DNA of 64,000 nucleotides from Microbacteriaceae bacterium (GTDB taxonomy: Bacteria > Actinomycetota > Actinomycetes > Actinomycetales > Microbacteriaceae). The notes beneath the pieces were generated by a model. It did no database searches and was not told where the DNA came from. It saw only the letters and a list, made by a program, of their open reading frames with translations. The DNA is taken from positions 62,001-126,000 of the forward strand of contig JAHEFZ010000003.1 in NCBI GenBank assembly GCA_024639935.1, written 5' to 3'. Each line of letters opens with the position of its first letter. Within the stretch, counting starts at the first letter, position 1. Below, piece by piece: positions 1 through 64,000 of the stretch. The position numbers were made by a program, and so were the translations under genes.

Positions 1-1022
1 TCACGGAATACGCCGTTGAACTGTCCGACGGAACCCGTCTCACGGCGGACATCGTCATCTCGTCCGTTGGGGTAACCCCCGACCACGCGCTGGCGATCGA
101 GGCGGGGCTTCGCATTGGTAAAGCCGGCGGGATCTGGGTGGACAATCAGCAACGGACGAGTGACCCCAACATCTACGCCGTCGGTGATGCCGCGGAAAAG
201 GTTTCACTGTTCACCGGTGACGAGCAGATGGTGTGGCTTGCCAACCTTGCGAACCGCCAAGGTCGCCTTGTCGCCGATGTTGTTGCGGGGCTCGACGTCA
301 CAGCTCGGCCATCTGTCACCACGGGCATTGTCGGGGCATTCGGAATGGCGGCCGCAATGACTGGTTTGAGCGAGAAGGCTGCCCGCCGAGCCGGAATCGC
401 TCACCACGTAATGCACGTGCATCCAAGTTCGCACGCCGGCTACTACCCTGGCGCTGAAACGATGTCACTCAAGATGGTCTTTGCTCGTGAGACTGGCGCA
501 CTACTCGGCGCGCAGGCAGTCGGAAACGATGGCGTTGATAAGCGCATCGACGTCATTGCCACCGCGATTTATGGCCGTCTCACCGTATCGGACCTCATGA
601 ACCTCGAACTTGCCTATGCGCCTCAATTCGGGTCGGCTAAGGACGCCATCAACCAAGCCGGTTATGTCGGTGACAACATCATGGATGGGCGCACGCCGAC
701 TATTCAGTGGCACGAACTCGAGGAGCGCCGTGCCGCGGGCGCCGTGCTCATCGATGTTAGAACGGACGAGGAAAATCAGGCCGGCTCCATACCGGACTCA
801 TTGCTGATTCCCGTCGACGACCTGAGAAACCGCCTCGACGAGATTTCCGCGAAAGACGTCATCGTCCACTGTAAAGTCGGGCAGCGCGGGCATACCGCTA
901 CCCAAATACTCCGCTCCCACGGATTCACGGCTTCCAACCTCGACGGTGGGTATCTGACGTGGCGCGCGGGCACGGATTCGATCGCACGTTCGAATCCCGC
1001 TTCATCACCAATCAACAACTAA
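1..1022 (+). CDS. Flavin-dependent disulfide reductase (CoA-disulfide reductase-like) with C-terminal rhodanese domain, 3' part
   Basis: The gene enters from the left edge; its frame starts at base 3 and 339 residues are visible. Near residue 61 is GDAAE, preceded by IYAV, the second FAD-binding motif of pyridine nucleotide-disulfide reductases. The dimerisation domain follows. From about residue 240 a rhodanese domain begins (LIDVRTDEE), with its active-site loop HCKVGQRG near residue 288 carrying the persulfide-forming Cys. The N-terminal FAD/NAD domain with the redox Cys lies outside the window. Family knowledge: such fusions reduce CoA-disulfide, CoA-persulfide or polysulfide. Which substrate applies here is inference. 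The stop codon overlaps the Shine-Dalgarno of the next small gene, so the two are probably co-translated. Confidence 0.88.
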   Translation, partial: TEYAVELSDGTRLTADIVISSVGVTPDHALAIEAGLRIGKAGGIWVDNQQRTSDPNIYAVGDAAEKVSLFTGDEQMVWLANLANRQGRLVADVVAGLDVTARPSVTTGIVGAFGMAAAMTGLSEKAARRAGIAHHVMHVHPSSHAGYYPGAETMSLKMVFARETGALLGAQAVGNDGVDKRIDVIATAIYGRLTVSDLMNLELAYAPQFGSAKDAINQAGYVGDNIMDGRTPTIQWHELEERRAAGAVLIDVRTDEENQAGSIPDSLLIPVDDLRNRLDEISAKDVIVHCKVGQRGHTATQILRSHGFTASNLDGGYLTWRAGTDSIARSNPASSPINN

Positions 1023-1031
1023 GGAGAATCT

Positions 1032-1148
1032 ATGTGCCAGAAAGTGACATGCAACGATTGCGGTAAGCCGACGTGGGACGGATGCGGGCAGCACATCGAG
1101 CAGGCACTCGCTGATGTCAAACCCGGCGATCGCTGCACGTGTAGATAA
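1032..1148 (+). CDS. Small Cys-rich protein, 38 aa
   Basis: This short gene starts nine bases after the upstream stop, with an AAGGAG ribosome site at 1021-1026. The product has six Cys (residues 2, 7, 10, 18, 35 and 37), begins MCQKVTCNDCGK and contains a conserved-looking TWDGCGQH stretch. Two CxxC/CxC-like pairs suggest a metal or persulfide ligand. I recall similar tiny proteins as widespread in Actinobacteria, with no established function. Linkage to the rhodanese fusion suggests a role in sulfur or metal handling, which is inference. It is too short to show in a normal ORF scan. Confidence 0.75.
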   Translation: MCQKVTCNDCGKPTWDGCGQHIEQALADVKPGDRCTCR

Positions 1149-1195
1149 CTCGAAACGAGCGTCTCACCGAGATGCGGTGTGGCCCGAATCGTTGA

Positions 1196-2797
1196 CTATT
1201 GCGACGCCTTCTTCCGCGAGGTCGACCGCTTTTCTGCCGAGGCCCCAAGCGAGAAGCTCGCGGCAAACGCAACGGCCAAGAAGCCCGCAGCGAGGTAGGC
1301 GGCGCTCGCGGTTCCGCTAGACATGGCGAGCTTGGCGTCAGACGCAAAGTCCGCTGTTGCGGGGTTTGCGTCGAGTCCGCTGATTGCGCCACCTGCCGAA
1401 TCGATAACGGCGGTGACGATTGGCGCACCGACGGCTTCGGGCACGTTTCGATCCGCGAGTGACGATTCGAGGCTTAACTGCGCCGTCGTGAACAACACCG
1501 TTCCGATGACGGCAATTCCCAACGCGGATCCGATCTGGCGCGACGTACTGGATGTGCCCGAGCCCTGACCGCTCGCCGCGACAGGGACGTCCTTCAAGAC
1601 AACGCCGGTCAATTGCGCGGTCGCGAAACCCACGCCCATTCCATAGACAAAAAGGAATGGCACAATCGACCAACCGGTTGCCTCTGGCGAGACCATGAGG
1701 CCAATTCCCGCCACACCGATCATTTCGAGAATGAGCCCAATTCGAATCACCCACGTAGCTTCGAGACGCGAACCCAACCCAGCAGCAATCCCGCTGGCGG
1801 CGAATGATCCGACGGCAAGGGCGAGAATGACCAATCCAGATTCAAACGCCGAGTAACCGAGAACGAACTGAAGCCAGAGGGGCAGCGCGAGGATAATCCC
1901 GAATTCGCCCATACTCACAATCAGGGCGACGAGGTTGCCGTTTCGGAAACTCGGAATAGAAAATAGCCCGAACGCGATGAGAGTCGATTTTCCGGCCTTC
2001 TGACGGCGAAGTCCGTGCACGATGTACAGGGCAACGGCCAACACGGTAACCATGAAGGCGATCGGGACGACCGAGATGTCCCACGGCCACGTCCAGTCGC
2101 CCAGTTCGAATGCTTTGTTGATGTCCCACCACCCGAAGTTACGTCCCTCAATTAAGCCGAAGACGAGACTGCCACTGGCAAAAACACTCAAGACAGCACC
2201 CAACCAGTCAATGGCCCGTGCGTGCTCGATGTCTTTGGATTCGGTGACGAAAAGGAAAACGCCAATCGTGATGAGGACGCCGAGCGGGATGTTGATTCCG
2301 AATGCCCAGTTCCACGAGAACTCTGTCGTTAGCCATCCGCCGAGAAGTGGGCCAACCGCGACCATTCCTCCGATAGTCGACCCCCACACCGCAAATGCGA
2401 TTCCTCGCTCTTTTCCCTGGAAGGTTGCGTTGACAATCGAGAGCGTTGTCGGGAGGACCATGGCACCACCAATACCCTGGATGACCCGCCACGCGATCAG
2501 CGCACTTGCGGTGTCGGACATGGCGGCAAAAATCGACGACACGATGAAGAACGAGAGGCCGACAACGAGCATCGAGCGGCGCCCCCACTTGTCGGCTAGT
2601 GCGCCGAACACAAGGAGCAGAGCCGCGAACACCAGGGTGTACGACTCTTGAATCCACTGGACGTCCGTTGAACTCGCCTCGAGGTCGGTAACGATTGCGG
2701 GGATTGCCACATTGATAATCGTTGAGTCGACAATGACGAGGGCAACCGCGAGGCTGACGAAGAGGAGAGCGAGCCAGCGGTTTTTCTGGGTAGGCAT
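1196..2797 (-). CDS. MFS drug exporter, DHA2 family (14 TMS)
   Basis: This is a 533-residue integral membrane protein of the EmrB/QacA type. It opens with a basic stretch and first helix (residues 9-30), has the DSTIINVAIPAI motif typical of DHA2 proteins in TM1, a GRR loop after TM2-3, and the GGWL...WNWAFGINIPLG segment of motif C and TM6. The C-terminus is short and cytoplasmic. The likely role is proton-driven export of hydrophobic or cationic compounds; the substrate cannot be read. The start at 2797 (MPTQKNRW) was chosen because a TATGCT -10 box lies 7 bases upstream, so the mRNA may be leaderless; an upstream in-frame extension of 16 codons is less likely. The gene runs convergently to the small Cys gene. 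Confidence 0.9.
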   Translation of the reverse strand: MPTQKNRWLALLFVSLAVALVIVDSTIINVAIPAIVTDLEASSTDVQWIQESYTLVFAALLLVFGALADKWGRRSMLVVGLSFFIVSSIFAAMSDTASALIAWRVIQGIGGAMVLPTTLSIVNATFQGKERGIAFAVWGSTIGGMVAVGPLLGGWLTTEFSWNWAFGINIPLGVLITIGVFLFVTESKDIEHARAIDWLGAVLSVFASGSLVFGLIEGRNFGWWDINKAFELGDWTWPWDISVVPIAFMVTVLAVALYIVHGLRRQKAGKSTLIAFGLFSIPSFRNGNLVALIVSMGEFGIILALPLWLQFVLGYSAFESGLVILALAVGSFAASGIAAGLGSRLEATWVIRIGLILEMIGVAGIGLMVSPEATGWSIVPFLFVYGMGVGFATAQLTGVVLKDVPVAASGQGSGTSSTSRQIGSALGIAVIGTVLFTTAQLSLESSLADRNVPEAVGAPIVTAVIDSAGGAISGLDANPATADFASDAKLAMSSGTASAAYLAAGFLAVAFAASFSLGASAEKRSTSRKKASQ

Positions 2798-2804
2798 GTC
2801 TCCC

Positions 2805-2810
2805 AGCATA
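2805..2810 (-). promoter_or_regulatory. -10 box (TATGCT) of the MFS gene
   Basis: TATGCT on the minus strand, 7 bases before the ATG at 2797. This fits a leaderless transcript. No clear -35 is seen. Confidence 0.5.
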
Positions 2811-2866
2811 TCTGCGGGTGCATTTCTTCGATTACCTGTTAGCATTGGACAGTCGGCTCAGGACAA

Positions 2867-2882
2867 GCAGAAATTTTTCTGC
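2867..2882. repeat. Perfect dyad GCAGAAA-TT-TTTCTGC
   Basis: A 7-base inverted repeat with a 2-base centre lies in the 239-base gap between the MFS gene and the helicase gene. The spacing suits a dimeric regulator rather than a hairpin. It could control either divergent gene. Apart from this dyad, and a TTGACA at 2917-2922 without a matching -10, the gap shows nothing I can name. Confidence 0.4.
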
Positions 2883-3036
2883 AAAATTGTGTGGTTTGTA
2901 TAGGTTCCGAGTCGGGTTGACAACATCCTGTTGGCAATGGTCCCCACTCGTGAATCGAACCCGGTCACTGATTGCTCGGTTTCGTGCGGCACCGCTGTGT
3001 GTCGCCATGGGTCTTTACAAGCCAGGAAGCATTCTG

Positions 3037-4833
3037 ATGACCAGCAACACCCCTCCCGCGGAACGCCGCGGAAAGAACTTCGTTCCGCGCGATGCCGCAG
3101 CGAAGAAAAAGAGCCGTTTCGGCCGTCCCGCAGGCCCGGCAGGCGCAAGCCGACCGGCCCGAGGTACTCGCGACGACCGACCCGCGCGCGACGACCGTCC
3201 GGCGCGCGATGACCGCTACTCCAGCGGGACCCGTCCCGTGCGCGACGACCGCGGTGCACGCCCGGCGCGCGATGACCGCACTCCTCGCGCAGATCGCACC
3301 GACCGTGCCCCTCGAAACGAGTACGCGTTCCGCGATGGTCGTCCCGTTCGTGAAGGCCGTCACATGGATGCGAAAAGCAAGTTTGACCGACCTGTTCGTT
3401 CTACTCGGGATGAACGTCGTGATGTGCGTCCCGTGCGTGACGACCGAACTGCGCGCGACGACCGCTACTCCAGCGGGACTCGTCCCTTACGCGACGACCG
3501 TGGTGCACGCCCTGCGCGTGATAACCGCGCACCGCGCACGGACCGTAACGACCGACCTGCTCGCCGCGATTCCGACTTCTATCCCTCGCGTGACGAGAAG
3601 GCGTTTTACGAGCCAGGCGAAGACGTCGTACTCGAGCGCCTTCAGGCCATGGCCACCACGGCTGACGACGTCGACGGTGTGACGTTTGGCGACCTCGGGT
3701 TGGGTCGCAATATCGAATCCGCTCTGGTGCAACTCGGTGCGACCGCACCGTTCCCGATTCAGGCCGCAACCATCCCCGACGTGCTCGCAGGTCGTGACGT
3801 TCTCGGGCGCGGTCGGACCGGTTCGGGGAAGACCATTGCCTTCGCTGCTCCGATTGTCGAACTCCTCATGGCAAACGGTGGCGGCAAGAAGCGCAGCCAG
3901 GGTCGATCGCCTCGCGCACTGATTCTTGCTCCGACACGTGAACTCGCAATGCAGATCAATCGAACCGTGATGCCTATCGCAAAATCGGTCGGCCTCTTCA
4001 CGACAACCATCGTGGGTGGAGTCCCGCAAGGTTCGCAGGTTATGAGCCTTCGTCGTGGCGTCGACATTGTCATCGCGACGCCGGGTCGTCTCGAAGACCT
4101 TTCACGCCAACGCCATATCGACCTCTCGCAGATTCAGATAACTGTTCTCGATGAGGCCGACCACATGTGCGACCTTGGATTTCTCGAGCCGGTGCAGCGA
4201 ATCCTTCGCGACACCGCAGAGGGCGGACAGCGACTGTTGTTCTCGGCCACTCTCGACAAGGGTGTCGCCTCGATCATCGACGAGTTCCTCCCCGAGCCCG
4301 CAATCCACGAGGTTGCTGGTGAAGACCAGTCGTCGTCGACCATTGACCACCGTGTGTTCATCATTGACCACCGCGACAAGATCCCGCTGATCGAAAAACT
4401 CGTCCGCCGTGACGGCAAGACACTCGTGTTCACTCGCACTCGTGCGTATGCCGAGCAGCTCGCCGACGAGTTAGAGGACGCGGGAATACCGGCGACCAGC
4501 CTCCACGGCGATCTCAACCAGTCGCGTCGAACCCGGAATCTTGAGCGACTCACGACGGGTCGCGTCAACGTCCTCGTTGCTACCGATGTGGCCGCACGAG
4601 GAATTCATGTCGACGACATTGACCTCGTCATCCAGGCGGACGCACCTGACGAGTACAAGACCTACTTGCACCGCTCTGGACGAACCGGTCGTGCTGGCAA
4701 GGCCGGAACCGTGGTCACCCTTATTCCCAAGCAGCGCCAACGACGGATGACCGACCTCCTGAACCGAGCCGAGATTCAGGCCATCATGGTCCCGACTCGA
4801 GTCGGAGACCCGCACCTCAACAACCTCGTTTAA
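3037..4833 (+). CDS. DEAD-box ATP-dependent RNA helicase
   Basis: The 598-residue protein has about 190 residues of Arg/Asp-rich low-complexity sequence (RDDR, RPAR) followed by a full helicase core. The core motifs are visible in order: the Q-motif region, GRGRTGSGKT (Walker A), PTRELA, DEADHM (DEAD box), SAT, RGIHVDD and HRSGRTGRAG. It probably unwinds structured RNA in cold adaptation, ribosome assembly or mRNA decay. The disordered N-terminal tail is likely RNA-binding; such proteins more often carry this tail at the C-terminus. The start at 3037 was chosen for the AGGAAG ribosome site and because the upstream 73 codons have no helicase or Arg/Asp character. Confidence 0.93.
   Translation: MTSNTPPAERRGKNFVPRDAAAKKKSRFGRPAGPAGASRPARGTRDDRPARDDRPARDDRYSSGTRPVRDDRGARPARDDRTPRADRTDRAPRNEYAFRDGRPVREGRHMDAKSKFDRPVRSTRDERRDVRPVRDDRTARDDRYSSGTRPLRDDRGARPARDNRAPRTDRNDRPARRDSDFYPSRDEKAFYEPGEDVVLERLQAMATTADDVDGVTFGDLGLGRNIESALVQLGATAPFPIQAATIPDVLAGRDVLGRGRTGSGKTIAFAAPIVELLMANGGGKKRSQGRSPRALILAPTRELAMQINRTVMPIAKSVGLFTTTIVGGVPQGSQVMSLRRGVDIVIATPGRLEDLSRQRHIDLSQIQITVLDEADHMCDLGFLEPVQRILRDTAEGGQRLLFSATLDKGVASIIDEFLPEPAIHEVAGEDQSSSTIDHRVFIIDHRDKIPLIEKLVRRDGKTLVFTRTRAYAEQLADELEDAGIPATSLHGDLNQSRRTRNLERLTTGRVNVLVATDVAARGIHVDDIDLVIQADAPDEYKTYLHRSGRTGRAGKAGTVVTLIPKQRQRRMTDLLNRAEIQAIMVPTRVGDPHLNNLV
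3199..3531 (+). repeat. Intragenic repeat in the helicase tail
   Basis: Two copies of a roughly 80-base unit, 249 bases apart in frame, encode the same peptide pattern DDRYSSGTRPxRDDRGARPA. A 20-base core is identical at 3211-3230 and 3460-3479. It reflects internal duplication of the Arg/Asp-rich tail. Confidence 0.75.
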
Positions 4834-4842
4834 CGACAATCG

Positions 4843-4892
4843 CAATGCCCACTCGGCTCTGCAATCGCGTGCAGAAGTTAGAGTGGGCATTG
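4843..4892 (+). terminator. Nested hairpin after the helicase gene
   Basis: A 12-base perfect inverted repeat (CAATGCCCACTC at 4843-4854 and its complement at 4881-4892) encloses a second one (TCTGCA/TGCAGA at 4858-4863 and 4870-4875). It begins 10 bases after the helicase stop. There is no long T-run. The right arm overlaps the -10 box and start codon of the next gene. Confidence 0.6.
4879..4884 (+). promoter_or_regulatory. -10 box (TAGAGT) of the UbiA-family gene
   Basis: TAGAGT lies 7 bases before the GTG at 4892, the leaderless spacing seen repeatedly in this window. It is embedded in the hairpin arm. Confidence 0.5.
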
Positions 4893-5734
4893 TGATTCGC
4901 CGACTTTTTGAAATCTCTCGTCCCGTTCTGTGGGTCAACACGATCGGCACCACGGTTGTCGGCATGTGGTTGTCCGGTTTCTTGTGGACCTGGGACATTC
5001 TGCCCATCCTCATATGGGTCACTCTGCCGTTCAACTTGTTGATCTACGGAATCAACGACATTTACGATCAAGACACCGATGCGGAGAACGACCGCAAAGG
5101 TGGATTCGGCGGGGCCAAAATCAAATCCACCGAGGTTTCCTTAATCAGGTGGGGCGTCGTCGTGCTCAACGCACCATTTCTCGCCTATTTCGCGGTCACG
5201 GTTCCCCTCGCCGCGTTCCAGTGGATGTTGGCCTACACGTTTTCGTTCTGGCAGTACTCGTCGACGCCGCTTCGGTTCAAAGCGCGACCCGTTTGGGACT
5301 CGATCAGCAATTCTGACTACGCCTTCCCACTCGCGTTCGTGCCACTCGCCCTCGAGGTCGAGCCGATGTGGCCGGCGGTCATCGGGCTCATGGCGTGGAG
5401 TATGGCGAAACACGTGTACGACGCAATTCAGGACATCGATGAGGACGCTTCGGCGGGAATCGTCACCACCGCGGTGAAGTTCGGCGTCAAGGGTTCGTTG
5501 GTGTGGTCTGGCACATGGTGGGTCGTCTCGACCATTGCATTCGCCATGGTGAACGTGCCGGTCGCGATTGTGTCAGGACTGATCTCGGGGTGGCTCCTCG
5601 TCGCGAACTGGCGAACTCCGACAAGTCGCGAAGCGAAGCGTTTGTATAAATTTTCGGTTGCGTTCCCGTATGTTGCGGGGGCGGTCGCCGGCGTTCAATT
5701 GGTGACGGGCATCACGCTCGGGCTGTATCCGTGA
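4892..5734 (+). CDS. UbiA-family prenyltransferase (lycopene elongase-like)
   Basis: A 280-residue membrane prenyltransferase with about 8 hydrophobic helices. The first Asp-rich motif is NDIYDQDTD and the second lies in IQDIDEDASAGIVTTA, which resembles lycopene elongases of C50-carotenoid makers (archaeal Lye, actinobacterial CrtEb/LbtBC) more than MenA or COX10. It overlaps the CrtI-like gene by four bases (GTGA), so the two act together, probably in lengthening or modifying a carotenoid or isoprenoid chain in the membrane. The start is uncertain: GTG 4892 is favoured for its leaderless promoter; GTG 4883 would add three residues. A true MenA lies elsewhere in the window (40754), which argues against a quinone role here. 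Confidence 0.8.
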   Translation: MIRRLFEISRPVLWVNTIGTTVVGMWLSGFLWTWDILPILIWVTLPFNLLIYGINDIYDQDTDAENDRKGGFGGAKIKSTEVSLIRWGVVVLNAPFLAYFAVTVPLAAFQWMLAYTFSFWQYSSTPLRFKARPVWDSISNSDYAFPLAFVPLALEVEPMWPAVIGLMAWSMAKHVYDAIQDIDEDASAGIVTTAVKFGVKGSLVWSGTWWVVSTIAFAMVNVPVAIVSGLISGWLLVANWRTPTSREAKRLYKFSVAFPYVAGAVAGVQLVTGITLGLYP

Positions 5735-7152
5735 CGCCTCGCCGAATTGTCGTCATCGGGGCAGGACTCGGCGGCTTGTCGTCGGCCGCACTACTTTCAC
5801 GAGCGGGACACGACGTGACGGTTATCGACAAAAACGACTGGATCGGCGGCAAAAGTAGACGTATCGAGGTCGCCGGTCAGCGCATTGACACCGGACCGTC
5901 ACTCGTTACCTTTCCTGCCGCGCTCGAAAAATTCTTTGACCGATTCGACGAGCTAGGTCCAGCTGGCGCGTCGACGGCGCGCGAAATCGCGCCCCTCGTG
6001 CTTGAACGCCTTCCCGAAGTCGGGCGCTACTACTTTCGTGGTGATGTTGCCAATCTTCCCGTCGAAACAGGACACTCCTGGCGAGAACCGTGGGACCGAT
6101 TCGAGGCGGAACACGGTCCCCTTGGTCACCACATCACCACGATGCTGACGAACGACCCCTGGGATCCCGCGATTTATCCGGCAGCGGCTGCATTGTTCCG
6201 CCGTTATGGATCGCGCCTCAACACTGACCGTTATCTTGAAGGCCTCGACTGGATGCCCGAAAACCTTCGCGAAGTCATCTCGATTCACACGCTCAACGCG
6301 GGAGTATCCCCAGCCAAGACGTTAGCGCTGTTCGCGACCATGCCTGCTGTCATGTCAACGGACGGCGTCTGGGTCCCGAACGGTGGGGTGAACGAGATCC
6401 CTCGAACCATTGCGAGGCTCGCGACGGAATCGGGGGCAACGATTCGACTTGGTGAGGCGGTCATGTCGGTGTCGCGCGGGAAAGTCATCACGCACTCAGC
6501 GGAATACGACGCGGATATCGTGGTCAGCGGTCTCGATGCCGGAATTCTCGAACGACTTCTCGGTCAGCGGGCTCGAAAACCGAAAGCACTGTCCTGTTCG
6601 GGCATCGCCGTCTTCGCGGTACTGGACGAGGAACTGCCGGCCGAGATCGTCACGCACTCGGTCATCATGCCGGATGAACCCTCGAATTTGTATGAGAGCA
6701 TTCGGACAAAGTCGCTACCAAACCAGACGATGGCGTTCCTCAATTATTATCGGGCCGGACACATCTATCCAAATGACCGTCCGACCGCCGCCATCTTGCT
6801 CACCGCCCCGCCGGACGGCAAGCGATACGACATCGAACACGAGTGGGCGCAGGGCGAAATGCGCCGAATCAGCAACGTCATGGGACTCCCGCGACAACTC
6901 GGTGCGATGATCACCGACCACACCGTGTTTCACCCGGAATACTTCGCGGGTTTCGGTGCGGTTGGCGGGGCGCTGTACGGCGAGGGACATCCGTGGTGGC
7001 AAAGCGGCCCGTTCCACAAGCCCGGTTATTCGTCCAGGCGTCGGCCATGGCTCTGGCGGGTTGGCGCGTCGGTTCACCCCGGTGGAGGTGTTCCGGCCGT
7101 TCTCGGTGGAGCGATGATCTCGACAAACCGCCTACTCGCGAGCCTCGACTAG
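5731..7152 (+). CDS. CrtI/CrtD-like FAD-dependent carotenoid desaturase or oxidoreductase
   Basis: A 473-residue flavoprotein with an N-terminal dinucleotide-binding fold (VVIGAGLGGLSSA, residues 6-18), a glycine-rich IGGKSRR segment near 40, and the C-terminal signature HPGGGVPAVLGGA near 445 that is diagnostic for phytoene desaturase relatives. It is translationally coupled to the UbiA gene by a GTGA overlap. In bacterioruberin-type pathways a CrtI paralogue desaturates the product of the UbiA elongase; that role is the best inference. No phytoene synthase, GGPP synthase or cyclase gene lies beside it, so the substrate must come from elsewhere or is not a carotenoid. Confidence 0.82.
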   Translation: MTPRRIVVIGAGLGGLSSAALLSRAGHDVTVIDKNDWIGGKSRRIEVAGQRIDTGPSLVTFPAALEKFFDRFDELGPAGASTAREIAPLVLERLPEVGRYYFRGDVANLPVETGHSWREPWDRFEAEHGPLGHHITTMLTNDPWDPAIYPAAAALFRRYGSRLNTDRYLEGLDWMPENLREVISIHTLNAGVSPAKTLALFATMPAVMSTDGVWVPNGGVNEIPRTIARLATESGATIRLGEAVMSVSRGKVITHSAEYDADIVVSGLDAGILERLLGQRARKPKALSCSGIAVFAVLDEELPAEIVTHSVIMPDEPSNLYESIRTKSLPNQTMAFLNYYRAGHIYPNDRPTAAILLTAPPDGKRYDIEHEWAQGEMRRISNVMGLPRQLGAMITDHTVFHPEYFAGFGAVGGALYGEGHPWWQSGPFHKPGYSSRRRPWLWRVGASVHPGGGVPAVLGGAMISTNRLLASLD

Positions 7153-7305
7153 CAGGTTACGGCGCTGTTGCTGCCGGCGGCCTTCCCTCCAGGGCATCAA
7201 CCCATTGCCCTCCGATGAGCAGTGATTGCGCCTCCATTGACGGCCTCCGCGATGAGTCTCTGGAACGTTCCAGATTGAATCAAAGGGTACCACCGTTCGC
7301 CCCAG

Positions 7306-8064
7306 TCAGACTTTGACGAAACTGGCCACGACGCTCGTGAGGACGGGAGCGACGACAAGTGCGGGCAACATGTCGGCTACGGATACAGCTCGAAGGTTCA
7401 ACAATCGAAGTCCGACACCCAGCAGCAAGACACCACCGGTGGCCGTCAGGGTTGCGATGGAGGCGCCGGGCAGGACGGAACCAAGCGTGAACGCGGCAAG
7501 CGTCAAGAGACCCTGCCAGACACCGACGGGAAGGGCCGCGAACGCGACTCCCCACCCGAGCGAGGCGGCGAAAGCAATGGACGCGAATCCGTCGAGGAGG
7601 GACTTGAGCACGAGCTGGTCGATGCCCATGCCCATGCCATCGCTGAAGGCACCGAGAATTGCCATCGGACCGATTGCAAAAATGAGCGACGCGTCGACGA
7701 ATCCCTGAATGAATCGATCGCGGGCAGAGGTTGCGGATCCTGTTGATTTCGCTCCGACCCTGGCGTGCAGGGAGGCCCCGAATTTCTCGAGTCGCGCTTC
7801 AATTCCGACGAGGGAACCGATGATGCTTCCGATGAGTAATGCTCCCACGATGATAAGAAACGGCGCGGCCGGCCCGACCGCTGCGACGAGGTCGGCATCG
7901 CCAAGCGCAGCGAGATTGAGTCCGCCCATCACCAGGGTGATGAGGCCAAGCGCATCGGTGACAACTCGGTTGGTCCGTTCTGGCAATTTTGAGCCAATCG
8001 CCACGCCGATCGTGGAACCCATCACGATTGTTCCGATGTTGATGAGCGTGCCGAGTCCAATCAT
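7306..8064 (-). CDS. DUF554 family membrane protein
   Basis: A 252-residue polytopic membrane protein beginning MIGLGTLINIG, typical of the YqgA/YdfK (DUF554) family. Hydrophobic helices alternate with glycine-rich turns (GSTIGVAIG; PMAILGAFSDGMG near the middle, a conserved family segment). Function is unknown; a transport role has been suggested for the family. The start at 8064 was chosen because GATAAT sits 7 bases upstream; a start at 8073 would add three residues, and a much longer open frame upstream is antisense to putA and not real. The 153 bases between it and the CrtI-like gene hold nothing I recognise. Confidence 0.85.
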   Translation of the reverse strand: MIGLGTLINIGTIVMGSTIGVAIGSKLPERTNRVVTDALGLITLVMGGLNLAALGDADLVAAVGPAAPFLIIVGALLIGSIIGSLVGIEARLEKFGASLHARVGAKSTGSATSARDRFIQGFVDASLIFAIGPMAILGAFSDGMGMGIDQLVLKSLLDGFASIAFAASLGWGVAFAALPVGVWQGLLTLAAFTLGSVLPGASIATLTATGGVLLLGVGLRLLNLRAVSVADMLPALVVAPVLTSVVASFVKV

Positions 8065-8071
8065 GTCTCTC

Positions 8072-8077
8072 ATTATC
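8072..8077 (-). promoter_or_regulatory. -10 box (GATAAT) of the DUF554 gene
   Basis: GATAAT on the minus strand, 7 bases before the ATG at 8064. Confidence 0.4.
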
Positions 8078-8137
8078 CCGAACCGGAGGACAACCTCGAG
8101 ATCACGTTCCTGCTTCGCAGGAGAATGATGATTTTTT

Positions 8138-8151
8138 CTAAAACCTTTTAG
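8138..8151. promoter_or_regulatory. Operator-like dyad before putA
   Basis: CTAAAACCTTTTAG is a perfect 6+6 inverted repeat with a CC centre. It lies just upstream of a weak -10 candidate (CAAAAT, 8156-8161) that is 6 bases before the putA ATG. That position, between -35 and -10, is classic for a repressor. Confidence 0.45.
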
Positions 8152-8167
8152 TGGGCAAAATGGTCGT

Positions 8168-11100
8168 ATGCCGAAAGTCGCCCTTACCGACACGCTTGCC
8201 AGTGAGTCAATCGAACTCGTTCGACACTGGTTATCTACGGCAGAGACGTTCCCCGCCGATGTCAGTGCCACCCGACTCGCCGGTGTGCTCCGAGACCCCG
8301 ACGGTCTCGCGTTCACCGTGGGCTTCGTCGACGGCGTCGTTCGACCAGAAGACGTGCGTGTCGCCGCGCGCACGTTGCGCGACATTGCACCCAGAGTCCC
8401 CGCCTTCCTGCCTTGGTTCATGCGTGTTGCGGTTCGAATTGGCGGAGTTCTCGCCCCTATTTTCCCGAGCATCGTCATCCCGATTGCTCGAATCGTGTTG
8501 CGAAAAATGGTGGGCCATCTCATCGTCGATGCGACCCCGTCGAAACTGGGATTGGTCATCTCGAAATTGAAGAAGCCCGGGGTCCGACTGAACATCAATC
8601 TCTTGGGCGAGGCCGTGCTCGGTGAAGGGGAAGCAGCCAAGCGCTTGAGGGGAACGACCGCCCTTCTCCAACGCGACGATATCGATTATGTGTCAATAAA
8701 GGTGTCGGCAACGGTAGCACCGCACTCACCCTGGTCGTTCGACCAGAACGTCGCACACGTCGTCGAGCGCATTCTGCCTCTATTTAAACTCGCCGCCAAG
8801 GGCAAGAAGCCAACTTTCATCAATCTTGATATGGAGGAGTTCAAGGACCTCGACATCACCATTGCGGTTTTCACTCAAATATTGGACCGAACTGAATTCG
8901 CGAAGCTCGAAGCCGGAATCGTGTTGCAGGCATACTTGCCCGACGCTCTCAGTGCGATGATGCGTCTTCAAAAGTGGTCGGCAGCTCGTCGCGCTCGGGG
9001 TGGCGCGGGGATCAAGGTTCGTGTTGTCAAGGGAGCAAACCTTCCCATGGAACGTGTCGAGTCGGCAATTCACGATTGGCCCCTCGCGACGTGGTCGACC
9101 AAGCAAGACAGTGACACGAATTACAAGCGGGTCATCAACTATGCCCTCGACCCCTCGCGGATCCGCAATGTGCGCATCGGCGTTGCCGGCCACAATCTGT
9201 TTGACATTGCCTATTCATGGCTCCTTGCCCAAAAGCGCGGAGTGGAATCTGGAATCGAATTCGAAATGCTTCTTGGAATGGCGCCAGGTCAAGCCGAAGC
9301 GGTCAAGCGCGATGTGGGCAGACTTCTCTTGTACACACCCGTTGTTCATCCCGCCGAATTTGATGTCGCCATCGCATACCTGATTCGGCGACTCGAGGAA
9401 GGCGCGAGCCAGGACAACTTCATGTCGGCGGTTTTCGAATTGTCACGCAATGAAGCGCTGTTCGAGCGGGAAAAGGCTCGCTTTCTCGCGTCGCTTGAGA
9501 CCCTCGACACCGCAGTGCCCGCATCAAACCGGGTCCAAGATCGTCGAAGGAAACAGGCGCCGATGCCGACAGACTCGTTCCGTAACGCGGCCGATACCGA
9601 CCCTGCTATCGCGGCGAACCGCGAATGGGGCGCCGCGATTATTGCGGGCATCGAGAAATCGAGGGCAGGAAATAAGTCCGTCGCGGCAAACTTTGTGAAG
9701 ACCGCTAAGCAACTCGACGACGTCATCACGCGAGCCACCACCAAGGGTGCGGCGTGGAGCAAACTCCCGGCCCTGAAACGTGCGGCGATCCTGCACAAGG
9801 CCGGCGAAATGCTCGAAAATCGACGTGCTGAATTGATAGAGGTGATGGCGAGCGAGACCGGCAAGACACTTGACCAATCGGACCCCGAAGTCACCGAGGC
9901 GATTGACTTCGCCCACTATTACGCGGAAAACGCGAAGGCGCTTGAAGGAATTAACGGTGCGACCTTCACCCCGGCCCGACTGACCGTTGTCACCCCACCC
10001 TGGAATTTCCCCGTGGCGATTCCCGCGGGTTCGACTCTCGCCGCTCTCGCAGCGGGTTCTCCCGTGATTATCAAGCCCGCAAATCTTGCTCGCCGAAGTG
10101 GCGCCGTCATGGTTGAGGCATTGTGGGCCGCGGGCGTTCCACGGGACGCACTGCAATTGGTCAATCTCGCCAATCGTTCCCTTGGTTCAAATCTGGTGGC
10201 GGACCCTCGAGTTGAGCGGGTCATTCTTACCGGAGGATACGAGACGGCAGAGACCTTCCGGGCGCTCCGTCACGATCTGCCACTGCTCGCCGAGACGAGC
10301 GGCAAAAATGCGATCATCGTGATGCCGAGCGCCGACCTCGATCTCGCGGTGAAGGACGTCATCTCATCGGCTTTTGGTCATGCTGGTCAAAAATGTTCCG
10401 CTTCGTCACTCGTCATCTTGGTCGGATCGGTTTCTACTTCGGGCCGTTTCCGGAACCAACTCGTTGACGGTGTCACGAGCATAAAAGTTGGGTATCCGTC
10501 GGACCCGACTGCTCAAATGGGGCCGATCATCAGCCCGGCCGACGGGAAACTTCTCTCTGCATTGACGACTCTCGGTAAGGGCGAATCGTGGTTGGTCGAG
10601 CCGAGGAAACTGGACAAGGCTGGTCGGTTATGGACACCCGGCGTGCGTGACGGCGTGACCGCGGGAAGTGAATTTCACCTGACCGAGTACTTCGGACCGA
10701 TTCTGGGCATCATGACAGCCCGAACTTTGGACGAGGCAATTGGAATGGTCAACGCAATTGACTACGGACTCACCTCGGGGCTGCACTCGCTCAATTCGAG
10801 CGAAATCGAACGGTGGCTGGACACCGTTGACGGCGGAAACCTCTACGTCAACCGGGGAACTACCGGCGCAATCGTGCAACGACAGCCGTTCGGTGGATGG
10901 AAGAAGTCTGCGGTGGGAGCGGGGGCAAAGGCCGGAGGACCGAATTATCTGTTCGGATTAGGTTCGTGGATGGACGCCGAAACCCGCACCGGCGGAGCGG
11001 ATGTCACCGTCGATCGCGTGCACGCGCTGCTGGCGGCACTGCCGGGGTTCGACTCGGTCAAGGTTGATGGTCGTGCGTGGCTGACGCGCGCCGCTCGATT

Positions 11101-11623
11101 CGACGAAGAAGCGTGGAACAACGAATTCGGAATCGCTCGAGACGTCTCCAACCTTGGTGTCGAACGCAATGTGTTCCGTTATCGCGGATTCCCCGAACCC
11201 GTCATCGTAAGATTCTCGGACGGCGCCGAGCCCGCCGAATTGTTGCGGGTTTTACTTGCGGCTTTCCGCGCGGGGAATGACCCCGTTGTGTCGGCATCGG
11301 CGTGGCTGGAAAACAAAATTATTCGCGCGTTGAGCGAAATCGGAGTATCCGTTGAAATTCAAACCGAACACGAATGGCAGGACGACCTCGGTCGACCCGA
11401 AAAGGAACTCTCCGGCCATCGAATTCGCTTAGTCGGGGGGTCACCCGCGACCATCACGGCGACGACAGGCGGGCGTCCCGATCTCGCAATCTGGTCCGGA
11501 CCAGCGGTGACGGCCGGTCGAATCGAGATGCTTCCCTTCCTTCGCGAACAATCACTGAGCATCACGGCACATCGTTTTGGAACGCCAAACCACTTGACGG
11601 ATCACATCGAACTCGGTCGTTGA
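8168..11623 (+). CDS. putA: Bifunctional proline dehydrogenase / P5C dehydrogenase (PutA)
   Basis: The 1151-residue enzyme oxidises proline to glutamate in two steps. The N-terminal proline dehydrogenase barrel spans about residues 95-430 (GAGIKVRVVKGAN near 278; EFEMLLGMA near 363, FAD site). The aldehyde dehydrogenase domain spans about 480-950 (TPPWNFP near 610; GHAGQKCSASS with the catalytic Cys near 743; EYFGPILGI near 840). About 200 further residues resemble a degenerate second ALDH-like domain, as in longer PutA types. No DNA-binding ribbon-helix-helix is present at the N-terminus, so it is not the autoregulating E. coli form. It is monocistronic, with an upstream dyad and a downstream hairpin. 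Confidence 0.95.
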   Translation: MPKVALTDTLASESIELVRHWLSTAETFPADVSATRLAGVLRDPDGLAFTVGFVDGVVRPEDVRVAARTLRDIAPRVPAFLPWFMRVAVRIGGVLAPIFPSIVIPIARIVLRKMVGHLIVDATPSKLGLVISKLKKPGVRLNINLLGEAVLGEGEAAKRLRGTTALLQRDDIDYVSIKVSATVAPHSPWSFDQNVAHVVERILPLFKLAAKGKKPTFINLDMEEFKDLDITIAVFTQILDRTEFAKLEAGIVLQAYLPDALSAMMRLQKWSAARRARGGAGIKVRVVKGANLPMERVESAIHDWPLATWSTKQDSDTNYKRVINYALDPSRIRNVRIGVAGHNLFDIAYSWLLAQKRGVESGIEFEMLLGMAPGQAEAVKRDVGRLLLYTPVVHPAEFDVAIAYLIRRLEEGASQDNFMSAVFELSRNEALFEREKARFLASLETLDTAVPASNRVQDRRRKQAPMPTDSFRNAADTDPAIAANREWGAAIIAGIEKSRAGNKSVAANFVKTAKQLDDVITRATTKGAAWSKLPALKRAAILHKAGEMLENRRAELIEVMASETGKTLDQSDPEVTEAIDFAHYYAENAKALEGINGATFTPARLTVVTPPWNFPVAIPAGSTLAALAAGSPVIIKPANLARRSGAVMVEALWAAGVPRDALQLVNLANRSLGSNLVADPRVERVILTGGYETAETFRALRHDLPLLAETSGKNAIIVMPSADLDLAVKDVISSAFGHAGQKCSASSLVILVGSVSTSGRFRNQLVDGVTSIKVGYPSDPTAQMGPIISPADGKLLSALTTLGKGESWLVEPRKLDKAGRLWTPGVRDGVTAGSEFHLTEYFGPILGIMTARTLDEAIGMVNAIDYGLTSGLHSLNSSEIERWLDTVDGGNLYVNRGTTGAIVQRQPFGGWKKSAVGAGAKAGGPNYLFGLGSWMDAETRTGGADVTVDRVHALLAALPGFDSVKVDGRAWLTRAARFDEEAWNNEFGIARDVSNLGVERNVFRYRGFPEPVIVRFSDGAEPAELLRVLLAAFRAGNDPVVSASAWLENKIIRALSEIGVSVEIQTEHEWQDDLGRPEKELSGHRIRLVGGSPATITATTGGRPDLAIWSGPAVTAGRIEMLPFLREQSLSITAHRFGTPNHLTDHIELGR

Positions 11624-11631
11624 AAAATAGA

Positions 11632-11653
11632 AGCCCCCGACAAGTCGGGGGCT
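11632..11653. terminator. Bidirectional terminator between putA and the tRNA cluster
   Basis: A 10-base GC-rich inverted repeat (AGCCCCCGAC/GTCGGGGGCT) with a tiny loop lies 8 bases after the putA stop. On the minus strand it is followed by a T-rich tail, so it best serves the tRNA cluster and may also stop putA. Confidence 0.8.
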
Positions 11654-11658
11654 CTACA

Positions 11659-11734
11659 TGGTGGCTCCGACGGGCGTCGATCCCGTGACCTCTCGATTTT
11701 CAGTCGAACGCTCTACCAACTGAGCTACAGAGCC
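11659..11734 (-). tRNA. tRNA-Phe (GAA)
   Basis: A 76-base cloverleaf with encoded CCA. The acceptor GGCTCTG pairs with CGGAGCC, the anticodon loop has GAA, and the T arm is GATCGACGC-like. It is last in a three-gene minus-strand cluster. Confidence 0.95.
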
Positions 11735-11791
11735 AAGGAGTATGTCGCTCCTAGACAAAAGAGCCTCTCGCGAAAGAGACTCTGACGTCCG

Positions 11792-11865
11792 CGACCCTGA
11801 CGGGACTTGAACCCGCGACCTCCGCCGTGACAGGGCGGCACGCTAACCAACTGCGCTACAGGGCC
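11792..11865 (-). tRNA. tRNA-Asp (GTC)
   Basis: A 74-base cloverleaf without encoded CCA. The acceptor GGCCCTG pairs with CAGGGTC, and the anticodon loop reads CTGTCAC with GTC. Middle gene of the cluster. Confidence 0.95.
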
Positions 11866-11891
11866 TTGCATATTGAATTGTAGACCTGCCG

Positions 11892-11964
11892 TGACCCCAA
11901 CGGGATTCGAACCCGTGCTACTGCCGTGAAAGGGCAGCGTCCTAGGCCACTAAACGATGGGGCC
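11892..11964 (-). tRNA. tRNA-Glu (TTC)
   Basis: A 73-base cloverleaf without encoded CCA. The acceptor GGCCCCA pairs with TGGGGTC, and the anticodon is TTC in the loop CTTTCAC. First gene of the minus-strand Glu-Asp-Phe cluster. Confidence 0.95.
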
Positions 11965-12043
11965 GTGTCGTGCCTCCGAGGATGCTCAACCTTACCGAGT
12001 TTATGGCTTATTCGGTTCGCATGCAAACCGCCCGCAGAATGGC

Positions 12044-12064
12044 AATGTCGGGATTGCCGACATT
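12044..12064. promoter_or_regulatory. Operator-like dyad before the LytM gene
   Basis: AATGTCGG-GATTG-CCGACATT, a perfect 8-base inverted repeat with a 5-base centre, lies about 50 bases before the secreted peptidase gene. A TACCCT -10 candidate follows at 12072-12077. Confidence 0.45.
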
Positions 12065-12112
12065 CCACGATTACCCTCAATTGACCATTGTTTTCACTGG
12101 GGGGTGACGAGT

Positions 12113-13306
12113 ATGCGCAGAAGTTGGATCGGCCTCGGTGCCTTTTTTACAAGCATTTCACTGCTTTTCAGCCCCATCGTCTCAAACAATCCCGCATACG
12201 CCGCCGACTATCCGACGTGGACCGATGTTCTCAACGCACGAAATGATGTTGCACTCAAAGAGCAGGCCATCGCCGAGCTCAAAAGTATCATCAAGCGTTT
12301 GGAGAAAAAGGTAGCGGTCGCCGCGGCCGAAGCGGAACGAGTCGGAGCGATTTATCAAGTCGCGCAACTGGCGTTCGACGAGGCAGCCTACAAAGCTGAC
12401 CAGTTGCAAGCGCAGGCCGACGAGGCGAAGAATGCCGCCGATGCATCGCGTATTCGCGCTGGCCAATTCGTGTCGGAACTTGCGCGTGTGGGGAGCGTCA
12501 ATGTTTCTACGAGCCTTCTCTCCGATGCGTCAGGAGCAGCCGACCTTCTCAGTCGTCTCGGTTTCGCGTCGATTATCGCGTCTCAGGCCGATGGAATTTA
12601 TCAAGCGGCAATTCGCGACCAAAACTCTGCCCAGTCGTTGACAGACCAGGCGACAGTCGCAAAAAATGAGCGCGACGTCCTTCGCGCTGACGCGGAAGCG
12701 GCTTTTCAAGTCGCGCAGACCGCCGCAATTGCCGCACAAACAGCGTTCCAAGAACAGCAGGACCACCAGGCAACACTTCTCGCTCAGCTAGCGACGCTTG
12801 TCGAAAACAGGCGGGCCACCGAAAAGGAATACCAGGCGGGACTCGAAGATGGTGGCACAACAGGGAGTGACCTTCCGCCGGGAGCAATCTCGGCAAAGGG
12901 CTGGGCTCGGCCGGCCGCGGGGTACATTTCGAGTGGCTTTGGATGGCGCGTGCACCCGATCTATCACACGGTCATGTTCCATTCGGGAACGGACCTTGCC
13001 GCCGGTTGCCTCGTGCCGATTTACGCCGCCCGTGGCGGCCAGGTCACCTATGCCGCACCACTGGGCACCTATGGAAACTTCGTTCTGATCGACCACGGCG
13101 GCGGAATCTCGACCGGGTACGCGCACATTGCGAACGGAAGAACCTTCGTGAAAATCGGCGAACAGGTGTCAACGGGGACACACATCGCCGACGTCGGTTC
13201 GACCGGCGGTTCGACGGGATGTCACCTGCACTTCGAGGTTCGCGAAAACGGTAAAGCAACCGATGCGGTTCCGTTCATGCGGCGCATGGGAATCACTCTC
13301 GGATAA
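12113..13306 (+). CDS. Secreted M23 (LytM) peptidoglycan hydrolase with coiled-coil
   Basis: The 397-residue protein starts with a signal peptide (MRRSW, hydrophobic core, cleavage after AYA near residue 28). A long Ala/Gln/Glu-rich coiled coil (about 30-230) resembles the FtsX-partner or EnvC-type regulators of cell separation. The C-terminal M23 domain (about 270-390) keeps its zinc and catalytic residues: HSGTDLA, YAHI and HLHFE. It is likely to cut peptide cross-links in the wall at division. The start at 12113 is preceded by GGGGTG. Its stop codon directly abuts the ppa stop codon on the other strand. Confidence 0.9.
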   Translation: MRRSWIGLGAFFTSISLLFSPIVSNNPAYAADYPTWTDVLNARNDVALKEQAIAELKSIIKRLEKKVAVAAAEAERVGAIYQVAQLAFDEAAYKADQLQAQADEAKNAADASRIRAGQFVSELARVGSVNVSTSLLSDASGAADLLSRLGFASIIASQADGIYQAAIRDQNSAQSLTDQATVAKNERDVLRADAEAAFQVAQTAAIAAQTAFQEQQDHQATLLAQLATLVENRRATEKEYQAGLEDGGTTGSDLPPGAISAKGWARPAAGYISSGFGWRVHPIYHTVMFHSGTDLAAGCLVPIYAARGGQVTYAAPLGTYGNFVLIDHGGGISTGYAHIANGRTFVKIGEQVSTGTHIADVGSTGGSTGCHLHFEVRENGKATDAVPFMRRMGITLG

Positions 13307-13795
13307 CTAGTGACCAGCTGCGAGGCGGGCGATGCCCTCTTCGACGATCGCTTCGGCTTCGGCCCTGCCCCGCCAGCCTTCCGTCTTGACCCATTTATTG
13401 GGTTCGAGATCTTTGTAATGCTCGAAGAAGTGTTCGATTTCCTTTTTCGTGAATTCGGGGATGTCGGCGAGGTCCTGGATGTGTGCCCAGCGCACATCCT
13501 TTTCGAGAACGGCGATGACTTTTGCGTCGCTGCCGCCGTCGTCGGTCATGTTGAATACGGCGACTGGACGAACGTTGAGTCCGACTCCGGGGAAGAGCGG
13601 GTAATCGAGAAGGACCAGCACGTCGACGGGGTCACCATCGAGTCCAAGAGTGTTCTCGAAGTATCCGTAATCGGTCGGGTAAACGAAAGTCGTAAACAGA
13701 ACACGGTCGAGATAAACGCGACCTGTCTCGTGGTCCACCTCGTACTTGTTTCGGCTTCCCTTGGGGATTTCGATAACGGCGGGGTATCCGGCCAT
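13307..13795 (-). CDS. ppa: Inorganic pyrophosphatase (family I)
   Basis: A 162-residue soluble enzyme that hydrolyses PPi to two phosphates and drives biosynthesis. Family I motifs are present: IPKGSRNKYEVD near residue 8, YPTDYGYFENT near 38, and the metal-binding DGDPVDVLVL near 52, with EKDVRWAHI near 97. Length is normal for bacterial PPases. A GAGGAG ribosome site precedes the start. It is transcribed away from tilS across a 43-base gap, an arrangement I recall as common in Actinobacteria. Confidence 0.96.
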   Translation of the reverse strand: MAGYPAVIEIPKGSRNKYEVDHETGRVYLDRVLFTTFVYPTDYGYFENTLGLDGDPVDVLVLLDYPLFPGVGLNVRPVAVFNMTDDGGSDAKVIAVLEKDVRWAHIQDLADIPEFTKKEIEHFFEHYKDLEPNKWVKTEGWRGRAEAEAIVEEGIARLAAGH

Positions 13796-13826
13796 GGTGT
13801 CTCCTCGTGTGTCAACGGTTCTCGGA

Positions 13827-13832
13827 TAACCT
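13827..13832 (+). promoter_or_regulatory. -10 box (TAACCT) of tilS
   Basis: TAACCT lies 6 bases before the GTG at 13839, giving a leaderless start. Confidence 0.55.
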
Positions 13833-13838
13833 TACCGA

Positions 13839-14840
13839 GTGACCGATACCAACGGCGATCGACGGGGCAAGTTGTCCCCTGCCGTTGCCGAAGTTCGGTC
13901 AGCGGTCACAGATTTTTTCGATCGGCACCCGGTTCCGGGTGGCTCTCTTGTCCTCGTCGCACTGAGTGGCGGAGCCGATTCTCTCGCGCTTGCGGCGGCC
14001 ACCCGATTTGTCGCCACAAAACGAGGGTTGCGGGTCGGGGCGATCATCGTTGATCACGGGATTCAAAATGGAAGTGCTGAGCTGGCGGTCGCAGTATCGA
14101 CAACAGCATCGTCGCTCGAGTTAGACCCGATTGAGGTCGTTCGCGTCGTCGTTGGAGTCGAGGGCGGTCCCGAGTCGGCAGCCCGCGACGCGCGATACGC
14201 GGCTTTACGAAGCGCTGCCAAACGGACCGGCGCGGTGCTCATCGTGACGGGTCACACACGCAACGACCAGGCAGAAACGGTGTTGTTGGGGCTTGCGCGC
14301 GGTAGCGGCCCGGGTAGCCTGCGGGGTATGGCGGAACTCGAGGACGCCATCGGTCGCCCATTGCTCGACGTTGCCCGCGACACCACCCGCGAAGCGGCGC
14401 TCGCTCAACATCTCAATCCGTGGGACGACCCGCACAACAATGACACTCGATTCGCCCGCGTCAGAGTTCGCAACGCCGTCCTACCCCTATTGGAGTTGGA
14501 AATCGGGCCCGGAATCGTCGACGCGCTCGCTCGCACCGCCGATTTAGTGCGCGATGATGATGATGCGCTCGACCTGCTTGCCGAGGGAATGGCGCGCCAG
14601 GTTCTCGAATCCAACCCCGTGTCATTTGCCGCGGAGGACATTGAAAACCGCCCGCGCGCGTTACGCACAAGAATCATTCGTATCGCAGCGCACCGGGCAT
14701 GGGGGACGACGTTGACGCACCGCCAAACGCGCGCAATCGATTCCCTGCTGACCGACTGGCACGGTCAGGGAAAGGTTGACGTCACCGGCGGTAGTGTGGT
14801 CAGAAACGATGGTCGAATTAGGTTCGACCCCGCCAGTTAG
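13839..14840 (+). CDS. tilS: tRNA(Ile)-lysidine synthetase
   Basis: A 333-residue ATP-dependent ligase that turns C34 of tRNA-Ile(CAU) into lysidine. The PP-loop ATP site SGGADSLAL is at residues 44-52, with the supporting GHTRNDQAETVLLGL near 133-147 and an FARVRVRN segment near 206. The length matches short actinobacterial TilS lacking the extended C-terminal domain of E. coli. It leads tilS-hpt-ftsH, with hpt starting six bases after its stop. The GTG start is supported by the -10 box. Confidence 0.94.
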   Translation: MTDTNGDRRGKLSPAVAEVRSAVTDFFDRHPVPGGSLVLVALSGGADSLALAAATRFVATKRGLRVGAIIVDHGIQNGSAELAVAVSTTASSLELDPIEVVRVVVGVEGGPESAARDARYAALRSAAKRTGAVLIVTGHTRNDQAETVLLGLARGSGPGSLRGMAELEDAIGRPLLDVARDTTREAALAQHLNPWDDPHNNDTRFARVRVRNAVLPLLELEIGPGIVDALARTADLVRDDDDALDLLAEGMARQVLESNPVSFAAEDIENRPRALRTRIIRIAAHRAWGTTLTHRQTRAIDSLLTDWHGQGKVDVTGGSVVRNDGRIRFDPAS

Positions 14841-14846
14841 GACGAT

Positions 14847-15407
14847 ATGCGGTACGACGACGTTTCCGACCAGCTCGACGAAATTCTGGTTACCGAGGAA
14901 CAACTCCGCGCGCGTATTGCCGAACTTGCCCGACAAATCGAGCGGGACTGCGACGGCCAGGACCTGTTGCTCGTCGGCGTCCTCAAAGGCGCAGTCATGG
15001 TCATGAGCGACCTATCTCGTGCTCTGACTATTCCCCTCACGATGGACTGGATGGCGGTTTCGTCCTACGGTCACGGAACGACCTCGAGTGGAGTCGTGCG
15101 AATTCTTAAAGACCTCGATACTGACATTGCTGGCCGACACGTCCTCCTCGTCGAAGACATCATTGACACCGGACTGACCTTGTCGTGGCTACGCGACAAT
15201 CTCATCTCGCGCGGTGCGTCGAGCGTCAAGATCTTTGCCGCACTGCGCAAACCCGAGGCAGTCAAGGTCAATATTGTGGCCGACTACCTTGGATTCGACA
15301 TCCCCAACAAGTTCGTCGTCGGTTACGGACTTGACTTTGCCGAGAATTATCGCCACTTGCGGGATGTTGCCGTTCTTTCTCCGCGGGTGTACGCCGAGAG
15401 CGAATAG
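14847..15407 (+). CDS. hpt: Hypoxanthine phosphoribosyltransferase
   Basis: A 186-residue purine salvage enzyme making IMP and GMP from bases and PRPP. The PRPP-binding loop [13 protein letters not shown] is near residue 98, and a SSYGHGT loop near 71 is typical of bacterial HGPRTases. The ribosome site AGGACGAT overlaps the tail of tilS. tilS-hpt-ftsH is a widely conserved trio. Confidence 0.95.
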
Positions 15408-15433
15408 CCCCGAATCGAGCGCGTGCGAGCAGG

Positions 15434-15439
15434 TACGCT
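15434..15439 (+). promoter_or_regulatory. Possible -10 box (TACGCT) before ftsH
   Basis: TACGCT lies 35 bases before the ftsH ATG in the 67-base gap after hpt. No convincing -35 is seen. Confidence 0.3.
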
Positions 15440-15474
15440 GGAACGACGTGTTCGAGACAGGAGCAAGGCACCGA

Positions 15475-17487
15475 ATGAAGAACTTCCTCAAGGGTCCGTG
15501 GCTGTACATTGCCATCGGCCTGTTGGTTGTCTGGGCCGGCTTCTCGTTCCTGACGACCGTCAATTACGCTCCCGTTTCGACCAAAGAAGGCTTGGCCTTC
15601 ATCGCTGATGGCAAGGTGAAAGAAGTCACCATCACCGACATCGAGCAGCGCGTTGACCTGACCTTGAAAACCGCCGACGAGACATACGGCGAGACCGTTC
15701 AGTTCTATTACGTCGCGCCACGCGGACTCGAGGTCCTCAGCGCGATCACCACGGCAAATCCCGAGAAGTTCACCGACAAAGTGCCAAAGGAATCCTGGTT
15801 CATGTCGATCCTCGGTTTCATCATCCCGTTCCTCATCATCGGGCTCGCTTTCTGGTTCATCTCGTCTAATGCCGGCGGCGCTCGCGGAGCGATGCAGTTC
15901 GGCCGTTCCCGCGCCAAGTTGTTCAACAAGGAATCGCCGCAGGTGTCATTTGCGGATGTTGCCGGGGCGGACGAAGCGATCGAAGAACTGCACGAAATCA
16001 AGGAATTTCTGCAAAAACCTGAAAAGTTTGAGAAGGTCGGAGCCCGCATCCCGAAAGGCGTCTTGCTCTACGGCCCTCCCGGAACGGGTAAAACCCTTCT
16101 CGCTCGCGCCGTCGCCGGTGAGGCGTCGGTTCCGTTCTATTCGATTTCTGGTTCAGATTTCGTCGAAATGTTCGTGGGAGTCGGCGCGAGCCGGGTCCGC
16201 GACCTTTTCGACATCGCGAAACAAAACGCGCCCGCCATCATTTTCATCGACGAGATTGACGCCGTCGGACGTCATCGCGGCGCGGGAATGGGCGGAGGCC
16301 ACGACGAGCGCGAACAGACCTTGAACCAATTGCTTGTCGAAATGGACGGGTTCGAGCCAGGGCAAAACGTCATCATGATCGCTGCGACGAACCGTCCCGA
16401 CATTCTTGACCCCGCTCTGCTTCGCCCCGGTCGATTCGATCGTCAGATTCAAGTTGACGCCCCTGATTCGAAAGGTCGGGCAAAGATTCTCGCGGTTCAT
16501 TCGAAGGACAAGCCAATGGCAAAGGACGTCGATCTCGACGTTCTTGCCCGCAAGACCCCCGGGTACACCGGCGCGGATCTCGCCAACGTCATCAACGAAG
16601 CCGCTCTCCTCACGGCTCGTCAAGGCAAAACCGAATTGACAAACGAAATTCTCGACGAGGCCGTTGATCGTGTCATGGCCGGACCGCAGAAGCGTTCACG
16701 GATCATGAAGGACAAAGAACGGCTCATCACCGCTTATCACGAAGGTGGTCACGCTCTGGCGGCGGCAGCGATGCGGCAGACCGACCCCGTGACAAAGGTC
16801 ACGATCCTTCCCCGAGGGCGCGCTCTCGGTTACACCATGGTGATGCCGCTTGACGACAAGTATTCGGTCACCCGAAACGAGCTGCTCGACCAATTGGCCT
16901 ACGCCATGGGTGGTCGCGTTGCGGAAGAAATCGTCTTCCACGATCCGACAACCGGTGCGTCGAATGACATCGAAAAGGCGACAGGAATCGCTCGCCGCAT
17001 GGTCACCGAGTTCGGAATGTCGACCGTGGTGGGTTCGGTGAAGTTGGGCTCGGGCTCTGGCGAGATGTTCCTCGGTCGTGACGTCGGGCACCAACGCGAC
17101 TACAGCGACGGTGTTGCCGAACGGGTCGATGCGGAAGTCCGCGCCCTCATCGACGCAGCGCGAGACGAAGCGTGGACGGTGTTGACGGCGAACCGCGCAA
17201 TTCTCGACCAACTCGCAAAAGAACTGCTGGAGAAGGAAACGCTCGACCACAACCAGCTCGCGACGATTTTCGCCACAGTCAAGAAGCTCCCCGCTCGTCC
17301 CGTGTGGAAATCCAACCCCAAGCGTCCCGTGTCGACCAAGGGACCGATAAAGATTCCCGCGCGCATCGCGCTCGATGCAGACCTTCCACAGTCGAAGGCG
17401 CCCGCGAAGGCGAAGGCACCTGCGGGCAAGGTCCCGAACACTGCAGTGAAGCGCGCGGCAAATCGAACGAAGCCGGCGCCGAAATAG
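15475..17487 (+). CDS. ftsH: ATP-dependent zinc metalloprotease FtsH
   Basis: A 670-residue membrane-anchored AAA+ protease that degrades misfolded and regulatory membrane proteins. Two transmembrane helices lie at about residues 6-27 and 103-125. Walker A GPPGTGKT is near 200, Walker [12 protein letters not shown] near 257, and the zinc site HEGGH near 422. The C-terminal 60 residues are Lys/Ala/Pro-rich and probably disordered. The start MKNFLKG was chosen because the upstream extension is the antisense or other-frame tail of hpt; AGGAG lies 12 bases upstream. The folate genes follow four bases downstream. Confidence 0.97.
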
Positions 17488-17491
17488 TTTT

Positions 17492-18067
17492 ATGGCCATC
17501 GATCGGGACCGAATCGTCGCGGCTGTGAGGGACATCCTTGTGGCCATTGGGGAGGACCCATCCCGTGACGGATTGCGCGAGACGCCCGGTCGAGTCGCCG
17601 ACGCGATGGCGGAACTGTATGCCGGCGTCGGCGCGGATGCGACCGAGGGATTGCGTGATGCGGCGTCAACGGCGGACGTCGTCTCGAACGACCCCGTGAT
17701 CCTCCGCGACCTCGCCTTCCGCTCGATGTGCGAACATCATCTCTTGCCATTTAACGGTGTCGCTCACATTGCCTACGCGCCCACTAACGTCGTTGTCGGA
17801 CTCGGGCGAATTGCCCGAATGCTCGAGACGATTTCGTCTCGGCCTCAGGTTCAGGAACGAATCGGTCTCGAGATTTGCGAAGCATTGACGGTTGGGGTCG
17901 GATCAAGCGGTGTCCTCGTCGTTCTCGACGCACGTCACGAATGCGTCGCGTCTCGGGGCGCGAAGCAGGCGAACGCGTCGGCGCTGACCGTTACCGCCGC
18001 GGGAAGTTTTGCTCTGGAACCGACCCGGTCCGCTCTATTGACTCTGATCGGACGGGGCGATGGCTAA
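17492..18067 (+). CDS. folE: GTP cyclohydrolase I
   Basis: A 191-residue enzyme for the first step of folate synthesis, GTP to dihydroneopterin triphosphate. It shows the zinc ligand motif MCEHHLLPF near residue 74, and GLGRIARMLE and RLSSR-like (ISSRPQVQERI) stretches of the family. It overlaps folP by eight bases, so translation is coupled. First gene of folE-folP-folB-folK. Confidence 0.96.
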   Translation: MAIDRDRIVAAVRDILVAIGEDPSRDGLRETPGRVADAMAELYAGVGADATEGLRDAASTADVVSNDPVILRDLAFRSMCEHHLLPFNGVAHIAYAPTNVVVGLGRIARMLETISSRPQVQERIGLEICEALTVGVGSSGVLVVLDARHECVASRGAKQANASALTVTAAGSFALEPTRSALLTLIGRGDG

Positions 18068-18860
18068 CCGTCCCCTCGTTTTCGGTGTCCTCAATGTGAC
18101 CCCGGATTCGTTCAGTGACGGTGGGCTGTGGAACTCGCCGAGTAGTGCAATCGAGCACGCTCGCGGGTTGGTGGCGGACGGTGCAGATGTCATTGATGTC
18201 GGTGGAGAATCAACGCGTCCCGGTGCGGCGCGAATTGATGATGGCGAAGAGCGCCGGCGAGTTGAACCCGTGATTCGAGCACTTGTGGAAGAGGGGATTT
18301 CGGTCTCGCTCGACACGATGCGAGCCGACACCGCCCGACTTGGCATCGACCTCGGCGTCGCGTACATCAACGACGTGTCCGGAGGACTTTCTGACTCCGC
18401 GATGCTCGGAGTTATCGCCGAAAGCGAGGTAACCTACATCGCAATGCACTGGCGTGGTGAAAGCGACACTATGGACGCGAATGCCAACTACAGAGACGTC
18501 ACGCGAGATGTCCTTTCCGAGTTGCGTGTGCGAATTGACGCGATTCACATCGCCGGAATCGCCCCCAGCAAGTTGTGGATTGACCCAGGACTCGGATTCG
18601 CCAAAACTGCCGACCACAACTGGCAACTTCTGCGAGACCTCAACCAGCTCGTCGCGTTGGGATATCCAGTTCTCGTTGGGGCGTCCCGCAAGCGATTCCT
18701 CGCGCCCTTTGGCGAGCTGCCGACCGATCGCGATCAGGCGACCGCAATCATCAGCGTCCTATCCGCCGAAGCGGGCGTGGCCGCGGTTCGTGTTCACGAT
18801 GTCGCTCGCACGGTAGGGGCACTTCAGGTTCGACATTCCTGGTGGGGCGATTCGAGATGA
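18060..18860 (+). CDS. folP: Dihydropteroate synthase
   Basis: A 266-residue TIM-barrel enzyme joining pterin pyrophosphate to p-aminobenzoate, the sulfonamide target. Signatures: GVLNVTPDSFSDGG at 9-22, DVGGESTRPGA near 46, DPGLGFAKT near 176, and GASRKRFL near 205. It overlaps folE (8 bases) and folB (4 bases). Confidence 0.97.
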   Translation: MANRPLVFGVLNVTPDSFSDGGLWNSPSSAIEHARGLVADGADVIDVGGESTRPGAARIDDGEERRRVEPVIRALVEEGISVSLDTMRADTARLGIDLGVAYINDVSGGLSDSAMLGVIAESEVTYIAMHWRGESDTMDANANYRDVTRDVLSELRVRIDAIHIAGIAPSKLWIDPGLGFAKTADHNWQLLRDLNQLVALGYPVLVGASRKRFLAPFGELPTDRDQATAIISVLSAEAGVAAVRVHDVARTVGALQVRHSWWGDSR

Positions 18861-19210
18861 CCGACGAAATTCGCCTCCGCGGCCTTCGGGCGTTCGCGCA
18901 CCACGGTGTTTTCGACGACGAACGCACGAATGGCCAAGAATTCATCATCGACGTCGACGCTCGCGTTTCACTGTCGGGTTTGGGCGATGACATCGCACAA
19001 ACGATTCACTACGGTGAACTCGCTGTCGCCATCGTCGAGGCGGTCGAGACCGACCCGGTGGACCTCATCGAAACTGTTGCAGAGCGCGTCGCCACCATCG
19101 TTCTCGGGTTTGGTGCGCTATCCACTCGTGTCGAGATTCACAAGCCGAGCGCGCCCATAACTGTGAGGTTTGAGGATGTGTCCGTTGTGATTGAACGGGG
19201 TCGATTGTGA
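18857..19210 (+). CDS. folB: Dihydroneopterin aldolase
   Basis: A 117-residue enzyme that cleaves dihydroneopterin to hydroxymethyl-dihydropterin. It carries the conserved GLRAFAHHGVFDDER start and the catalytic-site KPSAPI near residue 98. The ATG at 18857 overlaps the folP stop as ATGA; a GTG at 18842 would add five residues but lies inside folP. The end overlaps folK as GTGA. Confidence 0.95.
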   Translation: MTDEIRLRGLRAFAHHGVFDDERTNGQEFIIDVDARVSLSGLGDDIAQTIHYGELAVAIVEAVETDPVDLIETVAERVATIVLGFGALSTRVEIHKPSAPITVRFEDVSVVIERGRL

Positions 19211-19674
19211 TCCGAGCAGTCATTGCGATGGGTGCGAATCTGGGGGACCGCGCTGCCACCATCGCGAGCGCGCTGGAACGCCTCGGCGCGACCAACGGCG
19301 TTGACATTGTCTCGGTGTCCGAACTCGTTGAGACCGTCGCCATGAGACCGGACGGACCTGATGACTCTCACCCCGACTATCTCAACGGTGTTGCGATTCT
19401 CCACACGACCCTGTCCGCCTCGGGTCTTCTCGCAGTTCTTCACGCAATCGAAAGCGTTCACGGTCGAACCCGCACCGAACTGTGGGGCGACCGGACCCTC
19501 GACCTGGATCTCATCGTGTTCGGCGACGTGATCGAGGAGGGAAACCTCGTGATCCCACACCCGCGCGCTCACGAGCGCTCGTTCGTGCTTGGCCCGTGGT
19601 TGACTCTCGACCACGACGCGGTGATCCCGGGGCGAGGACTCGTGCGCGAACTCGCGGCGGCGGTGTCCGCGTGA
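19207..19674 (+). CDS. folK: HPPK, 2-amino-4-hydroxy-6-hydroxymethyldihydropteridine pyrophosphokinase
   Basis: A 155-residue kinase activating the pterin for FolP. Family motifs: MGANLGDRAATI at the N-terminus, TELWGDRTLDLDLI near 91, and IPHPRAHERSFVLGPW near 117. GTG start coupled to the folB stop. With folE, folP and folB it completes the pterin branch in one operon. Confidence 0.96.
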   Translation: MIRAVIAMGANLGDRAATIASALERLGATNGVDIVSVSELVETVAMRPDGPDDSHPDYLNGVAILHTTLSASGLLAVLHAIESVHGRTRTELWGDRTLDLDLIVFGDVIEEGNLVIPHPRAHERSFVLGPWLTLDHDAVIPGRGLVRELAAAVSA

Positions 19675-20126
19675 AAAAGACGAATGCACTTTTCCTGGTC
19701 GTGCTCACGCCGTTGGCGTTCGGATTCGGGTTCGCGCTCGATTGGCTGCTGGTTAGCAGCGGCCGGATGGCCGTCATGGTGCCGTGGACATTGTCGATTT
19801 GCCTTGTTCTCATCGGAATCGCGATTCTGGCGCTGGGTGCGCGCGTTCGCATGGCGGTGAAGCCGGTGAAGGGTCGCCGAATTGACCCCATCGCCGCGGT
19901 GACGATAGTTCAGTTGGCCAAGTCGTCTGCTGTCGGAGGGACGGTTCTCTTCGGTGCGACCGTCGGGTTCCTGGCGTTCTCGACATCACGACCCGTTGTC
20001 GTCGATTCCGTTATTCCTCCCACCATTGGTGGTGTTGTCGCATCACTCGTGCTCGTTGTTGCCGCTCTCGTCGCCGAGTGGTGGTGTGTTTTGCCCCCTC
20101 AAGACCCGGACGGAGAACCCGCATGA
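19671..20126 (+). CDS. DUF3180 family membrane protein
   Basis: A 151-residue protein with four predicted membrane helices (about 5-27, 35-55, 80-100 and 115-140) and a short acidic tail. The sequence and its place between folK and a DUF2520 gene match the actinobacterial DUF3180 family, function unknown. The GTG at 19671 overlaps the folK stop, and its own stop overlaps the next ATG as ATGA. The longer frame upstream lies inside folK and is rejected. Confidence 0.85.
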   Translation: MKKTNALFLVVLTPLAFGFGFALDWLLVSSGRMAVMVPWTLSICLVLIGIAILALGARVRMAVKPVKGRRIDPIAAVTIVQLAKSSAVGGTVLFGATVGFLAFSTSRPVVVDSVIPPTIGGVVASLVLVVAALVAEWWCVLPPQDPDGEPA

Positions 20127-20860
20127 TGACACCAGGTCGACTCGAGGTCGGGCTTGTCGGAACCGCTCCGGAACTCGCGATCCTCGGTCTTGCTCTCGCG
20201 GGCGCCGGCCATTTCCCGTGGACAATCACCGAACCTGCCCCGACCGACCGCGAACGGGTCGTCTCGTTGCTGCGCGGAGTATCAATTCAATCGCCCGCGG
20301 AGGTCGTCGCGGCCACCCAACTGGTCATTGTCGGGGCGGGCGAAGGCGAAACGGTCGCCGACATCGTTGAGTTGCTCAGCGATTCGTGGCGACCGGGGCA
20401 GATCGTTGTGCACACCTCGGCGGAACACGGTATCGGGGTCCTCGAGCCCGCGACTCGGCGCGGAGCGATTCCGCTTGCTATTCACCCCGTCCTCACCTTC
20501 ACGGGAACTTCGCTTGATTTACACCGGATGAAGGATGCCTACTTCGCCGTCACGGCACCGAGTGTCGCATTGCCCATCGCGCAAGCGCTTGTCGTCGAGA
20601 TGGGGGGCGAGCCATTCGTCATTGCCGAAGACGACCGACCCGCCTACGCCGATTCAGTGGCGACTGTAGCCGAGTTCTCGCGCGCAATTGTCGACCAGTC
20701 GACGTTCCGGCTCCAGGAAATCGGTGTCGAACACCCTGGCGCCGTGCTTCGGGCTCTCGCACACTCCGCTGTCGAAGAAGCATTGCGGGCATCGTCGGAC
20801 GGAGCAATCGATCCCATCGGTCGCTGGCTCGACGACACCACCCCAGATGACGCGGACTGA
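20123..20860 (+). CDS. Rossmann-like / DUF2520 protein
   Basis: A 245-residue protein with an N-terminal Rossmann-type strand (LEVGLVGTAPELAILGLALAGAGH), a middle segment VIVGAGEGETVADIVELL, HPVLTFTG near 133, and an all-helical C-terminal domain. This is the pattern of the DUF2520 (YlxH-type oxidoreductase-like) family found before pantothenate or lysS genes. The usual nucleotide loop GxGxxG reads GTAPEL here, so cofactor binding is doubtful. It is shorter than the roughly 290-300 residues usual for the family. Confidence 0.75.
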   Translation: MMTPGRLEVGLVGTAPELAILGLALAGAGHFPWTITEPAPTDRERVVSLLRGVSIQSPAEVVAATQLVIVGAGEGETVADIVELLSDSWRPGQIVVHTSAEHGIGVLEPATRRGAIPLAIHPVLTFTGTSLDLHRMKDAYFAVTAPSVALPIAQALVVEMGGEPFVIAEDDRPAYADSVATVAEFSRAIVDQSTFRLQEIGVEHPGAVLRALAHSAVEEALRASSDGAIDPIGRWLDDTTPDDAD

Positions 20861-20910
20861 ATTCGACCTCGGCTCGACGACACTACCAATCGGCACAGCC
20901 CCCGAAACGG

Positions 20911-20916
20911 TAACCT
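20911..20916 (+). promoter_or_regulatory. -10 box (TAACCT) before lysS
   Basis: TAACCT in the 79-base gap before lysS would start a transcript with a leader of about 20 bases carrying an AGAAGGGG ribosome site. Confidence 0.4.
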
Positions 20917-20939
20917 TGTCAGGTACCAGAAGGGGCGCC

Positions 20940-22427
20940 ATGACTGACGAGACCGAACTCTCGGCCGAAGAGATTATCGAACAGAAGGCTGTTCGCCTCG
21001 CAAAGCGCGCCACTCTTCTGGAAACGGGGGAGGCCTATCCCGTCTCGGTTCCCGCCACCGACACGATCGGTGCCGTTCGGGCCGCCAACGAGGGTCTCGA
21101 TATCGATGTTGCGACGGGTGTCACCGCCGCGCTGGCGGGTCGCGTCGTCCACTCTCGCAACACAGGAAAACTTTGTTTCGCCGCCTTACAGTCGGGTGAC
21201 GGTGAGCGCATCCAGGCGATGCTGTCACTCGATGTCGTTGGCGAGGATGCCCTCGAACGCTGGAAGGAGCTTGTTGACCTTGGCGATCACGTGTTTGTCA
21301 AGGGCGAGATCATCACCTCGAAGCGCGGAGAATTGTCGATCCTCGTGTCGGAATGGCAGATGGCGGCAAAATCACTATTGCCGCTGCCGAATCTGCACGC
21401 CGAATTGAACGAAGAAACGCGGGTCCGCCAGCGCTACCTCGACCTCATCGTTCGCGACCAAGCTCGTCACAATGTTGTGACCCGCTCAACGGTGATGGCT
21501 TCGTTGCGCAAGACATTCGCCCAACACGGGTTCCTTGAAATCGAAACTCCGATGCTCCAGACGATGCACGGCGGAGCAGCCGCTCGTCCGTTCGTCACCC
21601 ATTCGAATGCTTTCGATATGGAACTGTTTTTACGTATCGCCCCGGAACTTTTCCTCAAGCGCGCTGTCGTCGGCGGAATTGAACGAGTCTTCGAGATCAA
21701 CCGCAACTTCCGAAACGAAGGCGCCGACTCGACCCACAGCCCCGAATTCGCGATGCTCGAGTTTTATCAGGCGTACGGTGACTACAACACCGTTGCCGAC
21801 CTCACTCAGGAAATGATTCAGAATGCGGCCATCGCCGTGGCTGGATCGCACATCGTGACGTGGAATGACGGAACCGAGTACGACCTCGGTGGGGACTGGG
21901 AGCGCATCTCGATGTACGAATCTCTCAGCACCGCCGTTGGCACCGAAATAACCCCCGAGACGCCGACGAGTACCCTCGAAACGATGGCGAAGGCCATCGA
22001 CATTGACGTCCAACACCCGACACACGGCAAACTCGTCGAGGAACTGTGGGAACACCACGTCAAGGGCGACCTTGACCGTCCCACGTTCGTCATGGACTTC
22101 CCCATCGACACGAGCCCGCTCGTGCGCGAACACCGATCGAAGCCCGGTGTCGTTGAAAAGTGGGACTTGTATGTTCGCGGGTTCGAACTCGCGACCGGCT
22201 ATTCCGAATTGGTCGACCCCGTCATCCAGCGGGAGCGATTTGTTGAACAAGCAAAGCTCGGAGAGCGCGGAGACGTTGAGGCAATGCGCCTCGACGAGGA
22301 TTTTCTGCGCGCCCTCGAACACGGAATGCCGCCGTGCGGTGGCCAGGGAATGGGAATCGACCGCCTGCTCATGGCGCTGACCGGTCTCGGCATTCGCGAA
22401 ACAATCCTGTTCCCCTTGGTGAAGTAG
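20940..22427 (+). CDS. lysS: Lysyl-tRNA synthetase (class II)
   Basis: A 495-residue class II synthetase that charges tRNA-Lys. It has an OB-fold anticodon-binding domain (about 50-150), RQRYLDLIV opening the catalytic domain, motif 2 FEINRNFRNEG near 260, and motif 3 GMGIDRLLMALTG near 470. The start MTDETELS was chosen because everything upstream in frame is antisense to, or inside, the DUF2520 gene, and a ribosome site AAGGGG precedes this ATG. A small membrane protein follows seven bases later. Confidence 0.97.
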   Translation: MTDETELSAEEIIEQKAVRLAKRATLLETGEAYPVSVPATDTIGAVRAANEGLDIDVATGVTAALAGRVVHSRNTGKLCFAALQSGDGERIQAMLSLDVVGEDALERWKELVDLGDHVFVKGEIITSKRGELSILVSEWQMAAKSLLPLPNLHAELNEETRVRQRYLDLIVRDQARHNVVTRSTVMASLRKTFAQHGFLEIETPMLQTMHGGAAARPFVTHSNAFDMELFLRIAPELFLKRAVVGGIERVFEINRNFRNEGADSTHSPEFAMLEFYQAYGDYNTVADLTQEMIQNAAIAVAGSHIVTWNDGTEYDLGGDWERISMYESLSTAVGTEITPETPTSTLETMAKAIDIDVQHPTHGKLVEELWEHHVKGDLDRPTFVMDFPIDTSPLVREHRSKPGVVEKWDLYVRGFELATGYSELVDPVIQRERFVEQAKLGERGDVEAMRLDEDFLRALEHGMPPCGGQGMGIDRLLMALTGLGIRETILFPLVK

Positions 22428-22433
22428 GCGATA

Positions 22434-22613
22434 GTGATTCAAGACTTCTGGGGTAACGCCATCTTCTCGGTCACCCCGACCATCCTCATGGGAATAATTT
22501 TTTGGTTCATCATGCGCAGTATCCTGCGCGCCGACCGAACCGAGCGCGACACTCTCAAAAAATACGAGGCCGAAGAGCGCGAACGCCGCGGCCTTCCGCC
22601 CAAGAAGGACTAG
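22434..22613 (+). CDS. Small membrane protein downstream of lysS, 59 aa
   Basis: GTG start six bases after the lysS stop. The product has one membrane helix (about residues 10-32, FSVTPTILMGIIFWFIM) followed by a basic/acidic helix ending RRGLPPKKD. Similar one-helix proteins sit behind lysS in many Actinobacteria; no function is known to me. Its stop abuts the kptA stop on the other strand. Confidence 0.75.
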   Translation: MIQDFWGNAIFSVTPTILMGIIFWFIMRSILRADRTERDTLKKYEAEERERRGLPPKKD

Positions 22614-23183
22614 TTAGGCGCGTTCCTCGGGAACGGCGATTTTCCAGAGCAATTTGGCGGGTACATACGTCGTCAACCACACCGACGAATCGGGACTGGT
22701 TCGACCGACGGGTTCAGGAAGTGCAGTAGTTTCGATTTCGAAAAGCGCGAGCGGAACCCCACGCCGCTGTCCGACCTGAACCGCACGCATCGGGTCCTCG
22801 GATAGGTGAATGTACAGCCGTTTTTGTGGAAGCAGACCTTCTTTTCGGTCCAGAATCGCCTCGAGGTTATAGTCCGGGGTCGCGTGATACAGGTACTTCG
22901 GTGCGCGATCAGTGTCAGTGAGTTCGAGGTTCACCCCCGGCTGGCTGTGGCCATAAAACGCGCGAGCCTTCGTTCCGTCGATACTCAGTTCAAAGCGGTC
23001 GTTACCGCCCGGACCGACCTCGCGCACGACGTCTTCGGCCGTCGCCACAATGCCGTCCTTTGCGAGGCGCTCGACGATGTTCTCAATCGGCAACCACCCC
23101 ACCGAGTCGACCTCGACGTCATCGGCGTGACGCAGGATGAACGCAATGGCGCCACCGAGGCGCTGGCCGTTATTACGGGACAT
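22614..23183 (-). CDS. kptA: RNA 2'-phosphotransferase, Tpt1/KptA family
   Basis: A 189-residue enzyme that moves an internal RNA 2'-phosphate to NAD, giving ADP-ribose 1'',2''-cyclic phosphate. The family's catalytic residues can be placed: LRH near residue 18, R and GHS in KARAFYGHS near 77, YHATPDYNLEAIL near 102, YIHLSEDP near 128, and RR near 140. In eukaryotes it finishes tRNA splicing; its bacterial substrate is not established. No RNA ligase lies nearby. The start is backed by a TACGAT box 6 bases upstream. Confidence 0.9.
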   Translation of the reverse strand: MSRNNGQRLGGAIAFILRHADDVEVDSVGWLPIENIVERLAKDGIVATAEDVVREVGPGGNDRFELSIDGTKARAFYGHSQPGVNLELTDTDRAPKYLYHATPDYNLEAILDRKEGLLPQKRLYIHLSEDPMRAVQVGQRRGVPLALFEIETTALPEPVGRTSPDSSVWLTTYVPAKLLWKIAVPEERA

Positions 23184-23189
23184 TCTTCG

Positions 23190-23195
23190 ATCGTA
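23190..23195 (-). promoter_or_regulatory. -10 box (TACGAT) of kptA
   Basis: TACGAT on the minus strand, 6 bases before the ATG at 23183; leaderless spacing. Confidence 0.55.
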
Positions 23196-23273
23196 CGGTG
23201 GCGGACGGCCAATGGCTGGCGTACACGGGTTTTGCCCTTGGCGAAATCACCCCACCGCCCCAGTTCGCGTTGT

Positions 23274-23279
23274 TACCCT
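23274..23279 (+). promoter_or_regulatory. -10 box (TACCCT) of clpC
   Basis: TACCCT lies 41 bases before the clpC ATG, leaving a short leader with a strong AAGGAG ribosome site. Confidence 0.45.
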
Positions 23280-23320
23280 CGCAGTAAAGGCGCGCAACTG
23301 TGTGCGAAGGAGATGACGCG

Positions 23321-25873
23321 ATGTTTGAACGTTTTACTGACCGGGCCCGTCGAGTGGTCGTGCTTGCCCAAGAAGAGGCGAAGCAGCTTAATCACAACTA
23401 CATCGGTACCGAGCACATCCTGCTGGGTCTCATTCGCGAGGGCGACGGCATCGCCGCAAAGGCGCTCGCCGAACTGAACATCTCGATCGACAACGTTCGC
23501 GAACAAGTCCAGGAAATCATCGGCCAGGGTCAGACGGCCCCGACCGGACACATCCCGTTCACGCCGCGCGCCAAGAAGGTCCTCGAACTGAGCCTCCGCG
23601 AGGCTCTTCAGCTCGGACACAACTACATCGGCACCGAGCACATTCTGCTGGGTCTCATTCGCGAAGGCGAGGGCGTTGCCGCCCAGGTTCTCGTGAAGCT
23701 CGGTGCGGACCTCACCCGGGTTCGCCAGACCGTCATCCAATTGCTCTCGGGTTACCAGGGCAAAGAATCGGCGGTTGTCGGCGGAACCGAGTCGACGTCG
23801 AACGACAAAGGCTCGACGATTCTCGACCAATACGGGCGCAACCTCACTCAGGCCGCACGCGACGGCAAGCTCGACCCGGTCATCGGGCGCGAGAAGGAAA
23901 TGGAACGCGTCATGCAGATCCTTTCCCGACGCACCAAGAACAATCCGGTCCTCATCGGCGAGCCGGGTGTCGGAAAGACCGCGGTCGTGGAAGGGCTCGC
24001 GCAGTCGATCGTCAAGGGCGAAGTTCCCGAGACGCTCAAGGACAAGCAGGTGTACACGCTCGACCTTGGAAGCCTCATCGCCGGAAGCCGTTACCGCGGT
24101 GACTTCGAGGAACGCCTCAAGAAGGTCACCAAGGAAATTCGCAACCGCGGCGACATCATTGTCTTCATCGACGAAATTCACGCACTCGTCGGTGCGGGTG
24201 CGGCGGAAGGCGCGGTTGACGCGGCTAGCATTCTCAAGCCGATGCTTGCTCGTGGCGAACTACAGACCATCGGTGCGACGACACTCGACGAATATCGCAA
24301 GTACTTCGAAAAGGACGCGGCCCTCGAGCGCCGTTTCCAGCCCGTGACCGTCAACGAACCGTCGGTTGCTCACACCATCAATATCCTGAAGGGACTTCGC
24401 GACCGCTATGAAGCGTTCCACAAGGTGTCGATTTCGGATGCCGCACTGACCGCGGCGGCGACTCTCGCCGACCGATATGTGCAAGACCGTTTCTTGCCCG
24501 ACAAGGCAATCGACCTCATTGACGAAGCGGGAGCCCGCTTGCGTCTGTCGATCCTGTCGTCTCCCCCGGAATTGCGGGAATTTGACGACAAGATTGCGGC
24601 GGTTCGTTCCGACAAGGAAAAGGCCATCGAGAATCAGGACTTTGAAGGCGCGGCGAAGGCACGCGACGAAGAAAAGAAGCTTCTCGGTGAGCGACTTCGC
24701 CTCGAGAAGGAATGGCGCAAAGGCGAAAAGGGTGAATTGGGGACTGTCGACGAAGGAATCATCGCCGAAGTCCTCGCCCAAGCAACAGGTATCCCCGTGT
24801 TCAAGCTGACCGAAGAGGAAAGCGCACGCCTGCTCATGATGGAGAAGTCGTTGCACCAGCGCGTCATTGGCCAAGAAGAGGCGATTGCCGTGTTGTCGAA
24901 GACAATCCGCCGCACGCGTGCGGGGCTCAAGGACCCGAAGCGCCCGTCCGGTTCATTCATCTTCGCCGGCCCAACCGGCGTCGGAAAGACCGAACTTGCC
25001 AAAGCTCTTGCCGAGTTCCTGTTTGACGACGAGGACGCGCTCATCTCACTCGACATGTCGGAATACGGGGAAAAGCACACCGCGTCGCGGTTGTTCGGTG
25101 CCCCTCCTGGATACGTCGGATTCGAAGAGGGCGGACAACTCACCGAGCGCGTCCGCCGCAAGCCGTTCTCAGTCGTCTTGTTTGACGAAATCGAAAAGGC
25201 ACACCCCGACATCTTTAACTCACTGTTGCAGGTTCTTGAGGAAGGCCGTCTGACCGACGGTCAAGGACGAGTCATTGACTTCAAGAACACGGTGATCATC
25301 ATGACGACCAACCTCGGTACGAAAGACATCACCGGCGGTCCCGTCGGTTTCACCCTTCAGGGTGACTCAGAGCAGTCCTACAAGGCGATGCGCTCGAAAG
25401 TCATCGAGGAACTCAAGAAGCACTTCAAGCCAGAGTTCCTCAACCGCGTCGACGAAACCATTGTCTTCCCGCAGCTTTCGCAAGACGAACTGCTACAGAT
25501 TGTTGATCTGTTCGTGCGCCGACTGCGCGAGCGCATGCTCGACCGGGACATGACGCTCGATGTCACGGACGCCGCTCGTCGCCAACTTTTGACGATTGGC
25601 TGGGACCCGATGCTCGGGGCTCGACCACTTCGTCGTGCAATCCAGCACGAGGTCGAAGACATGCTGTCGGAAAAGATTCTCAACGGGGAACTCGCTATCG
25701 GGCAACATGTCCTCGTCGACTTCGTGAATGACGAATTCACCGCGGTGATGACTGGTTCAATTCTCCCCACGGACGAACCCATCACGGGACGCCCGTCGAA
25801 ATCGGCAAAAGTTCCAGTGGATTCGACTCCCGATGTTACGGTTGATTCCGCGGAAGACGCTCCATCGGAATAG
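23321..25873 (+). CDS. clpC: ATP-dependent Clp protease ATPase subunit ClpC
   Basis: An 850-residue AAA+ unfoldase that feeds proteins to ClpP. The N-terminus has two Clp N repeats (about 1-145, each with [14 protein letters not shown]). AAA-1 has Walker A GEPGVGKT near 213; a UVR-type coiled coil lies near 440 ([14 protein letters not shown]); AAA-2 has GPTGVGKT near 551 and the [16 protein letters not shown] segment. The C-terminal tail is acidic. The start [11 protein letters not shown] matches the family's usual N-terminus, with AAGGAG upstream. Confidence 0.97.
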
Positions 25874-25882
25874 GCGCGAGCC

Positions 25883-25888
25883 TAGACT
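25883..25888 (+). promoter_or_regulatory. -10 box (TAGACT) of the GNAT gene
   Basis: TAGACT lies 6 bases before the ATG at 25895; leaderless spacing. Confidence 0.55.
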
Positions 25889-25894
25889 GACGAC

Positions 25895-26419
25895 ATGTCA
25901 GTTTCGGTTCGTCCTGCCCGCACCGCGGACGTTGGCGCCATTGAATCGCTGATCGAGCCATTCGTCGCACAACGGATTCTTTTAGGAAAAGACGCGGTCG
26001 TTTTATACGGATCCATCCAACAGTTTGTCGTGGCGGTAGATGTCTCCGGGACGGTTGTCGGGTGCGGCGCACTTCACGTCTTATGGCGTGACCTCGGCGA
26101 GATTCGAACCGTGGCAGTCGCCGAATCCAGCCGGGGAAAGGGTGTCGGCACAGCATTGCTGACCGCTCTGGAAGGCGCGGCGCGAACGCTCGGCCTCGAG
26201 CGCCTGTTTTGCTTGACTTTTGAGACGGCGTTTTTCGGGCGCGTGGGTTTCGACGTCATTGGCGAGGTCGGATCCGATGCCCAGACCCCGAATATCATCA
26301 CGCCCGAGGTATTTGCCGAACTCGCGCGGTCACATGACGAGGGTGTCGCCGAGTTCCTTGATCTCGCCCGCGTGAAACCCAACACTCTGGGCAATACGCG
26401 CATGCTCAAGTCGCTGTAG
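25895..26419 (+). CDS. GNAT acetyltransferase, short N-acetylglutamate synthase-like
   Basis: A 174-residue GNAT protein with the acetyl-CoA loop VAESSRGKGVGTALL near 75-90 and an FFGRVGFDVIG tail typical of amino-acid acetyltransferases. Length and layout match the short ArgA-like enzymes of Actinobacteria (Mycobacterium Rv2747 type) that make N-acetylglutamate for arginine synthesis. The closest alternative is a generic GNAT of unknown substrate. Confidence 0.75.
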   Translation: MSVSVRPARTADVGAIESLIEPFVAQRILLGKDAVVLYGSIQQFVVAVDVSGTVVGCGALHVLWRDLGEIRTVAVAESSRGKGVGTALLTALEGAARTLGLERLFCLTFETAFFGRVGFDVIGEVGSDAQTPNIITPEVFAELARSHDEGVAEFLDLARVKPNTLGNTRMLKSL

Positions 26420-26457
26420 GTTCGGCGCGTCACCTGAAATCACCCATTCGACGCGCG

Positions 26458-26463
26458 TACCCT
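26458..26463 (+). promoter_or_regulatory. -10 box (TACCCT) of the 26470 gene
   Basis: TACCCT lies 6 bases before the ATG at 26470; leaderless spacing. Confidence 0.55.
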
Positions 26464-26469
26464 CGGAAT

Positions 26470-27036
26470 ATGAACGCGTTTCTCGATCCCGCAGGGCCAC
26501 TTCCCCCCTCGGTTTACTGGCGTCGACGGGCGATTGTGCTCGTCCTCGCCATATTGGTGTTCGCGGGAGTCTGGACCCTATTTTCGGCTTTCAACGCGAG
26601 TCCGGCCACAACCCCTGTCGCGTCCCCGACTGCTGGCACGGTCGCGGCGTGCAATTCGAGCGATATTTCGCTTCGGGCCGAAACGAACCAAGAGTCCTAC
26701 GCTGCGGGCGAATTTCCCAAGTTTTCGATGACGATTACCAATGCGGGGACGACAGCCTGCACGCTCGAGGTCGGTACGGATGTGCAAAAGTACATCATCA
26801 TGAGCGGATCGGACTTGATTTGGGATTCGACCGTGTGCCAGGTTTCGCCGCAACCGTTTAGCCAGTTATTTGAGGCAGGACAGTCGTTGACGACGGACGA
26901 AGTTGAATGGGGGCGTGCTCGAAGCGACAACTGTGACAGTGGGACGCCCGCGGTCGGCGGCGGAGCGTCCTATCAACTGACGGTCTACGTTGGCGGCATT
27001 CAATCGACCGAAGCGAAACAGTTCATGCTGTATTAG
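26470..27036 (+). CDS. Membrane-anchored extracytoplasmic protein, unknown function
   Basis: A 188-residue protein. One helix (about 20-42, RRRAIVLVLAILVFAGVWTL) is followed by a Thr/Pro/Ala-rich linker and a beta-rich domain with Cys residues (near 60, 97, 122 and 157) that could form disulfides. It resembles DUF4232-like or other Ig-fold surface domains, but I cannot name the family. The secreted protease gene starts 10 bases downstream, so the two may be one operon working outside the cell. Confidence 0.7.
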   Translation: MNAFLDPAGPLPPSVYWRRRAIVLVLAILVFAGVWTLFSAFNASPATTPVASPTAGTVAACNSSDISLRAETNQESYAAGEFPKFSMTITNAGTTACTLEVGTDVQKYIIMSGSDLIWDSTVCQVSPQPFSQLFEAGQSLTTDEVEWGRARSDNCDSGTPAVGGGASYQLTVYVGGIQSTEAKQFMLY

Positions 27037-27046
27037 TGTCAGGAAC

Positions 27047-28486
27047 ATGACTTTCTCCGCACCGCGATTCTTCATTGCCTGGGTCGCGGTGGTGTGTGTG
27101 GCTGTGGGCATCCCGGGTTCGCCCGCCGTCGCTGCCGATACCCCTTCGCCAATCATCGGCGGTACGGATGCAGACATCAACGATGTACCGTGGCAAGTTG
27201 GCCTGATTTCAGCGCGGCGGGATGCAGAAACCGTCTTCGATGCTCAATTCTGCGGCGGTTCCATCATCAACAACACCTGGGTGATCACGGCTGCGCACTG
27301 CCTCTACAGCTACAAGGGCTCGAAACTGGGGATTTTCGCGGGCAGTGACGACCTGGGAGTTCCGGCGGGAACGAATGTTTATTCCGCGGCAGGGTGGAAG
27401 ATTCACCCCGACTACTCCTCCGGCCCTTCGCTCGATGTGTGGTTCAACGACATCGCACTGGTGAAGTTGAAGTCTCCCCTGGACATCACTGACCCCGCGA
27501 TTGACCCAATCGCACTGCCGACCGCCGTCGATCCGGAGGTTGCCCCCGCTGTCGGAGACTCCATCGCCGTTTCGGGTTGGGGAGCAACATCGTCGGACGA
27601 GTACGACCCGGGCTACCCTTACCTACTTCAAGAAACGACGCTCGACGTGATCTCGAATGGTTCGGATGATTGCGGTGATTACGTCGAGTCCGACTGGAAC
27701 AGCCTCTACGAGATTTGTATCGGAGTCGCGGATGGAAGCAAAGACACCTGTTGGGGAGACTCCGGTGGCCCCTACGTCGACCAAATCGACTCTGACGGCG
27801 ACGGAAGTACCGAGCCCACTCTCGTCGGCGTCACCTCATGGGGAAACGGATGTGCTGACTCGAGTTTCCCCGGGTTCGCCACTCGCGTCACTTCCTATCT
27901 CGACTGGATAGTGCCGCGCTCACCGAGTTTCACTGCAACCGTTTCTGGATCGAACACTGTGGTCACGTGGAACGCTATGAACAATCAGTTCCTTTCCTAT
28001 CCCGTTTCTGGATACCGGGTCGAGTACTCCCTTGATTCCGGGGCGACCTGGACACTCGGTGGAACGGCAACCGGCAAAAAGACGTCGCTTGTCGTTACGG
28101 GTGTGTCAAGTGCCGTGTGGCGACTCGCTGCACTCAATGCGGTCAACACCTCGGGCGGTCCCTATTTGTGGTCTGGTGACGGTGATGCCGACGCGGCACG
28201 ACTCGGCGCAGAACCTGATGCTCCACAATCATTCACCCTGGTCTATCAATCTCGCAAAGGAATCAACTTCGAGTGGGAACAGCCCGATTCTGTCCACAGT
28301 TCGGCAATTTGGGATTATCGCATTTATCAGCAACGTGGTTCCAGTGCGCCGCGAATAGTCGAATCTGGTCGTTCTCAATGGCCCGCCGCCACCGTCAAGT
28401 CCAAGCTCAGTTCCGGAACGTATTGGGTTGTCGCCGTGAACAATTTTGGCGAATCGGAGGGTTCCGACACCGTCATCATTCCCTAG
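27047..28486 (+). CDS. Secreted trypsin-like serine protease (S1) with fibronectin III-like tail
   Basis: The 479-residue protein has a signal peptide (cleavage after AVA near residue 27) and the mature N-terminus IIGGTDAD after a short propeptide, as in chymotrypsin zymogens. The triad is intact: TAAHC (His), FNDIALVKL (Asp) and GDSGGP (Ser near 240). Cys pairs suggest disulfides. From about residue 290 a fibronectin type III domain starts (SPSFTATVSG), perhaps followed by a second. Likely an exported digestive or processing protease. AGGA precedes the ATG. S1 proteases of this animal-like type occur sporadically in Actinobacteria. Confidence 0.9.
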   Translation: MTFSAPRFFIAWVAVVCVAVGIPGSPAVAADTPSPIIGGTDADINDVPWQVGLISARRDAETVFDAQFCGGSIINNTWVITAAHCLYSYKGSKLGIFAGSDDLGVPAGTNVYSAAGWKIHPDYSSGPSLDVWFNDIALVKLKSPLDITDPAIDPIALPTAVDPEVAPAVGDSIAVSGWGATSSDEYDPGYPYLLQETTLDVISNGSDDCGDYVESDWNSLYEICIGVADGSKDTCWGDSGGPYVDQIDSDGDGSTEPTLVGVTSWGNGCADSSFPGFATRVTSYLDWIVPRSPSFTATVSGSNTVVTWNAMNNQFLSYPVSGYRVEYSLDSGATWTLGGTATGKKTSLVVTGVSSAVWRLAALNAVNTSGGPYLWSGDGDADAARLGAEPDAPQSFTLVYQSRKGINFEWEQPDSVHSSAIWDYRIYQQRGSSAPRIVESGRSQWPAATVKSKLSSGTYWVVAVNNFGESEGSDTVIIP

Positions 28487-28668
28487 TGGCGTAAGCCCGC
28501 GGGAATATCTCCGAGCCCGGCGAGGTTTCGAACTTTTGTCAGTTTGACGGCGTGGCGTGACGCTTAGATGTCAGCGCTCGGTGACATACTGACGTTCCCG
28601 CACCGTCGCGAAATCGTTCCGTCCGCTTGTTGGACGGCCCGGTCAGTCGTCCCTTAGAGAGGAGTAAT

Positions 28669-28821
28669 ATGCGTTTTCCCATGGGCCTCACCCGCCTTCC
28701 TCTGCCCCAATTCACGTGGGGCTCCATCGACCAACAGGTGGAAAAACCGCAGCCTGCCGTCGTTGACATCGCAGCACACAGCACCACCGAATTGACCGCA
28801 ACGGAGGACGACAATGAATAA
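28669..28821 (+). CDS. Small protein of 50 aa coupled to a TPR protein
   Basis: A strong GAGAGGAG ribosome site lies 5 bases before the ATG. The product begins MRFPMGLTRLPLPQF and ends with an acidic tail (TELTATEDDNE). It has no Cys, no membrane helix and no family I recognise. Its last eight bases overlap the start of the TPR gene, so translation is probably coupled. It could be a real partner peptide or a leader; the ribosome site and overlap are the evidence. The 182 bases between the protease and this gene contain no other gene I can see. Confidence 0.6.
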   Translation: MRFPMGLTRLPLPQFTWGSIDQQVEKPQPAVVDIAAHSTTELTATEDDNE

Positions 28822-30319
28822 TCCCTGGGAAACAAACGAACCGACCGACGCGGATCTGTGGGACGAGCTTCCCGGCTCGGTCGACTCGCGACGTCAAGAG
28901 ATTTATACCATCCTTGCTCAACGTGCCTACAACGCCAACAAATACGACGAGTCGTTAGCGCTGTTCGACAAGTCACTCGAATTGTGTGAAACGCTCGGGT
29001 ACACGCGTGAAAAGTGCTTCACAATGGTGGGGCAGACCCGGTGCCATCGGGAACTAGAGAACTGGGATAAGGTTTTCGAAATCTTCGATTGGTTTGAAAA
29101 TCGAGGCCTTGCGGATCTCGAGGCAGAGGACCTCGCCCACATCTTCCGTGCCAAGGCATTCGCGCTCAAAGAACGGCGCCGAGCACTTGATGCGATTGAG
29201 GCATTCCGTCTGGCCGAAAAGTACTCGCTCGAATGTGGAGAGTCGTACATGGTCTGTAACGACGCGATTCAACGCGCGCGCATTCACGCACTTTTACGTG
29301 AATTCACTGTTGCTCGCGACCTCCTGTTGGCCACGCTGGAATACGCCCGCACGGATGCCATTGTGCCACTAGCCGCGCAGGTTCAATTGAACCTCGGGCG
29401 AATCTACCTTCAAGGCCGTGATTACCCGGCTGCCATCGTGACACTGGAGGACGCCGTCGCGACATTCGACGCAATTGAGGACGAAATTTTTGGACGGAAG
29501 GCACAGATAGCGCTCGCCGCCGCTCACGGTCGGAACGGCAACGTGGCTCGCGCCGAGGAAATACTTGTCGCGCTGGATCTGGCGCTCAACCCGTGGGACA
29601 TCGAACTCCGGGCGAGCATTTCGCTCTTGCGTGCCGAACTCTCGTGGGATCCCAAGGAGGCCGCCGCGTTTCACAAAAAAGCGCGCGCATTGGCCGAAAA
29701 CGATGCGCGTCGCCACTTTGTGAACGTTGTCGACATCAACGCCGCAGTGATCATGGCAGAAGCGGGTGACATGTTTGGTGCCGAGAAACTCCTTCGCGTG
29801 GTCATCGAGTCCGCGGAAAAGTTCGACGACCTCGACATCATCAATGAAGCCCGAGTTCGGCTTGCCAGCATCGTGACCGAACTCGATCGACCCGACGAAG
29901 CGCTGTCGTTGTTGTCGACGCTCTCGATTGCAACCTTTGGCGATGACGCCTATGCATGGCAACGATTCGCACTCGTTCAGTCGGCCGCGTTGCTTCTTGT
30001 CGGTGAAATCGACGAGTCCGAGCAGGCGGTGACGGTCATCATGAACCTTGAACGCACCTGGGCAAACCTCGCGTTGATCGCCGAGGCGTATTGGATCACC
30101 TCGCAGATCGAAGAAAAGCGACATGGTCGAACCCCCACGTGGGAGCACATGCTCTCGGCGAGCGTCGCGATGTTACTTCAGACTGGCAACGCCGAACTGG
30201 CAACCGAGCGGGCACGCGACCTCGTTCCAGCGGCGGATTCAACGCCCTCCATCCCTCGACAACCGATCAGAACCCCGAACGACCTGCTCGACGACATCAA
30301 CGCAGAGAGCGACGAATAG
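28814..30319 (+). CDS. TPR-repeat protein, unknown function
   Basis: A 501-residue, almost entirely helical protein made of repeated 34-40 residue helix pairs. Clear TPR units include YNANKYDESLALFDKSLELC near 35 and the region around 200 (LGRIYLQGRDYPAAIVTLEDA). No enzymatic domain, signal peptide or membrane helix is seen. TPR scaffolds bind peptides or proteins; the coupled 50-residue protein upstream is a natural candidate partner, which is inference. The 3' end overlaps the radA 3' end by 23 bases on the opposite strand. Confidence 0.85.
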   Translation: MNNPWETNEPTDADLWDELPGSVDSRRQEIYTILAQRAYNANKYDESLALFDKSLELCETLGYTREKCFTMVGQTRCHRELENWDKVFEIFDWFENRGLADLEAEDLAHIFRAKAFALKERRRALDAIEAFRLAEKYSLECGESYMVCNDAIQRARIHALLREFTVARDLLLATLEYARTDAIVPLAAQVQLNLGRIYLQGRDYPAAIVTLEDAVATFDAIEDEIFGRKAQIALAAAHGRNGNVARAEEILVALDLALNPWDIELRASISLLRAELSWDPKEAAAFHKKARALAENDARRHFVNVVDINAAVIMAEAGDMFGAEKLLRVVIESAEKFDDLDIINEARVRLASIVTELDRPDEALSLLSTLSIATFGDDAYAWQRFALVQSAALLLVGEIDESEQAVTVIMNLERTWANLALIAEAYWITSQIEEKRHGRTPTWEHMLSASVAMLLQTGNAELATERARDLVPAADSTPSIPRQPIRTPNDLLDDINAESDE

Positions 30320-31613
30320 CGTCTGCGAGGGTGTTCACCGAGTGATCGATGACCTCGGTGAACCCTAAGCGGCTCGCTTCGGCGTTTCTCAGTTGCTGGG
30401 CGGTGACTGCCCGAATATCGCCCGCGAGACTGATTTCACCCGTGGCGACCAAGGTCGTGGGCAATGGGATGTCTTTCGTTGCGCTCGCCAGGGCCAGTGC
30501 GATGGCGAGGTCGGCGCCTGGTTCGGTGACACGAATCCCACCGACGGTCGAGACGTACACGTCGGCGGCGTGGAAAGGCAGTTTCGCCCGTCGTTCGAGG
30601 ACCGCAAGCAGCATTGACACGCGGGACGAATCCACGCCATTCGTGACGCGGCGCGGTTGCGGTGCGGACGACGGCACAATCAGCGCTTGAATCTCGACCG
30701 GGAGAGCACGGCGGCCTTCCATCGTGATGGTGGTGCATGTTCCACTGACGGGTGTCGCCGAATTCGATCGAAACAGTGCGGACGGGTCGGGGACCTGTTC
30801 AATTCCACTTCCGACCATTTCGAAACATCCGACTTCATCGGTCGGTCCGAAACGGTTTTTGAGCGTGCGAACGAAGCGTAGCGCTGTTTGCCGGTCACCC
30901 TCGAAATGCATGACAACGTCGACGAGGTGTTCCAACAACCGTGGGCCTGCGATTGTTCCATCTTTTGTGACGTGCCCAACGAGAATCACGGGAATCGAAC
31001 GGTCCTTCGCGATTCGGACGACTGTGGCAGCGACTTCCCGCACCTGCGCGACGCCCCCGGCAAGTCCGTCAACGGTTTCCGATGACACGGTTTGCACCGA
31101 GTCGATGATGACGAGCGAGGGCTTTACTTCGTCAATGTGACCGAGGACCGTCGCAAGATTGGTTTCGGCCGCAAGATAGAGCGTGTCGACGAGAGTGCCC
31201 GTGCGCTCCGCGCGAAGTCGGACTTGACCTACCGATTCTTCGGCACTGACGTAGAGAACTGTGTCGCCGCGCTGAGCAACACGACCCGCGACATCGAGTA
31301 GCAGAGTTGATTTTCCGACCCCCGGTTCGCCGGACAACAGAATAGCCGCACCGGGGACGATACCCCCACCGAGAACCCGGTCAAATTCGGCAATTCCGGT
31401 CGGTCGATGTTCGGCATCGGTAACCGTGATTTGTGTGATGGGGACGGCGGCGCGATTCGGGGGGACGCGTGTCGCGATGGTTCTCCCCCCGAGAGACTCG
31501 GTCCCAAATTCGCGGACCGTATCCCATTGTTGACACTCTCCGCAGCGCCCAACCCATTTGTTTGTTGTCCACCCGCACTCGACGCATTTGTAAGGAGTTG
31601 TGACACGGGCCAT
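30297..31613 (-). CDS. radA: DNA repair protein RadA (Sms)
   Basis: A 438-residue recombination ATPase that extends D-loops in branch migration. It has the N-terminal zinc finger (CVECG and CGEC), Walker A GEPGVGKSTLLL near 94, the RadA-specific KNRFG near 250, and a C-terminal Lon-like domain. The start is preceded by TAATCT at 6 bases, suggesting a leaderless mRNA. It faces tRNA-Ser across a 74-base divergent gap. Confidence 0.96.
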   Translation of the reverse strand: MARVTTPYKCVECGWTTNKWVGRCGECQQWDTVREFGTESLGGRTIATRVPPNRAAVPITQITVTDAEHRPTGIAEFDRVLGGGIVPGAAILLSGEPGVGKSTLLLDVAGRVAQRGDTVLYVSAEESVGQVRLRAERTGTLVDTLYLAAETNLATVLGHIDEVKPSLVIIDSVQTVSSETVDGLAGGVAQVREVAATVVRIAKDRSIPVILVGHVTKDGTIAGPRLLEHLVDVVMHFEGDRQTALRFVRTLKNRFGPTDEVGCFEMVGSGIEQVPDPSALFRSNSATPVSGTCTTITMEGRRALPVEIQALIVPSSAPQPRRVTNGVDSSRVSMLLAVLERRAKLPFHAADVYVSTVGGIRVTEPGADLAIALALASATKDIPLPTTLVATGEISLAGDIRAVTAQQLRNAEASRLGFTEVIDHSVNTLADAIRRSLR

Positions 31614-31619
31614 GGTTCC

Positions 31620-31625
31620 AGATTA
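31620..31625 (-). promoter_or_regulatory. -10 box (TAATCT) of radA
   Basis: TAATCT on the minus strand, 6 bases before the ATG at 31613. Confidence 0.55.
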
Positions 31626-31674
31626 GGCGAGAGGACAGACACCAACCTGTTTTTCTCCCCCCTCGTTTCGCGTG

Positions 31675-31680
31675 TAAGAT
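31675..31680 (+). promoter_or_regulatory. -10 box (TAAGAT) of tRNA-Ser
   Basis: TAAGAT ends 7 bases before the mature tRNA 5' end, so the primary transcript would start almost at the tRNA. No clear -35. Confidence 0.45.
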
Positions 31681-31687
31681 TTCCCTC

Positions 31688-31777
31688 GGTGCCGTGTCCG
31701 AGCGGCCGAAGGAGCATGTCTCGAAAACATGTGTGGGTGCAAGTCCACCGTGGGTTCAAATCCCACCGGCACCGCCA
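31688..31777 (+). tRNA. tRNA-Ser (CGA)
   Basis: A 90-base class II tRNA with long variable arm and encoded CCA. The acceptor GGTGCCG pairs with CGGCACC, and the anticodon loop CTCGAAA carries CGA. Confidence 0.95.
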
Positions 31778-31779
31778 GG

Positions 31780-31809
31780 GCCCCCGAGGAGACTCGGGGG
31801 CTTTCTTTT
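31780..31809 (+). terminator. Terminator of tRNA-Ser
   Basis: A 9-base GC-rich stem (GCCCCCGAG/CTCGGGGGC, loop GAGA) followed by TTTCTTTT. Confidence 0.9.
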
Positions 31810-31825
31810 ATTCGCCTCACACTGC

Positions 31826-33166
31826 CTAGGGCAGAAGGCGGTTGGGTCCGCGGAACAGATATGTCGTCTCGCGAATCGACGGTAGCCCCAGCAACAGCAT
31901 GAGGAAACGGGCGAGGCCCATACCGAATCCACCGTGGGGGGGAACCCCGTGGCGGAAGAAGTCGAGATAGAACTCGAGTTCCTCGGGGTCGAGTCCCTTG
32001 TCCTTCGCCTGTTCCGTCAACACATCGATACGGTGTTCGCGTTGGGCACCGGTCGAGATTTCGGTCCCGTTGTACAAGAGGTCGTACGAGTTGGTGAAGT
32101 TCGAGTCGCCCGCGTGACGCATGTGATAGAACGGGCGGATCGAGGTGAAATAGTCGGTGACGAATACGAAGTCGTGACCGAATTTTTCCTTGACGTACGC
32201 CGACAATTGGCGTTCCCCTTCCGGGTCGAGGTCGCCGTCGGCGCGAGGCACGGAGTAACCGCGAGCTGAGAGGATCTCGTGCGCTTCGGCGAGCGGGATG
32301 CGCGGGAACGGCGTCGTTGGAACGACTACGGGAACCCCGAATGCGTCGGCAACCTGCGTCCCTAGCTTTTCGGCAACGGCAGAGAGCCCCGCCACGATGA
32401 TCGATTCGTGCATCGCCATGATGTCGTCGTGTGAATCAACCCACGACATCTCGGCGTCGATCGAGGTGAATTCGGTCGCGTGGCGCGAAGTAAAAGACGG
32501 GTCGGCACGGAACGCGGGTGCAATTTCGAATACCGCGCCAAAACCAGCTGGTTGTGCCATCTGCTTGAAGAACTGCGGGCTCTGCGCGAGGTATGCGGTC
32601 GTCTCGAAATACTGCATCTCAAACAACTCGGCGCGCGACTCGGACGCACTCGCCATCAGTTTGGGGGTGTGAATTTCGATGAAGCCGTTGTCGACCCACC
32701 AGGTTCGAATCGCGTGTTCGAAGACGGTCTGGACGCGGAAAATGAGATTTGCTTCGGGGCGACGCAGATCGAGGAATCGCCAGTCGAGGCGCTTGTCGAT
32801 GCTCGAATCGTCGGCGATGGGGGGCTCGGGCTGCGCCTCGGCAACGACCTCAAGGGTTGAAATCTTGACTTCGAGTCCACCCAACTTGACTCTCTCGTCG
32901 TGGGTGAGTTGACCCGTGACCCGAATGAATGTTCCCGCGTTGAGCGTGCCGATGACTTCCGTCAGGGCGAGGCGTTCCGCCGAATCGGACATTTCGGGGT
33001 CGAGCTCTCGAACCGCTTTCGTGACGAGCTGTACCGCGCCTGTTTCGTCACGCAGGATGACGAACTGCACCGCCTTCTGGTCCCGGACGGTGTCGACCCA
33101 CCCCGCGACAACAACCTCACTGTCGGGGAGAGCGGAAAGGGATGCCACAGTTGAACGCTTAGCCAT
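31826..33166 (-). CDS. aspS: Aspartyl-tRNA synthetase, archaeal-type (probably non-discriminating)
   Basis: A 446-residue class II synthetase, much shorter than the roughly 590 residues of the usual bacterial AspRS, which has a GAD insertion. It has an N-terminal OB fold (VVAGWVDTVRD), motif 2 with FRADPSFTSRHATEF, and motif 3 GFGMGLARFLMLLLG ending in RGPNRLLP, the archaeal/eukaryotic style. Such enzymes often charge both tRNA-Asp and tRNA-Asn, with GatCAB then making Asn-tRNA. The start is supported by TACGCT 7 bases upstream. Confidence 0.9.
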   Translation of the reverse strand: MAKRSTVASLSALPDSEVVVAGWVDTVRDQKAVQFVILRDETGAVQLVTKAVRELDPEMSDSAERLALTEVIGTLNAGTFIRVTGQLTHDERVKLGGLEVKISTLEVVAEAQPEPPIADDSSIDKRLDWRFLDLRRPEANLIFRVQTVFEHAIRTWWVDNGFIEIHTPKLMASASESRAELFEMQYFETTAYLAQSPQFFKQMAQPAGFGAVFEIAPAFRADPSFTSRHATEFTSIDAEMSWVDSHDDIMAMHESIIVAGLSAVAEKLGTQVADAFGVPVVVPTTPFPRIPLAEAHEILSARGYSVPRADGDLDPEGERQLSAYVKEKFGHDFVFVTDYFTSIRPFYHMRHAGDSNFTNSYDLLYNGTEISTGAQREHRIDVLTEQAKDKGLDPEELEFYLDFFRHGVPPHGGFGMGLARFLMLLLGLPSIRETTYLFRGPNRLLP

Positions 33167-33173
33167 AATCTCC

Positions 33174-33179
33174 AGCGTA
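33174..33179 (-). promoter_or_regulatory. -10 box (TACGCT) of aspS
   Basis: TACGCT on the minus strand, 7 bases before the ATG at 33166. Confidence 0.5.
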
Positions 33180-33208
33180 GCGGGCGGGTTGCCCTCAGTT
33201 TGCGCGGT

Positions 33209-33214
33209 TACAAT
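33209..33214 (+). promoter_or_regulatory. -10 box (TACAAT) of the histidine phosphatase operon
   Basis: TACAAT lies 7 bases before the GTG at 33222. It should drive the histidine phosphatase-TlpA-CcdA-ResB-CcsB operon. Confidence 0.5.
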
Positions 33215-33221
33215 CGGGAGG

Positions 33222-33854
33222 GTGAGTGCCGAGCGTGTCCATCTCGTGCGTCACGGTGAGGTGAATAACCCCGGTGGCGTTCTCTACGAGCGTCTGCCGA
33301 ACTTTGGGCTCACCGAAAATGGTCGCATACTCGCCGAATCGGCCCTTCGCCACGTGTCGCTTGACACCATTTCGACACTCATCGTCAGCCCACTTCAGCG
33401 GGCGCGTGAATCGATGGCCCCGTGGGAGATCGCAACCGGCTTGACCGCAGCGGTCGATGAGCGAGTGATTGAACCGTGGAACGAATTCCGAGGATTGCGT
33501 CTCGACGGCGGACGTGCCCTTTCTGTGCGGCCCGACCTCTGGAAATTCCTGGTGAATCCGTTTCGCCCGTCGTGGGGTGAGCCCTATCGGGATATTGCGC
33601 AGCGAATGCTGACCGCGATGCGGGAATCGGTCGACTCGGTGGACGGTGGTGACGTCATCATCGTGTCGCACCAGTTACCCATCTGGATGGTTCAGCGAGC
33701 AATGGCAAACAAGCCGTTGGCACACTGGCCTGGCACTCGACGTTGTTCGCTGTCTTCGGTGACGTCCTTTCAGGTGCATCCCGCTGACTTCGTCGAGTAC
33801 GACTACCGCGAGGCGACCGACGTCGACCGTGCGGTGGATTCGGGGGCGGTGTGA
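33222..33854 (+). CDS. Histidine phosphatase family protein (phosphoglycerate mutase-like)
   Basis: A 210-residue protein with the catalytic LVRHGEV motif at residues 8-14 and a second His in VSHQLPIW near 147. The substrate is unknown. In Mycobacterium the homologous gene (Rv0525) also heads the TlpA-CcdA-ResB-CcsA operon, so it may serve cytochrome maturation. The next gene starts in its stop codon (GTGA). A longer frame upstream is antisense to aspS and rejected. Confidence 0.85.
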   Translation: MSAERVHLVRHGEVNNPGGVLYERLPNFGLTENGRILAESALRHVSLDTISTLIVSPLQRARESMAPWEIATGLTAAVDERVIEPWNEFRGLRLDGGRALSVRPDLWKFLVNPFRPSWGEPYRDIAQRMLTAMRESVDSVDGGDVIIVSHQLPIWMVQRAMANKPLAHWPGTRRCSLSSVTSFQVHPADFVEYDYREATDVDRAVDSGAV

Positions 33855-34441
33855 AACGGTTGTTGATCGCCGTCAGCCTTGCGGCTTCTACGGTTCTCGT
33901 CGGTGGGTGCGTCGCGAATGACCCTCTCGCCATCGACGCGAACGACGAAAATTTCACGTCGACGGATGGGAGCGTGACGGAAGTTGCACCCACCAACCGC
34001 GGTGAAGCGGTGTCGTTTGAATCGAGCGACACGACGGACGGCTCAACCCTTCGATCCGAGAACTTTCTCGGATCGGTGCTCGTTGTCAATTTTTGGTACG
34101 CCGCCTGCCCGCCGTGCCGGGCAGAGGCCCCCGACCTTGCCGATCTGGCCGCCACCTACGCCGATCGGGGCGTCCGGTTTCTCGGTGTGAATGTTTTTGA
34201 CAACGCGTCGGGCGCGCAATCGTTCGAAAAGTCGTTCGACATTCCGTATCCCAGTGTTCTCGACGCGGACACCGGCGAATTGCGACTCGCGTTCGCGGGC
34301 GACCTTCCTCCGAGCGGTATACCCACAACCTTCATCATCGATCGTGACGGTAGGGTTGCGGCTCGGGTCCTCGGATTACTTGCTGACCGTTCGATGTTCG
34401 AAGACATGCTGGACAGAGTTGTGGCCGAGGCCGCACCGTGA
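33851..34441 (+). CDS. TlpA/ResA-like thioredoxin lipoprotein
   Basis: A 196-residue lipoprotein with a lipobox (LVGGC, Cys near residue 19) and a thioredoxin fold whose active site is CPPC in WYAACPPCRAEAP near residue 83. The cis-Pro region PPSGIPTTFIID is present. It should reduce apocytochrome c heme-binding Cys outside the membrane, receiving electrons from CcdA, encoded next with a GTGA overlap. Confidence 0.92.
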   Translation: MKRLLIAVSLAASTVLVGGCVANDPLAIDANDENFTSTDGSVTEVAPTNRGEAVSFESSDTTDGSTLRSENFLGSVLVVNFWYAACPPCRAEAPDLADLAATYADRGVRFLGVNVFDNASGAQSFEKSFDIPYPSVLDADTGELRLAFAGDLPPSGIPTTFIIDRDGRVAARVLGLLADRSMFEDMLDRVVAEAAP

Positions 34442-35187
34442 TCGACAACGTTGGGGAAATCGTATTCTCGGGCGATCTGGTCCTCGCGCTCCCCATCGCG
34501 TTTCTCGCAGGGTTGCTCGCGTTTCTTTCGCCGTGCGTCATCCCGCTCGTACCCGGATACATCGCCTACGTCTCGGGTTTTGCGCTTTCTGCCACGCCGA
34601 CCCCGGCGGATCGCCGCCGCGCTCTAGTCGGGATTCTTGGCTTTGTTGCGGGGATGGGATTGGTCTTCGTCGGGTTATCAGTTGTGTTCGGAACTCTCGG
34701 GCTTCTCCTGATTCCTTACCTCGACATGGTGCTGCGGGTGTCGGGCGTATTTCTCATCCTTTTGGGAATCGTCTTCGCCGGCGGGATCCCGGCACTGCAG
34801 CGCGATTTCCTGCCTCGGTGGAAGACGCGCGCCGGGTTGTGGGGTTCCCCGTTCCTAGGGATTGTTTTTGCCATCGGATGGGTTCCCTGTGTTGGCCCGA
34901 CGCTCGCCGCAGTGCAAGCACTTTCTATCGGATCCCATAATCCCGCGCGCGCGGCGGTTCTGGGCATCGCCTACTGGCTTGGGCTCGCACTCCCCTTCGT
35001 GGTTGTCGCCCTCCTGCTCGGCCGAATCCTTCCCGCCCTGGCCTGGGTGCGCGGACACATCTCGGTGATCAACATCGCGGGCGGCGCTGTGCTGGCCATC
35101 ATCGGTGTCCTCATGGTCCTTGGTATCTGGCGCGACCTTCTGTCCTGGGCGGGGGTGTTCTTGAGTGGTTACACGTCCACCCTCTGA
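34438..35187 (+). CDS. ccdA: Cytochrome c biogenesis protein CcdA
   Basis: A 249-residue, six-helix membrane protein that carries reducing power from thioredoxin to extracytoplasmic partners. The two redox Cys are seen in FLSPCVIPLVPGY near residue 35 and in GWVPCVGPTLA near 150. It overlaps tlpA by 4 bases and resB by 23 bases. Confidence 0.94.
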   Translation: MIDNVGEIVFSGDLVLALPIAFLAGLLAFLSPCVIPLVPGYIAYVSGFALSATPTPADRRRALVGILGFVAGMGLVFVGLSVVFGTLGLLLIPYLDMVLRVSGVFLILLGIVFAGGIPALQRDFLPRWKTRAGLWGSPFLGIVFAIGWVPCVGPTLAAVQALSIGSHNPARAAVLGIAYWLGLALPFVVVALLLGRILPALAWVRGHISVINIAGGAVLAIIGVLMVLGIWRDLLSWAGVFLSGYTSTL

Positions 35188-36814
35188 CGCGTCATCGTTG
35201 CAACCCGTCGACCTTGCGGACGCGATGAGCGGCTTCGATTCACCGGACGCCCCGCGCAAGAACCGTCTCGATTCTCCGATTCGCGGCCCAAAGCTCGGAC
35301 CGCTCGAGTTTCTGCGATGGGTGTGGCGTGTCCTCACGTCGATGCGCACCGCAATCATCTTGCTAGTCCTGGTCGCGTTTGCGTCAATCCCCGGTTCGCT
35401 TGTTCCGCAGCGCTCGTCCGATCCGAACGGCGTGAGCATCTTTCGGGACACCAATCCAGAACTCTTCAGGTTCTATGAATCGATTCAGCTTTTTGACACC
35501 TTCACCTCCGTGTGGTTTTCGTCGATTTATTTGTTGCTGTTCGTTTCCCTGATTGGTTGCATTGTGCCCCGGACGCTGTACCACTGGCGGATTCTGCGGG
35601 CCGAACCGGCCGCCGAACCGACATCGTGGGCTCGACTTCCTTTTCGTCGCAGCGAAAAGGCGACGGGTGGATCGGCGACCGCTCTCGACCGCGCCGAGGC
35701 CGTGCTGCGAAAGGCTCACTATCGCGTTGTTCGCGATAGAACGTCGATTCGCGCTGAGTTCGGGTATTTGCGCGAAACGGGGAACCTCATATTCCACATT
35801 GCGCTCATAGGGATACTGACAACGCTGGCGGCGACCGGTGGATACGGCTGGAGCGGACAGCGCGTCATTATTGAAGGACAGACGTTTACGAACCAACTCG
35901 CGTCATACGATACGTTCCACCCCGGTTCGTGGTTCGCCGAACAGAATCTTCACCCCTATGCAGTGTCGTTGAAATCGTTCACGCCCAAGTACACGAGAGA
36001 CGCGACGAAGGACGTCTGGATGCCGATTGACTTCACCGCGACGGTCACGGTCACCGAAGGGAATTCGTCGCGCGAGGCGACGCTCAAAGTTAACGAGCCC
36101 CTCGTCGCGGGCGATTCGCAGATGTACCTGTTGGGGAACGGATTCGCCCCCGTCATCACGGTGCGAGATCCCGGCGGAACGATCGTGTTCGACCAGCCCG
36201 TTGTTTTCCTCAGTCAAGACTCCAACCTCACGAGCGTCGGCGTCGTCAAAGTTCCCGACGGCCTGTCCGAGCAACTCGGATTGCAGGGCTTCTTCTATCC
36301 GTCGGCGGTTGCACTCGATTCAGGAGCGCTGTCGTCGAACAACCCAGAGCCCACCAACCCAACCGTGACGTTCAACGTCTACACAGGTGACCTTGGACTC
36401 GATTCGGGGGCCGGCGCCAATGTGTTCCAACTCCCCGTAGAATCGCTCACCCAGATCGCCGGGAGGCACACGGGTACGGAAGTTGTCTTGAGCCCTGGCG
36501 ACACTTTCGAACTACCCGGTGGTCTCGGCTCGATTGAATTCACGTCGCTGCGCCGATTCATCGGTGTCGAGATTCGACACGACCCAACCCAGATGGGTGT
36601 CGGATTGAGCACCTTCTTCCTCGTCGCGGGTTTGCTTGCGTCGCTAGGGACCCGCCGCCGACGCGTCTGGATTCGCGTTCGCGGCACCGCGCGCGCTCCT
36701 CAACTCGAATGGGGCGGAATGTCGCGCGGAGACGACCCTCGACTCGACGTTGCCCTCGATCGTTTGATGGAAAACGCTCGCCAAACTTCGACCGATAGGG
36801 TGACGGGAGCATGA
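35165..36814 (+). CDS. resB: Cytochrome c biogenesis protein ResB
   Basis: A 549-residue membrane protein, half of the system II heme lyase and exporter. It shows LTSMRTAIILLVLVAFASIPGS (first helix, about residues 58-80), a second helix near 115-135, a third near 210, a large extracytoplasmic domain, and a last helix near 485 (GLSTFFLVAGLLASLG). The GTG start lies inside ccdA. It is coupled to ccsB by ATGA. Confidence 0.93.
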   Translation: MVTRPPSDASSLQPVDLADAMSGFDSPDAPRKNRLDSPIRGPKLGPLEFLRWVWRVLTSMRTAIILLVLVAFASIPGSLVPQRSSDPNGVSIFRDTNPELFRFYESIQLFDTFTSVWFSSIYLLLFVSLIGCIVPRTLYHWRILRAEPAAEPTSWARLPFRRSEKATGGSATALDRAEAVLRKAHYRVVRDRTSIRAEFGYLRETGNLIFHIALIGILTTLAATGGYGWSGQRVIIEGQTFTNQLASYDTFHPGSWFAEQNLHPYAVSLKSFTPKYTRDATKDVWMPIDFTATVTVTEGNSSREATLKVNEPLVAGDSQMYLLGNGFAPVITVRDPGGTIVFDQPVVFLSQDSNLTSVGVVKVPDGLSEQLGLQGFFYPSAVALDSGALSSNNPEPTNPTVTFNVYTGDLGLDSGAGANVFQLPVESLTQIAGRHTGTEVVLSPGDTFELPGGLGSIEFTSLRRFIGVEIRHDPTQMGVGLSTFFLVAGLLASLGTRRRRVWIRVRGTARAPQLEWGGMSRGDDPRLDVALDRLMENARQTSTDRVTGA

Positions 36815-37689
36815 CAAACAGCCTCGAGTCCATTTCCCTTATCGCTACCTATTCCGCGATGGCGGTGTACACCTTGGCTTTCATCCTGTTTACGGTGGAT
36901 CTCGCAGGTCGTGCCGCCGTTGACGGACCGTCCAAACCAACTCGATGGCTTCGCAGTGCGATGGCGGTTCTCGTTATCGGGTTTGTCGTTCACCTGGGAG
37001 CAGACGTCACGCGTGCAGTTTCAGCCCATCGCGTTCCCTGGGCCAACATGTACGAGTTCGGCTTGACCGCGACCCTCGTATTGGTGGGGGTGTTCCTCGG
37101 CATCAACATCTGGCGTGACGTTCGATTCGTCGGCGCCTTCGTGTCCGGGTTTGTGATCCTCGCACTCGGTATCGTCACCGTGAACTTCTATGTCGCCGTC
37201 TCACCTCTGCCGCCCGCGTTGCAGAACTATTGGCTTGTCATTCACGTGTGCGTCGCCGTCCTCGGTACCGGATTTTTCGCCACCGGAGCTGCGCTCTCGG
37301 CGTCGCAACTGTTCCAGCAATCACGGGAAGAGGGAAAACTCCAGACTCGCTCGTGGCGGTTCCTGTCTGCGTTCCCGTCGTCAGAAGCCCTCGAGGCGCT
37401 CGCCTATCGCGTTCTCGTGATCGGATTCGTTTTCTGGACATTCACGGTCATCGCCGGCGCAATCTGGGCTGAGCGCGCGTGGGGGCGTTATTGGGGCTGG
37501 GACACCAAAGAGGTCTGGTCGTTCATCATTTGGACGTTGTTCGCTGGGTATATTCATGCTCGAGCGACACGCGGTTGGCGTGGGCGTCCCGCCGCGATCT
37601 TAGGTCTCGTCGGTTTTGGCGCAGTCTTGTTTAACTATGGAATCGTCAACATCTTCTTCAAGGGCTTGCACGTCTATTCGGGACTCTAA
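36811..37689 (+). CDS. ccsB: Cytochrome c synthase subunit CcsB (CcsA/ResC family)
   Basis: A 292-residue membrane protein with about eight helices and the Trp-rich heme-handling WWD domain, WGRYWGWDTKEVWSFIIW, near residues 227-244. External His residues flank it. With ResB it ligates heme to apocytochrome c. Its stop overlaps the menC stop on the opposite strand. No cytochrome gene lies in this window. Confidence 0.94.
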   Translation: MTNSLESISLIATYSAMAVYTLAFILFTVDLAGRAAVDGPSKPTRWLRSAMAVLVIGFVVHLGADVTRAVSAHRVPWANMYEFGLTATLVLVGVFLGINIWRDVRFVGAFVSGFVILALGIVTVNFYVAVSPLPPALQNYWLVIHVCVAVLGTGFFATGAALSASQLFQQSREEGKLQTRSWRFLSAFPSSEALEALAYRVLVIGFVFWTFTVIAGAIWAERAWGRYWGWDTKEVWSFIIWTLFAGYIHARATRGWRGRPAAILGLVGFGAVLFNYGIVNIFFKGLHVYSGL

Positions 37690-38675
37690 AGCAACGCGAG
37701 GCATCGGGCGGCTCGGTCGCGCCACCATTGTTCCCTCGCGGGGCTAACTCGCAGGTCGTGAGCGGCCTGCTCGTCAACAATTCTCTGGAAGCCACCGCCC
37801 GCATCAATCGAGGTCGACGGGAGCGTAATGTCCCGTTCAAATAAAACATTTGTGGCGATCCCACAGTCGTAGTCGAGGTGCTCGATTCGCATCGCGAGGT
37901 CGAACGACATTCTCAGTCCTATTGACGATTCCAACGCACTGGAAACTACAACGGGAAGACCCGCCTCGTCGATAATGTCCAGTGCGCGCCGAACGCCGCC
38001 TAACGGGGAAACCTTGATGACGAGGATGTCGGCCGCTCCGGCGCGGGCGACCGCAACCGGGTCGGTGGCTTTGCGAACACTTTCGTCCGCTGCAATCGCA
38101 ATCCCCAAACCGTGCACTCGAGTGCGAATTTCATAGAGTTCGTCGACGCTCATGCACGGCTGCTCGACGTATTCGAGGTCGAACTGTTCGAGAGCCCGAA
38201 TGGCGTGTTCCGCTTCATCGACGTTCCACTGTCCGTTGGCGTCGATGCGGATCCGCCCCGCCGCCCCGACGTACGAACGAGTGGCACGAATACGTTCGAT
38301 GTCGTCCGCTAAGCCCTGTCCCGGTTCGCCGACTTTGACCTTGACCGTGCGGAAATCACCAAACCGCTCGAGCACGGTCGCGACATCGGCTCCGGCCACG
38401 GCGGGTAGTGTGGCGTTCGTTCGAACGAACTCGCGAAACACGGGCCGCTCCTCGAGTGAAGGAATTTGGTTCCAGGCCTGTTCGATGGCGCTCGCCAACC
38501 ATGGTGCAGATTCGGCGTCGCCGTATTCGGTGAATGCGGCAAATTCTCCCCATGCTCCCGTCGGGGAGGCAATGAGCATCGTTTCGCGCGCGTCGAGACC
38601 GCGAAACCGAGTCCGCATTGGTAGCGCCACGACCCGCACGTTAGCGAGTAACTCGTCGATCGTCGGGAGCATCAT
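37686..38675 (-). CDS. menC: o-Succinylbenzoate synthase
   Basis: A 329-residue enolase-superfamily enzyme that dehydrates SHCHC in menaquinone synthesis. Metal and acid-base residues are recognisable in KVKVGEPGQ (Lys of KxK), RIDANGQW (Asp), EYVEQPC (Glu), AADESV (Asp) and VIKVSPLGG (Lys). It is divergent from menB, with a 36-base gap holding both promoters. Start at 38675 fits TATGTT 6 bases upstream. Confidence 0.93.
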   Translation of the reverse strand: MMLPTIDELLANVRVVALPMRTRFRGLDARETMLIASPTGAWGEFAAFTEYGDAESAPWLASAIEQAWNQIPSLEERPVFREFVRTNATLPAVAGADVATVLERFGDFRTVKVKVGEPGQGLADDIERIRATRSYVGAAGRIRIDANGQWNVDEAEHAIRALEQFDLEYVEQPCMSVDELYEIRTRVHGLGIAIAADESVRKATDPVAVARAGAADILVIKVSPLGGVRRALDIIDEAGLPVVVSSALESSIGLRMSFDLAMRIEHLDYDCGIATNVLFERDITLPSTSIDAGGGFQRIVDEQAAHDLRVSPAREQWWRDRAARCLALL

Positions 38676-38681
38676 GACTCA

Positions 38682-38687
38682 AACATA
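38682..38687 (-). promoter_or_regulatory. -10 box (TATGTT) of menC
   Basis: TATGTT on the minus strand, 6 bases before the ATG at 38675. Confidence 0.5.
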
Positions 38688-38699
38688 ACCGTGAAGTTA

Positions 38700-38705
38700 T
38701 AGCCT
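38700..38705 (+). promoter_or_regulatory. -10 box (TAGCCT) of menB
   Basis: TAGCCT lies 6 bases before the ATG at 38712. It faces the menC box only 12 bases away, so the two promoters overlap. Confidence 0.55.
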
Positions 38706-38711
38706 GAAGGT

Positions 38712-39623
38712 ATGACAAATTGCGTCAGCGACCTCTTTGATTCGACCCAGTGGACCGTCGTTCCTGGATTCGAAGACCTGACAGACGTGACATATCACCA
38801 GTCTGCAGATCAGGGCATCGCGCGAATCGCCGTCAATCGGCCCGAAGTTCGGAATGCATTCCGGCCCCACACCGTCGACGAGTTGTATCGCTCGCTCGAC
38901 GACGCACGACTGAACCCTCGACTCGGAGTCGTTCTCTTGACGGGAAACGGCCCCAGTGTGAAAGACGGTGGGTGGGCGTTCTGCTCGGGCGGTGACCAGC
39001 GCGTTCGTGGAACGGACGGGTACAAGTATGCGGAAGGCGAAACCGCAGCGACAATCGACGTTGCTCGCGGTGGCCGACTCCACATCCTTGAAGTGCAGCG
39101 ACTCATTCGGTTCATGCCCAAAGTTGTCATCGCCCTAATTCCCGGCTGGGCAGCCGGCGGCGGACACTCGCTTCACGTCGTGTGTGACTTGTCAATCGCG
39201 AGTCGTGAACACGCCCGTTTCAAGCAGACCGATGCGACTGTTGGGTCGTTTGACGCCGGTTACGGAAGCGCATATTTCGCTCGTCAGGTCGGTCAGAAGT
39301 TTGCGCGCGAAGTCTTTTTCCTCGCGGATGAATACGACGCGCAGCGCGCCCACGAGATTGGTGCGGTCAACGCTGTCGTGACTCACTCCGACCTGGAATC
39401 GACGGGAATTGCCTGGGCACGAAAAGTCCTCGCGCAGAGTCCGACGGCCATCCGTATGCTCAAGTTTGCGTTTAACGCGGTCGACGACGGTCTCGTTGGG
39501 CAACAACTGTTCGCCGGCGAAGCGACTCGCCTCGCCTACGGGACTGCCGAAGCGGTCGAAGGTCGCGACGCCTTCCTCGAGAAGCGCGACCCAGAGTGGG
39601 GCGCCTTTCCCTGGCAGATCTGA
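38712..39623 (+). CDS. menB: 1,4-Dihydroxy-2-naphthoyl-CoA synthase
   Basis: A 303-residue crotonase-fold enzyme that closes the naphthoate ring. Typical MenB sequences are seen: NRPEVRNAFRPHTVDEL near 42, FCSGGDQRVRG near 95 (oxyanion hole and carboxylate site), and the C-terminal ALEKR-type (FLEKRDPEWGAFPW) end. menE follows directly. Confidence 0.96.
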   Translation: MTNCVSDLFDSTQWTVVPGFEDLTDVTYHQSADQGIARIAVNRPEVRNAFRPHTVDELYRSLDDARLNPRLGVVLLTGNGPSVKDGGWAFCSGGDQRVRGTDGYKYAEGETAATIDVARGGRLHILEVQRLIRFMPKVVIALIPGWAAGGGHSLHVVCDLSIASREHARFKQTDATVGSFDAGYGSAYFARQVGQKFAREVFFLADEYDAQRAHEIGAVNAVVTHSDLESTGIAWARKVLAQSPTAIRMLKFAFNAVDDGLVGQQLFAGEATRLAYGTAEAVEGRDAFLEKRDPEWGAFPWQI

Positions 39624-39625
39624 CC

Positions 39626-40744
39626 GTGGACAAGACCCTCACTGCGGTGTCGGCGTCGGACACCAACGCGGTCTGGCGCGCTCTTGTTCAAGCGCTCGCA
39701 GGTGGAGATGCGCTGTGTGTGACGGATGCACCGCTATCTAGCACCGTCGTTTCGAGCGAGTGCGCTGTTGTCGTATTGTCCAGCGGATCAACAGCGAAAC
39801 CGAAGCGTGTCGCTCTCACTGCAGACGCACTCCGCCAGTCCGCCCGTGCCACTGCCGAGGCAATCGGAACGGGTGGTTGGGTACTCGCACTCCCGCTCGA
39901 CTACATCGCGGGACTCATGGTTCTGGTGCGTACCGCTGAAGCGGGCCGAACTCCCGTCGAATTCGCTTCAGCACGATTCGACCCAGCAGAGTTTTGTCGC
40001 GCTATCCGGGAGCTTCCCGAAGACATGTGGTTCACGGCACTGGTCCCCGCACAACTCGCCCGCCTCGTCGATTTCGCCGAAACGCACGCTGACGCTCGGG
40101 ATGCGCTTCGACGATTCGAGCGAATTCTTGTGGGTGGACAGGTGATTCCCGCCGGTCTCGTTGACCGCGCGACCGCGTTGGGTGTCCGTGTCACCAGGAC
40201 ATACGGTTCAGCCGAGACTGCCGGCGGTGTCGTATATGACGGGACCCCGATCGGTGACACCGAGGTGCGAATCGCTCTCGACGGTCAAATTGAACTGTCC
40301 ACGTCGAGTCTGGCCCTCGGGTACCTCGACGACACGGGAAATATCGCGCCGTGGTCCTTCTCGACCGAAGACGACCGTCGTTGGTGGCACTCCACCGACC
40401 TCGGAGAGGTGGTCAATGGGGTGCTGACGGTTCTCGGACGATCAGACGATGTCATTGTGACGGGTGGAATCAAGGTCGCGTTGAGTGACATCGACCGGGT
40501 GCTCGACGCCGCGGGGGTTAACGCCGTCGCCAGTTGGTTCGCGGACGACTCGTGGGGACAGGTGCCCGCGCTCGTCTCCGATACGGAACTCGATCGAGAC
40601 GCCGTGCGCGACTTGATTGAACGAGAGGTTTCTCTCGAGGCACGCCCGTATCGATTTGTAACCGTACCGAAATTACCTCGGTTATCGTCGGGCAAAATCG
40701 ACCGTCGCGCGGTCCACGAACTCGTTGCGAATGTCGAATCGTAG
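39626..40744 (+). CDS. menE: o-Succinylbenzoate-CoA ligase
   Basis: A 372-residue adenylate-forming enzyme activating OSB with CoA. The phosphate-binding loop VVLSSGSTAKPKRVALT is near residue 50 and the RTYGSAETAGGVVYDG core motif near 192; SSGKIDRRA near the end carries the catalytic Lys. It is short for the family, as in other actinobacterial MenE. GTG 39626 starts two bases after the menB stop; GTG 39596 inside menB would add ten residues. menA starts just after, its -10 box overlapping the menE stop. Confidence 0.93.
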   Translation: MDKTLTAVSASDTNAVWRALVQALAGGDALCVTDAPLSSTVVSSECAVVVLSSGSTAKPKRVALTADALRQSARATAEAIGTGGWVLALPLDYIAGLMVLVRTAEAGRTPVEFASARFDPAEFCRAIRELPEDMWFTALVPAQLARLVDFAETHADARDALRRFERILVGGQVIPAGLVDRATALGVRVTRTYGSAETAGGVVYDGTPIGDTEVRIALDGQIELSTSSLALGYLDDTGNIAPWSFSTEDDRRWWHSTDLGEVVNGVLTVLGRSDDVIVTGGIKVALSDIDRVLDAAGVNAVASWFADDSWGQVPALVSDTELDRDAVRDLIEREVSLEARPYRFVTVPKLPRLSSGKIDRRAVHELVANVES

Positions 40745-40747
40745 ACT
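40742..40747 (+). promoter_or_regulatory. -10 box (TAGACT) of menA overlapping the menE stop
   Basis: The TAG of the menE stop is also the first half of TAGACT, 6 bases before the menA ATG at 40754. Confidence 0.5.
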
Positions 40748-40753
40748 GAGCCC

Positions 40754-41758
40754 ATGTCATCGCGAAACCCAAAAAAGAAGCGTCCGAATGGAAACCGTAG
40801 TGGACGGCCCAGCACCCAGAAAATCGTCGCGCACGCCTCACAAGGGCAGGCAACGGTGCGCACGGCCCGGTTCCGTGACTGGATTTCCGCTGCACGGCCC
40901 GCGACTCTGGGACTGGGAATTGCGCCGGTGCTTCTGGGCTGGAGCGCGGCCATCTTGCAGTTCCTTCTCGACGACATCAACCCGTGGGACGCGCTTCCCC
41001 TCACGGTCGTCTCACTCTGTTTCGTGGTTGCTCTCACCCTGCAAATCGGCGTGAACTTCGCCAACGACTATTCGGATGGAATTCGCGGAACAGACACCCA
41101 TCGCGTCGGCCCTGCGCGGCTCACGGCGTCGGGTGCCGCTCCCGCGAAGCAGGTTCGCGCTGTCGCCTTCGTTTTCTTCGGAGTTGCAGCCGTTGCGGGG
41201 GTTGGAATCACCGCGCTCACACAGTTGTGGTGGCTCCCCGCCGTCGGTGCGGGCGCGATCGCCGCTGCGTGGTTCTACACCGGCGGACGAAAGCCTTACG
41301 GTTATGCCGGACTGGGCGAACTCATGGTTTTTATTTTCTTCGGACTCGTCGCGACAACGGGCACCGCGTTTCTGCTTGTCAGGGCGGTCTGGATCGACAG
41401 CATTCTCGCCGGTGTTGCGATGGGGCTTTTCTCGATGGCGGTCCTTCACATCAACAACGTTCGCGACCGAGCGACAGATATTGCCGCCGGCAAACGGACG
41501 CTCGCTACTCGGATACCGCTGTGGCTGGGACGAGCTTTTTACACGTTTTTGCTCCTCGCCCCTTTTGGGCTCCTCGTGTATTTCTCGTTGATTCTCATTT
41601 CAGCGTTTTGGGGATTCTTCGCCCTGTTTATCGCGGCGCCCGCACTTCTCATCACCTGGACCGCACAGCACCCGCGCGAATACGTGTTGGTGTTGAAGCT
41701 GACGGTGTGGACGAGTGTCACCTACGCGGTATTGCTGGGGTACGCGTTCGCCTTTTAG
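40754..41758 (+). CDS. menA: 1,4-Dihydroxy-2-naphthoate polyprenyltransferase
   Basis: A 334-residue UbiA-family membrane enzyme that attaches the polyprenyl tail. It shows ARPATLGLGIAPVLLG (first helix), the substrate motif NFANDYSDGIRGTD near 100, and the second Asp motif NNVRDRATDIAAGKRT near 235. A Lys/Arg-rich tail of about 40 residues precedes the first helix. The stop abuts the sdaA stop on the opposite strand. Confidence 0.95.
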   Translation: MSSRNPKKKRPNGNRSGRPSTQKIVAHASQGQATVRTARFRDWISAARPATLGLGIAPVLLGWSAAILQFLLDDINPWDALPLTVVSLCFVVALTLQIGVNFANDYSDGIRGTDTHRVGPARLTASGAAPAKQVRAVAFVFFGVAAVAGVGITALTQLWWLPAVGAGAIAAAWFYTGGRKPYGYAGLGELMVFIFFGLVATTGTAFLLVRAVWIDSILAGVAMGLFSMAVLHINNVRDRATDIAAGKRTLATRIPLWLGRAFYTFLLLAPFGLLVYFSLILISAFWGFFALFIAAPALLITWTAQHPREYVLVLKLTVWTSVTYAVLLGYAFAF

Positions 41759-43129
41759 CTAGCACTCGACTACGTTGACGGCGAGGCCGCCCGTCGACGT
41801 CTCTTTGTACTTGTTCGACATGTCGAGACCGGTTTGCCGCATCGTCTCGATGACCGTGTCGAGCGAGATCTTGTGGGAACCGTCGCCTGCCAGTGCGAGG
41901 CGCACGGCGGCCACCGCAGTGCCAGCGGCTATCGCGTTGCGCTCGATACACGGCATCTGAACGAGCCCGCCTACTGGATCGCAAGTGAGCCCCAGGTTGT
42001 GTTCCATCGCGATCTCAGCGGCATTTTCGATTTGACGCGGAGTCCCGCCGAGAATCGCGGCGAGCCCGGCGGCGGCCATGGAACAGGCTGACCCGACCTC
42101 TCCCTGACAACCGGCCTCAGCACCCGAGATGCTCGCGTTGCGCTTGTACAGCGTTCCAATAGCACCGGCGGTGAGCAGGTAATCGCGCGATATTTGCTCA
42201 CGGGAAATCTTTTTGAACCGCTCCGCGAAATACCCAACTGCCGGGATGATTCCGGCCGCGCCATTGGTGGGCGCCGTGACGACACGCATTCCCGCGGCGT
42301 TCTCTTCGTTGACGGCAATCGCGAAGGCTTGCAACCATTCGTTGCTGAGTGAGCCGGGCTCTTCCACTGCTTCTTGGGCGCGGAGGTGCCGTGCGAGGCC
42401 AGCCGCGCGGCGCGTGACGTTCAACGACCCGGGAAGCGTTCCCTCGTGTTGGAGTCCGGCCTCAATGCACGATGACATGGCTGACCAGATGCCGGCGAGG
42501 CGTGCGTCCACCACTTCGTCGCCATAAATCGCAACGGCATTCGCGCGCGCCACGTCGGCGATGCTCATCCCCGTTGAATCGCACAACGCGATAAGTTCAT
42601 CGCCGTTGTCGAAGGGGTGGGGCAGTGTGGTGTCGGTAACCGGCGCGGGTAGCCCGATTTCATCATCGGATTCGACGAAGCCACCCCCCACAGAGAAATA
42701 TGTTCGCGAGAAAACCTCGACACCACCCGCGTCGAGCGCGTCGTAGGTCATGGCGTTCGAATGATGCGGGAGTCGCGTCATGGGCCGCAAAGCGATGTCG
42801 GATTCGGCGAATGGAATCGTTCGGCCTCCCACGGTGACGATTCCCGAAATGATCGCGCGTTCCATCGCAGTAATGACCGAGTTCGGATCGCACGTTTCGG
42901 GGGCGGCCCCTTCGAGACCGGCGATGATGGCATTCGTTGTTCCGTGTCCGACGCCCGTCGCGCCGAGTGATCCGAAGAGCGACACCCGAATCCGCACCAT
43001 CGCTCCGAGTTGACCGGCGTCGGTTAGCTCGGCAACGAACCTGCGCGCCGCTCGCATCGGGCCAACGGTGTGCGAACTCGACGGGCCGACGCCAATGGTG
43101 AAAAGATCCAGTGCAGTGAGAACGCTCAC
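41759..43129 (-). CDS. sdaA: L-serine ammonia-lyase, iron-sulfur type
   Basis: A 456-residue single-chain serine dehydratase giving pyruvate and ammonia. It has an N-terminal beta domain (SVLTALDLFTIGVGPSSSHTVGPMRAA) and a C-terminal alpha domain with the cluster-ligand Cys in GSACSMAAAG, LTCDPVGG and MPCIERN. The same-strand permease gene lies upstream, but a terminator separates them, so sdaA likely has its own promoter. In context it could drain serine made from glycine released by the neighbouring catabolic genes, which is inference. Confidence 0.95.
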   Translation of the reverse strand: MSVLTALDLFTIGVGPSSSHTVGPMRAARRFVAELTDAGQLGAMVRIRVSLFGSLGATGVGHGTTNAIIAGLEGAAPETCDPNSVITAMERAIISGIVTVGGRTIPFAESDIALRPMTRLPHHSNAMTYDALDAGGVEVFSRTYFSVGGGFVESDDEIGLPAPVTDTTLPHPFDNGDELIALCDSTGMSIADVARANAVAIYGDEVVDARLAGIWSAMSSCIEAGLQHEGTLPGSLNVTRRAAGLARHLRAQEAVEEPGSLSNEWLQAFAIAVNEENAAGMRVVTAPTNGAAGIIPAVGYFAERFKKISREQISRDYLLTAGAIGTLYKRNASISGAEAGCQGEVGSACSMAAAGLAAILGGTPRQIENAAEIAMEHNLGLTCDPVGGLVQMPCIERNAIAAGTAVAAVRLALAGDGSHKISLDTVIETMRQTGLDMSNKYKETSTGGLAVNVVEC

Positions 43130-43158
43130 AATGTGTTTCTGCTATCTATGGGAGAAAA

Positions 43159-43194
43159 GACGCCTGTGAGCCGACTAATCGGCCCACAGGCGTC
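43159..43194 (-). terminator. Terminator of the permease gene
   Basis: A 10-base perfect stem (GACGCCTGTG/CACAGGCGTC) with an inner GCCG/CGGC stem, followed on the minus strand by TCTTTTCTCC. Confidence 0.88.
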
Positions 43195-43202
43195 CAAGGG
43201 TG

Positions 43203-44693
43203 TTATTTGTGTTCGCCGTGAACCGCGTAGCGCTCTTCAGGAGACATTACGAGGTTGTGTCGACCGATCAACGCGAAGTAGCCCAGGAAGAGCACATACA
43301 CGATGATGATGGCGTAGATGGCGGGAAGGAATGTCGGGTTCAACAGGAATCCGACGAATGCCAGTGCAGCAATCAATCCGGACACGGTTGCTCCACCGAC
43401 GCCCCACGGCGAGCGATACGGACGCTCGAGTTCGGGGTGCTTCACGCGCAGAATGATGAACGAGATCATCTGCATGAGGTAGGCGAGCATTGCCCCCCAC
43501 ACGGCGATGTTCAGGATGATGGCTCCTGCAACACCACTGATAGCACCGCTCGTGTCGGTTGCGGTCAAGTAGTCGAGCAGCACGAGTGCCGCGAGACCGA
43601 TGAGACCACCGATGAGAAGTGCAAGCCATGGTGTCTTGTTCTTGCCCGTGACGGACAGTCCCTTGAAGTAGTAGCCCGCGCGCGAAAGCGAGTACATGTT
43701 GCGCCCGTAGGCGAACATGATTCCCTGCAACGACGCAAGCAGACCGATCAGCGCGAAGATGCCGAGAACGGCAGCCCAGCCATCTCCCACAACAGCGCGG
43801 AAGCCGTCGAGAAGCGGTTCACCGGCCGCACCTGTCGCCTCAGCACCGAGAATTCCGGTGTTGATGAACATGACGAGGATACCGGTGACGATGAGGGTCC
43901 CGCGAGCCCAGAATCCAGCACGGGGGATGTCCTTCGACGGGTTGTGTGCTTCTTCTGCAGCGAGGGGGAGTTCTTCGATTCCGAGGAACAACCACACGCC
44001 AAAGGGAATCGCAAACAAGATGCCCATGATGCCGTGAGGGAGGAACCAGCTCGAACCGGCGGAACCATCTGCGGGGATGTTCCAGAGCATCGACCAATCA
44101 ATCTTGCCCGAGGCGAGAACCATTACGGAGAACAGGACGATAATCGCGAGCGAGATAATCGACACGACAATCGAGAACTGGAACGAGATGGCGGAACCGA
44201 GCGAGTTGAGTCCAACGAACACGGCGTAAAGAACGACATACCAGATCCACATGTTTCCCGTGAGGTCGAGATTCAACAGCTCAGCGGTCACACCGTTGAG
44301 ATAAGCCGCCGAGAAGAATACGACGACCGCGGTGGTCGCGACGTACTCGATTGTTTCGGCGAGACCCGTGACGAATCCGCCCCAGGGCCCCATTGCCTTT
44401 CGGGCGAACGAGTACGCGCCACCCGAGTGAGGCATTGCCGACGACATTTCACCGATGGCGAACATGAGCCCGTAGTACATGACGACGAGGATAAGGAATG
44501 CGACCAGCAGTCCTCCGAATCCGCCGGCGGCGACTCCGAAGTTCCACCCCGAGAAGTCACCCGAGATGACCGCGGCGATGGCGAGGCCCCACAGGCCCCA
44601 GACGCCGGCAGACCGAGTGAGCTGACGTTTATCGAAATAGTCCTTGCTTTGCTCGGTGTAGGAAACACCCGAGACTTTCAGTTTGTTAGACAT
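43203..44693 (-). CDS. APC-family amino acid/amine permease, ethanolamine permease-like
   Basis: A 496-residue transporter with 12 predicted helices. The first helices carry ISGDFSGWNFGVAAGG and the signature GEMSSAMPHSGGAYSFARKAMG; a middle segment reads FGVWLFLGIEELPLAAEE. These match, from memory, the ethanolamine permease (EAT, TC 2.A.3.5) branch better than the general amino-acid branches. It is divergent from the glutamine synthetase-like gene, with which it probably shares regulation. The ATG follows AAAGGA by 12 bases, and a TATGCT -10 lies at 44764-44769. Substrate is inference from sequence and context; a polyamine or amino acid is the alternative. Confidence 0.8.
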   Translation of the reverse strand: MSNKLKVSGVSYTEQSKDYFDKRQLTRSAGVWGLWGLAIAAVISGDFSGWNFGVAAGGFGGLLVAFLILVVMYYGLMFAIGEMSSAMPHSGGAYSFARKAMGPWGGFVTGLAETIEYVATTAVVVFFSAAYLNGVTAELLNLDLTGNMWIWYVVLYAVFVGLNSLGSAISFQFSIVVSIISLAIIVLFSVMVLASGKIDWSMLWNIPADGSAGSSWFLPHGIMGILFAIPFGVWLFLGIEELPLAAEEAHNPSKDIPRAGFWARGTLIVTGILVMFINTGILGAEATGAAGEPLLDGFRAVVGDGWAAVLGIFALIGLLASLQGIMFAYGRNMYSLSRAGYYFKGLSVTGKNKTPWLALLIGGLIGLAALVLLDYLTATDTSGAISGVAGAIILNIAVWGAMLAYLMQMISFIILRVKHPELERPYRSPWGVGGATVSGLIAALAFVGFLLNPTFLPAIYAIIIVYVLFLGYFALIGRHNLVMSPEERYAVHGEHK

Positions 44694-44763
44694 ACGACGT
44701 TGTAGTCCTTTCCCGTCGCGGGAACTTCCGCACCCACGACATTGTGTTGGCTAGGTAGTTGCG

Positions 44764-44769
44764 AGCATA
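44764..44769 (-). promoter_or_regulatory. -10 box (TATGCT) of the permease gene
   Basis: TATGCT on the minus strand about 70 bases before the permease ATG, leaving a leader with a ribosome site. Confidence 0.4.
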
Positions 44770-44793
44770 GACGAGATAGCACCCGAAAATCCA

Positions 44794-44802
44794 ACCTTTA
44801 GA
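44794..44802 (-). promoter_or_regulatory. Shared 9-mer TCTAAAGGT facing the permease
   Basis: The minus strand reads TCTAAAGGT within CCTCTAAAGG, itself nearly palindromic. The identical 9-mer lies on the plus strand at 44904-44912, facing the other gene. A candidate operator for the cluster's GntR regulator. Confidence 0.45.
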
Positions 44803-44876
44803 GGAAAATTTTTGTGCTGTTCATCTGCGGTGCTTTCGACAACGGTTACGCTGCTCCGCGAAGATTCGCAGGTAAG

Positions 44877-44914
44877 TTGACAAACACCCCTCACCTGGTG
44901 TTTTCTAAAGGTGA
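44877..44914 (+). promoter_or_regulatory. Promoter and operator of the glutamine synthetase-like operon
   Basis: A perfect -35 TTGACA (44877-44882) is followed by a dyad TCACCT-N12-AGGTGA (44891-44914) lying over the expected -10 region, which includes the shared 9-mer TCTAAAGGT (44904-44912). The layout suits repression by a dimeric regulator. The remaining 250-base divergent gap shows nothing else I can name. Confidence 0.5.
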
Positions 44915-44946
44915 CAAATCCAACCTCAACGAAGAGGAACTACACC

Positions 44947-46314
44947 ATGGTTCAACGTAACGGAATGCTCACCGTCCCCGAATTACAGAAACTCGTTGAC
45001 GGTGGTGAAATCGACACGGTCATCATTTCGTTCACCGACATGCAAGGGCGACTCGTCGGCAAGAGAATGTCGGCGCGGTTGTTTGTCGAAGACGCAATAG
45101 AGCACGGCGCAGAGTGCTGTAACTATCTGCTCGCCGTCGATGTCGAGAACAACACGGTTCCCGGGTACGAGTTTTCGTCGTGGGAAAAGGGGTACAACGA
45201 CATGGCGATGATTCCGGACATGTCGACTCTGCGAGTTGTTCCCTGGATTCCGCACACCGCGATGGTGCTCGCCGATCTGCAGACGACCGACCACGAACCT
45301 GTTCCCATCGCACCCCGTTCTCTGCTGACGGCACAGATTGATCGACTGAAGAAGATGGATCTCGTCCCGTATGTCGGCACCGAGCTCGAATTCATTGTTT
45401 TCGATGACTCGTTCCGTGACGCATGGGCCAAGGGTTACGACAACCTCCGTCCTTCCACGGACTACAACGTCGACTACGACCTCCTCGCGAGCAACCGCGT
45501 CGAGCCGCTGTTGCACGATATTCGCGTCAGCATGGATAGGGCTGGCATGTACTGCGAAGGCGTTAAGGGCGAATGTAACCTGGGCCAACAAGAAATCGCA
45601 TTCCGCTACGACACCGCACTCATCACCTGCGACAACCACTCGATTTACAAGAGCGGCGCCAAGATGATCGCCGATAACCACGGCAAGTCACTGACCTTCA
45701 TGGCCAAATTCAACGAACGCGAGGGAAACTCGTGCCATATCCACATCTCGTTCCGTGACACCAAAGGCAACCCCGTTTTCGCTGACAAGAGTGCGGAAAA
45801 TGGGATGTCCGACATGTTCCGTCACTTCCTCGCGGGACAGATCGCGCTCATGCGTGAGTTCACACTGTTGTTTGCGCCTAACATCAACTCGTACAAACGG
45901 TTCGCCTTCGGCTCGTTCGCGCCAACCGCGATTGCGTGGGGTCATGACAACCGAACCCTGTCGTTGCGCGTCGTCGGCCATGGTCATGGAATGCGCGTCG
46001 AGCACCGCGTCCCCGGGGGTGACGTGAACCAGTACCTCGCGGTCGCCGGGCTCATTGCCGCGGGTATCCACGGGATCGAAAACAAGTTGGAACTCGAAGA
46101 CCAGACCCGTGGTAACGGCTACGAAGCCGACAAGCCGCACGTGCCGACTTCGCTCCGTGAAGCGGCCGATCTATTCGAGAACAGCACGGCTGCCCGCGCG
46201 ATCTTCGGCGACGATGTTGTCAACCACCTCGTCAACGCAGCCCGCATCGAGATTCGCGCGTTCGACAGCGCAATCACTGACTGGGAGCGCGTCCGCGGTT
46301 TTGAGCGCCTCTAG
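44947..46314 (+). CDS. Glutamine synthetase-like gamma-glutamyl-amine ligase (GlnA3/GlnA4/PuuA type)
   Basis: A 455-residue type I glutamine synthetase fold. Active-site segments are intact: GTELEFIVFDD near 138 (metal Glu), VKGECNLGQQEIAF near 208, GNSCHIHISF near 262 (His and ATP site), SYKRFAFGSFAPTAIAW near 318, and RVEHRVPGGDVNQYLA near 350. The C-terminal adenylylation loop of true GlnA is absent. Together with its neighbours this marks a ligase for amines, making a gamma-glutamyl amide with ATP. Streptomyces GlnA4 does this with ethanolamine, GlnA3 with polyamines. The ATG 44947 follows AGAGGAAC; a GTG at 44911 is possible but lies within the operator. Confidence 0.85.
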   Translation: MVQRNGMLTVPELQKLVDGGEIDTVIISFTDMQGRLVGKRMSARLFVEDAIEHGAECCNYLLAVDVENNTVPGYEFSSWEKGYNDMAMIPDMSTLRVVPWIPHTAMVLADLQTTDHEPVPIAPRSLLTAQIDRLKKMDLVPYVGTELEFIVFDDSFRDAWAKGYDNLRPSTDYNVDYDLLASNRVEPLLHDIRVSMDRAGMYCEGVKGECNLGQQEIAFRYDTALITCDNHSIYKSGAKMIADNHGKSLTFMAKFNEREGNSCHIHISFRDTKGNPVFADKSAENGMSDMFRHFLAGQIALMREFTLLFAPNINSYKRFAFGSFAPTAIAWGHDNRTLSLRVVGHGHGMRVEHRVPGGDVNQYLAVAGLIAAGIHGIENKLELEDQTRGNGYEADKPHVPTSLREAADLFENSTAARAIFGDDVVNHLVNAARIEIRAFDSAITDWERVRGFERL

Positions 46315-47035
46315 TCAGCCCGTTATCGGCATCACGACGTACCGTCAACAAGCGAAGACGGGCGTGTGGGATGTCGATGCGGCGTTCCTCCACTCGGGGT
46401 ACATCGAGAGCGTGGCACGGGCAGGCGCAATCGCCGTGTTGTTACCTCCGCAACCCGCTTCGATGGACATCGCGGACCGCGTTCTCGACGGCATTGACGG
46501 ACTGGTATTTGCCGGCGGACGGGACATCAACCCCGAACGCTACAACCAAGATCCGGGCGAACACACCGACCAGCCCGATCTCCGGCGCGACGAGTGGGAG
46601 TTCACGCTGGTCAACGCGGCAATTCGGCGCGAGCTTCCGATCTTGTTCATCTGCCGAGGAGCGCAAGTTCTCAATGTGTATCGCGGTGGCACGTTGTTTC
46701 AACATCTTCCGGACATAGTGGGGAAGAACGATTACCAGCGAGGAGAAGCCCTGTTGACCGAGATGGAGATGACGGTGTCGCCGGGTACGATCCTTGAGTC
46801 CATTGTTGGATCCACGGTCACGGGGATGGTCTATCACCACCAAGCAATCGAAGGTCTTGGCTCTGGTTTGAGGGTGTCCGCTCGCACTGCAGACGATGTG
46901 GTCGAAGCAATCGAGATTGAAGACTATCCGTTCGGTGTCGCGGTGCAATGGCACCCCGAGGTCACCTCAGAAAAGGACGGTCGACTGTTCGACGCGCTAA
47001 CCTCCGCGGCGCGATTACAGAGGAGCACGTTATGA
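46301..47035 (+). CDS. Class I amidotransferase-like gamma-glutamyl hydrolase (PuuD type)
   Basis: A 244-residue alpha/beta enzyme that would split gamma-glutamyl amides into glutamate and an amine product. It has the peptidase C26 pattern: PVIGITTYRQ start, VFAGGRDINP near 70, nucleophile Cys in LFICRGAQVLNVYRGGT near 112, and HPEV near 222 completing Cys-His-Glu. The start is probably TTG at 46301, inside the last codons of the ligase gene, with GGGAG 12 bases upstream; no ATG or GTG fits better. The end is coupled to the dehydrogenase by ATGA. Confidence 0.83.
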   Translation: MSASSQPVIGITTYRQQAKTGVWDVDAAFLHSGYIESVARAGAIAVLLPPQPASMDIADRVLDGIDGLVFAGGRDINPERYNQDPGEHTDQPDLRRDEWEFTLVNAAIRRELPILFICRGAQVLNVYRGGTLFQHLPDIVGKNDYQRGEALLTEMEMTVSPGTILESIVGSTVTGMVYHHQAIEGLGSGLRVSARTADDVVEAIEIEDYPFGVAVQWHPEVTSEKDGRLFDALTSAARLQRSTL

Positions 47036-48387
47036 GTTACACGATTATCAACCCCGCTACCGGCGACGAAATGGAAACGGTCGAGCACCTTTCTGTGGAA
47101 GAAACCGACGACGCGATCGCCCGAGCGCGGGAGGCTCAAAAACGTTGGGCAGCGTTTGCCCCCGCCGAGCGCGCAGAGGCACTTCGTTCCTTCGCTCGGA
47201 CCGTTGAAGCGGACATCGAAAATCTCGCCCAGATTGAGGTTCGCAACTCGGGACACCCCATCGGACAGGCACGTTGGGAAGCGACGCATGTTCGGAATGT
47301 GCTCGACTATTACTCGGCCGCCCCCGAGAGACTCCTCGGAAAGCAGATTCCCGTTGCGGGCGGCATTGACATCACCTTCAACGAACCGCTTGGTGTTGTC
47401 GGGATCATCACACCGTGGAACTTTCCGATGACGATCGCATCCTGGGGGTTTGTTCCAGCACTCGCGGCGGGCAACGCCGTCGTCCTCAAACCGGCCGAAT
47501 GGACGCCGCTGTCGAGCCTCCGACTTGCCGAACTTGGCCGTAACTCCGGCTTGCCCGAGGGGCTCTTTCAAGTTCTCGCCGGAAAGGGAAGTGTTGTCGG
47601 TGAACGGTTCATCACGAACCCGGATGTGCGCAAAATTGTATTCACGGGCTCGACCGAAGTGGGCAAAAGTGTCATGCGTGGTGCAGCCGACCAGATTAAA
47701 CGAGTGACACTCGAACTCGGTGGGAAGAGCGCAAATATCGTTTTTGCCGATGCCGATATTGATAAAGCAGCAGCGACCGCGCCGTATTCTGTGTTCGAAA
47801 ACGCCGGTCAAGATTGTTGTGCCCGTAGCCGAATCCTCGTTGAGAAGTCAGTTCTCGACGAGTTCATGGCGAAGTTCGAAACCGCCGTCAAGGGTGTTGT
47901 CGTTGGCGATCCGACGAACGACGCGACCGAGGTTGGCCCTCTCGTACACTCTCAGCACCTCGCATCGGTCAGCACGTACCTAGACAAAGCAGACATCGCC
48001 TTTCGTGGGAGTGCGCCTGACGGACCGGGCAACTGGTTCGCCCCGACGGTCGCTCTCTCGCGCGGTCTCAATGACCCGTGCATGACGGACGAGATCTTTG
48101 GACCAATTGTCACGGTGCATGCGTTCGAGGACGAGGCGGACGCGATTTCCATCGCGAACGCAACGGAATTCGGACTCTCTGGCTCGATTTGGACCCGCGA
48201 TGTGGGACGCGCCATCCGGGTTTCCCGTGCGGTCGAGAGCGGCAATCTCTCGGTCAATTCGCACTCTTCCGTTCGGTACAACACCCCGTTCGGTGGATTC
48301 AAACAGTCGGGACTGGGACGCGAACTCGGCCCTGATGCCCCGCTTCACTTCACAGAAGAAAAGAACGTTTTCATCCCAGCGGACTAA
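47032..48387 (+). CDS. Aldehyde dehydrogenase (PuuC-like)
   Basis: A 451-residue NAD(P)-dependent enzyme. It shows the cofactor segment GIITPWNFPMT near 125, LKPAEWTPLSS near 150, GSTEVGKSV near 208, catalytic Glu in ELGGKSANIVF near 228 and catalytic Cys in NAGQDCCARS near 263. It is somewhat shorter than the usual 480-500 residues, mostly at the N-terminus. In this operon it should oxidise a gamma-glutamyl-amino aldehyde to the acid, which PuuD-like hydrolase can then cut. Confidence 0.88.
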   Translation: MSYTIINPATGDEMETVEHLSVEETDDAIARAREAQKRWAAFAPAERAEALRSFARTVEADIENLAQIEVRNSGHPIGQARWEATHVRNVLDYYSAAPERLLGKQIPVAGGIDITFNEPLGVVGIITPWNFPMTIASWGFVPALAAGNAVVLKPAEWTPLSSLRLAELGRNSGLPEGLFQVLAGKGSVVGERFITNPDVRKIVFTGSTEVGKSVMRGAADQIKRVTLELGGKSANIVFADADIDKAAATAPYSVFENAGQDCCARSRILVEKSVLDEFMAKFETAVKGVVVGDPTNDATEVGPLVHSQHLASVSTYLDKADIAFRGSAPDGPGNWFAPTVALSRGLNDPCMTDEIFGPIVTVHAFEDEADAISIANATEFGLSGSIWTRDVGRAIRVSRAVESGNLSVNSHSSVRYNTPFGGFKQSGLGRELGPDAPLHFTEEKNVFIPAD

Positions 48388-48406
48388 TCCCCAGAAAGGA
48401 ACCACC

Positions 48407-49195
48407 ATGTCCATTGAACAAATCGATCTCACCCAACGCCTGAAAGGCAAAGTCGCGGTCGTCACCGGCGGTGCGAGCGGTATCGGTCTTGCGACCGCCA
48501 AGCGCATGCGCGCCGAGGGTGCCACAATCGTCATCGCCGACATGGACCCGAAATCGGGCACCGCGGCAGCCGAGGAACTTGAGGGCACTTTCATTCAAGT
48601 TAATGTGGCGGATGAAGACCAGGTCAACCACCTGTTCGATGAGACGGTTCGCCTGCACGGCCGCGTCGACATCGCGTTCAACAATGCCGGCATTTCACCG
48701 CCCGACGATGATTCGATCGAAACCACGGAACTTCCCGCGTGGCAAAAGGTCCAAGACGTGAACCTCAAGAGCGTGTATCTGTGCTGTCGAGCGGTACTAC
48801 GTCACATGACCAAGCAGGGAAGCGGGTCGATTATCAACACGGCCTCCTTCGTCGCGGTCTTGGGTAGCGCCACCAGCCAGATTTCTTACACCGCAAGTAA
48901 AGGCGGTGTACTCGCAATGAGCCGCGAACTCGGCGTGCAGTTTGCGCGTCAGGGAATCCGGGTCAACGCGCTGTGCCCCGGGCCGGTCAATACGCCGTTG
49001 TTGCAAGAATTGTTTGCCAAGGATCCCGAGCGCGCTCAGCGTCGACTCGTCCACATCCCCATCGGACGCTTCGCCAAGCCGGAAGAATTGGCGGCGGCAG
49101 TAGCCTTCCTCGCGAGTGACGACGCGTCGTTTATTACCGGATCGACGTTCTTGGTCGATGGTGGAATCTCGGGCGCGTACGTCACTCCGGTCTAA
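48407..49195 (+). CDS. Short-chain dehydrogenase/reductase (SDR)
   Basis: A 262-residue classical SDR: TGGASGIGLA nucleotide loop near 20-30, NNAGISPP near 95, Ser in the NTASF region, and catalytic YTASK near 165. AAAGGA ribosome site upstream. Classical SDRs oxidise alcohols with NAD(P). In this operon, where no amine oxidase is seen, it could turn gamma-glutamylethanolamide into its aldehyde, an assignment that is inference. Confidence 0.85.
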   Translation: MSIEQIDLTQRLKGKVAVVTGGASGIGLATAKRMRAEGATIVIADMDPKSGTAAAEELEGTFIQVNVADEDQVNHLFDETVRLHGRVDIAFNNAGISPPDDDSIETTELPAWQKVQDVNLKSVYLCCRAVLRHMTKQGSGSIINTASFVAVLGSATSQISYTASKGGVLAMSRELGVQFARQGIRVNALCPGPVNTPLLQELFAKDPERAQRRLVHIPIGRFAKPEELAAAVAFLASDDASFITGSTFLVDGGISGAYVTPV

Positions 49196-49200
49196 CGGAC

Positions 49201-49974
49201 ATGGATTTCGACTTCTCCGTCGGTGAGACCGCAGGGACAACGGTCGGCTTTGATCGATCGTTGCTTCTTACACCGATTCGGGGCGGGAACACCTACGAAG
49301 AGACGGTCGAACGCATTCTCCAGACGATTCGACTCGGCTTGATTCACCCTGGCGAGCAATTGCCGCCGGAGCGAGAACTCGCCACCATGTTGGAAGTTTC
49401 GCGGGACACGGTTCGAGATGCGATTGCGTCGTTGTCAGAGGCGGGATACCTGTCGATTCGACGCGGGCGATATGGCGGCACGTTCATTGCCGAAACGATT
49501 CCCGCCGGACCCATCGTCATCGGAAGGGACGGTGATGTCATAGAACGACAACACTTCACCGTGTCGGATATTCATGACGTTCTTGTGCTGCGGGCCGTCC
49601 TCGAGCCCGGCGCGGCCTATCAAGCAGCGACAAACGACCTCACCGGGGAACTTCGCGAGCGCTTGTGGACGATCCATCAAGAAACGGCCAACGCGACTGT
49701 CGAGGAATATCGACGCTTTGATTCTCGGCTTCACCTCGTGATCGCAGAGATGGCGGGCTCGAATTCTCTGGTCAACCAAATCGCCCAATCCAGAGTGAAG
49801 GTCAATGAACTTCTCGACGGAATTCCCTTGCTCCCGCCCAATATTGCGCACTCGAACGAACAACACGAATCCATCGTCATGGCAATTTTGTCGGGACGAC
49901 CGGACGACGCTGAAGCGGCGATGCGCGCTCACCTCGAAGGTTCCGCGGCGCTGTTGCGGGGATTCCTGACCTAG
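49201..49974 (+). CDS. GntR-family regulator, FadR (FCD) subgroup
   Basis: A 257-residue regulator with an N-terminal winged helix (ERILQTIRLGLIHPGEQLPPERELATMLEVSRDTVRDAI, about 40-78; RRGRYGGTFI wing near 93) and an all-helical FCD ligand domain (about 120-250, with metal-type His/Asp residues such as in DSRLHLVIAEMAGSN). It starts five bases after the SDR stop, so it ends the catabolic operon and likely represses it at the divergent promoter region. Confidence 0.9.
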   Translation: MDFDFSVGETAGTTVGFDRSLLLTPIRGGNTYEETVERILQTIRLGLIHPGEQLPPERELATMLEVSRDTVRDAIASLSEAGYLSIRRGRYGGTFIAETIPAGPIVIGRDGDVIERQHFTVSDIHDVLVLRAVLEPGAAYQAATNDLTGELRERLWTIHQETANATVEEYRRFDSRLHLVIAEMAGSNSLVNQIAQSRVKVNELLDGIPLLPPNIAHSNEQHESIVMAILSGRPDDAEAAMRAHLEGSAALLRGFLT

Positions 49975-50225
49975 TTCTTCGTTGAATCAATTTGGTCGTC
50001 TTCGACATCCGAATCAATGTCGGGGGCAGGTCTTTCAACTCGGCGCTGAATGTCGGCAGCCACACGTTGACGCAGTCCATTGAGAAAGAGGACCGACAGA
50101 GCAAGCGAAATCAAACTTGCAAAGATGGCTCCCCCAATCCACCCTGTGCCGAGAACGAGGAGGAAGACGAGTGCGACAATGAAGATTCCCAGCCGGGCGA
50201 GGGTGTAGGTGATCCACGGGCTCAT
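49971..50225 (-). CDS. DUF4229 family small membrane protein
   Basis: An 84-residue protein with two helices (MSPWITYTLARLGIFIVALV and a second near 30-50), then an acidic tail. It matches the DUF4229 family, found near menaquinone genes in Actinobacteria; function unknown. The start at 50225 was chosen because TACGAT sits 6 bases upstream and because MSPW fits the family's start; a start at 50246 would add seven residues. Its 3' end overlaps the GntR stop by four bases. Confidence 0.75.
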   Translation of the reverse strand: MSPWITYTLARLGIFIVALVFLLVLGTGWIGGAIFASLISLALSVLFLNGLRQRVAADIQRRVERPAPDIDSDVEDDQIDSTKN

Positions 50226-50231
50226 AGCTAC

Positions 50232-50237
50232 ATCGTA
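50232..50237 (-). promoter_or_regulatory. -10 box (TACGAT) of the DUF4229 gene
   Basis: TACGAT on the minus strand, 6 bases before the ATG at 50225. Confidence 0.5.
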
Positions 50238-50256
50238 TGTGTCCATCCAGCGCGCC

Positions 50257-50262
50257 TAGAAT
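50257..50262 (+). promoter_or_regulatory. -10 box (TAGAAT) of the PLDc_N gene
   Basis: TAGAAT lies 6 bases before the GTG at 50269. Confidence 0.55.
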
Positions 50263-50268
50263 AAAAAC

Positions 50269-50619
50269 GTGCTCGCTCGTATTCTGTTGGTTGGATCATT
50301 TGTGCTTGTCGCCGTCATGGTTTATGCAATCGTCGACGTCGCAATCACTCCCGCGTCGAAAGTTCGCGGGCTGCCGAAACCGATTTGGTTTGTTGTCGTC
50401 ATCCTGTTCCCTCTAATCGGGGCAATCCTCTGGTTCATCATGGGCAAAGGCCGCCGTGGGGCCACGTCACGACCTGCCACGCCGACCGATATTGTCGACC
50501 GTGGTCCGACCAGCGGCCCGTTTTCGACGGAATCAGTTGATGACCGAATTGCTCGACTTGAAGAGGAACTTCGCCGACTCGATGAGGAGGGTGAAAACCC
50601 GCCCAAGGATTCGGCGTGA
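50269..50619 (+). CDS. PLDc_N-domain membrane protein
   Basis: A 116-residue protein with two N-terminal helices (ILLVGSFVLVAVMVYAIVD; PIWFVVVILFPLIGAILWFI, whose second helix ends in the FIMGKGRR motif of the phospholipase D N-terminal domain family). A disordered, acidic coiled tail follows (residues 70-116). No PLD catalytic domain is present. It overlaps menD by four bases (GTGA), so it is in the menD operon; function unknown. Confidence 0.82.
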   Translation: MLARILLVGSFVLVAVMVYAIVDVAITPASKVRGLPKPIWFVVVILFPLIGAILWFIMGKGRRGATSRPATPTDIVDRGPTSGPFSTESVDDRIARLEEELRRLDEEGENPPKDSA

Positions 50620-52298
50620 CGTCACCGACGTCCGCCGTGTCTAACGCCACGAACTGGTCGCTCGCGTTCCTTCGAACCCTCATCGAGAACGGCGTGACCG
50701 ACATCGTCGTGTGCCCTGGTTCGCGATCTCAATCGTTGGCGTTGCTCGCCGCCGAGTTGGCCGACCGCGGATTACTCACGCTTCACGTGGTGCTTGACGA
50801 GCGCGCGGCCGCCTTTCTGGCTCTCGGGCTGGCACTCGAATCCGGTCGTCCCGCGATCATCGTGACGACGTCAGGAAGCAGTGTGGCCAACCTTCATCCC
50901 GCGGTTGTCGAGGCGTTTCACCAAGGGATACCTCTGTTGCTGGTCACCGCTGACCGCCCCGCATCGGTGCGCGCGCAGGGCGGGGGACAAACCACATTTC
51001 ACGTGGGGATGTTTGCCGCCGCTGTCAAAGAAACGTTTGACGTTCCCCCTGCCCAAAGCCCTGATGACGCTGAAAAGGGAGGCGCGATCGTCGCACTCGA
51101 GGCGCTGACTGTTGCCCTTCGTGACCGGGGCCCTGTCCATGTGAACCCACAATTCATCGAGCCGCTCTCGTCCGACGCCCCTAATAGGTATCTCGAGTCA
51201 ATCCGACCGGGCGATCTCCTTGTCGTTGAGCGGGAGTCCGTGTCCGCCACCATCGAGGCCACGGTCGGAGTGGTCGTCGTCGCGGGACTCGGTGCGGGTA
51301 TCCGAGCCGAGAAATGGGCACGCCAGTTGGGCGCTCCGCTCTTTGCTGAAATCGAGAGCGGGTCGCACTTCGGGCCGCATTTGGTGACGGATTATCGAAC
51401 CATCGGTGTGAGCCCAGAATTCGTCGACGAGATCCACTCGGTCGTCGTCGTCGGCCGCCCAACTCTCTCCAACGTCATCGACCAGTTGTGCGCGCGCGAG
51501 GGGGTCGCCGTCACCGTTGTGCAGGGGGGAGAGGGAGTTCCGTATCGTCCTAACGAACGAGTCCGACTTGTCGACGAGATCGTCGTGACCGGCTCGGGTG
51601 ACGACATAGCCCGTGAGTGGGGACTTCCCTGGGCACGGAGATCACGAATGACGATTGACGGCCGGGTTTCGGAACACGCGGCCGATGTTGACGGCAGTCT
51701 CGCTGGCGACCATGCCGCGCGGTCGGCCTTCGCCCGACGGGAAATGGAAATCCAACGAGAGCCGGTTACGAGCGAGATGGTCGTGCGATTAGTGTGGGAT
51801 GCCACGTGGCCTCATGACCGCCTGGTGTTCGGAGCATCCTCCATCATTCGAATCGCGGATTCGATTTTGCCGGGGAAGCCGATTCGAGTTCACTCCAACC
51901 GTGGTCTTGCCGGGATTGATGGAACTATCGCGACCGCCCAAGGGATTGCCTCAGCCTCTCGCCGTGCCGACTCCCCAGTCGGCGTCACGCGCCTTGTTCT
52001 CGGCGATCTCGCCGCCGCCTATGACGCTAGTTCCCTCGCGTTGGTCAACGGTCCGGTCCAAATCATCGTCTGTAACAACAATGGCGGTCGAATCTTTGAG
52101 GGTCTCGATGTGAAGTCGACCGCGAACCCAGCACATTTTGAGGCTGTCATGCTCACGCCTCAGCGAGTCAGCTTTGAGGCGCTCGCCGAGGCCTACGGTA
52201 TCGCCTATCGACGCGTCGAAACACGCGGGCAACTCACGTCGGCGTTAACCGAAACCACCGAGCCGATTCTTATCGAAGTGCCACTTCGGGAAGGCTAA
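50616..52298 (+). CDS. menD: SEPHCHC synthase
   Basis: A 560-residue thiamine-diphosphate enzyme joining 2-oxoglutarate to isochorismate. It has CPGSRSQSLALLA near 34, the ThDP Glu region DERAAAFLALGLAL near 60, TSGSSVANLHPAVVEA near 88, and the C-terminal cofactor domain with RGLAGIDGTIATAQG near 430 and CNNNGGRIFE near 488. Its stop overlaps the menF stop on the opposite strand. Confidence 0.96.
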   Translation: MTSPTSAVSNATNWSLAFLRTLIENGVTDIVVCPGSRSQSLALLAAELADRGLLTLHVVLDERAAAFLALGLALESGRPAIIVTTSGSSVANLHPAVVEAFHQGIPLLLVTADRPASVRAQGGGQTTFHVGMFAAAVKETFDVPPAQSPDDAEKGGAIVALEALTVALRDRGPVHVNPQFIEPLSSDAPNRYLESIRPGDLLVVERESVSATIEATVGVVVVAGLGAGIRAEKWARQLGAPLFAEIESGSHFGPHLVTDYRTIGVSPEFVDEIHSVVVVGRPTLSNVIDQLCAREGVAVTVVQGGEGVPYRPNERVRLVDEIVVTGSGDDIAREWGLPWARRSRMTIDGRVSEHAADVDGSLAGDHAARSAFARREMEIQREPVTSEMVVRLVWDATWPHDRLVFGASSIIRIADSILPGKPIRVHSNRGLAGIDGTIATAQGIASASRRADSPVGVTRLVLGDLAAAYDASSLALVNGPVQIIVCNNNGGRIFEGLDVKSTANPAHFEAVMLTPQRVSFEALAEAYGIAYRRVETRGQLTSALTETTEPILIEVPLREG

Positions 52299-53494
52299 AG
52301 CGTCAAGGCCTCTCGGATCGGCCGGAACTTGAGCTCGGTTTCGTCGTACTCTGACTCTGGATCAGACCCAACAATGATTCCCGCACCAGCGTGCGCGACG
52401 ATGTCTGTTTCGCGCCATTGCGCGCACCGAAGTGCGATTGCCCATTCGCCGTTTCCCGCGCCGTCTACCCAGCCAACGGGACCGGCGTAACGTCCGCGGG
52501 GGATTGCCTCGATGTCCGCGATTGTCGCCAACGCGCGATCGGTTGGAACACCCGCCACGGCGGCCGTGGGGTGCAGCGAGTCGATGATGTCGAGTACAGA
52601 CGTGCGGGTCCGCAAAACGCCCTCAATATCGCTGGCAAGATGCCACACGTTCGAAAGGCGAAGCGTGAACGGGACCGACGTACCGACAATCGTCCGGCAG
52701 TGCGGCGCGAGTGCCGTGAGGACCGACCGCATCGCGTACTCGTGTTCGTCTCGATCTTTAGGACTAGTTGCTAAGTGAGACGCTGCGAGGGCATCCGACT
52801 GGGGATCGCCTCCGCGGGCAGCGCTCCCTGCGAGCACCCGCGTTTGGACACGGCGATCGTGAACCCGAACCAGCGTTTCGGGTGAAGCCCCCCACAAACC
52901 ATCGACGGCAAAAATGTGACAGTCGGGATACCCCGATGCGAGTTTCTGCAACGGTGCGCGTTCGTCGCCCGGCCTGACGACGTGTCCGGTAATCGCGCGA
53001 GCAACCACAACCTTGCCGAACCCAGAATCCAAGTGTCCGAGAGCGGTTCGAACGCGATCACGGTAGACCGAGTCGATGTGTGGCCAATCGACGACGGGCA
53101 CGGGACCAATGGCCCGACGCACGTTCTCGAACCCTGTTTCGGCGGCTCCAGCGGTGACGGTCGTAATCTCGCGCCCGCGCCGGATGATTGTCACGCGCGG
53201 AAAAATCAGAAATGCTTCTCCGTTCGGGTCGAATGATCCGCCACCAATCGCGTGGAGGTAGGGGCGCATCGCGGGCGGCGCACCGACGACCGCAGATTCC
53301 CACATTCCGGCCAACGTGGCGAAGCGATTCGGCCCGCTTGCCGTCCATCGAGTGTGCTCACCAATGCCGACGATTTCACGGTCCCCGCTGCGGAAATAAA
53401 GGGGTCGAGACGGGCTCGCATAGTCGAGAATTGATTCGACTCGAGCCGTTCGAATGACGTCTCGCGAGAAGGTCTCGAGGTTGGCGCTGCTCAC
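52295..53494 (-). CDS. menF: Isochorismate synthase
   Basis: A 399-residue chorismate-binding enzyme (MenF/DhbC/EntC type) turning chorismate to isochorismate. The C-terminal half shows VVARAITGHV, SPETLVRVHDRRVQTRVLAGSAARG, LHPTAAVAGVP and GRYAGPVGWVDGAGNGEWAIALR, all typical. GTG start with TAGCCT 6 bases upstream. Divergent from menG with a 38-base gap. Confidence 0.93.
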   Translation of the reverse strand: MSSANLETFSRDVIRTARVESILDYASPSRPLYFRSGDREIVGIGEHTRWTASGPNRFATLAGMWESAVVGAPPAMRPYLHAIGGGSFDPNGEAFLIFPRVTIIRRGREITTVTAGAAETGFENVRRAIGPVPVVDWPHIDSVYRDRVRTALGHLDSGFGKVVVARAITGHVVRPGDERAPLQKLASGYPDCHIFAVDGLWGASPETLVRVHDRRVQTRVLAGSAARGGDPQSDALAASHLATSPKDRDEHEYAMRSVLTALAPHCRTIVGTSVPFTLRLSNVWHLASDIEGVLRTRTSVLDIIDSLHPTAAVAGVPTDRALATIADIEAIPRGRYAGPVGWVDGAGNGEWAIALRCAQWRETDIVAHAGAGIIVGSDPESEYDETELKFRPIREALTL

Positions 53495-53500
53495 TCGTTA

Positions 53501-53506
53501 AGGCTA
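53501..53506 (-). promoter_or_regulatory. -10 box (TAGCCT) of menF
   Basis: TAGCCT on the minus strand, 6 bases before the GTG at 53494. Confidence 0.55.
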
Positions 53507-53518
53507 CCTACGCACGGG

Positions 53519-53524
53519 TAGAGT
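53519..53524 (+). promoter_or_regulatory. -10 box (TAGAGT) of menG
   Basis: TAGAGT lies 8 bases before the GTG at 53533. Confidence 0.45.
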
Positions 53525-53532
53525 TGATAATC

Positions 53533-54240
53533 GTGACGAGTGCTGATCTGGGAAAAGACCCCATCAAAGTCGCGGCGATGTTCGACGATGTAGCTCCTGG
53601 CTACGACCGAACAAATTCAATCCTTTCGATGGGAGCCAGTGCGCTGTGGAGACTGGCGACGGTTCGTGCACTCGGTATCGTCTCGGGTGACCGAATTCTG
53701 GACATTGCCGCCGGAACGGGTACCTCGAGTTCTGCGATTGCACGAGCAGGAGCTCGCGTCACTGCCCTCGATTTCTCGGCGGGAATGGTCGCGGTCGGTC
53801 GACAGCGTCACCCCGACATCGATTTTGTCGAAGGCGACGCGACGGAACTGCCGTTCGATGACGCCAGTTTCGACGCGGTCACGGTGTCATTTGGTCTTCG
53901 CAACGTCAACGACCCCCACAAGGCGCTCGCCGAAATGCGTCGAGTCCTTAAGCCCGGTGGCCGCTTGGTGATTTGTGAGTTCACGACTCCGCCGAACCGA
54001 ATTGTTCGACGTGCTTATGACTTTTATTTGACGTCGGTGATGCCCCGAATTGCCAACCTGTCCAGCACGAATCCCGCCGCCTACACCTATCTCAAGGACT
54101 CGATCCAGGACTGGCCCTCACAAGGACTCCTCGCGAGCTGGATTCGCGACGCCGGTTTCACCGCCGTCGGGTATCGGAATTTGACCGGGGGAGTTGTCGC
54201 GCTTCACCGCGGTACTGCTCCGATGGGAACAGGGCGATGA
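53533..54240 (+). CDS. menG: Demethylmenaquinone methyltransferase
   Basis: A 235-residue SAM-dependent methyltransferase of the UbiE/MenG family, the last step of menaquinone synthesis. Motifs: FDDVAPGYDRTN near 18, ILDIAAGTGTSS near 57, GDATELPFDDASFDAVTVSFGLRN near 101, and the FYLTSVMPRIA stretch near 160. GTG 53533 is chosen over TTG 53524 for its spacing to the -10 box. The prenyl synthase gene overlaps it by ATGA. Confidence 0.94.
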   Translation: MTSADLGKDPIKVAAMFDDVAPGYDRTNSILSMGASALWRLATVRALGIVSGDRILDIAAGTGTSSSAIARAGARVTALDFSAGMVAVGRQRHPDIDFVEGDATELPFDDASFDAVTVSFGLRNVNDPHKALAEMRRVLKPGGRLVICEFTTPPNRIVRRAYDFYLTSVMPRIANLSSTNPAAYTYLKDSIQDWPSQGLLASWIRDAGFTAVGYRNLTGGVVALHRGTAPMGTGR

Positions 54241-55265
54241 GTCACGTAAATTCCATCAATTCCAACTTCGGACTTGCCGACGCCTTGTCGTCAACCGCGG
54301 AGGAACGCGAACTGGTCAAGCGCCTCAGCGCAGGCGTTGAGCGGATGGAAGACTCGCTCGAGTCAAATTTGCACTTTGGCGATGCACACACGGATACCAT
54401 CGCTCGCTATTTGTTCGAGGCGGGCGGAAAACGTGTTCGTCCCTTGTTGGCCCTAATCACCGCCGAATACGGGGACCCAACCCGTGACGACATCATCATG
54501 GGCGCACAGGTTGTAGAACTAATTCACCTCGCCACGCTGTATCACGACGATGTGATGGACGACGCCGACCTTCGCCGCGGCGTACCGACAACTCACACCG
54601 TCTGGTCAAATTCGGTGGCAATCATTACAGGGGACCTACTACTGGCGAGGGCAAGCTCACTCGCCTCGACACTCGGCGACGACATGGTTCGATTACACGC
54701 GGCGACCTTCGAGCGCTTATGCCTCGGTCAACTTCACGAAACGACCGGTCCTCAGAAGGACGCTGATGCGGTCGCCCATTACCTCCAAGTGCTTGCGGAC
54801 AAGACGGGGTCGCTGATCGCGTCGAGCGCGGTTGTCGGTTTGATGACGTCTGGGGCACCGCGAGAGTACTTTGAACCGCTTCGCGAATACGGCGAAAAGA
54901 TCGGCGTCGCGTTCCAGATCATCGATGACGTCCTTGACCTTGATGGTGGCGAAACGGGCAAAGAAAAAGGCAATGATGTCCGAAACGGTGTCGCGACACT
55001 ACCGATCTTGTTGGCGCGGGCGGCATCCGATCCCGAGTCTGTTTCGCTCGTCGAGCGAATAGATTCCGCAATCGAATCGAACAACGCGGAGAAGTTCGCC
55101 GGCTTTATGGACGAACTTCGTGCGTCCCGCCACACGGTGGACACGATTGCCAGAGCGCGTCGCTGGGCGGCCGAAGCTGTCGCAGCCCTTGACATACTTC
55201 CCGACGGTTTACCCAAAAAATCTCTCGAACGGTTTGCCGCGCGAGTGATTGATCGAACGAACTAG
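54237..55265 (+). CDS. Polyprenyl diphosphate synthase (menaquinone side chain)
   Basis: A 342-residue trans-prenyltransferase. It has GGKRVRPLL near 62, first Asp-rich motif HDDVMDDADLRRG near 104, and second motif IIDDVLDLDGG near 220. No bulky residue sits directly before the first DD that would stop elongation early, which fits a long (hepta- to decaprenyl) product. Coupled to menG; it should supply the tail for MenA. Confidence 0.92.
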   Translation: MSHVNSINSNFGLADALSSTAEERELVKRLSAGVERMEDSLESNLHFGDAHTDTIARYLFEAGGKRVRPLLALITAEYGDPTRDDIIMGAQVVELIHLATLYHDDVMDDADLRRGVPTTHTVWSNSVAIITGDLLLARASSLASTLGDDMVRLHAATFERLCLGQLHETTGPQKDADAVAHYLQVLADKTGSLIASSAVVGLMTSGAPREYFEPLREYGEKIGVAFQIIDDVLDLDGGETGKEKGNDVRNGVATLPILLARAASDPESVSLVERIDSAIESNNAEKFAGFMDELRASRHTVDTIARARRWAAEAVAALDILPDGLPKKSLERFAARVIDRTN

Positions 55266-55271
55266 GACGAT

Positions 55272-56618
55272 ATGAAGCTTCGACTTGCGATTGTGGGCGC
55301 CGGTCCCGCGGGAATTTATGCTGCCGACATTGTGCAGAAATACGAGCGAGCGTTCGATGTTTCGATCGACCTCTTTGACCGCCTCCCTGCACCCTATGGG
55401 CTCGTCCGATACGGGGTAGCCCCCGACCATCCTCGAATCAAGGGGATTGTTAATGCACTGCGGGACGTGCTCGACGCGGGCGGTATTCGAATTTTCGGGA
55501 ATGTGAACTACGGTACCGACCTCACCCTGGACGACCTCAAACGGCACTACCACGCCGTGATTTTCTCGACGGGAGCGATTCGTGACGCCGACCTCGACAT
55601 TCCGGGCATCGAACTTGACGGTTCCTACGGTGCTGCCGACTTCGTGTCGTGGTACGACGGGCACCCAGACGTGCCGCGCGAGTGGCCGTTGGACGCCAAA
55701 GAAGTCGCGGTGATCGGAAACGGAAATGTTGCTCTCGATGTCGCGCGCATGCTCGCCAAGCACGCCGACGACCTGCTGCCCACCGAAATTCCCGACAATG
55801 TTTACCAAGCGCTCAAAGCGAGTCCTGTCTCTGATGTGCACGTTTTTGGGCGACGAGGCCCAATGCAGGTCAAGTTCACGCCTTTAGAATTGCGGGAATT
55901 GGGTGAATTGAACGACGTCGACATCGTTGTGTACGAGGAAGATTTTGACTTCGACGAGGCGTCCAAAGCCGCCATCGAATCAAACAAGCAGATCTTTGTT
56001 ATCAACAAGATTTTCATTCCGTGGCGCGAGGCAGGAGTCGGTAGTGCCCGTCGCCGCCTGCACCTGCACTTCTTCGCCAATCCGGTCGAGATTGTCGGCG
56101 AACACGGAAAAGTTAGCGTATTCCGATATGAGCGTACCGAACCTGACGGTGCGGGCGGTGTTCGCGGGACGGGCGAAATGCGCGAACTACCTATTGACGC
56201 ACTGTATCGCGCGGTTGGTTACCATGGTTCAGCACTCGACGACATTCCTTTCGACCACCGCCACGGCGTCATTCCCAATCATGAGGGGCGGGTCATGGAC
56301 GACAGCAACAACATCCTTCCTGGCGTCTATGCGACGGGCTGGATCAAACGCGGACCCGTTGGACTCATCGGCCACACCAAATCTGACGCGATGGAAACGG
56401 TTGCACACCTCGTCAAGGACCAAGCGTCGTGGTGGTCGCCCGCTGAACCGGCAGAGGACGCGGTTACCGCTCTTCTCGATTCCCGCGGCGTTAAATTTAC
56501 TAACCTCGATGGTTGGCACCGACTCGACGAACACGAGAAGTCACTCGGGACGCCGCACGGTCGCGAGCGAATCAAGGTCGTTGACCGCGACGAGATGCTT
56601 CGCGTTTCTCGCGTTTAG
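55272..56618 (+). CDS. fprA: Ferredoxin/flavodoxin-NADP reductase, FprA (adrenodoxin reductase) type
   Basis: A 448-residue flavoprotein: [15 protein letters not shown] loop at 9-20, [18 protein letters not shown] near 38, NADP loop [15 protein letters not shown] near 148, [12 protein letters not shown] near 195, and [18 protein letters not shown] near 355. This is the mammalian-adrenodoxin-reductase type common in Actinobacteria. Seven bases after the prenyl synthase stop. Confidence 0.95.
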
Positions 56619-57103
56619 CGGAAATTGATGAACTGGACATCGACCGGAAGGTCTTTGCCCTTGATCAAGTGCATCGTTGCCTGAAGGTCGTCTCGGCTCT
56701 TGGAGGACACACGAAGTTCGTCGCCTTGAATCTGCGGCTTGACTGACTTTGGACCTTCATCACGGATTATTTTGGCAATTTCCTTCGCGTGTTCACTGGT
56801 GATTCCGCTCTTCACCGTCGTCTCGATTCGGTATTCCTTGCCCGAAGCGAAGGGTTTTCCGACCTCGAGTGACTTGAGCGAGATGCCGCGCTTGATGAGT
56901 TTGGACTCAAGAACGTCGAGCACCGCTTTGACGCGCTCTTCGCTACTCGCGGCGAGATTGACCTTGTCGGACTTCTTCTCGATCTCGGCACCGACACCCT
57001 TGAAATCAAAGCGCGTCTCGATTTCGCGTTGTGCCTGATTCACGGCGTTGTCGAGCTCCATCGGGTCGACTTTGGAAACAATGTCAAAAGAGGAATCAGC
57101 CAT
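56615..57103 (-). CDS. yajQ: YajQ family nucleotide-binding protein
   Basis: A 162-residue protein of the UPF0234 (YajQ) family: [20 protein letters not shown] start, [14 protein letters not shown] near 33, [17 protein letters not shown] near 68, and [12 protein letters not shown] near 140. Family members bind RNA, nucleotides or cyclic di-GMP; the role is not firmly known. Its stop overlaps the fprA stop by four bases. Start supported by TAAACT 6 bases upstream. Confidence 0.95.
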
Positions 57104-57109
57104 GGCGCC

Positions 57110-57115
57110 AGTTTA
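57110..57115 (-). promoter_or_regulatory. -10 box (TAAACT) of yajQ
   Basis: TAAACT on the minus strand, 6 bases before the ATG at 57103. Confidence 0.55.
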
Positions 57116-57201
57116 GGCGAGGTTCGCGGGAACCCGCCCGCGTATTGTATGGTTGAGAACTGCGCGCCTCGTCGAGGATTACCTTGGTGTGGAACGCACC
57201 T

Positions 57202-57286
57202 GGTGGGTTACCCAAGCGGCCAAAGGGATCTGACTGTAACTCAGCTGGCTCAGCCTTCGGGGGTTCGAATCCCTCACCCACCACCA
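57202..57286 (+). tRNA. tRNA-Tyr (GTA)
   Basis: An 85-base class II tRNA with encoded CCA. The acceptor GGTGGGT pairs with ACCCACC, and the anticodon loop CTGTAAC holds GTA. Confidence 0.95.
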
Positions 57287-57320
57287 AGTCCCCGGCCCAT
57301 CGAGGTTGGGGACTTTCCTT
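57286..57320. terminator. Terminator after tRNA-Tyr
   Basis: An 8-base stem (AAGTCCCC/GGGGACTT) begins at the tRNA CCA end and is followed by TCCTTT. It may also serve the small gene on the opposite strand, which ends here. Confidence 0.75.
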
Positions 57321-57493
57321 TAGTAGAACCGATGGTCGATTTCGTCTTCGTCCGCGAGGGACGGGTTCTCGGGTCTGGCCAATTCGGTGGCTCGGCGAAA
57401 AAGAGCCAGAGCGGCCAAGACGAGCAACAGGAATCCCCCCGCTGCGACCACTAATCCTGCGACAACACCGAACGCAAAACCCCAGGACTGCAT
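57320..57493 (-). CDS. Small single-helix membrane protein, 57 aa
   Basis: The product begins MQSWGFAFGVV, has one strong helix (about residues 5-32) and an acidic tail ending DEIDHRFY. No family is recognised. The start is supported by a TATTCT -10 box 6 bases upstream. The longer open frame in the same phase is antisense to the inositol phosphatase gene and rejected. Confidence 0.7.
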   Translation of the reverse strand: MQSWGFAFGVVAGLVVAAGGFLLLVLAALALFRRATELARPENPSLADEDEIDHRFY

Positions 57494-57499
57494 GTGCCG

Positions 57500-57505
57500 A
57501 GAATA
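57500..57505 (-). promoter_or_regulatory. -10 box (TATTCT) of the 57-aa gene
   Basis: TATTCT on the minus strand, 6 bases before the ATG at 57493. Confidence 0.5.
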
Positions 57506-57533
57506 GGCGGGGCCACCGACCCGTAACCTGCGC

Positions 57534-57539
57534 GACAAT
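57534..57539 (+). promoter_or_regulatory. Possible -10 box (GACAAT) of the inositol phosphatase gene
   Basis: GACAAT lies 6 bases before the ATG at 57546. The first base departs from consensus. Confidence 0.35.
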
Positions 57540-57545
57540 AGAAAC

Positions 57546-58358
57546 ATGTCGGCCCAACTTCTTGAGACTGCTCTCGCTATTGCGAGGGAGGCAACCGTGC
57601 TCGCCGCGGATCGCCGCCGTGGAAAGGTGACGGTCGCCGAGAGCAAGAGTTCGTCAGTCGACGTCGTCACGGCGGTCGACCGCGAGGTCGAGGCGCTTGT
57701 GAGGCAGCGACTTTCGGAACTCCAGCCCGGTGACGGCTTTCTCGGTGAAGAGGGCGGTCGAGCTGAAGGCTCGACGTCTCTGACCTGGGTTGTCGATCCA
57801 ATTGACGGGACGGTCAACTATCTTTACGGCATTCCGCAGTATGCCGTCAGCATCGCCGTCGTGGAAGGCGAGCCCAGTCCAGGCGAGTGGGAAGAGATAG
57901 CGGCCGTGGTCATCAATGTGGCCAACGGTCGAGAGTTCACCGCAACCCGAGGTGGCGGTGCCTTCTCAGATGGGATGCCCCTTTCGGTGAATAGGCCAGA
58001 GTCGCTCGGACAATCGCTGCTCTCGACCGGCTTCTCTTACTCCCAGCAGATTCGGACCCGACAGGCGGAGGTGATGGCCGCTGTGATGCCGCATATTCGC
58101 GACATTCGACGAATGGGAGCGGCGTCGCTTGACCTGACAGCGCTGGCGGCGGGCCAGCTCGACGTCTACTTCGAACGCATGTTGCAGCCTTGGGATCACG
58201 CCGCCGGCGTGCTCATCGCCCGCGAAGCCGGAGCAGAAATTCGCGGCTGGAACGGGTCTGCGCCGGACGTTGATTGGTTGTTGGCATCGCATCCGGATCT
58301 CATCGACGAGATCGAATCGGTACTGGTCGCCGCAGGCGCTCATTTCGACCTCCGGTAG
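57546..58358 (+). CDS. Inositol monophosphatase family protein
   Basis: A 270-residue Mg-dependent phosphatase: Glu in GFLGEEGG near 63, metal motif WVVDPIDGTVNY near 81-92, and PWDHAAGVLIAREAG near 214. Substrate may be inositol-1-phosphate, histidinol phosphate or another sugar phosphate; sequence alone does not decide. A LytM gene follows after 55 bases. Confidence 0.92.
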   Translation: MSAQLLETALAIAREATVLAADRRRGKVTVAESKSSSVDVVTAVDREVEALVRQRLSELQPGDGFLGEEGGRAEGSTSLTWVVDPIDGTVNYLYGIPQYAVSIAVVEGEPSPGEWEEIAAVVINVANGREFTATRGGGAFSDGMPLSVNRPESLGQSLLSTGFSYSQQIRTRQAEVMAAVMPHIRDIRRMGAASLDLTALAAGQLDVYFERMLQPWDHAAGVLIAREAGAEIRGWNGSAPDVDWLLASHPDLIDEIESVLVAAGAHFDLR

Positions 58359-58413
58359 CGTCACCAAGGTCCCTCGTTTACACTTACCAAGCACGACTTT
58401 TTTTGGAGGGTTT

Positions 58414-59604
58414 GTGACTATTGATTCTGATTCGGCGCTCTCGAGCGTAGATCTAGAGTCGCGCGTCCAAAACCCCGATCAACCGCTTGCGCGGCGCGAG
58501 TTGCGACTCCGCGCAGAGCAGGAAAAAGTTGAAATTATCGCCCGCGAACGCGAACGGGATCGGATCCGAGCGAATGCGTTAAGGCGTGCAGACGAGATTC
58601 GCCGGGAAAAGGAAGCGGCGGAAGCACGTGAAGCAGAGCTCGCGCGCTTTCAGGATCAGATTAACAAGAGCCAACCGGTTCCAATTCTCCCTCAAGCCGT
58701 GACGGTCCCCACTCCGGAACTCGCCGCCGCGTCAGCAGAAGCAGTATTGGACGTCGCTCCGCCCGAACCAGTCGTTGTCCTGGACAGTTACGCAAATCGC
58801 GGCCATGTTGGGGCACAGCGCCGCTCGCGTGCCGAAGAAAAGCTGCGAAAGAAGGCGGAAGCTGCGGCAAAGCGCTTAGCGCGTAAAGCCAACCCTCCGA
58901 GACTTACCCATCCGTTGCGCAACTTTCTCGGACGCAGTTTTGTCTTGTTGGTTGTCGGGGGACTTTTCGCAGTGTTGGCACTTCCTGCCACGGGTTTTGA
59001 CCCGACCAACACGGGATGGGGTACGGCGTCGACAGGCGATGATCAGTCGGTAAAGGTGGCCTCAACAGGAACGGAAGCCGAACAGGTTTCCCTCGGCGAT
59101 TTTTCGGTGACAACCTATTCAGATCTGTTGTTGCTGACCTACGGCATCACGTCTGGATTCAAGTATTCCGTCACCAATAGCGGATCGATTCGATGGCCGT
59201 TCCCGGTCGTCGTTCCAATCTCTTCGGGGTTTGGTGGACGTTCCGCGCCCTGTTTCGGGTGTTCGACCAATCACCAGGGACTTGACTTCGACCCAGCCGA
59301 CGGAACGGCCTTCAATTCGGTTGCTGCAGGCGAAGTCGTCGAGGTTAACGATGACGGTTACCTCGGAAAATGGGTCGTCATCCGACACGACGTTGACGGG
59401 CTCAAGTTCGACAGCATGTACGCCCACATGATTCGGGATTCAACGGGGGTAAAGGTCGGCCAAATTGTTAAGGCGGGAGACTATGTCGGGCGAGTTGGGA
59501 ACACGGGGGTCACGTCCGGTTCCCACTTGCACCTTGCGATCATCGTGGACGGGGTGCATGTCGACCCGTTCGAATTCTTGCTCAATCACACCAAGGGGAA
59601 CTAA
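58414..59604 (+). CDS. Membrane-anchored M23 (LytM) peptidase-like protein
   Basis: A 396-residue protein with an unusual order: about 165 cytoplasmic residues, highly charged and coiled (LRLRAEQEKVEIIARERERD; Arg/Lys/Glu-rich), one membrane helix near 170-192 (SFVLLVVGGLFAVLALPATGF), then an outer part with a C-terminal M23 domain (about 268-392). Zinc residues are seen in HQGLDFD and HLHLAI, with YAHM between. It may link a cytoplasmic partner to wall remodelling. GTG start with GGAGGG five bases upstream; the longer frame upstream belongs to the phosphatase region. Confidence 0.88.
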   Translation: MTIDSDSALSSVDLESRVQNPDQPLARRELRLRAEQEKVEIIARERERDRIRANALRRADEIRREKEAAEAREAELARFQDQINKSQPVPILPQAVTVPTPELAAASAEAVLDVAPPEPVVVLDSYANRGHVGAQRRSRAEEKLRKKAEAAAKRLARKANPPRLTHPLRNFLGRSFVLLVVGGLFAVLALPATGFDPTNTGWGTASTGDDQSVKVASTGTEAEQVSLGDFSVTTYSDLLLLTYGITSGFKYSVTNSGSIRWPFPVVVPISSGFGGRSAPCFGCSTNHQGLDFDPADGTAFNSVAAGEVVEVNDDGYLGKWVVIRHDVDGLKFDSMYAHMIRDSTGVKVGQIVKAGDYVGRVGNTGVTSGSHLHLAIIVDGVHVDPFEFLLNHTKGN

Positions 59605-59605
59605 T

Positions 59606-59682
59606 TGGTAGCGAGGGCGGGACTCGAACCCGCGACACCACGATTATGAGCCGTGTGCTCTAACCACCTGAGCTACCCCGCC
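59606..59682 (-). tRNA. tRNA-Met (CAT), elongator type
   Basis: A 77-base cloverleaf with encoded CCA and anticodon CAT in the loop CTCATAA. The acceptor GGCGGGG pairs with CCTCGCT, including G-U pairs. The A-free first pair (G-U) and overall sequence fit elongator Met rather than initiator; tRNA-Ile(CAU) is the alternative. Confidence 0.9.
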
Positions 59683-59699
59683 GCAACCTAATTAGGTCG

Positions 59700-59771
<72 letters not shown>

Positions 59772-59922
59772 GAGTGCCACGAAGGCACCATGCGAGGTTA
59801 GCACCTCTACCCGTCGTGGGTGAAATCCCGAAAACCTCGATTGCTGGCTCTCGAGGTGACGGCGAGCTGCCGGGGAGACCGGTGCGTGGGCGCGACACGC
59901 CACAAACACTAGATGTTGTGAA

Positions 59923-59952
59923 ATGACAGGATTGTCATTCGCGACATATAGT
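59923..59952 (+). promoter_or_regulatory. Strong promoter and dyad of the 27-aa peptide gene
   Basis: -35 ATGACA (59923-59928), 18-base spacer, -10 TATAGT (59947-59952). The -35 is half of a perfect dyad ATGACA-GGAT-TGTCAT (59923-59938), an operator-like arrangement. Upstream to 59772 I see no gene in the 224-base gap after tRNA-Thr. Confidence 0.65.
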
Positions 59953-59995
59953 ATTTTCCCTACGGCATCCCCGCCGCAAACATTCAGGAGGAACT

Positions 59996-60079
59996 ATGGA
60001 CTTCGACAACGACAGCGTTGGCGGCTATGCGGTTCCCGTCGACCCGATGGACCTGCTGCAGTGCGATAGCTGCCAGTAA
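59996..60079 (+). CDS. 27-residue peptide ending CDSCQ
   Basis: The ATG follows an AGGAGG ribosome site (59986-59991). The peptide begins MDFDNDSVGGYAV, has PVDPMD in the middle and ends LLQCDSCQ. It is acidic at the front, with two Cys (23 and 26) spaced CxxC at the end. There is no membrane helix or signal peptide. The gene is alone between its own strong promoter and a 16-base-pair terminator. It could be a micropeptide, a RiPP-like precursor or a metal/redox peptide; no modifying enzyme sits beside it. A non-coding RNA is the alternative, but the near-consensus ribosome site favours translation. Confidence 0.65.
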   Translation: MDFDNDSVGGYAVPVDPMDLLQCDSCQ

Positions 60080-60093
60080 AGAACTGAAGCGTT

Positions 60094-60129
60094 GAGAACC
60101 CCAGCCACGTCGCCGTGGCTGGGGTTCTC
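60094..60129 (+). terminator. Terminator of the 27-aa peptide gene
   Basis: A perfect 16-base stem (arms 60094-60109 and 60114-60129, loop TCGC) followed by a T/A-rich stretch. It is the strongest hairpin I found in the window. Confidence 0.92.
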
Positions 60130-60171
60130 TCATTTAAATTCAGAAACGCTGCGAGAAGCGGGTGACCGCGG

Positions 60172-60177
60172 AATAAT
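60172..60177 (+). promoter_or_regulatory. Possible -10 box (AATAAT) of the NUDIX gene
   Basis: AATAAT lies 6 bases before the ATG at 60184; leaderless spacing. Confidence 0.35.
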
Positions 60178-60183
60178 GATTTT

Positions 60184-60711
60184 ATGAGTGATGTCCGCAC
60201 GCCCGACCCTGACTGGTTTTCCGAGGAGGAATTCGAGGGGGTTCGTCGGAGGCTTCCGCTCGTCTACGTCGAAGCGGTGCCGGTTCGACTTGATGACGAC
60301 GGCTTCGTCACGGAAGTGGGGCTCCTGATCCGAATCGACGACTATGGTGAAATGCGCTCTGCCCTCGTTGCGGGGCGCGTGAAGTTCGGCGAGACGATTC
60401 GTGATGCCCTCAGCCGCAACCTGGAGAAAGACCTCGGGGCTCTCGCGTTTCCCCGTCTTCCCAACAGCGTTGTCCCGGCGACGGTCGCGGAATATTTCCC
60501 GTTCCCCGGACGACTTGTTGACGAACGGCAACACGCCGTTTCACTGGTGTTCGTTGTGCCGGTTACGGGCGAAGCGCAACCCCGCCAAGACGCACTCGAC
60601 ATTCGATGGATCCCTGTGCAGGATGCTGTTCGCGAATCAATCGACGGCGAGTTCGTCGGTGGGCGGGGAGCAGTCCTTCGCGCCGCGCTGGCCACCGTGT
60701 CCTATCGGTAA
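60184..60711 (+). CDS. NUDIX-like protein, DUF4916 type
   Basis: A 175-residue protein resembling the actinobacterial DUF4916 family of the NUDIX fold: YVEAVPVRLDDDG, then GLLIRIDD, GRVKFGETIRDALSRNLEKDLG in the Nudix-box region, and a DIRWIPVQDAV tail. The box lacks the full REx2Ex2GxD/E pattern (only partial Glu positions), so hydrolase activity is uncertain. It lies directly after the peptide gene's terminator. Confidence 0.8.
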   Translation: MSDVRTPDPDWFSEEEFEGVRRRLPLVYVEAVPVRLDDDGFVTEVGLLIRIDDYGEMRSALVAGRVKFGETIRDALSRNLEKDLGALAFPRLPNSVVPATVAEYFPFPGRLVDERQHAVSLVFVVPVTGEAQPRQDALDIRWIPVQDAVRESIDGEFVGGRGAVLRAALATVSYR

Positions 60712-60769
60712 CGTCGGGAATCTCGCGCAAAAAAGGAAGTTTGTCACATTTGATTGCGTCTATTCTTGG

Positions 60770-60808
60770 TTGACGCACGATGACTGTGATTTGACGCGAC
60801 TTTAACGC
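60770..60808 (+). repeat. TTGACGC-type direct repeats before the decarboxylase operon
   Basis: TTGACGC occurs at 60770-60776 and 60791-60797, and TTAACGC at 60802-60808, at steps of 21 and 11 bases, on one face of the helix. Further on, GACCT-ATC-AGGTC (60825-60837) is a short dyad. They lie in the 161-base gap before the operon and may bind a regulator. Confidence 0.45.
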
Positions 60809-60872
60809 AATACTCTGTCGTTTTGACCTATCAGGTCGTACAGTATTTCCTGTTCACACCGACGGAGGCCTG

Positions 60873-62258
60873 ATGACAAACCCTTTGCGAATGCACATCC
60901 ACGACGACGCTATGGCGGCACTTCGGGAGCGCATTTTTGACTATGCGCGAGATCGCATGCAGTTGGACCCGCCTCCGCTTGACAAAGGGATGCCCTTTAC
61001 TGAATTACGCGCCATGATGCCCGACACCGTGACCGAATCCGGAATCGGCGGCAACAAGGCACTGGATCTCTTCGGCGAAATTCTCGCTCCCGCATCGATG
61101 TCCACCGACCACCCTGCGATGGTGTCGTTCATCCCCGTCGCACCGACTGAGGCGTCGATTTTGTTCGACCTCGTGGTCTCGGCCTCCTGCATTTTCGGGG
61201 GTTCGTGGCTGGAGGGGGCCGGTGCAATCTACGCCGAAAACGAAGTATTGAAGTTCCTCGCCACAGAAGCCGGCCTCCCTGAGGGTGCCGGCGGTGTCTT
61301 CGTGCAGGGAGGAACGAACGGGAACCTGTCAGCCCTCGTTGCCGCTCGCTTCGATGCCGAGCACCGTTTGGCCCAGGCGGGGAAGTCGCGACCCGCCCGC
61401 TGGTGTTTCGTCGCATCAGAAGAAGCGCACTCTTCGCTCGCCCACTCTGCCCGCGTGATGGATGTCGATGTCATCAAAGTTCCTGTCGGAGACGACGGTC
61501 GCATGACGGGGGCCGCCATCGAGAAAGCAGTAGCCGGCGCATGGGGAAGCGTCTTTGCCATTGTCGCAACCGGTGGCACTACGAACTTCGGAATCGTTGA
61601 TGACATCGCATCGGTTGTCGAGACCGCGAAGGACCACGACACGTGGGTCCACGTCGACGGTGCATATGGACTGGCCGGAATGTTTGCACCGAGCACCAAG
61701 CCGCACTTTGACGGGATCGCTGGCGTTGACTCGTTTATCGTTGACCCACACAAGTGGCTCTACGCGCCATATGACTCGTGTGCCCTCATCTACCGGAACC
61801 CGTCAATCGGACGTGCAGCGCACACTCAACACGCGTCGTACCTCGATGTTCTGACCGACACCGATGAGTGGAACCCGTCCGATTTCGCTGTCCACCTTTC
61901 GCGGCGCGCACGAGGACTTCCGTTGTGGTTCTCGCTCGCGACCCACGGGGTCGGCGCGTATCGTGAAGCGATTGAATCGAACAACATCGTGGCGCGGGAC
62001 ATAGCCGCGATTATTCGCGAGAGTGATCATCTCGAACTCGTTCGGGAACCGATGCTCTCGGTTGTGGTGTTCCGCAGGACTGGGTGGACCCAGGACGACT
62101 ACACCGCGTGGAGTGACGAACTCTGGGAGGCGGGTAAAGCAGCTTGTTTCCCGTCAAAGTTCCAAGGCGAACCCGTGTTGCGATTTGCGATTGTCAATCC
62201 TCGGACGACCCTCGACATTCTTCTCGAACTCGTCGAAAGCCTCAAGGATAAATCCTGA
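60873..62258 (+). CDS. Group II PLP-dependent amino-acid decarboxylase
   Basis: A 461-residue decarboxylase of the aromatic-amino-acid/glutamate decarboxylase fold. The PLP lysine is in DPHKWLYAPYD near 292; the His stacking on PLP is probably in SEEAHSSLAHSARVM near 185; HVDGAYG holds the Asp near 258. Substrate is unknown: tyrosine/tryptophan-type or, because an agmatine deiminase is translationally coupled to it, possibly arginine. GGAGG ribosome site. Overlaps the next gene by one base (TGATG). Confidence 0.87.
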   Translation: MTNPLRMHIHDDAMAALRERIFDYARDRMQLDPPPLDKGMPFTELRAMMPDTVTESGIGGNKALDLFGEILAPASMSTDHPAMVSFIPVAPTEASILFDLVVSASCIFGGSWLEGAGAIYAENEVLKFLATEAGLPEGAGGVFVQGGTNGNLSALVAARFDAEHRLAQAGKSRPARWCFVASEEAHSSLAHSARVMDVDVIKVPVGDDGRMTGAAIEKAVAGAWGSVFAIVATGGTTNFGIVDDIASVVETAKDHDTWVHVDGAYGLAGMFAPSTKPHFDGIAGVDSFIVDPHKWLYAPYDSCALIYRNPSIGRAAHTQHASYLDVLTDTDEWNPSDFAVHLSRRARGLPLWFSLATHGVGAYREAIESNNIVARDIAAIIRESDHLELVREPMLSVVVFRRTGWTQDDYTAWSDELWEAGKAACFPSKFQGEPVLRFAIVNPRTTLDILLELVESLKDKS

Positions 62259-63253
62259 TGACACGGTGGCCAGCAGAATGGGAACGCCATGAGCGGACGT
62301 GGATGGCGTGGCCGTCCACTGGATACAGCCTCGGGGATACCGAGGCCGACATCGCGGAGGCACGGGGGGCGTGGGCGTCTGTCGCGAACGCAATCGTCCA
62401 GTACGAGCCCGTGACGATGGTCGTGGACCCGTCTGACGTCGCCATCGCCCGCGAGTGGCTCGACGGTCGCGTCGAAATTGTGGAGGCGAAACTCGACGAT
62501 GCATGGATGCGTGACATCGGGCCAACCTTTGTCAAAGGTCCAAACGACGCGACACTCGGTGTCGATTGGATCTTCAACGGTTGGGGAGCGCAGTCCTGGG
62601 CAACGTGGGACAACGATGCCGAAATAGCGCGTAAGGTTCTGGCCTCGGCCGACGTCCCTGTCATCTCATCGTCACTGACGAACGAGGGGGGTGGAATCCA
62701 CACGAACGGTGAGGGAATCGTTCTGGTAACCGAAACGGTCCAACGTGATCCGGGCCGTAACCCGGGCTGGACTCGTGACGAGGTCGAACGAGAATTGTTC
62801 GACACGCTTGGTGCTACCCGCATCGTCTGGGTTCCGCGCGGCCTGACTCGTGACTACGACGAGTTTGGTACCCGTGGCCATGTCGACATCGTCGCCGCGT
62901 TCTGCAACTCGACGACGGTTCTGTATCACGACCAGCGCAACCCTGAACACCCCGATTTCGCGGTATCGGAAACGGTTCGCAATTTGCTTGAGGCGGAGGG
63001 GTTCGACCTCATCCCTGTCCCCGCACCCGAAACATTGCGCGATGACGAGGGCTTCGTCGACTATTCGTATATCAATCATTACGTCTGCAACAACGCCGTG
63101 ATTTTGTGCGGGTTCGATGACTCGGGTGACGCGGTCGCGCAGGGCATCCTCGAAAAGGCGTATCCGGGTAGAACGGTCGAGTTGGTCGACGCCCGCGCGT
63201 TGTTCGCCCGCGGTGGCGGCATTCACTGCATCACCCAGCAGCAGCCCGCTTAG
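62258..63253 (+). CDS. aguA: Agmatine deiminase family protein
   Basis: A 331-residue guanidino-group hydrolase (peptidyl-arginine deiminase-like fold) converting agmatine to N-carbamoylputrescine. WMAWPS start, MRDIGPTFV near 87, EGGGIHTNG near 145, RGHVDIVAAF near 207, and the catalytic Cys in GGGIHCITQQQP at the end. Other guanidine substrates are possible. Coupled with the decarboxylase, it suggests an arginine-to-carbamoylputrescine route. Its stop overlaps the SprT-like stop by four bases. Confidence 0.92.
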   Translation: MTRWPAEWERHERTWMAWPSTGYSLGDTEADIAEARGAWASVANAIVQYEPVTMVVDPSDVAIAREWLDGRVEIVEAKLDDAWMRDIGPTFVKGPNDATLGVDWIFNGWGAQSWATWDNDAEIARKVLASADVPVISSSLTNEGGGIHTNGEGIVLVTETVQRDPGRNPGWTRDEVERELFDTLGATRIVWVPRGLTRDYDEFGTRGHVDIVAAFCNSTTVLYHDQRNPEHPDFAVSETVRNLLEAEGFDLIPVPAPETLRDDEGFVDYSYINHYVCNNAVILCGFDDSGDAVAQGILEKAYPGRTVELVDARALFARGGGIHCITQQQPA

Positions 63254-63711
63254 CCCAACAACTCCCACGCGATGAGATGCCGACGCGAAAAGCGCGGATT
63301 GCACAGTACACACGAGGCGACCATGTTGCGCGGCTTTCGGTAGCGCAAAATGATGTGTCCAGCAGGACATTCTCCGCGCCATCGCGCCAAGTGGTCGGGT
63401 GATGGGCCGGTATGCCGAATCCAGCCGGTGTATCCGATCGAGCGTGCCGTGTCGAGCCAAAGCTGACTGTGGTTGTGCTCTTTTCCACACAATGCGTGGG
63501 CAATTTCGTGAAGAATAGTTTGCTCGGCGTCCTCGAGAGAGCCCAAGGCCATGAGGTGGACCGATAACGAGATCTGCGATTTGTCGTGATGACACGCACC
63601 CGCCCGACGTCGGGCATGATCCCAGCGGAAGGTCCACGGTTGCTCTAAGACCGCAAGGTGACGCGCGATCAGCCGCTCGGCAAGAGACTGAACTTCGGTC
63701 AAATCGATCAC
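63250..63711 (-). CDS. SprT-like zinc metallopeptidase-fold protein
   Basis: A 153-residue SprT/WSS1-type protein: zinc motif HEIAHALCG near residue 65 with the third ligand likely in KEHNHSQLW, followed by Cys pairs (ECPAGHI; CVLCNPRF) of a zinc-ribbon tail. Relatives act on DNA-protein crosslinks; that role is not shown for this short bacterial form. Start supported by TATGGT 6 bases upstream. Confidence 0.88.
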   Translation of the reverse strand: MIDLTEVQSLAERLIARHLAVLEQPWTFRWDHARRRAGACHHDKSQISLSVHLMALGSLEDAEQTILHEIAHALCGKEHNHSQLWLDTARSIGYTGWIRHTGPSPDHLARWRGECPAGHIILRYRKPRNMVASCVLCNPRFSRRHLIAWELLG

Positions 63712-63717
63712 GCAACA

Positions 63718-63723
63718 ACCATA
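63718..63723 (-). promoter_or_regulatory. -10 box (TATGGT) of the SprT-like gene
   Basis: TATGGT on the minus strand, 6 bases before the GTG at 63711. Confidence 0.5.
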
Positions 63724-63731
63724 GGCACGGG

Positions 63732-64000
63732 CTAGGACCGAAAAAGGTTGCGCGCTGGCGGCGGCGAGTCGATAGCGGTGTTGTCGGTGACCACCGCGGC
63801 GCTCGCCGACCAGGTCACCGCCCCTGCCCCAGCAATCAAAACCGCCGGGTGCGGCCCCTTGCCCGCAAGCGCTGAAACCCAGTGTGGAACCGTATCGCTA
63901 GAGACGGCCCCGAGAACGATGTTGCCAAATCGTTTGCTGTTGGCGACACCCTGCTCGGCGACGCCGAATGCCTCGCCGAAAACGTAGCGAAGCGTCGCGA
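63732..64000 (-). CDS. Spermidine-synthase-like protein, C-terminal part
   Basis: A minus-strand gene leaves the window at the right edge; 89 residues of its C-terminus are visible, ending ARNLFRS. The segment TLRYVFGEAFGVAEQGVANSK followed by RFGNIVLGAV and a TDNTAIDSPPP tail matches, from memory, the end of actinobacterial spermidine-synthase-like (SpeE-fold) proteins. The SAM-binding core is outside the window. Many actinobacterial homologues have no proven polyamine role. Confidence 0.65.
   Translation of the reverse strand, partial: ATLRYVFGEAFGVAEQGVANSKRFGNIVLGAVSSDTVPHWVSALAGKGPHPAVLIAGAGAVTWSASAAVVTDNTAIDSPPPARNLFRS

Follow-up and report, generated by a model that had tools for sequence, protein, structure and literature searches.

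A divergent actinobacterial gene cluster predicted to use ethanolamine by gamma-glutamylation

Introduction

The utilization of ethanolamine, a constituent of membrane lipids, by gamma-glutamylation has been proposed in both Streptomyces and marine bacteria. In Streptomyces, the products of SCO1611-1613 and SCO1615 are proposed to convert ethanolamine to glycine and glutamate (PMC6529630). In the part of that paper available to us, the assay covers the first enzyme only, and glycine as the end product is inferred rather than shown. In Phaeobacter, the proteins of a parallel operon rise on phosphorylethanolamine, according to the available part of PMC10132767.

The cluster described here lies in the window, that is, the whole 64-kb stretch of DNA that was analyzed, and it is mostly of a known kind. 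The first-pass annotation had regarded the later steps of the route as not well described; however, PMC6529630 already proposes these steps, and Table 2 of PMC9397018 lists them. The new elements are gene-neighbor support for glycine as the product and an inverted pair of TCTAAAGGT elements.

Gene layout and proposed route

All the genes named in the first-pass annotation were found, and in the described placement: a permease divergent from a ligase, which is followed by a hydrolase, an aldehyde dehydrogenase (ALDH), an SDR, and a GntR regulator. The permease (43203..44693, minus strand) belongs to the APC superfamily and is of the Eat/ethanolamine-permease type (PF00324/PF13520); TIGR00908 is its best NCBIfam model, at 340 bits, which is under the curated cut-off of 382. 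The remaining genes lie on the plus strand. The glutamine synthetase (GS)-like ligase (44947..46314; PF00120, 319 bits) probably starts at the ATG at 44947, which has an RBS-like stretch ahead of it, the GTG at 44911 being less likely. The class-I GATase/peptidase C26 hydrolase (46301..47035; PF07722, 208 bits), PuuD-like and a predicted gamma-glutamylglycine hydrolase, starts with a TTG at 46301 that overlaps the end of the ligase gene. The start of the ALDH (47032..48387; PF00171, 498 bits), the predicted oxidizer of gamma-glutamyl-aminoacetaldehyde, is an ATG at 47032 that overlaps the end of the hydrolase gene in the same manner. The SDR (48407..49195; NF004713/PRK06057, 499.8 bits, cut-off 404) is a predicted gamma-glutamylethanolamide (alcohol) dehydrogenase, and the GntR/FCD regulator (49201..49974; PF00392, PF07729) is the last gene of the operon. 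As noted earlier for this cluster, an amine oxidase is missing: no FAD amine oxidase, and hence no PuuB (FAD gamma-glutamylputrescine oxidase), was found among the cluster proteins scanned. Next to the permease lies sdaA (41759..43129, minus strand; TIGR00720, 604 bits), which encodes an L-serine ammonia-lyase, a possible but unproven downstream step.

From the identity and linkage of these genes we infer the reactions, the substrate, and the regulation; the divergon is very probably an actinobacterial ethanolamine gamma-glutamylation cluster. The permease would import ethanolamine, and the ligase would join it to glutamate with the use of ATP. The SDR would then oxidize gamma-glutamylethanolamide at its alcohol group, the ALDH would convert the resulting aldehyde to gamma-glutamylglycine, and the C26 hydrolase would release glycine and return glutamate. 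Glycine could subsequently enter the glycine-cleavage system, SHMT, and serine deaminase. This order of ligase, SDR, ALDH, and hydrolase had been suggested from the window alone; it is supported by comparison and matches the published proposal for SCO1611-1613/SCO1615 (PMC6529630, as available in part). As a prediction, this mode of ethanolamine use has good support. A 1.3 Mb actinobacterial assembly keeps the complete gene set predicted for the route.

Conservation of the cluster

The family set comprised 68 loci around ligase matches, drawn from 71 places, with the window's own locus and two pieces of genome G038 left out. The hydrolase and the ALDH occur in all 68 of these loci, the SDR in 67, and the GntR regulator in 62. 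A permease match is present in 59 and lies on the strand opposite to the ligase in 58 of these. Because the same genes recur in the 68 family loci, chance is excluded as an explanation of the arrangement. Full-flank loci have 6 kb of flanking sequence to either side. Among the 139 unique ones whose ligase identity is 50% or more, the SDR and the ALDH were each matched in 136, the hydrolase in 134, and the GntR regulator in 111. The ligase stands without SDR and ALDH matches in L157, L169, and L268, and the hydrolase match is missing in L157, L160, L163, L166, and L167. In the 42-50% band of ligase identity, a hydrolase of either kind is present in just 8 of 21 full-flank loci. Of the 150 family genomes sampled, 69 carry the ligase; across the phylum, 131 of 396 genomes have a match at the same score limit, a count that takes in more distant GS-like proteins.

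Link to glycine and serine metabolism

The first-pass annotation had suggested that glycine is drained by way of the adjacent sdaA. This is plausible insofar as glycine and serine genes recur near the cluster, whereas only 2 of the 68 family loci have sdaA itself close to the ligase, and in the window a terminator-like structure separates it from the permease. The sdaA gene lies 73 bases from the permease stop, and the gap contains a strong hairpin followed by UUUUCU (43158..43195, minus strand; -34.7 kcal/mol, z -7.2), which a simple terminator scan did not report. Hairpins occur at the same position in L209 and L216. Because this hairpin separates sdaA from the permease, the link of sdaA to the ethanolamine route in the window is only suggestive. 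Co-transcription of permease and sdaA as proof of a serine step was set aside, the hairpins in the window, L209, and L216 standing against simple read-through.

Other loci provide a broader view. Of 208 unique loci, 11 have genes for glycine cleavage, glyA, or sdaA in the neighborhood of the ligase; this count keeps L153 (39-43%) and L161 (gcvH only, 44%), which are weaker than the rest, while the gcvT matches in L154 and L160 (28%) were dropped as weak. The sdaA gene is close to the ligase also in L074 (= L208), L093, L209, L216, and L273. In a distance test, sdaA lay within 13 kb in 4 of 40 family genomes, with 0.37 expected (p 0.0006), although the test ignores phylogeny and two of the four belong to one genus. 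In L157, glyA is about 6 kb away from a ligase of the kind without SDR and ALDH. Only two family genomes (G047 and G121, read by eye) have gcvP at 10 kb or less from the ligase, which is weak by itself. The control genes atpD, prfB, glnE, and ald were each found near no ligase; menD was found in L074/L208, which reflects synteny within one genus, and in L175 (40%), and glnA1 gave eight matches at 37-39% that were taken for GS-like paralogues.

In L209 and L273, the glycine and serine genes form an unbroken run with the cluster. The run in L273 (Amycolatopsis sacchari) reads ligase-hydrolase-ALDH-SDR-gcvP-gcvT-sdaA, and L209 carries sdaA and the permease on one strand and ligase-hydrolase-ALDH-SDR-GntR-gcvT-gcvH-gcvP on the other. 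Independent support for glycine as the predicted end product comes from the linkage of gcv, glyA, and sdaA genes. The odds appear even that several actinobacterial lineages have coupled the gamma-glutamyl ethanolamine route with both glycine cleavage and serine deamination; ethanolamine would then yield pyruvate, CO2, and ammonia as a source of carbon and nitrogen. Such composite gene runs are candidates for tests in organisms with a permease, which Streptomyces coelicolor lacks according to the available part of PMC6529630. The genome under study encodes GcvP, SHMT, and SdaA.

It is also observed that the window retains the sdaA part of the gene set of the L273/L209 type.

Substrate and ligase identity

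The enzyme classes of the cluster would suit any primary amino alcohol, and another compound, such as 1-amino-2-propanol or 3-aminopropanol, could be processed by the same chemistry. Sibling pathways may indeed exist: the ligases of L198 and L199, which are 34-35% identical, sit with an iron alcohol dehydrogenase (ADH), a C26 hydrolase, and an ALDH. However, relatives of the ligase are tied to ethanolamine in the available parts of PMC6529630 and PMC10132767, and the linkage of gcvT/gcvH/gcvP and sdaA in some loci fits glycine, not alanine or beta-alanine, which argues for a two-carbon amino alcohol. A different amino alcohol is considered improbable.

Even less can be said for Puu-type polyamine catabolism with the amine oxidase encoded elsewhere, which we regard as very improbable. 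Identity is 32% between the ligase and PuuA, 29% between the hydrolase and PuuD, and 36% between the ALDH and PuuC; the hydrolase has the Cys (ICRG) and His-Glu (WHPE) stretches in common with PuuD. The genome also encodes a PuuB-like FAD oxidase (C16:44018-45145; 30% to E. coli PuuB), but this gene has neighbors of its own, an aminotransferase and an ALDH-like ORF, and other GS-like ligases in the genome could serve polyamines. Moreover, PuuB-like genes were found near none of the 139 full-flank unique loci (tblastn, E up to 1e-8, two queries), and Puu-type use was set aside on the basis of these neighborhoods. An SDR is not known to have a role in the Puu route.

The ligase itself is predicted to be a gamma-glutamylethanolamide synthetase of the GlnA4/Csal_0679 type. 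Its top solved relatives are Csal_0679 of Chromohalobacter (PDB 5dm3; structural Z 48.9, 43% identity) and a Brucella protein; in phmmer against solved structures, 5dm3 scores 5.7e-113 and 11zs 1.6e-117, the next match being 8.5e-47, and GlnA, GmaS, and naphthylamine ligase are far lower by sequence score. Csal_0678, the neighboring number, belongs with EtoX to an ethanolamine-binding HMM set in the available part of PMC10132767. The ligase is 59-63% identical to the ligases of 32 named Streptomyces loci (S. coelicolor/SCO1613 is not among them). A tree places it among these ligases with several weak forks; PuuA and three GS proteins of the same genome lie on long branches, and the deep forks are weak. 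The DGSS stretch is the ammonium-site motif of type I glutamine synthetase. That the gene encodes a true glutamine synthetase or serves nitrogen assimilation, with neighbors unrelated to it, can practically be dismissed, despite the PF00120 fold and a structural Z of up to 44 to glutamine synthetases: the genome already has a full GlnA at C2 (TIGR00653, the type I model, 636 bits), and the window ligase stays at 221 bits, below the cut-off of 429, and has other residues where the genome's own GlnA1 carries DGSS.

Divergent promoter region

The region between permease and ligase contains two TCTAAAGGT elements in inverted orientation, one on the permease side (44794..44802, minus strand), a candidate GntR half-site or promoter element, and one on the ligase side (44904..44912, plus strand). 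They are the sole two copies in the 64 kb window, and none of 100 shuffles had two. Across 89 divergent regions (84 distinct), TAAWGGT is enriched, occurring in 56 in the forward and 24 in the reverse direction versus 1.7 and 1.1 in mononucleotide shuffles. This conserved motif may be part of the promoter rather than an operator. A sigma-70 scan of 41700-50300 reported no promoter-like site, and shuffles averaged 2.8. The GntR/FCD protein, which is 43-49% identical to the GntR of the 32 Streptomyces loci, would control the operon and may repress it by way of the TCTAAAGGT elements.

A perfect inverted repeat, AAACACC-N8-GGTGTTT (44882..44903), lies upstream of the ligase, with a single match in the window and none in shuffles. 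It carries little weight and was rejected as the regulator's operator, since it occurs in only 1 of the 89 divergent regions, that of the window.

Comparison with known systems

The Eut ethanolamine ammonia-lyase route was set aside, as EutB had no match in the assembly (95.8% complete) while the E. coli control was matched. The E. coli Puu pathway has the gamma-glutamylation logic in common with the window, where relatives of PuuA, PuuC, and PuuD are found; the difference is an SDR in place of PuuB.

The operon of Chromohalobacter and Phaeobacter (EtoVWX, ETAGA, GAADDH, GETADH, GGAH; PMC10132767 and PMC9397018 Table 2, both available in part) shares with the window the ligase family, an ALDH, and the proposed intermediates. 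However, it has a TRAP transporter, an iron ADH, and a member of the formylglutamate-amidohydrolase family, features absent from the window cluster, which has an APC permease, an SDR, and a C26 hydrolase. Three alphaproteobacterial plasmid loci combine a related ligase and ALDH with an iron ADH and an N-formylglutamate amidohydrolase (the L204 pair by Pfam). They carry an RpiR regulator and a TRAP transporter, except that L205 has an amino acid permease in place of TRAP. Since these loci keep the ligase and ALDH together with an iron ADH, an unrelated alcohol dehydrogenase appears to fill the SDR slot.

The window cluster is also close in gene content to the Streptomyces glnA4 cluster (SCO1610-1615), which likewise comprises a ligase, an ALDH, an SDR, a glutamine-amidotransferase-type hydrolase, a regulator, and, in some species, a permease (PMC6529630, available in part). 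Across the 32 named Streptomyces loci, identity to the window is 66-73% for the SDR, 56-64% for the ALDH, and 38-44% for the hydrolase; a permease is present in 16 of them and is only 38-40% identical. These loci carry the hydrolase, the permease where present, and GntR on one strand and the ligase, ALDH, and SDR on the other, which fits the list in Fig. 2 of PMC6529630 as far as that source was available. The window differs in gene order, with the permease divergent from a ligase-hydrolase-ALDH-SDR-GntR run and with sdaA as its neighbor.

Gene organization and comparison loci

The genes and strands that the first-pass annotation had assigned to the cluster at 43203-49974 were borne out by translation and profile scans. 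On the forward strand, the likely starts of the glutamine synthetase (GS)-like ligase (ATG 44947), the PuuD-like C26 hydrolase (TTG 46301), the aldehyde dehydrogenase (ALDH; ATG 47032) and the SDR (ATG 48407) are spaced such that neighboring genes overlap or nearly touch, and the four are therefore read as one operon. The APC permease (43203..44693, reverse strand) is divergent from this operon, and sdaA (41759..43129) follows on the permease strand, 73 bases past the permease stop.

Ligase matches (E up to 1e-60) were obtained in 69 of 150 sampled family genomes and in 131 of 396 phylum genomes. The comparison set included stretches around 68 of the 71 ligase places in the family and 60 of about 142 in the phylum, the latter hand-picked for spread, together with five plasmid stretches, the E. 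coli puu region and the best 80 of 594 named candidates. Removal of 5 loci with identical ligase DNA reduced the 213 ligase loci to 208 unique ones. Ligase identity is at least 50% in 173 of these, and 139 of the 173 are full-flank loci, with at least 6 kb on each side. Among the best 80 of the 594 named candidates, the closest relatives of the ligase mostly bear the name Microbacteriaceae, from which we infer that this is the family in question; the closest, from a Micrococcales MAG (L208), has ligase DNA identical to that of G131, a genome listed under the same genus as the window.

Conserved linkage

With relatedness ignored, the 139 full-flank loci carry the SDR in 136 cases, ALDH in 136, the hydrolase in 134, GntR in 111 and the permease in 95, all within 6 kb of the ligase. 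SDR and ALDH are absent from L157, L169 and L268, and the hydrolase from L157, L160, L163, L166 and L167. By tblastn with two queries (E up to 1e-8), a PuuB-like gene lies within 6 kb of the ligase in 0 of these 139 loci. In the 42-50% identity band (21 full-flank loci, relatedness ignored), an SDR or iron ADH is found in 18, ALDH in 13, and a C26 hydrolase or formylglutamate amidohydrolase in 8; a single locus, L205, has a PuuB-like gene, 5 kb from the ligase. Below 42%, again ignoring relatedness, an SDR or iron ADH is found in 6 of 11 loci and a hydrolase in 5 of 11.

L157 is a second ligase copy (58%) in genome G302, without SDR or ALDH and with glyA about 6 kb away; the same genome has a Streptomyces-type cluster (L151). 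The GS-like ligases of L198 and L199, 34-35% identical to that of the window, are accompanied by matches to iron ADH, C26 hydrolase and ALDH; these clusters perhaps serve amino alcohols other than ethanolamine. L202 is part of an Arthrobacter plasmid of Lake Untersee origin, typed conjugative; here (4584-6824) an amidase and an inositol-monophosphatase-family gene precede the ligase cluster and might release ethanolamine from larger molecules.

Divergent promoter region

The sequence TCTAAAGGT occurs twice in the 64 kb window, one copy facing each divergent gene; two copies were seen in 0 of 100 shuffles. Across 89 permease-ligase regions (84 distinct), TAAWGGT points to the ligase in 56 and to the permease in 24, where mononucleotide shuffles give 1.7 and 1.1. 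A GntR half-site and a piece of the promoter are both possible roles for this element.

Enzyme features

The best solved structures by sequence for the ligase are 11zs (1.6e-117) and 5dm3 (5.7e-113), followed by a next match at 8.5e-47. According to the structure titles, these are a Brucella melitensis protein and Csal_0679 of Chromohalobacter salexigens, respectively. The predicted ligase model (mean pLDDT 82) matches 5dm3 with Z 48.9 at 43% identity, compared with Z up to 44.2 for glutamine synthetases. Identity to E. coli proteins is 32% for the ligase with PuuA, 29% for the hydrolase with PuuD and 36% for ALDH with PuuC. In alignment with GlnA1 of the same genome, the ligase retains the EXE, HXH and NSY(K/R)R stretches, while the DGSS stretch of GlnA1, a part of the ammonium site, is replaced. 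In the SDR, an Asp follows the second strand (VIADMD); an Asp in this position goes with NAD rather than NADP, which hints at NAD as the cofactor.

Other GS-family genes of the host genome

The assembly comprises 1.31 Mb in 23 contigs, with a completeness of 95.8%. Besides the window ligase, it encodes a full GlnA on contig C2 (636 bits to TIGR00653, cut-off 429), a second GS-family gene on C2 (428 bits), one on C16, and fragments at two contig boundaries, where C12 ends and where C23 starts. The C16 gene (L289, 105487-106449) adjoins a cytochrome P450 (PF00067) and an ORF resembling, by eye, an APC permease; this is perhaps another gamma-glutamyl-amine route, with the P450 doing the hydroxylation. 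The C12/C23 ligase (L290, L291), broken by the contig end, adjoins a class-I amidotransferase and a second cytochrome P450. A PuuB-like FAD oxidase, 30% identical to E. coli PuuB, is located at C16:44018-45145 (L288) beside a class-III aminotransferase, an Lrp-like ORF and an ALDH-like ORF, and this group is likely a separate amine or polyamine cluster. The assembly has one GcvP (C7) and one SHMT (C16), both distant from the window cluster.

Glycine-related neighbors

It had been proposed that glycine, the expected product together with glutamate, could pass to serine and be drained by the adjacent sdaA. In favor of glycine as the product, at least one of gcvP, gcvT, gcvH, glyA and sdaA recurs near the ligase in 11 of 208 unique loci (L074, L093, L097, L118, L153, L157, L161, L209, L212, L216 and L273). 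In L209, a Microbacteriaceae MAG, sdaA and the permease run leftward, and ligase, hydrolase, ALDH, SDR, GntR, gcvT, gcvH and gcvP rightward. Amycolatopsis sacchari (L273) has, in this order, ligase, hydrolase, ALDH, SDR, gcvP, gcvT and sdaA. L118 has gcvP, gcvH and an incomplete glyA after its permease, and a Leucobacter MAG (L212) has gcvP after the permease. The gcvT and gcvH assignments in L209, and that of gcvP in L118, were confirmed with Pfam. The control genes atpD, prfB, glnE and ald were found near the ligase in none of the sampled ligase loci; menD occurs in the window's genus, plus one match at 40%, and glnA1 gave matches at 37-39% only. Of 40 family genomes with both genes, 4 have sdaA no more than 13 kb from the ligase, against 0.37 expected (relatedness ignored). 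Strong hairpins, unlike in sequence, separate permease and sdaA at equivalent positions in the window (43158-43195), L209 (6194-6275) and L216 (6200-6264), which suggests that transcription does not simply continue from the permease into sdaA. Among the open-licence papers listed by the literature searches, no title or abstract opening linked the cluster to gcv or sdaA, which is weak evidence of absence.

Comparison with known systems

The later steps had been regarded as not well described; as far as the available passages of PMC6529630, PMC9397018 and PMC10132767 go, the pathway is already in print as a proposal. In the part of PMC6529630 consulted, GlnA4 is assayed, and SCO1611, SCO1612 and SCO1615 are proposed for the alcohol, aldehyde and hydrolase steps. 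The Streptomyces loci carry hydrolase, in some cases permease, and GntR on the strand opposite to ligase, ALDH and SDR, which agrees with the gene list in Fig. 2 of that source. The excerpt of PMC9397018 restates the steps, and its table, with columns headed "orthologues", gives the C. salexigens families PF00120, PF00465, PF00171 and PF05013. The corresponding portion of PMC10132767 describes Phaeobacter operon proteins that increase on phosphorylethanolamine, and EtoX, which binds ethanolamine with a Kd of 7.9 uM.

Despite the heading "orthologues" in PMC9397018, L204 has an iron ADH and a formylglutamate amidohydrolase, also annotated in L203 and L205, that Pfam assigns to families other than those of the SDR and C26 hydrolase of the window. 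These look like unlike enzymes filling equivalent positions in the pathway, and such a swap is an argument for the alcohol-oxidation step. That the window cluster belongs to the known ethanolamine pathway cluster is well supported.
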